DNA of 16,148 nt, taken from the NCBI GenBank assembly GCA_025354075.1, contig JANXNO010000178.1:1-16148 (forward strand), read 5' to 3'. Positions within the stretch are counted from its first letter, which is position 1; every line of letters begins with the position of its first letter. The translations under genes and the position numbers were made by a program. The notes beneath the pieces are model-generated. The model was not told where the DNA came from. It saw only the letters and a program-made list of their open reading frames with translations, and did no database searches. Shown one piece after another: positions 1-16,148 of this stretch. The DNA comes from Burkholderiales bacterium (GTDB taxonomy: Bacteria > Pseudomonadota > Gammaproteobacteria > Burkholderiales > Casimicrobiaceae).

Positions 1-27
1 GTTGGTTGCGATGGTCGCTCCAGTGTT

Positions 28-1215
28 TCATTGCATCCGCTCAGTCGCCCGCGTATCGGCGATCAGGGTTCGCCAAAGCAATCCCGCTGCCAACAACGAC
101 ATCGTCGCGCTGACCACAAACGCTGCCGTCGGATTGACGCGCGTCCACAGCCATCCGAACATGGCGGACGCGGGCAGCAGCATGAGGCCGCTTACGAGGT
201 GAAACCAACCGAATGCGGTGCCGAGTTGTGCTTTCGGGGCCAGCTCCGCGATCATGGCTTTTTCTGCGCCTTCGGTGGCGGCGATGAAAATGGCGTAGCC
301 CACGAACAGCGCAATCGTGGTCGCCAGCGTTTGCGGCAACAGGCCGAACGCGGCGAACAGCACGGCGTAAATCACCCATGCGACGCACAACATTCGCGAG
401 CGATTCATGCGGTCTGACCATGCCGAAAGCGGCGTCGACAGCACCATTGCCAACGCTGAAAATCCGGCCCATAGCAGCGGAATCTGCGCGTCGGTGAAGC
501 CCGTTTCTTTCGCCCGCAACAGCAAGAACATATTGCTCGCCTGCGACAGCGTGAACACGGCGAGCGCGACGAGATAGCGCTTGAGCGGCGCGGGCAAACT
601 CTTCCATTGCCAATCGATTTTTGTATCGGTGATGGAGAGGCCCGGTGGCTCGCGCAGCAGGGCGACGAGCAACACGCACAACACGCCGGGCACAATCGTC
701 ATCAGGATTACATCGCGCACGCTCCAGCCCGCAGCGAGCAGCGCTGCCGCCGCGAGCGGGCCGACGACCGCACCGGCGTGATCCATGCTGCGGTGGAAGC
801 CGAACGCGAGGCCGCGACGATTCGGCTCGACGCTAGCCGCAAGCAGTGCATCGCGCGGACTTGAGCGCAGGCCCTTGCCAACGCGGTCACCCATTCGCAG
901 CAGGAGCACGATTGGCGTGCTGCTGGCGAACGCAATGAGCGGGCGGGCGAGCGCGGGCAACGTGTAGCCCAGCACGAGCCAGCCCTTGGCCCGCTGAGTG
1001 CGGTCATAGAAGTAACCGGACACCAGTTTCATCAACGCGGCGGTGGCGTTCGCCGCGCCTTCTATGATGCCGAGCGCCTGCGCGCCGACAGCAAAGGTCG
1101 CCGCGAAAAACAGTGGTAGCAACGGGTAAATGGCGTCAGACGCAGCGTCGTTCAAAAAGCTTACCGCGCCCAAAAACCAAACGGTGCGGGGGAGCTTAAA
1201 GATGGCGTTTAGCAT
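28..1215 (-). CDS. Major facilitator superfamily permease (probable drug/metabolite exporter)
   Basis: A 395-residue, strongly hydrophobic inner-membrane protein with the rhythm of a 12-helix MFS transporter. Loop motifs are visible: GYFYDRTQRAKG (67-78) after helix 2, a DRVGKGLRSSPRDAL block (110-124) typical of a bacterial MFS subgroup often annotated as multidrug or metal exporters, and a second-half repeat SAWSDRMNRSRML (264-276). A polar central loop (about 190-212) separates the two six-helix bundles. I chose the ATG at 1215 because the protein then begins just before the first membrane helix; the frame stays open to 1326 but those extra 37 residues are not membrane-like. Neither start has a good ribosome-binding site. 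Substrate cannot be told from sequence. The gene lies downstream of the FecR-like gene on the same strand, but the 304-nt gap argues for its own promoter. The family is secure; the function is open. Confidence 0.88.
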   Translation of the reverse strand: MLNAIFKLPRTVWFLGAVSFLNDAASDAIYPLLPLFFAATFAVGAQALGIIEGAANATAALMKLVSGYFYDRTQRAKGWLVLGYTLPALARPLIAFASSTPIVLLLRMGDRVGKGLRSSPRDALLAASVEPNRRGLAFGFHRSMDHAGAVVGPLAAAALLAAGWSVRDVILMTIVPGVLCVLLVALLREPPGLSITDTKIDWQWKSLPAPLKRYLVALAVFTLSQASNMFLLLRAKETGFTDAQIPLLWAGFSALAMVLSTPLSAWSDRMNRSRMLCVAWVIYAVLFAAFGLLPQTLATTIALFVGYAIFIAATEGAEKAMIAELAPKAQLGTAFGWFHLVSGLMLLPASAMFGWLWTRVNPTAAFVVSATMSLLAAGLLWRTLIADTRATERMQ

Positions 1216-1519
1216 GCATTGATAATAGCGGCAGGTGGTCAGGCATCGCTGGGGCGCGTACCCGAGTTGCATCGTCGCGGAAGGCTGCTGCGCCTTATCG
1301 CCTGCGCAGGTGTTGCTATGAGACATCGCGTTATGGAAAACGCAGGCGAGTCAGGCACTCGGCCTTCGTGCAGATCGCGCGCCGGTCGCTCGGGCGAAAT
1401 ACGACCTCAACGCGACGCTCGCGCCGGGACTGACATGCACCGCAAATGACATGCTGTCATGCACGGGGCTGCGTGATCCGCTGCAAACGTTTTCCCTGCG
1501 TTAGTCGCGCGAAAAACGG
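1216..1519. other. 304-nt intergenic stretch with inverted repeats, no gene seen
   Basis: No credible coding region or RNA gene is visible. It holds the palindrome CCTGCGCAGG (1301-1310), which is part of a wider inverted repeat CGCCTGCG (1299-1306) with CGCAGGCG (1341-1348). It also holds a cluster of CATG-containing repeats at 1432-1464, listed separately. A TATTAT hexamer on the minus strand just upstream of 1215 could be a -10 box for the permease gene, but no good -35 accompanies it. No U-tract terminator follows the FecR-like gene. Confidence 0.5.
1432..1464. repeat. Operator-like palindrome and direct repeat
   Basis: ATGACA-TGC-TGTCAT is a perfect six-base-arm palindrome at 1446-1460. 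It is nested in two near-identical direct copies, GACATGCAC (1432-1440) and GTCATGCAC (1456-1464), 24 nt apart. The layout would suit a dimeric regulator binding on one helix face, but the site is about 220 nt upstream of the permease start. No regulator is known for it. Confidence 0.35.
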
Positions 1520-3394
1520 CTACTGCTGCGGTGGTGCCGGGGCACGATCCTTTTCGCGTGGCGCTCGGGGCGTTTCGGGAGCAGTTACCGGCAACGGGGT
1601 TGCGCGAGGTTGCTCGCGTCCACGCTCAACAACGGGGGTGGGCGGCGGCGTCGGCGCAGCCTGTACCGGTATCGGGCGCGGCTCGGCGGCACGGGCGGGC
1701 GGCGCAACGGGCGCAGGGCGCTGTGCTGGCACCGATGGCGCGTAGGGCGCGGGTGCAGCGTAGTTTGGCTGTAGTTCACCCCGCTCACGCTGGTCTTTCG
1801 GCATGGCAAGCGCGGGTGGGCGCAGCCCCGGATTTTCTGAAACGGCGGGCGGACGTTGCCGCTGCGGTGCTGCTTCAGCAGGGACGACTTGCTGGCGAGT
1901 CACAATGGGATTTGGGTCTTGCCATACGCGAGGTTGCGCGACGTTGGCATTTGGCGCGAACGGCACGGATGCAACAGGAGCTGCAGTGGGTTGGTTTAGG
2001 CCTGGCCCCATCGAGCGTTCGCGCACCAGTGCAGGCGCGACCGGCGGACGACCTGCGACGGGATTCGGATCAACGGGACGTGAACCGACACTGCTGCCGC
2101 GCCCCGGCTGAAATTGCGGCAATACTTCACCCATGCGGGCAGGTGGTGCGCTACGGATGTCGCGCTCGGAGATATTGCGCACCAGGTTTTGTGCGACGGG
2201 ACGTCCGCCGATAAAGGCCGATCCTGAGACTGCCGTGATCGCACCCGGTACCGAGGCGTGTGTGTAATTGCGGGGACGCCACGGTTCCTCGGCAATGTTT
2301 CGTACATAAGGGCGATTGACCTGACGCCAGTACGTCGGCGAATAGGTGTACCAGGGCACGTAAGGCTCGTTCCAGCCGAGCGGCACCCATGAATACGTCG
2401 GGCCAACGTTGGCGCTCACGCTCCAGCCGTTGCCGCCGAAGAACGTGACTAATGCAGGCGCGTATACAGGCCGCCCGACGCTGCTGCCGGGGCTCCAAGC
2501 CCAGCGCGGCCCAACGCGCACCCAGCGCCCGTAATGGAACGGAGCAAAGCCCCACGCCGCGTCGTCCACCCACGTCCAGCCCCACGGCTGCACCCAGCTC
2601 CAGCGACCGTTTCGATACGGTGCCCAGTTAGCAGCGACTGCGGTTGGATACCAGATGCGACCGTACTCGTAATCGTTGTCCCAACTGCCGTATTCGTCGA
2701 GGTCGCGCGCGCCGACCATCCACGGGCTTAACTGGCCAGCATTGCGCGATTCCCAGCGTTCATTGCGACGGTCGCGCGAGACGGCCCATGCTTCAAAGCC
2801 ACCGTTCGCGTTGTTGGCGTAATTGGCGTTGCGGTCAAAGCGCACACCGTTATCGTCGAGCACCACGCTGTCACCACGATTGACGATAACGCCTGGGCCA
2901 CGGGTCAGCACTTCGGCCTGCCCGCTACGCACATTCAGCGATGCGGGGGTGTACTGCGACTCGGCATTGACCACATAAAAGCCGGGCTGCAGGAATGCGA
3001 TTTCGCCGTTTGGTGTCAACACGCGCATTGCGTCTTGCTGCTCCCACGCGCGAATGCGCACTGCGATGGTGCCTTGCGACAACCGAGCCACCAGACTTTG
3101 ATCATCAAGCTGTTCAAAGTTGATATTGGTGCCGCCCGCGAGCCATACCTGCATCGGACCGACGTCCAGCTCGGCGCGCCCGCCCTCGCTGACCCACACG
3201 TTGTCACCTGCCGTGACGGCATAGTTACGCGGAATGGATCGCCATTCCTCACGCTCATTGGCCAATTGCACATCGCCCGCGAAGGTGGACAAGCGCGCGA
3301 CGCGACCAGGCGCATCGGCCCATGACGCAAGGGTTGCAGTGCCTGCCAGAATCGCAACCAGCAGGCTGCGCCATACATTTGTTCGAATATTCAT
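1520..3394 (-). CDS. Secreted FecR-domain / DUF6600 (YXWGXW) protein with proline-rich tail
   Basis: A 624-residue exported protein. Residues 1-26 are a signal peptide (basic start, hydrophobic core, cleavage probably after SWA). Residues about 32-180 resemble a FecR-type beta domain: a GDVQ start, a GDNVWVSEGGRAELDVG segment and repeated short strands. Residues about 230-345 carry the aromatic DUF6600 signature, with tandem WAPYRNGRWSWVQPWGWTWV and WGFAPFHYGRWVRVGPRWAWSPG segments. From about 415 to the end the protein is low-complexity, rich in Pro, Ala, Arg and Gln, with almost no hydrophobic core. The ATG at 3394 is chosen because GGAGA sits 6 nt upstream and the signal peptide starts there; the frame upstream is non-coding in character. 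Proteins of this type are probably periplasmic or envelope-associated, but their role is not established. No sigma factor or receptor gene is adjacent, so classical iron-FecR signalling is unlikely. Confidence 0.85.
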   Translation of the reverse strand: MNIRTNVWRSLLVAILAGTATLASWADAPGRVARLSTFAGDVQLANEREEWRSIPRNYAVTAGDNVWVSEGGRAELDVGPMQVWLAGGTNINFEQLDDQSLVARLSQGTIAVRIRAWEQQDAMRVLTPNGEIAFLQPGFYVVNAESQYTPASLNVRSGQAEVLTRGPGVIVNRGDSVVLDDNGVRFDRNANYANNANGGFEAWAVSRDRRNERWESRNAGQLSPWMVGARDLDEYGSWDNDYEYGRIWYPTAVAANWAPYRNGRWSWVQPWGWTWVDDAAWGFAPFHYGRWVRVGPRWAWSPGSSVGRPVYAPALVTFFGGNGWSVSANVGPTYSWVPLGWNEPYVPWYTYSPTYWRQVNRPYVRNIAEEPWRPRNYTHASVPGAITAVSGSAFIGGRPVAQNLVRNISERDIRSAPPARMGEVLPQFQPGRGSSVGSRPVDPNPVAGRPPVAPALVRERSMGPGLNQPTAAPVASVPFAPNANVAQPRVWQDPNPIVTRQQVVPAEAAPQRQRPPAVSENPGLRPPALAMPKDQRERGELQPNYAAPAPYAPSVPAQRPAPVAPPARAAEPRPIPVQAAPTPPPTPVVERGREQPRATPLPVTAPETPRAPREKDRAPAPPQQ

Positions 3395-3505
3395 GACGTT
3401 TCTCCGCAAGGAGATGTGTTGCCGAAACGACTTAACGTCTGGCTCCAGCACAGAGTTGACTCGGGCTAACCCTGTACAACTGAACGATCCACGCATAATT
3501 GCTGT

Positions 3506-3535
3506 ATATTAAAACAGTAAATTGCTCTCGCCCAA
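3506..3535 (-). promoter_or_regulatory. Possible sigma-70 promoter for the FecR/DUF6600 gene
   Basis: On the minus strand TTGGGC (3535-3530) and TAATAT (3511-3506) are separated by 18 nt, about 110 nt upstream of the chosen start. The -10 region overlaps a small inverted repeat, CTGT/ACAG (3503-3516). Both hexamers are imperfect, so this is a weak prediction. Confidence 0.28.
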
Positions 3536-3547
3536 ATATTTCTAATC

Positions 3548-5050
3548 GTGTCTCTCGCCATTACCTATAGCCGCGCGCTCGCCGGATTGCACGCTGAACT
3601 TGTCACCGTGGAGGTGCACCTTGCCAATGGTTTACCGGCGTTCAATCTGGTTGGATTGCCTGATGTTGAGGTACGTGAAAGTCGTGATCGGGTGCGCGCC
3701 GCGATTCAAACAGGCGGTTTTGAATTCCCGATGCGAAAGCTTACGGTGAATCTGGCCCCTGCCGAATTCCCCAAGGAATCCGGGCGCTTTGATTTACCCA
3801 TCGCTATTGGCATATTGGTGGCTAGCGGGCAGCTTCCGGCAGAGCGATTGAAGGGGCTGGAGTTTGCGGGCGAGTTAGGCCTTAACGGCGATTTGCGCCC
3901 GGTTCGTGGTGCGCTCGCAATGGCGATGGCCGCGGCGAAATCAGGTAACACGCTGGTGCTGCCACAATCGTCCGCAGTCGAAGCATCGCGTATCAAAAGC
4001 TGCAAAGTGCTCGGCGCAAAAACACTGCTTGAGGTCGCCGCCTTTATGGCAGGCAGGCACACGCTGGAAACGCCCGTCGTCGAGGAGCAAAACGAGACCG
4101 AAACATACCTCGATTTGATCGACGTCAAAGGTCAGGCACAAGCCAAGCGCGCGCTCGAAATTGCGGCGGCAGGTCGGCACAGCCTGCTTTTGATGGGGCC
4201 GCCCGGCACGGGCAAAAGCATGCTTGCGCAACGTCTGCCCGGCATCTTGCCGCCTATGACGGAGGCCGAGGCAACCGAGAGCGCCGCGATTTTGTCGTTG
4301 GTCGGCAAATTTAAGGTCGACGAGTTTGGGCAGCGACAAGTGCGATCACCGCATCACACCGCGAGCGCAGTTGCGCTGGTTGGAGGCGGCAGTGACCCCA
4401 GACCCGGTGAAATTTCGCTGGCTCATCATGGCGTGCTTTTTCTCGATGAATTGCCGGAATTTGATCGACGCGTTTTAGAGGTTTTGCGAGAGCCCTTAGA
4501 GAGTCGCGTAATCCATATTTCACGAGCCGCGAGGCAGGTTTCCTATCCTAGCCATTTTCAATTAGTAGCTGCCATGAACCCGTGTCCCGATGGTTACCTG
4601 GGCAGCAACATCGCAGCGAAACCCTGTCGATGTACGCCGGATCAGATTGCGCGCTATCGAGGCAAAATTTCGGGCCCGCTTCTGGATCGCATCGATCTAC
4701 AAATCACGGTGCCGTCCGTACCTACCGAGTCGTTGCGTGGTGCTCCGGACGGCGAGGTTTCGGTACGGGTGCGCGAACGCGTGATCGCGGCGGCGGCGCG
4801 ACAGCATCTTCGGCAAAAGAAAACCAATGCAGACCTCAGCTCAAGCGAGGTGGATACGCATTGCAGTCTGGACAGCCACGGCGAGACGTTGCTCCGTCAG
4901 GCCACCGCCCGGTTGGGCTTGTCCGCACGCGCGCAACATCGCATCGCCAGAGTAGCCCGCACGATTGCCGACTTGGCAGGCAGTGATCGAATTGCTGTGG
5001 CGCATGTAGCGGAGTCAATCGGGTACCGGCGCATGGATTCGCAAACGTAG
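3548..5050 (+). CDS. comM: ComM/YifB family Mg-chelatase-like AAA+ ATPase
   Basis: A 500-residue cytoplasmic ATPase of full family length. In studied Gram-negative bacteria ComM is a hexameric helicase that promotes branch migration when incoming single-stranded DNA is integrated during natural transformation. The N-terminal ChlI-like domain (about 1-175) contains the family hallmark VEVHLANGLPAFNLVGLPD. The ATPase core has Walker A GPPGTGKS (217-224), Walker B LFLDE (297-301) and the MNPCP (344-348) to CRCTP (360-364) cysteine segment, then SGPLLDRIDL (375-384). The C-terminal lid (about 430-500) ends in SIGYRRMD. The start is a GTG: residues SLAITYSRALAGL match the family N-terminus exactly, although no Shine-Dalgarno sequence is visible. 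The small-RNA terminator at 5191-5228 could also end this transcript. Presence of comM suggests, but does not prove, competence. Confidence 0.97.
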   Translation: MSLAITYSRALAGLHAELVTVEVHLANGLPAFNLVGLPDVEVRESRDRVRAAIQTGGFEFPMRKLTVNLAPAEFPKESGRFDLPIAIGILVASGQLPAERLKGLEFAGELGLNGDLRPVRGALAMAMAAAKSGNTLVLPQSSAVEASRIKSCKVLGAKTLLEVAAFMAGRHTLETPVVEEQNETETYLDLIDVKGQAQAKRALEIAAAGRHSLLLMGPPGTGKSMLAQRLPGILPPMTEAEATESAAILSLVGKFKVDEFGQRQVRSPHHTASAVALVGGGSDPRPGEISLAHHGVLFLDELPEFDRRVLEVLREPLESRVIHISRAARQVSYPSHFQLVAAMNPCPDGYLGSNIAAKPCRCTPDQIARYRGKISGPLLDRIDLQITVPSVPTESLRGAPDGEVSVRVRERVIAAAARQHLRQKKTNADLSSSEVDTHCSLDSHGETLLRQATARLGLSARAQHRIARVARTIADLAGSDRIAVAHVAESIGYRRMDSQT

Positions 5051-5054
5051 CGGC

Positions 5055-5090
5055 GATGCACCGAAATGGGAATCGTCAGTCTCGTGCATC
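5055..5090. repeat. Inverted repeat between comM and the small-RNA promoter
   Basis: GATGCAC (5055-5061) and GTGCATC (5084-5090) are perfect 7-nt inverted copies with 22 nt between them. They begin 4 nt after the comM stop and end 3 nt before the -35 box of the small-RNA promoter. There is no U-tract, so it is not a normal terminator. It might be an operator for the small RNA or a 3' hairpin protecting the comM message. Confidence 0.35.
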
Positions 5091-5093
5091 AGC

Positions 5094-5122
5094 TTGACAT
5101 TGTTTTGTCTAGGACGTAGCAT
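5094..5122 (+). promoter_or_regulatory. Strong sigma-70 promoter of the intergenic small RNA
   Basis: TTGACA (5094-5099) is a perfect -35 box. TAGCAT (5117-5122) matches the -10 consensus at the key T1, A2 and T6 and lies at the optimal 17-nt spacing. It is the best promoter-like sequence in the window and stands 44 nt after the comM stop, with no gene downstream on this strand for nearly 1 kb. Initiation is expected near G5130. Confidence 0.75.
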
Positions 5123-5129
5123 TTAATTT

Positions 5130-5228
5130 GGACGCAAGTTCCCCGTTTCTCCTCCCTGAACGGGTGTCGGACAGTTCTCTGTTTGGCATTAAACCCCCGT
5201 ATTGCTTGTCAACCGGGGGTTTTTCTTT
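5130..5228 (+). ncRNA. Candidate small RNA with anti-Shine-Dalgarno loop
   Basis: An orphan promoter and an intrinsic terminator frame a predicted RNA of about 99 nt with no supported ORF. Hairpin 1 (5142-5164) pairs CCCGUU with AACGGG, plus one U-G pair, and exposes CUCCUCCCU in the loop; this contains CCUCC, complementary to ribosome-binding sites. Hairpin 2 (5166-5187) pairs GUCGGACAG with CUGUUUGGC around a UUCU tetraloop, with several G-U pairs. Hairpin 3 is the terminator. C-rich loops that mimic anti-SD sequences are known in several bacterial small RNAs. From memory, a 'Betaproteobacteria toxic small RNA' family found in cloning-toxicity screens has this feature, and this may be a member. 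It ends 7 nt before the converging engB stop codon. A role in blocking translation of selected messages is inferred. Confidence 0.72.
5191..5228 (+). terminator. Intrinsic terminator of the small RNA
   Basis: A nine-base-pair stem AAACCCCCG (5191-5199) / CGGGGGTTT (5214-5222) closes a 14-nt loop and runs directly into TTTTCTTTT. It is strong on the plus strand. Read on the minus strand the stem is followed only by TTTAATG, so it would be at best a weak terminator for engB, whose stop codon is 7 nt away. Confidence 0.85.
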
Positions 5229-5234
5229 TAAACA

Positions 5235-5924
5235 TTACTGGGCGTCGGCGTCGAGGGGTTCCGACGAATTGTTCAACCAAAGGTTGAACACCGTGGAGCA
5301 CTCTTTCATGCCTAATCCGGTGTGAGCCGAAAACATGACCACCGCGTCGCGCTCGTTGACCAGCGCGACGTTGTCGACACGAAAGGCGTTGCGCGCCTTC
5401 ATGCGTTCGCTTTGCGTCAGTTTGTCTGCTTTATTCAAGAGCCACAAAATACGAGGCCGTCCCGCACCCAAACCATCCATCCATTCAACAAACTGGGCGT
5501 CCAGGTCGGTGGTGCCGCGCCGGACATCAATCACCAAAACCAAGCCCCTCAGCGCTTGCCGTTCACGAAAATATTGCTCGATTACCCCCGTCCATACGCG
5601 TTGCTTGTCGCGCGGGGTTCGAGCAAAGCCGTAGCCAGGCAGGTCTACCAGATAGCCACCCGCGCGCAACGGGAAAAAGTTGAGCTCACGCGTTCGCCCA
5701 GGCATTTTGCTGGCGAAGGCTAGCCGTGTTTGGCCTGCAAGCTTATTGATGCTGCTCGACTTGCCCGAATTGGAGCGCCCGGCAAAGGCAATTTCCGGCC
5801 CGGTTTCCTCAGGCAGACCTTCCATGTCGACTACGGATTTGTCAAAAAAGGCACCGGCGAATTGCGGAATCCGCTCCAGACGAGCCTCCACGGCGAGCGT
5901 CGGTTTCAGCACGGGAGCTTTCAT
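5235..5924 (-). CDS. engB: Ribosome-biogenesis GTPase EngB (YihA/YsxC)
   Basis: A 229-residue cytoplasmic GTPase of the TrmE-Era-EngA-EngB group, required for late assembly of the large ribosomal subunit in bacteria studied. All G motifs are present: G1 GRSNSGKSS (49-57), G2 in PGRTRELNFF (75-84), G3 DLPGYG (94-99), G4 NKADK (164-168) and G5 SA (199-200). I chose the ATG at 5924; a TTG six codons upstream (5942) is in frame, and neither has a good Shine-Dalgarno site. The C-terminal coding region holds a perfect 8-bp inverted repeat (5271-5289). The gene diverges from cytochrome c4, an arrangement I know from other betaproteobacteria, and converges on the small RNA. Confidence 0.96.
   Translation of the reverse strand: MKAPVLKPTLAVEARLERIPQFAGAFFDKSVVDMEGLPEETGPEIAFAGRSNSGKSSSINKLAGQTRLAFASKMPGRTRELNFFPLRAGGYLVDLPGYGFARTPRDKQRVWTGVIEQYFRERQALRGLVLVIDVRRGTTDLDAQFVEWMDGLGAGRPRILWLLNKADKLTQSERMKARNAFRVDNVALVNERDAVVMFSAHTGLGMKECSTVFNLWLNNSSEPLDADAQ
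5271..5289. repeat. Perfect inverted repeat inside the engB 3' end
   Basis: GTTCAACC (5271-5278) and GGTTGAAC (5282-5289) are exact inverted copies with an AAA centre. They encode part of the VFNLWLNN segment of EngB. In RNA this would be a tight stem-loop about 35 nt before the engB stop. It may be chance, or it may help define the engB message end near the converging small RNA. Confidence 0.4.
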
Positions 5925-5953
5925 AGATCTATGTTTCGGCAATTCAGCAAAGT

Positions 5954-5959
5954 TATAAT
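5954..5959 (+). promoter_or_regulatory. Possible -10 box for the cytochrome c4 gene
   Basis: A perfect TATAAT lies 79 nt upstream of the cytochrome start, in the 114-nt engB-cytochrome intergenic region. No convincing -35 hexamer is found 16-18 nt upstream (ATGTTT at 5931-5936), so the promoter would need an activator or be weak. Confidence 0.3.
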
Positions 5960-6038
5960 TTTAGGTTGTCACTTGCATTTCCCTCTTGTTTGGCAGACGC
6001 TTAGCGCTGCACACGAGCAATAACCCACCATTTCGGCC

Positions 6039-6710
6039 ATGCTTTTATTTATCCGCTCCTCCCGTTCAGCGTTCGTGCCCGCCCTTGTTTTGGCGCTTGC
6101 CGGGCTCGTTTCGATGTCGGCGCACGCGCAGATCGACAAAAGTCCCGACTTCGCGAAAGGGCAAGCGCTCGCCGGTGTTTGCGCTGGCTGTCACGGTGTC
6201 GACGGTGTAAGCCCCGTCCCGACTCAGCCAAATCTTGCGGGCATGAGCTGGCAGTACATCGCAAAGCAACTGCGGCACTTTAAAAGCGGGCAGCGCGATA
6301 ACGCCATCATGAAGGGGTTCGCGACCACGTTGAGCGACGGCGACATGAAGGCGCTCGGCGTGTATTTCTCGTCAATGAAGGGGCGCCCCATCGGAACCAA
6401 AGACGAAAAGTTAGCAAAAACTGCTGAGAAGCTCTATCGGGGCGGCGACGCTGCACGAGGAATCCCGGCGTGTGCGGGCTGCCACTCACCTTCCGGTGCT
6501 GGTATTCCAGCGCAATACCCACGCATCGGAGGTCAGCATGCCGAATACACGCTGGCCCAGTTGACGTCCTTCCGTGCAGGCATTCGCGGCGGCGCCACCA
6601 AAGACGATGCAAACATCGCGGGCAAAATGATGATGACGATCGCCGGAAAACTGACTGAACCAGAAATCAAGGCGCTCGCGGAATACACCTCGGGCTTGAA
6701 GGCCAATTAG
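6039..6710 (+). CDS. Periplasmic diheme cytochrome c4
   Basis: A 223-residue precursor. Residues 1-30 are a signal peptide ending AHA, so the mature protein starts near Q31. Two CAGCH heme c sites (48-52 and 145-149) sit in two similar domains, the classical c4 layout. Axial methionines are probably M91 in NAIMKGFA and one of M197-M199 in GKMMMTIAG. Each domain ends with a typical helix (LGVYFSSMKG, LAEYTSGLK). Cytochrome c4 carries electrons from the bc1 complex to terminal oxidases in the periplasm. The ATG at 6039 is taken because the signal peptide follows it; no Shine-Dalgarno is seen. The MOSC gene follows after 9 nt and is probably cotranscribed. In many betaproteobacteria the next genes are cytochrome-maturation genes (resB/ccsA); they are not here. 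Confidence 0.93.
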   Translation: MLLFIRSSRSAFVPALVLALAGLVSMSAHAQIDKSPDFAKGQALAGVCAGCHGVDGVSPVPTQPNLAGMSWQYIAKQLRHFKSGQRDNAIMKGFATTLSDGDMKALGVYFSSMKGRPIGTKDEKLAKTAEKLYRGGDAARGIPACAGCHSPSGAGIPAQYPRIGGQHAEYTLAQLTSFRAGIRGGATKDDANIAGKMMMTIAGKLTEPEIKALAEYTSGLKAN

Positions 6711-6719
6711 GTCTCGCCC

Positions 6720-7583
6720 ATGAGCGCCAACGAAAGCCCGGACGACGTAACAGTTGCCGGGCTTTTTTCTTATCCGGTGAAAGGCTTTCGTGCCGTTGCA
6801 CACGAGAGCGCTGACGTGCTCGCTAGCGGCGTTCGCCATGATCGCGAATGGATGGTGGTGGATGCTCGACATACGCCTGCCCGATTTGTGAGTCAGCGCG
6901 AGTGCCCGTTGATGGCGACGCTCGCAGTAACCGTCAACGCGGCCGGTGAGTTGCTACTGTCGTGCGGCACTGAAATTTTTGCCGTGCCCGCACCTGCCCG
7001 CAACGCGCTGCTCAAGGTACAAGTATGGAATCACGAGACCGTCGCACTTGACGCGGGCGACGCCGTTGGCGAATGGCTGGCGACAAGGCTGTCGATGCCG
7101 CACGATCAATTGCGGTTAGTGCGCTTTCATCCAGAAATGCGACGCGACTGCAATCGACTCTATGCGGGCGATGCTGATGCGCATACGTTTTTTGCCGATG
7201 GGTATCCGCTGCTGGTCACCAATGCGTCATCACTGGCTGATCTCAGCCAGCGCATGAAGCGCGACGCCATCCAGGCGATGCCCATGGATCGCTTTCGTCC
7301 AAACATAGTGCTCGCAGGGCTGCCCGCATGGGACGAGGATCATATCGACACGGTGGCTATAGGCGACGTCGTAATGAAGCTTGCAAAACCTTGCGTTCGC
7401 TGTCATGTTACGACGACCGACCAGCAAACCGGCGAGCGTCTATCGGATGAGCCGCTCGACACCCTGGCCACATTTCGAAACAGCACCGCTTTGGGCGGCG
7501 TTACTTTCGGATGGAACGCCGTGGTTATCAAACCGGGTCGCCTTTCGCGATCCGATCAGGTTGTTGTGCAGTTTCGCTTCTAA
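6720..7583 (+). CDS. MOSC domain protein (YcbX/mARC-like molybdoenzyme)
   Basis: A 287-residue cytoplasmic protein. Residues about 10-125 form the MOSC N-terminal beta-barrel domain (start VAGLFSYPVKGFRAV, then DREWMVVD). Residues about 150-285 form the MOSC domain, with MDRFRPNIVL (189-198) and KPCVRCHVTTTDQQTG (223-238). In the mARC/YcbX family a conserved cysteine binds the molybdenum cofactor; C228 of the VRC segment is the likely equivalent. Related E. coli YcbX reduces N-hydroxylated bases using CysJ. No ferredoxin domain is fused here, unlike E. coli YcbX, so an external electron donor is needed. The gene starts 9 nt after the cytochrome c4 stop, with an AGG upstream of the ATG, suggesting translation from the same message. 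Substrate is inferred only from the family. Confidence 0.9.
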   Translation: MSANESPDDVTVAGLFSYPVKGFRAVAHESADVLASGVRHDREWMVVDARHTPARFVSQRECPLMATLAVTVNAAGELLLSCGTEIFAVPAPARNALLKVQVWNHETVALDAGDAVGEWLATRLSMPHDQLRLVRFHPEMRRDCNRLYAGDADAHTFFADGYPLLVTNASSLADLSQRMKRDAIQAMPMDRFRPNIVLAGLPAWDEDHIDTVAIGDVVMKLAKPCVRCHVTTTDQQTGERLSDEPLDTLATFRNSTALGGVTFGWNAVVIKPGRLSRSDQVVVQFRF

Positions 7584-7608
7584 GTGCTTCGCTCGCGTCG
7601 TTGACCGT

Positions 7609-9600
7609 TTACGGTGTCGCGCAGAAGGCGACGCCTTCACCTGCCCAGCCGAGATCGTTAACCATGTACTTGTACATTGATGCTTGCTTATTCACGTCGT
7701 CGGGCAAATAGCGGTGATTTCCGTCGTTAAAGTAACGGGAGGAGTCCGCGCGAAAGGCGCGGTATATTTTTCGCTCGGTATCGAGGCACGTCGCTGTACC
7801 CGAAGAGATCAGTGGCGGTGCGACGTACGAGTCTGTACCCTCGTTGCAGAAATACAGGTTAGGTACGCCGTCGCATCCGAACGTAGGGTGTCGGAAGCGC
7901 TCGGTTCCGGTGTTAGTGATTAGCGTTCGCTCGCTATCCAAAACGGTATAAAAGTGCGATCCGCGAGCGCCGTTCTTTGCTGCTCCAGGAATGTAATAGC
8001 GCGTGATCGGAGCGGTGAAGGCGCTTGCTGCAGGATTGGTTTTGAACCAATACCCGGTCCGATACCAAAGGTGGTTAGCGTTTGCGTCCTGGATTGCGTC
8101 CAGCGTCGCTTTTTCGTTTTCAAGCGAACTGATGAAATAAAAGTCAAACTGCGGATTGAAGAATTCGACCATGGATGACTGCGTAGACGTGGAGGCTGGA
8201 ATGACAGCACTTGGTTTCAGGTACGTCGCCAGTTTCGAAAACATCAAATCCATGCGCGAGAAGCGATCAGCGCCAGTGGGTTCGCCGCAAGACGCTGCGC
8301 CGCCCTCAAGGCCTCCGCGCAGTTCATAGCAGGGCGCTCCGCCGCCACAGCTGGTGTTGTAGGTAAATACGCCTGACCCGCTTGACCCGCCCTCGGTGGT
8401 ACCTTGCGCCCACTGCACCGTTATGAAACTGTCTTTACCCGACTGTGGGCGTGGCGCTGTGTCGTACGCCGCAGGCCCCTTTGAGTAACCCAACATACTG
8501 CCTTGGGAGAACTTTTTAAGGTCGCCCGACGGATGATGCAAACCAATGAGATTAGCACCCGTCGGGATTACGGTCGCGTTCCACGCGGCAGGAATAGCAC
8601 CGATCGGCGGCGATTGCCGGAGCTGCAGCAGCGTGACATCGGTTGTTAAATCGGTCACTCTCAAATCAGCCCCGCCAGTCACCAGTTGATACGGTGGAAC
8701 GGCAATACTGTCACACGAAACAGCATCAAAGAACCAATAAGTATTCAGTGTTGATGCAACGCTCTGCGAGCTGATGCAATGCGCTGCGGCGTAAAAATAG
8801 TTGGCACCCGCGGTCGAATTCAACAAGGTACCCGTGCAGAGATAACTGGACCCCGTATCGGTGAACACCATTTTGGCAACTGCCTTTGCCGCATCGAGCA
8901 ACGCAGTGCTGGGATTACTCACGCAGGCGATGTCGATGTTGCAGGATCCAGCGGCACCAATCTGGCGCACATCTTTTTGTCCCAGACTTCCAGGTGGTAC
9001 GACGATGTGAGATAGCTGATCCAGCGAGACGCGGAATTGTGCTGCGTCAAATCCGGGAAGCAGGCGCAGCTCCACGGTTGCAGTGTCGCCTTCCAGTACA
9101 GGCGACCAGGCGGGATCAGTGTCCGTAACTGTCGCTGCGTAAACATCACCGCGGCCTACCCCGGAGAAGCGCACTTGCAGTCCCGCAGCCGGACCGTCAA
9201 CGTGATAGCCGATTCGAACAGCGAACGCGTCCGCTGCAAGCACTTCAATCCGCGCGACGTGGCTGCCGTCAGTCAGCGATTGCCAAGGCAAGGCGGTCAG
9301 CGGCAGGCTGCGCTCGTTCGCGGGAATGTCCCGCGGATAGCCAATCTGCAACGCCTTGCTACGCTCAGTATGCTTGTCCGTTGCCTTTTTTGCAGCCTCT
9401 ACAACCGCGGCGTTCCATGGACTCGCCGTCACGCGATGCGCAACCGTGTTTGACCCAAAAAAATGTTCAACCGGCAGACTTTTTTGGCCTTGCACCACGC
9501 CAGGTGCCATGCTGCGCAGCTCATCCGCGTGAACTGATCCGGTGTACAAGGTTGCGGTCAGCGCTGTGAGCGCTCCCAGTAAACATAGCCGTTGCAACAT
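7609..9600 (-). CDS. Secreted lysyl-endopeptidase-like serine protease with C-terminal DUF5648-type module
   Basis: A 663-residue preproprotein. Signal peptide 1-25 (ends VHA), prodomain about 26-214, S1-type protease about 215-462, aromatic DUF5648-like module about 477-663. The catalytic triad is H274 (AAHC), D321 (TDVTLLQL) and S407 (GGSSGSG). By eye it aligns with Achromobacter protease I: mature start GAAGSCNIDIAC, LCTGTLLN, GLHHPSGD, VQWAQGTTEGGSSGSG. All six disulfide cysteines appear kept (C220, C226, C255, C275, C296, C438), plus an extra pair (C418, C424). D445 may match the Lys-specificity aspartate. The C-terminal module repeats FFNPQFDFYFISS, GSHFYTVLDSERTLI and YRAFRADSSRYFNDGNHRYLPD. 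The ATG at 9600 has GGAGA 6 nt upstream; the open frame to 9873 overlaps rmlD and is rejected. It lies 67 nt downstream of rmlD and may be read from that operon. Confidence 0.88.
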   Translation of the reverse strand: MLQRLCLLGALTALTATLYTGSVHADELRSMAPGVVQGQKSLPVEHFFGSNTVAHRVTASPWNAAVVEAAKKATDKHTERSKALQIGYPRDIPANERSLPLTALPWQSLTDGSHVARIEVLAADAFAVRIGYHVDGPAAGLQVRFSGVGRGDVYAATVTDTDPAWSPVLEGDTATVELRLLPGFDAAQFRVSLDQLSHIVVPPGSLGQKDVRQIGAAGSCNIDIACVSNPSTALLDAAKAVAKMVFTDTGSSYLCTGTLLNSTAGANYFYAAAHCISSQSVASTLNTYWFFDAVSCDSIAVPPYQLVTGGADLRVTDLTTDVTLLQLRQSPPIGAIPAAWNATVIPTGANLIGLHHPSGDLKKFSQGSMLGYSKGPAAYDTAPRPQSGKDSFITVQWAQGTTEGGSSGSGVFTYNTSCGGGAPCYELRGGLEGGAASCGEPTGADRFSRMDLMFSKLATYLKPSAVIPASTSTQSSMVEFFNPQFDFYFISSLENEKATLDAIQDANANHLWYRTGYWFKTNPAASAFTAPITRYYIPGAAKNGARGSHFYTVLDSERTLITNTGTERFRHPTFGCDGVPNLYFCNEGTDSYVAPPLISSGTATCLDTERKIYRAFRADSSRYFNDGNHRYLPDDVNKQASMYKYMVNDLGWAGEGVAFCATP

Positions 9601-9667
9601 GATAAGTCTCCAGCAAAAAATTTGTGTATGTGGTGTGGCACGCGCGCGGCGGTGTTGCCAGAGCAAT

Positions 9668-10540
9668 TTACGCCCGTATCTTACGGCCTGCGAGGCAGCG
9701 CTGCAATCCATCCTGCCATCGCGGCGTGTTGCATCCAAATGCCGCCACGAAACGATTTGCATTGAGCGCACTGTAGGAGGGGCGCTTTGCTGCTGTCGGA
9801 TAGTCAGACGTAAGAATCGGCTCGACAGCGACACGATCATCGAGTCCGGCCCCTTCAATAATCGCGGTCGCAAAATCCTGCCATGAAGTTGGTCCCTGGC
9901 CGGACAGGTGGTAGAGCCCGCTCAAGCTACGAAGTTCCGCAAGCGACCGACTGAGCGTGCAAGCCACCGCGTCCGCGAGGTCGGCTGCGTAATTGGGCAC
10001 GCCCCACTGATCGGCCACCACGCGCAGCACGGGTCGATCCTGCGCGAGTCGCAACATGGTTTTGTAAAAATTTGCACCGTCATTGCTGTAGACCCAACTG
10101 AGTCGGAAAATCAAATGCTCGGGCAAGAGGGCAGCTATGCAGGTTTCACCCTCGAGTTTTGTGCGGCCATAGACGCTTGTTGGCGCAGTTGCGTCCGTCT
10201 CGACGTAGGGCTGTGTCACGCGACCGTCGAATACGTAATCCGTTGAAAAATGAACGAGAAAAATACCGAGTTCACGGCACGATTTCGCAAGGTGGTTGGG
10301 GCCTTCCGCGTTGATTGCGTGGGCCAGCGACGGTTCAGTCTCCGCGCGATCCACGGCGGTGTAGGCGGCGCAGTTCAGCAGCACACCGGGCCGTTCTCGC
10401 TGCAGCACCTCAAAGCAGGCTTTCGTGTCAGCGAGATCAAACATGTCTCGCGCGACAGCCACTACTTCATGCGTACCGCGCAACCTGCGCGTCAAGGCCA
10501 AACCGAGTTGACCATTCGCACCCGAAATCAGCAACTTCAT
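9668..10540 (-). CDS. rmlD: dTDP-4-dehydrorhamnose reductase RmlD
   Basis: A 290-residue cytoplasmic short-chain dehydrogenase that makes the last step to dTDP-L-rhamnose, reducing dTDP-4-dehydro-L-rhamnose with NAD(P)H. The Rossmann nucleotide loop is GANGQLG (7-13). NCAAYTAVD (56-64), FSTDYVFDG (98-106) and the catalytic pair Y124/K128 in VYGRTK are all present. Its ATG overlaps the rmlC stop in an ATGA arrangement, indicating translational coupling. Length is normal for the family. Confidence 0.97.
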   Translation of the reverse strand: MKLLISGANGQLGLALTRRLRGTHEVVAVARDMFDLADTKACFEVLQRERPGVLLNCAAYTAVDRAETEPSLAHAINAEGPNHLAKSCRELGIFLVHFSTDYVFDGRVTQPYVETDATAPTSVYGRTKLEGETCIAALLPEHLIFRLSWVYSNDGANFYKTMLRLAQDRPVLRVVADQWGVPNYAADLADAVACTLSRSLAELRSLSGLYHLSGQGPTSWQDFATAIIEGAGLDDRVAVEPILTSDYPTAAKRPSYSALNANRFVAAFGCNTPRWQDGLQRCLAGRKIRA

Positions 10541-11079
10541 TGATACGTCGGGGCCTGCTTGAAAACAAGGCCCGCCGCGTCCTTGGCGTTCACTATCGGG
10601 TCAGGCACCGGCCAGGTGATGGCGAGCGACGGGTCACTCCAGGAGATAGTGCGCTCGTGGGCGGGCGCATAGTAATCGGTGGTTTTATAGAGAAATACTG
10701 CGCTCTCGCTGGTCACCACAAAGCCATGCGCACAGCCTGGTGGCACCCAAAACATGCGTTGATTTTCTGCGGATAAATCGACGCCCACCCACTGCGCAAA
10801 CGTCGGTGACGAACGCCGCAAATCAACGGCCACATCCCACACGCTGCCGGAAACGACACGCACCAGTTTGCCTTGCGGTTGCTCAATCTGGTAATGCAAA
10901 CCGCGCAATACTTTCGCGCGCGAAAGACTCTGATTGTCCTGCACGAAATTCAAAAGCACACCGGTTGCGTTGCGAAATTTTTGTACGCTGAAGCTCTCGA
11001 AAAATTCGCCGCGTTCATCGGAAAAAACTTGCGGCTCAAGGATCAGGCAACCGTTCAATGCTGTTCTTACGACCTTCAT
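10537..11079 (-). CDS. rmlC: dTDP-4-dehydrorhamnose 3,5-epimerase RmlC
   Basis: A 180-residue cupin-fold epimerase that converts dTDP-4-dehydro-6-deoxyglucose to the L-rhamno epimer. Visible are the FSDERGEFFESF segment (19-30), QDNQSLS (47-53), the catalytic histidine H62 in RGLHYQ, WVPPGCAHGF (111-120) and the tyrosine motif YKTTDYY (131-137). The start overlaps the rmlA stop by one base, and AGG lies 7 nt upstream of the ATG. Length is standard for the family. Confidence 0.97.
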   Translation of the reverse strand: MKVVRTALNGCLILEPQVFSDERGEFFESFSVQKFRNATGVLLNFVQDNQSLSRAKVLRGLHYQIEQPQGKLVRVVSGSVWDVAVDLRRSSPTFAQWVGVDLSAENQRMFWVPPGCAHGFVVTSESAVFLYKTTDYYAPAHERTISWSDPSLAITWPVPDPIVNAKDAAGLVFKQAPTYQ

Positions 11080-11984
11080 CAGAACACCTGTTCTTTCAAC
11101 ATATCTTTCAAATACTTTCCATAACCACTTTTTGCCAGCGGCGCGGCAAGTCGTTCAACCTGTGCGGCATCAATGAATCCCTGACGGTAGGCAATCTCCT
11201 CAGGGCAACATACTTTAAGACCCTGCCGCCGCTCGATCGTTTGCACAAATTGCGCGGCCTCAAGCAGCGAATCATGCGTGCCGGTATCAAGCCATGCCAT
11301 GCCCCGACCCATCAACTCAACGCTCATTCGACCGCGCTCCAGATACACGCGATTCAGGTCAGTTATTTCGAGCTCGCCACGTGATGAAGGTTGCAGATTT
11401 TTCGCGATTTCGATCACGTCGTTGTCGTAAAAGTAAATGCCGGTCACGGCGTATCGGGAACGTGGCACTTTAGGCTTTTCTTCGAGGCTGACCGCCCGGC
11501 CCGACGCATCAAATTCAACTACGCCATAACGCTCAGGGTCGCTCACCGGATAGGCAAATACGGTCGCACCGTCGCGTCGAGCGTGCGCTTGTTCCAGCAA
11601 TTGCTGCAGCTCGTGACCGTAAAAAACGTTGTCACCCAGCACCAGTGCCGCATGGTCGTCGCCAATGAAATCGCGGCCGATGATGAAGGCTTGTGCCAGC
11701 CCGTCGGGCGACGGCTGCACGGCATATTGCAGGTTCATCCCCCACTTCGCGCCATCACCCAAAAGCTCCTGAAAGCGTGGTGTATCTTGCGGCGTCGAGA
11801 TGATCAAAATATCGCGCAATCCGGCCAACATCAAGGCGGAGAGCGGGTAATAAATCATCGGCTTGTCATAGATTGGCATCAGTTGCTTTGACACCGCCTG
11901 CGTCACCGGATGCAAGCGTGTACCGGAGCCGCCCGCAAGGATGATGCCCTTGCGCTTTATCGGGGCTTCACTCACGGACGTCAT
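11079..11984 (-). CDS. rmlA: Glucose-1-phosphate thymidylyltransferase RmlA
   Basis: A 301-residue nucleotidyltransferase that joins glucose-1-phosphate and dTTP to dTDP-glucose, the entry step of the rhamnose pathway and usually feedback-inhibited by dTDP-rhamnose. The nucleotide loop is [13 protein letters not shown] (16-28), followed by [16 protein letters not shown] (34-49), the metal-binding region LGDNVFYG (116-123), SLEEKP (166-171) and the substrate segment [14 protein letters not shown] (230-243). I take the ATG at 11984, which overlaps the rmlB TGA as ATGA; a GTG ten codons upstream (12014) would extend the protein into rmlB without family support. Confidence 0.97.
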
Positions 11985-13036
11985 GCGCGTGCTCCGTAGT
12001 TTTGTGCGATCCACCTCAAGTAATCGCCGGACTGCACGTCAGCCACCCAGGCGCTATTTTCAAGATACCAGCGCACCGTTTTTTCGAGCCCAGTCGTGAA
12101 GTTTTCGATGGGCCGCCAGCCGAGTTCCCGCCGCAGTTTTGAGAAGTCAATTGCGTATCGCCGATCATGGCCCGGACGATCCGTGACGGTGGTGATCTGC
12201 GTCAGATAGTCGTTGCCCGGCGCATGCGTTGCAAGCAATGAACAGATCGTATGCACCACCTCAATATTCGGCTTCTCGGCGTCACCACCGATTAGGTAAA
12301 GCTCACCCGGCCGACCCGCTTCAAGCACGCGACGAATCGCGCTGCAATGATCGCCAACGTACAGCCAATCGCGAATCTGCTGACCATCGCCATAAATCGG
12401 CAACGCCTTGCCGGCCAGCGCATTCACAATCATCAATGGAATGAGTTTTTCCGGGAACTGGCGCGGGCCGTAATTGTTCGAGCAGTTGGTCACCATCACC
12501 GGCATGCCGTAGGTGTGAAAGTACGCACGGGCCAAGTGATCCGAGCCCGCTTTCGACGCGCTGTACGGACTGTTTGGCTGATATTGCGACAGCTCGTTGA
12601 ACTTTGGATCCGTCGCGCCGAGCGAACCAAACACCTCGTCAGTCGATACATGCACAAAGCGGAATGATTTCGCCTCGGCATCCGGCAGCGACTTCCAATG
12701 CGCGCGACTCGCTTCCAGCAGCGTGGCGGTTCCCATTACATTAGTTTTCACAAAATCCATCGGGCCGTGAATCGAACGATCAACGTGACTTTCAGCAGCG
12801 AAATGCACTACCGCGCGCGGCTGGTACTTCGCAAAAACCGCCTTGAGCGCAACGCCGTCGCACACGTCAACGCGCTCAAACGCATAACGTGCATCAGCGG
12901 CGAGCGAAGCCAACGTTTTCGGATTGGCAGCGTACGTCAACAGATCCACGTTGACCACCGGCTCATCGTGCGCCGCCAGCCAGTCGAGAATGAAATTGCT
13001 GCCGATGAAGCCGCAGCCGCCAGTGACCAAGATCAT
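11981..13036 (-). CDS. rmlB: dTDP-glucose 4,6-dehydratase RmlB
   Basis: A 351-residue extended short-chain dehydrogenase that turns dTDP-glucose into dTDP-4-dehydro-6-deoxyglucose using bound NAD. The NAD loop is TGGCGFIGS (5-13). [11 protein letters not shown] (79-89), the catalytic STDE (131-134; D133 and E134) and Y158/K162 in [12 protein letters not shown] are intact, as is [14 protein letters not shown] (187-200). AAAGGA stands 8 nt upstream of the ATG on the minus strand, a clear ribosome-binding site, and fits its position as first gene of the rml operon. A TAAAAT hexamer in the 109-nt upstream gap is a possible -10 without a good -35. Confidence 0.97.
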
Positions 13037-13145
13037 GTTTCAGTTCCTTTGCCTGCGATTTTAGAGGGGTACGAGACCACGCCTTTCGGGCTTGCCCGCG
13101 CGCGGTTCGATGACGGGCGCATCGCTACGGCGATAATTCGACCCC

Positions 13146-14396
13146 ATGCCCCTTTGGTTCCGACTCTTCTACAACTTGCTTTGGCTACTGGCGCTGCCCG
13201 CCGCACTGTTTCGCCTTTGGCGAAAGGGCAGCGCAAATCCCGGTTATCGGCAGCACTGGCACGAGCGCCTGGCGTTGACCTGTCCGACTGGCCCGTTTGA
13301 CGTCTGGGTTCACGCGGTGTCGGTGGGCGAAGCGCGCGCCATGATGCCGTTGCTGGACGAGTTGACGATGCACAACAGCCCGCGTGTGCTGGTCACCTGC
13401 ACCACACCCACGGGGCGCGCCACCGCGATCTCATTACTGGGTGATCGCGCAACGGTGACTTATTTGCCGTTCGATGCGCCGTGGTTGATCTGCAAATTTT
13501 TGAACGCGGCACAACCCCGATTGGGGTTGCTGATTGAAACGGAATTGTGGCCCGGGATATGTGACGGCGCTAAGCGAGCGGGTGTGCCGCTGTGGCTGGT
13601 CAACGCGCGGTTGTCCGAACGCTCGGCTGCGGGTTACGCCAGAGGAGGCGCTTTGACGCGTGCCATGCTCGGGTGTCTCGTCGGTATCGCCACGCAAACT
13701 GACGCGCATGCGGAGCGCTTTCGTGCCCTTGGCGCACGTCATGTCACCGTGACGGGCAATCTGAAATTCGATATCGCGTTGCCCGCTGATGTCGCAGCGC
13801 ACGCCAGCGCGTTGGCGACGCATCTAACGAGAGGCCGTGCCTTTTGGGTCGCAGGCTCGACGCGCGAGGGCGAGGAGGCGCTGTTGCTCGATGCGCTGGT
13901 CAAACATCCGTTGCGAGGACGTGCGCTGGCAGTCATCGTCCCGCGCCATCCTGAGCGTTGGCAGGCAACCGTTGACGCCGCGACGGTGCGCGGCTTTCGT
14001 GTGGCGCGACGCAGCGAGGCGGCGATAGCTGACGACACCGAAGTGATCGTCGGTGACAGCATGGGCGAGATGCTTGCTTACTACGGCCAGGCGCGAGCGG
14101 TGGTGATGGGGGGCACGCTCGCAGGCACCGGCGGGCAGAATTTGATCGAGCCTTGCGCGCTGGGCGTGCCCGTGGTGCTCGGGCCGTCGGTATTCAATTT
14201 TCAACAGGCCGCGGATGAGGCGGTGGCAGCGGGCGCGGCAGTCGCTGTGCCGCATGCAGACGCGGCGCTGGATGCGCTGTTGAAGTGGATTGACGACCCA
14301 TCGGCTCGCGATGCAGCCGGTGAAAAGGCGCGTGCGTTTGTAGCGGCCCATCGCGGGGCAACCAGGCGCACGATGATGCTGCTCGAAATGCCGTAG
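13146..14396 (+). CDS. waaA: 3-deoxy-D-manno-octulosonic acid (Kdo) transferase WaaA
   Basis: A 416-residue inner-membrane-anchored GT-B glycosyltransferase that adds Kdo from CMP-Kdo to lipid IVA on the cytoplasmic face. The N-terminal helix (about 5-22) is the membrane anchor. WVHAVSVGE (54-62) carries the catalytic glutamate E62. IETELWPG (near 130), the GNLKFD segment (near 208), the CMP-binding VIVPRHPER (near 265) and GGTLAGTGGQNLIEP (near 320-334) follow in normal order. No Shine-Dalgarno precedes the ATG, and a GATAAT hexamer lies only 8 nt upstream of it. The gene diverges from rmlB and converges on a glycosyltransferase gene, forming an envelope-glycan neighbourhood. Whether it adds one Kdo or two cannot be told. 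Confidence 0.96.
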   Translation: MPLWFRLFYNLLWLLALPAALFRLWRKGSANPGYRQHWHERLALTCPTGPFDVWVHAVSVGEARAMMPLLDELTMHNSPRVLVTCTTPTGRATAISLLGDRATVTYLPFDAPWLICKFLNAAQPRLGLLIETELWPGICDGAKRAGVPLWLVNARLSERSAAGYARGGALTRAMLGCLVGIATQTDAHAERFRALGARHVTVTGNLKFDIALPADVAAHASALATHLTRGRAFWVAGSTREGEEALLLDALVKHPLRGRALAVIVPRHPERWQATVDAATVRGFRVARRSEAAIADDTEVIVGDSMGEMLAYYGQARAVVMGGTLAGTGGQNLIEPCALGVPVVLGPSVFNFQQAADEAVAAGAAVAVPHADAALDALLKWIDDPSARDAAGEKARAFVAAHRGATRRTMMLLEMP

Positions 14397-14421
14397 CCCA
14401 AAGAAAAGCAGCGCATCCGGG

Positions 14422-15243
14422 TTACGGTCGCAACTTCAACGCAAGCTGTTCGCGCCGATCCCGCGCTGGATCGCGTGCAATCCATGCTGACACCTCAGCG
14501 TCGTAGGTCGGATGTTTCGCCAGCAAACGCTCAGCGCCCACTTTCATCAATGCCTGCGTCGATTCGCTGAACGACACGCCGCCCTCGTGCGCAACGTAGG
14601 CATTCGGGCACAACACATTGCGAAAATCTGCCGCTCCGGCGCGCATACAAAAATCATTTTCTTCGCCGTATCCGCGCGGAAAATTTTCGAGATCGAACGA
14701 ACCGACTTTCAACCGGCACGCTGCAGAAATCAGCATGCAAAAACCCACGCCGGTCGGCAGATCAATCGGATCGGCCGGTGTCTCGCGCAGCGTCCGCGCG
14801 ATGCGCTCGCCCTCAGCAACGTCCGGCACGGGCCACGCCCGCGAAAAATCCGGAAACGAGCAAATAGTTGCATTGTTCGAGAACGGCGTCACGGTGCCCA
14901 CCGTCGCGTCCCGCTCAATACAGGCGAGCATTTCATCCAGCCACCCGCTCGTGACCAACGCGTCGGAATTGAGCAGGCAAATCGGCTCATCCGTACGGGC
15001 CGCAGCAAACGCCTGATTGACGTTCCAGGTAAAACCTCGGTTGACCGCATTGTGTCGCGTCTGAGTGTCGGCATGAGCAAGCGCATGGGCGTCGAGCATC
15101 GGAGCGACGCGATCATCAGGCGACGCGTCGTTAATGATCAGCGTGCGAAACGGTGCCGACACGGATGCAACCGCGAGCGCATGCAGGCAACGCTGTGTGC
15201 TTTCAAAACCGTTATAGACGGGGACGCAAACGAGCACGCTCAT
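14422..15243 (-). CDS. Family 2 glycosyltransferase
   Basis: A 273-residue cytoplasmic or peripheral GT-A enzyme. The nucleotide-sugar half starts with SVLVCVPVYNG (2-12) and LIINDASPDD (35-44), and has a DXD-like NSD (92-94) in LLNSDALVTSGW for the metal. The acceptor half contains the GVGFCMLI segment (165-172) and the acidic GYGEENDF (191-198), where the family catalytic base is expected. The C-terminus is a basic and acidic tail without a membrane helix. Neighbours suggest it adds a sugar, possibly rhamnose, to LPS core, O-antigen or another surface glycan, but specificity is not readable. The ATG at 15243 starts directly at the family N-terminus; its Shine-Dalgarno is weak. It converges on waaA with a 25-nt gap and no visible terminator. 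Confidence 0.9.
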   Translation of the reverse strand: MSVLVCVPVYNGFESTQRCLHALAVASVSAPFRTLIINDASPDDRVAPMLDAHALAHADTQTRHNAVNRGFTWNVNQAFAAARTDEPICLLNSDALVTSGWLDEMLACIERDATVGTVTPFSNNATICSFPDFSRAWPVPDVAEGERIARTLRETPADPIDLPTGVGFCMLISAACRLKVGSFDLENFPRGYGEENDFCMRAGAADFRNVLCPNAYVAHEGGVSFSESTQALMKVGAERLLAKHPTYDAEVSAWIARDPARDRREQLALKLRP

Positions 15244-15310
15244 GGCAACAGCTTTTCGCTGAAAATCCCATTGCTACTGGGCATAGCTGCCAAAAATGTA
15301 ATTTATCGAC

Positions 15311-15338
15311 TTTATAGATAATTGGCGGTTAGCCCCAA
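15311..15338 (-). promoter_or_regulatory. Possible promoter of the glycosyltransferase gene
   Basis: On the minus strand TTGGGG (15338-15333) and TATAAA (15316-15311) are 16 nt apart, in an AT-richer part of the intergenic region. Transcription would start near 15304, about 60 nt before the glycosyltransferase ATG. The -35 is only partly consensus. Confidence 0.38.
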
Positions 15339-15350
15339 CGAAATAGACGT

Positions 15351-15367
15351 TTCAGCTGAAAGCTGAA
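15351..15367. repeat. Compact inverted repeat upstream of the glycosyltransferase promoter
   Basis: TTCAGCT (15351-15357), GAA, AGCTGAA (15361-15367) form a perfect 7-bp stem with a three-base centre; TTCAGCTGAA is also itself a palindrome. It lies 13 nt upstream of the proposed -35 box, so it could be an operator. No binding protein is known. Confidence 0.35.
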
Positions 15368-15444
15368 GGTGTTTCGAACCGTTCCAATCGCACGACTCCA
15401 CGCTATTTTGATCGCGCAGTGTAGTGGCAAGCGCGCTGGCGAAT

Positions 15445-15474
15445 CGGGCGTTAAGGCCTGATCTTTTGCGCCCG
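15445..15474 (-). terminator. Possible hairpin terminator after the second cytochrome gene
   Basis: CGGGCG (15445-15450) and CGCCCG (15469-15474) are inverted copies with an 18-nt loop, 12 nt past the cytochrome stop on the minus strand. No U-tract follows, so it is either a weak terminator or a 3' stabilising hairpin. Confidence 0.25.
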
Positions 15475-15485
15475 GTAGGATCGGT

Positions 15486-16070
15486 TCAGGGTACCGCAAG
15501 CGTCGACAGATACTCAGCCAGCACGTCGATGTCCGCCGGGCTGAGCGCCTGCGCCGCCGAGGTCATGGTGCCGTCAAAATCGCCACGCGTTGAGGCCTTG
15601 AACTGCTTCAATTGCGCAAGCAAATAGTCGTAGTGCTGGCCCGCCAGACGCGGAATGTGCTGCTGGCCGACGAGCGTTGCGGTGTGACACGCGACACAGT
15701 TGTTTTTTTCGGTAATCGCTTTGCCCAAGGCAACGTTTTCAGGCGCCGGTTTTTTTACCGGCGGTGCCAGTTTCTGCGCTGAAAACCACGCGGCGAGGTC
15801 ATTCAGATCGGCGTTCGACAGTTTTTCAGCGAATGGAGCCATCAGCGCACTGCTGCGCCGCCCCTCGCGAAACATGTACAGCGCAGTGACGATGAATTGG
15901 CGCGGCTGCCCCGCAATCGACGGCACCACCACAGTCGGTGAGTTGCCGTCGACGCCGTGGCATGCGGTGCACACCTGAGCCTTCATGCGACCTTCTTCAA
16001 CGCCTGCAAGTGCGGCAGGAACGAGAGCGGCCATCACAAAAACGGCGACCAGATTGATCGCCGCCTTCAT
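15486..16070 (-). CDS. Second diheme cytochrome c (c4-like)
   Basis: A 194-residue precursor with a signal peptide (1-22, ending ALA) and two heme c sites, CTACH (34-38) and CVACH (125-129). Likely axial methionines are M77 (SALMAPFAEKLS) and M169 (GTMTSAAQALS). The two domains share the pattern 'heme, AGQ, tyrosine-rich helix, Met, LSxADxxxLAxxxS', as in cytochrome c4, and are joined by a KKPAPEN linker. I chose the ATG at 16070 because the signal peptide begins there; the frame continues to an ATG at 16127 and a longer start is possible. It is more diverged than a duplicate of the gene at 6039 would be. Probably a periplasmic electron carrier; its partner genes would lie beyond the right edge. 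Confidence 0.9.
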   Translation of the reverse strand: MKAAINLVAVFVMAALVPAALAGVEEGRMKAQVCTACHGVDGNSPTVVVPSIAGQPRQFIVTALYMFREGRRSSALMAPFAEKLSNADLNDLAAWFSAQKLAPPVKKPAPENVALGKAITEKNNCVACHTATLVGQQHIPRLAGQHYDYLLAQLKQFKASTRGDFDGTMTSAAQALSPADIDVLAEYLSTLAVP

Positions 16071-16148
16071 GAGCCGCCCCGGCGTGTTGGCCGCGTTGCT
16101 GCAGCGCACCTGGGGAGAGCACTTCATCGCATTACTTCTTTGCGTAAC

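Follow-up and report, generated by a model that had tools for sequence, protein, structure and literature searches.

Between comM and engB, the window (the whole 16,148-nucleotide stretch of Burkholderiales DNA analyzed here) contains a small RNA (sRNA) gene that matches the Rfam family RF02837, named anti-hemB. Our overall explanation, which we consider probable, is that the product is a trans-acting, Hfq-type sRNA of RF02837, that this family is to be joined with the ErsA lineage, that the RNA would repress a limited set of mRNAs through the loop UCCUCCCU, and that its promoter has switched to a sigma-70 type. The family match, the structure, the synteny, and the promoter classes all come directly from computation. 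An earlier note on this DNA had read the element as a free-standing sRNA whose loop exposes an anti-Shine-Dalgarno sequence. That reading is supported, as is the conservation of stems and loop for which the note suggested looking. What lifts the support above chance is comparative evidence: an RF02837 score above the cut-off, two-sided changes at all modeled base pairs, and a TTGACA box in every sRNA-bearing member of the clade. The family is already catalogued. Within the literature searched, three points appear to be new, namely that anti-hemB is joined to ErsA, that most members have a sigma-E-like promoter, and that the window's clade has replaced it.

Locus and predicted transcript

The sRNA gene lies on the forward strand and opens with a −35 box, TTGACA (5094–5099), and a −10 box, TAGCAT (5117–5122), separated by a 17-nt spacer. 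This pair is the best of seven promoter-like sites in the window, with 10/12 matches, and because 5.8 such sites are expected by chance the promoter scan alone is no proof. TTGACA recurs in 7/7 sRNA-bearing clade members, where the −10 counterparts read TATATT, TAGAGT, TAAAGT, or TAAATT and are weak in L013 and L014. Within the spacer, GTCTAGGAC (5106–5114, forward strand) is also present in L002 and L009, and a CGTCYTAGACG-like palindrome surrounds the start in L002, L004, L006, and L014 and partly in L013; either may be an operator.

The predicted transcript of about 100 nt runs from 5129, a start placed from the −10 box, to 5228 on the forward strand, as indicated by the family match and by folding. 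Its folding z-score is −3.56, and none of 200 shuffles is equally stable. A 5′ mini-hairpin (5130–5141) that lies outside the Rfam model is followed by hairpin SL1 (5142–5164), hairpin SL2 (5165–5188), and an intrinsic terminator with a 9-bp stem and a T-rich tail (5191–5228); SL1, SL2, and the terminator are supported by both folding and covariation. The SL1 loop UCCUCCCU (5150–5157) is 8 nt long; in the computed ensemble it is unpaired to at least 99%. The boxes, the spacer, and the terminator with its tail are thus confirmed as the earlier note had drawn them. Its C-rich unpaired loop in the first hairpin also stands, with the amendments that the note's CUCCUCCCU is one nucleotide too long relative to UCCUCCCU and that the small hairpin at 5130–5141 comes before the one carrying the loop. 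A stretch folding below −5 kcal/mol is found at the position of that mini-hairpin in 68/73 matches of the order sample. Five short open reading frames overlap the stretch (65 aa, from a TTG at 5128 and running past the terminator, and 35, 34, 30, and 26 aa), and judged by sequence none looks like a gene.

Upstream lies comM (3548–5050, forward strand; Mg_chelatase domains). Downstream and convergent with the sRNA is engB (5235–5942, reverse strand; MMR_HSR1 GTPase domain), followed by a cytochrome c4-like gene (6039–6710, forward strand; Cytochrom_C). Elsewhere in the window, a long DUF6600 protein with a proline-rich tail is encoded at 1520–3496 on the reverse strand, and a weak Magnesium-II riboswitch-like match at 9023–9139 on the same strand (24.1 bits against a cut-off of 40), which sits within an open reading frame with a trypsin-like domain (7609–9873, reverse strand), is probably due to chance.

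Family assignment and conserved structure

A cmscan search at E ≤ 1 assigned positions 5140–5228 (forward strand) to RF02837 with 55.7 bits against a cut-off of 49.5 (E 6.8e-11), covering model positions 1–81 of 81, and this is the sole copy found in the genome. The hallmarks of the family are present: SL1 with a C/U-rich loop, SL2, and an intrinsic terminator. A position beside hemB, which comes from the family name only and lies outside the model, does not apply here, as no HemB match was found in the window. The earlier note had pointed to a betaproteobacterial toxic sRNA family, RF02278, and had suggested an Rfam covariance search; that search returned RF02837 instead. RF02278, for which a model score of at least 50 bits was sought, gave no match in the window at E ≤ 1 and none in the genome at E ≤ 0.001, a search in which the control genomes were also silent. 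There was likewise no match to RF01719 (Pseudomon-1/ErsA; cut-off 50 bits) in the window at E ≤ 1 and none to RF00021 (Spot 42; cut-off 80 bits) in the window or its own genome, G000.

The earlier note had also called for covarying stems and a C-rich loop among relatives, and both were found. A model built from 27 sequences, R1, gave 96 matches over 100 loci. In the R1 alignment 96.1% of cells are paired, 21/21 modeled pairs have changed on both sides, and 0/500 shuffles reach any of five measures. The structure was used in fitting the alignment, and the shuffle control is inflated by relatedness; the stronger control is the one in which structures were slid by 1–3 columns, which drops pairing to 32–57%. 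The motif CTCCCT occurs within the first 36 nt in 72/73 order matches; among the class matches listed it occurs in 79/99 with engB or polA adjoining and in 18/51 without. The loop of the last hairpin is C-rich in 61/73 order matches and 64/99 listed class matches. These 99-match tallies include the window's own genome, and the promoter counts given below, over 98, leave it aside.

In Burkholderia cenocepacia the member of the family is ncS04, a 105-nt RNA with Northern blot data and a 3′ end determined by RACE in the accessible part of the report, which also cites Hfq binding of ncS04 from other work (PMC5688073). As a separate observation, the engB-linked RF02837-like RNA at L037:1497-1597 (forward strand) also resembles the alphaproteobacterial RNA ar14 (31.3 bits, cut-off 58.8, E 0.05).

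Distribution and gene neighborhood

RF02837 was found at E ≤ 0.001 in 80/100 genomes of the order sample, 72 of them above the cut-off, and in 124/274 genomes of the class sample, 14 above it. Because matches below the cut-off also appeared in 3/14 control genomes (E. coli, Caulobacter, and Deinobacterium), this threshold is permissive and the weak matches include chance ones. The order tallies rest on 73 matches from 69 of the 80 matching genomes, with weaker matches and G000 omitted. The class tallies are drawn from the matches listed, 150 of which were examined, leaving 148 from 117 genomes after G000 and G107 were set aside. In G107, locus L046 carries an RF02837 match of 65.7 bits that has stayed with hemB, and engB of that genome is found at another place.

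Within the order, engB lies in the fetched flank of 61/73 matches, 51 of them convergent with the sRNA and 10 with the sRNA inverted, and the cytochrome c4 gene is found together with engB in 57/73. A divergent hemB lies upstream in 56/73, which explains the family name, and engB or hemB is present in 67/73. In the distant genomes polA often occupies the other side of engB, which is the locus of Spot 42 and ErsA. We infer from EngB divergence and from the polA-engB order that these distant genomes of the class belong to the gammaproteobacteria as classically understood. Among listed class matches, engB or polA adjoins 68/82 scoring at least 35 bits, 22/33 at 30–35 bits, and 8/33 below 30 bits. 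Many matches far below the Rfam cut-off are therefore genuine, and the weakest are mostly chance. An sRNA that is inverted relative to engB but keeps its place occurs in 6 listed class matches as well as in the 10 order matches; L183, L191, and L192 are among these loci. RF02837-like matches are clustered in some genomes, four each in G171 and G263 and two each in G262, G150, G106, G148, G128, and G124 (loci L075, L079, L048, L051, L033, L080, L061, and L150); those of G124, and part of those of G263 and G128, are weak.

The synteny suggested by the earlier note needs to be redrawn. Conservation of the sRNA with engB and the cytochrome c4 gene is real, and comM-engB as a conserved pair is not: comM lies beside the sRNA in 0/73 order matches and 0/148 listed class matches and was seen as its neighbor in the window's close clade alone. 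The named close relatives are metagenome-assembled genomes labeled Burkholderiales, Betaproteobacteria, or Proteobacteria; L015, a Bacteroidales record, was set aside, and L005 and L009 come from one assembly, with L005 ending at engB. In 6/12 informative named relatives (L002, L004, L006, L009, L013, and L014) the RNA keeps its place between comM and engB. No match was found at the engB locus of L003, L007, L008, L010, L011, or L012, nor at that of the same-genus genome G311, so the RNA is dispensable.

These neighborhoods bear on two other readings of the locus. The first sees no sRNA function here and takes the element for nothing more than the terminator of comM, the processed 3′ end of its transcript, or a terminator that serves comM and engB in both directions. 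The terminator does sit between the convergent comM and engB genes, and some close relatives manage without the RNA. We nevertheless regard this as quite improbable: the two hairpins that precede the terminator, SL1 and SL2, show covariation across distant genomes, members of the clade share a conserved promoter, hemB or polA stands elsewhere in the family where comM stands here, and a homologue has been detected as a transcript according to the available portion of the B. cenocepacia report (PMC5688073). The second, taken from the Rfam name, is a cis-acting or antisense regulator of hemB. It draws on the same 56 order matches with hemB divergent upstream and is nonetheless very improbable, given that the window has no HemB match, that polA occupies hemB's place in many listed class matches, and that the RNA is divergent from hemB without overlap in the counted loci.

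Promoter classes and a probable switch in the window's clade

Upstream of the relatives' RNAs we read GGAACTT-N16-GTCTnA-like elements, which we take to be the sigma-E/AlgU consensus. A strict sigma-E regular expression, written after those upstream sequences had been read, matched 54/73 order matches against 0.6 expected from shuffles. Among listed class matches it was found in 39/72 convergent with engB (0.6 expected), in 15/20 with polA only (0.1 expected), and in 14/51 without engB or polA (0.4 expected), and in random windows it hit 16/3996. A looser version matched 63/73 order matches and 84/98 listed class matches with 194/4015 in random windows. The strict expression is missing from 19/73 order matches and the looser one from 10/73.

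The window's clade is of another kind. The window itself matches neither sigma-E expression and does match the sigma-70 expression. Across the clade the strict sigma-E expression was found in 0/7 members and the loose one in 1/7 (L004), and the sigma-70 expression was found in 5/7, rising to 7/7 with a looser −10 version. Elsewhere both sigma-70 versions were found in 0/73 order matches and 0/98 listed class matches. In a midpoint-rooted tree of EngB plus cytochrome c4 (71 loci, L009 excluded), the window's clade forms a separate long branch that contains both sigma-70 and sRNA-less members; because the branch holds both, the simplest reading of these sequences would be one promoter switch near the base of the clade followed by losses. 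G355, a genome labeled as the same family, is placed elsewhere on this tree. Loss of RpoE was considered as a cause of the switch and rejected, as 20/20 tested genomes, G000 and G311 included, match RpoE over the NCBIfam cut-off.

Possible relation to ErsA, and shared position with Spot 42

ErsA is described in excerpts of three papers as a Hfq-assisted, AlgU-dependent sRNA in the polA-engB region (PMC8575079, PMC8395346, PMC7264166), and the consulted part of a review terms it a functional orthologue of Spot 42. Its Rfam family, RF01719, was described from Pseudomonadales (PMC2864571, seen in part). A second model, R2, was built from the 96 R1 matches without known ErsA members and was applied to 59 genomes from a single family, that of the PrrF-carrying genome G162, which is probably Pseudomonadaceae. 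R2 matched 9/59 genomes, with 3 matches between polA and engB (29–30 bits, E 4e-4 to 8e-4) and 6 elsewhere. The same three polA-engB RNAs are RF01719 according to Rfam, with 126.8, 72.1, and 70.8 bits. A sigma-E-like element lies upstream of two of the three, and the sequence stretch of the third starts inside the promoter. RF02837 gives just 18–19 bits on two of these ErsA RNAs. Conversely, L018, L025, and L044 match RF02837 with 45–58 bits and RF01719 with 30–33 bits (cut-off 50, E 0.01–0.07) in the same place. Although the scores are modest, the recovery by R2 of three RNAs assigned to ErsA in Rfam, together with the three loci that resemble both families, suggests that anti-hemB and ErsA may be one engB-linked family. 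Among the 78 class loci behind R2, none of the 46 scanned reached the RF01719 cut-off, and none of the 78 carries a motif characteristic of the three ErsA loci. The engB locus of G162 itself yielded no sRNA. We found no paper joining anti-hemB with ErsA in a search that covered literature outside subscription journals and most preprints.

Another reading is that anti-hemB and ErsA are unrelated and converged on C-rich loops at a locus favorable to sRNAs. The modest R2 scores on ErsA, the six of nine R2 matches that fall elsewhere, the weak RF01719 scores on three class loci, and the long unstructured domain of ErsA, which is not seen in RF02837, all fit convergence. We hold it to be unlikely, though to be taken seriously, because the two groups share a locus, sigma-E-like promoters, and similar hairpin and terminator loops, and because the three polA-engB matches of R2 are exactly those that Rfam calls ErsA.

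Spot 42 shares the position. The E. coli gene spf lies between polA and yihA/engB, and spf of Vibrionaceae is likewise placed between polA and engB (PMC3295665, in part). Kinship in sequence was sought and none was found: RF00021 matched in 0/274 class genomes, R1 gave no match on the E. coli locus, and RF02837 gave none on spf at E ≤ 10, so that the likeness is one of position only. More tentatively, and with somewhat less than even confidence, we propose that one sRNA gene has stood beside engB since before the split of beta- and gammaproteobacteria. The ancestor would have been sigma-E-driven with several anti-Shine-Dalgarno loops, and its present tips would be anti-hemB/ncS04 and ErsA, with Spot 42 added on position alone. 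The promoter would have been rewired at least twice, once to CRP control on the way to Spot 42 and once to a sigma-70 type in the window's clade, so that an RNA of the envelope-stress response came under metabolic or constitutive regulation.

Candidate targets and proposed function

For the part of the explanation that concerns activity, namely transcription in the window's genome, Hfq binding, target pairing, and the outcome, we infer the following. The gene's own promoter and terminator would yield an RNA of about 100 nt, in which the SL1 loop UCCUCCCU could pair with the purine-rich Shine-Dalgarno region in a limited number of mRNAs. The pairing would be assisted by Hfq at the U-rich tail and would block ribosome binding. 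Hfq-assisted repression of selected mRNAs through UCCUCCCU, rather than action as a general sponge, is the most likely outcome by analogy with ErsA, which acts with Hfq to repress algC and oprD in the accessible parts of two reports (PMC8395346, PMC7264166).

The loop is complementary to AGGGAGGA, and a genome pattern search found perfect loop sites 2–11 nt before an ATG in 3 cases against 2 for the reversed control. One of the three sites precedes a gene for a TctC-type receptor, the next an MFS transporter gene, and the last an open reading frame of 25 aa that is probably no gene. Their computed duplex energies are −31.5, −26.4, and −27.0 kcal/mol, so that energy does not tell the two likely genes from the doubtful frame. 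These candidate sites are leads only. Two of them stand before transporter genes, which would fit the transporter targets given for S17 of Bordetella in part of PMC11722255 and proves nothing.

The earlier note had inferred sequestration of ribosome-binding sites, or a sponge or stress regulator. A rival to selective repression is accordingly an RNA that, like the toxic sRNAs, turns its anti-Shine-Dalgarno loop on translation in general and dampens it, or acts as a sponge. Its loop is exposed and has the required complementarity, and overexpression of a different CU-rich RNA, ncS27, slows growth of B. cenocepacia in the consulted part of PMC5688073. The scan of perfect 8-nt pairings, with just 3 sites against 2, does not favor so broad a role, the match is not to RF02278, and Bordetella S17S, with a similar loop, hardly slowed E. 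coli in the part of PMC11722255 available. We therefore judge a general dampener improbable, and selective repression remains our preferred reading.

Since most relatives carry a sigma-E/AlgU-like promoter, the inherited role would probably be in the envelope-stress response. In the one species where the family was measured, such a response was not seen: none of the seven conditions listed in Table 2 of PMC5688073, a source consulted in part, altered ncS04 significantly. In the window's clade, where the promoter has changed to the sigma-70 type, the RNA is predicted to be made without envelope stress, either constitutively or under another regulator.

Union with ErsA, together with the sigma-E-like promoters, leads to the hypothesis that betaproteobacteria and many gammaproteobacteria share a widespread sRNA for envelope stress. 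E. coli has sigma-E-dependent sRNAs, to which the proposed role of RF02837 would be comparable. Many polA-engB RNAs reach no Rfam cut-off; 40 class loci, 39 of them with engB or polA adjoining, are assigned to no sRNA family. The window's clade additionally offers a natural case of promoter-class switching in a conserved sRNA while RpoE is still present.

Comparison with known systems

The closest known relative is RF02837/ncS04 (Burkholderia RNA 7), which the window RNA resembles in size, hairpins, C/U-rich loop, and terminator. It differs from the RF02837 relatives in adjoining comM rather than hemB, in having a sigma-70-like promoter whereas those of the order are mostly sigma-E-like, and in a terminator loop that lacks the C-rich run common in the order. 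The toxic sRNAs of RF02278 (ncS03, ncS05, ncS27, and ncS62) and S17 of Bordetella are likewise short hairpin RNAs that expose a CU-rich stretch complementary to ribosome-binding sites, but RF02278 is a family separate from the window RNA. With ErsA of Pseudomonas the window RNA shares engB as a neighbor, C-rich hairpin loops, and a terminator. ErsA, however, lies between polA and engB, is driven by AlgU, and has a long unstructured domain, whereas the window RNA lies between comM and engB and shares only the engB side. Spot 42 (spf, RF00021) of E. coli and Vibrionaceae is repressed by cAMP-CRP, according to part of PMC3295665, and is, as in the window, an sRNA that adjoins engB/yihA and is convergent with it.
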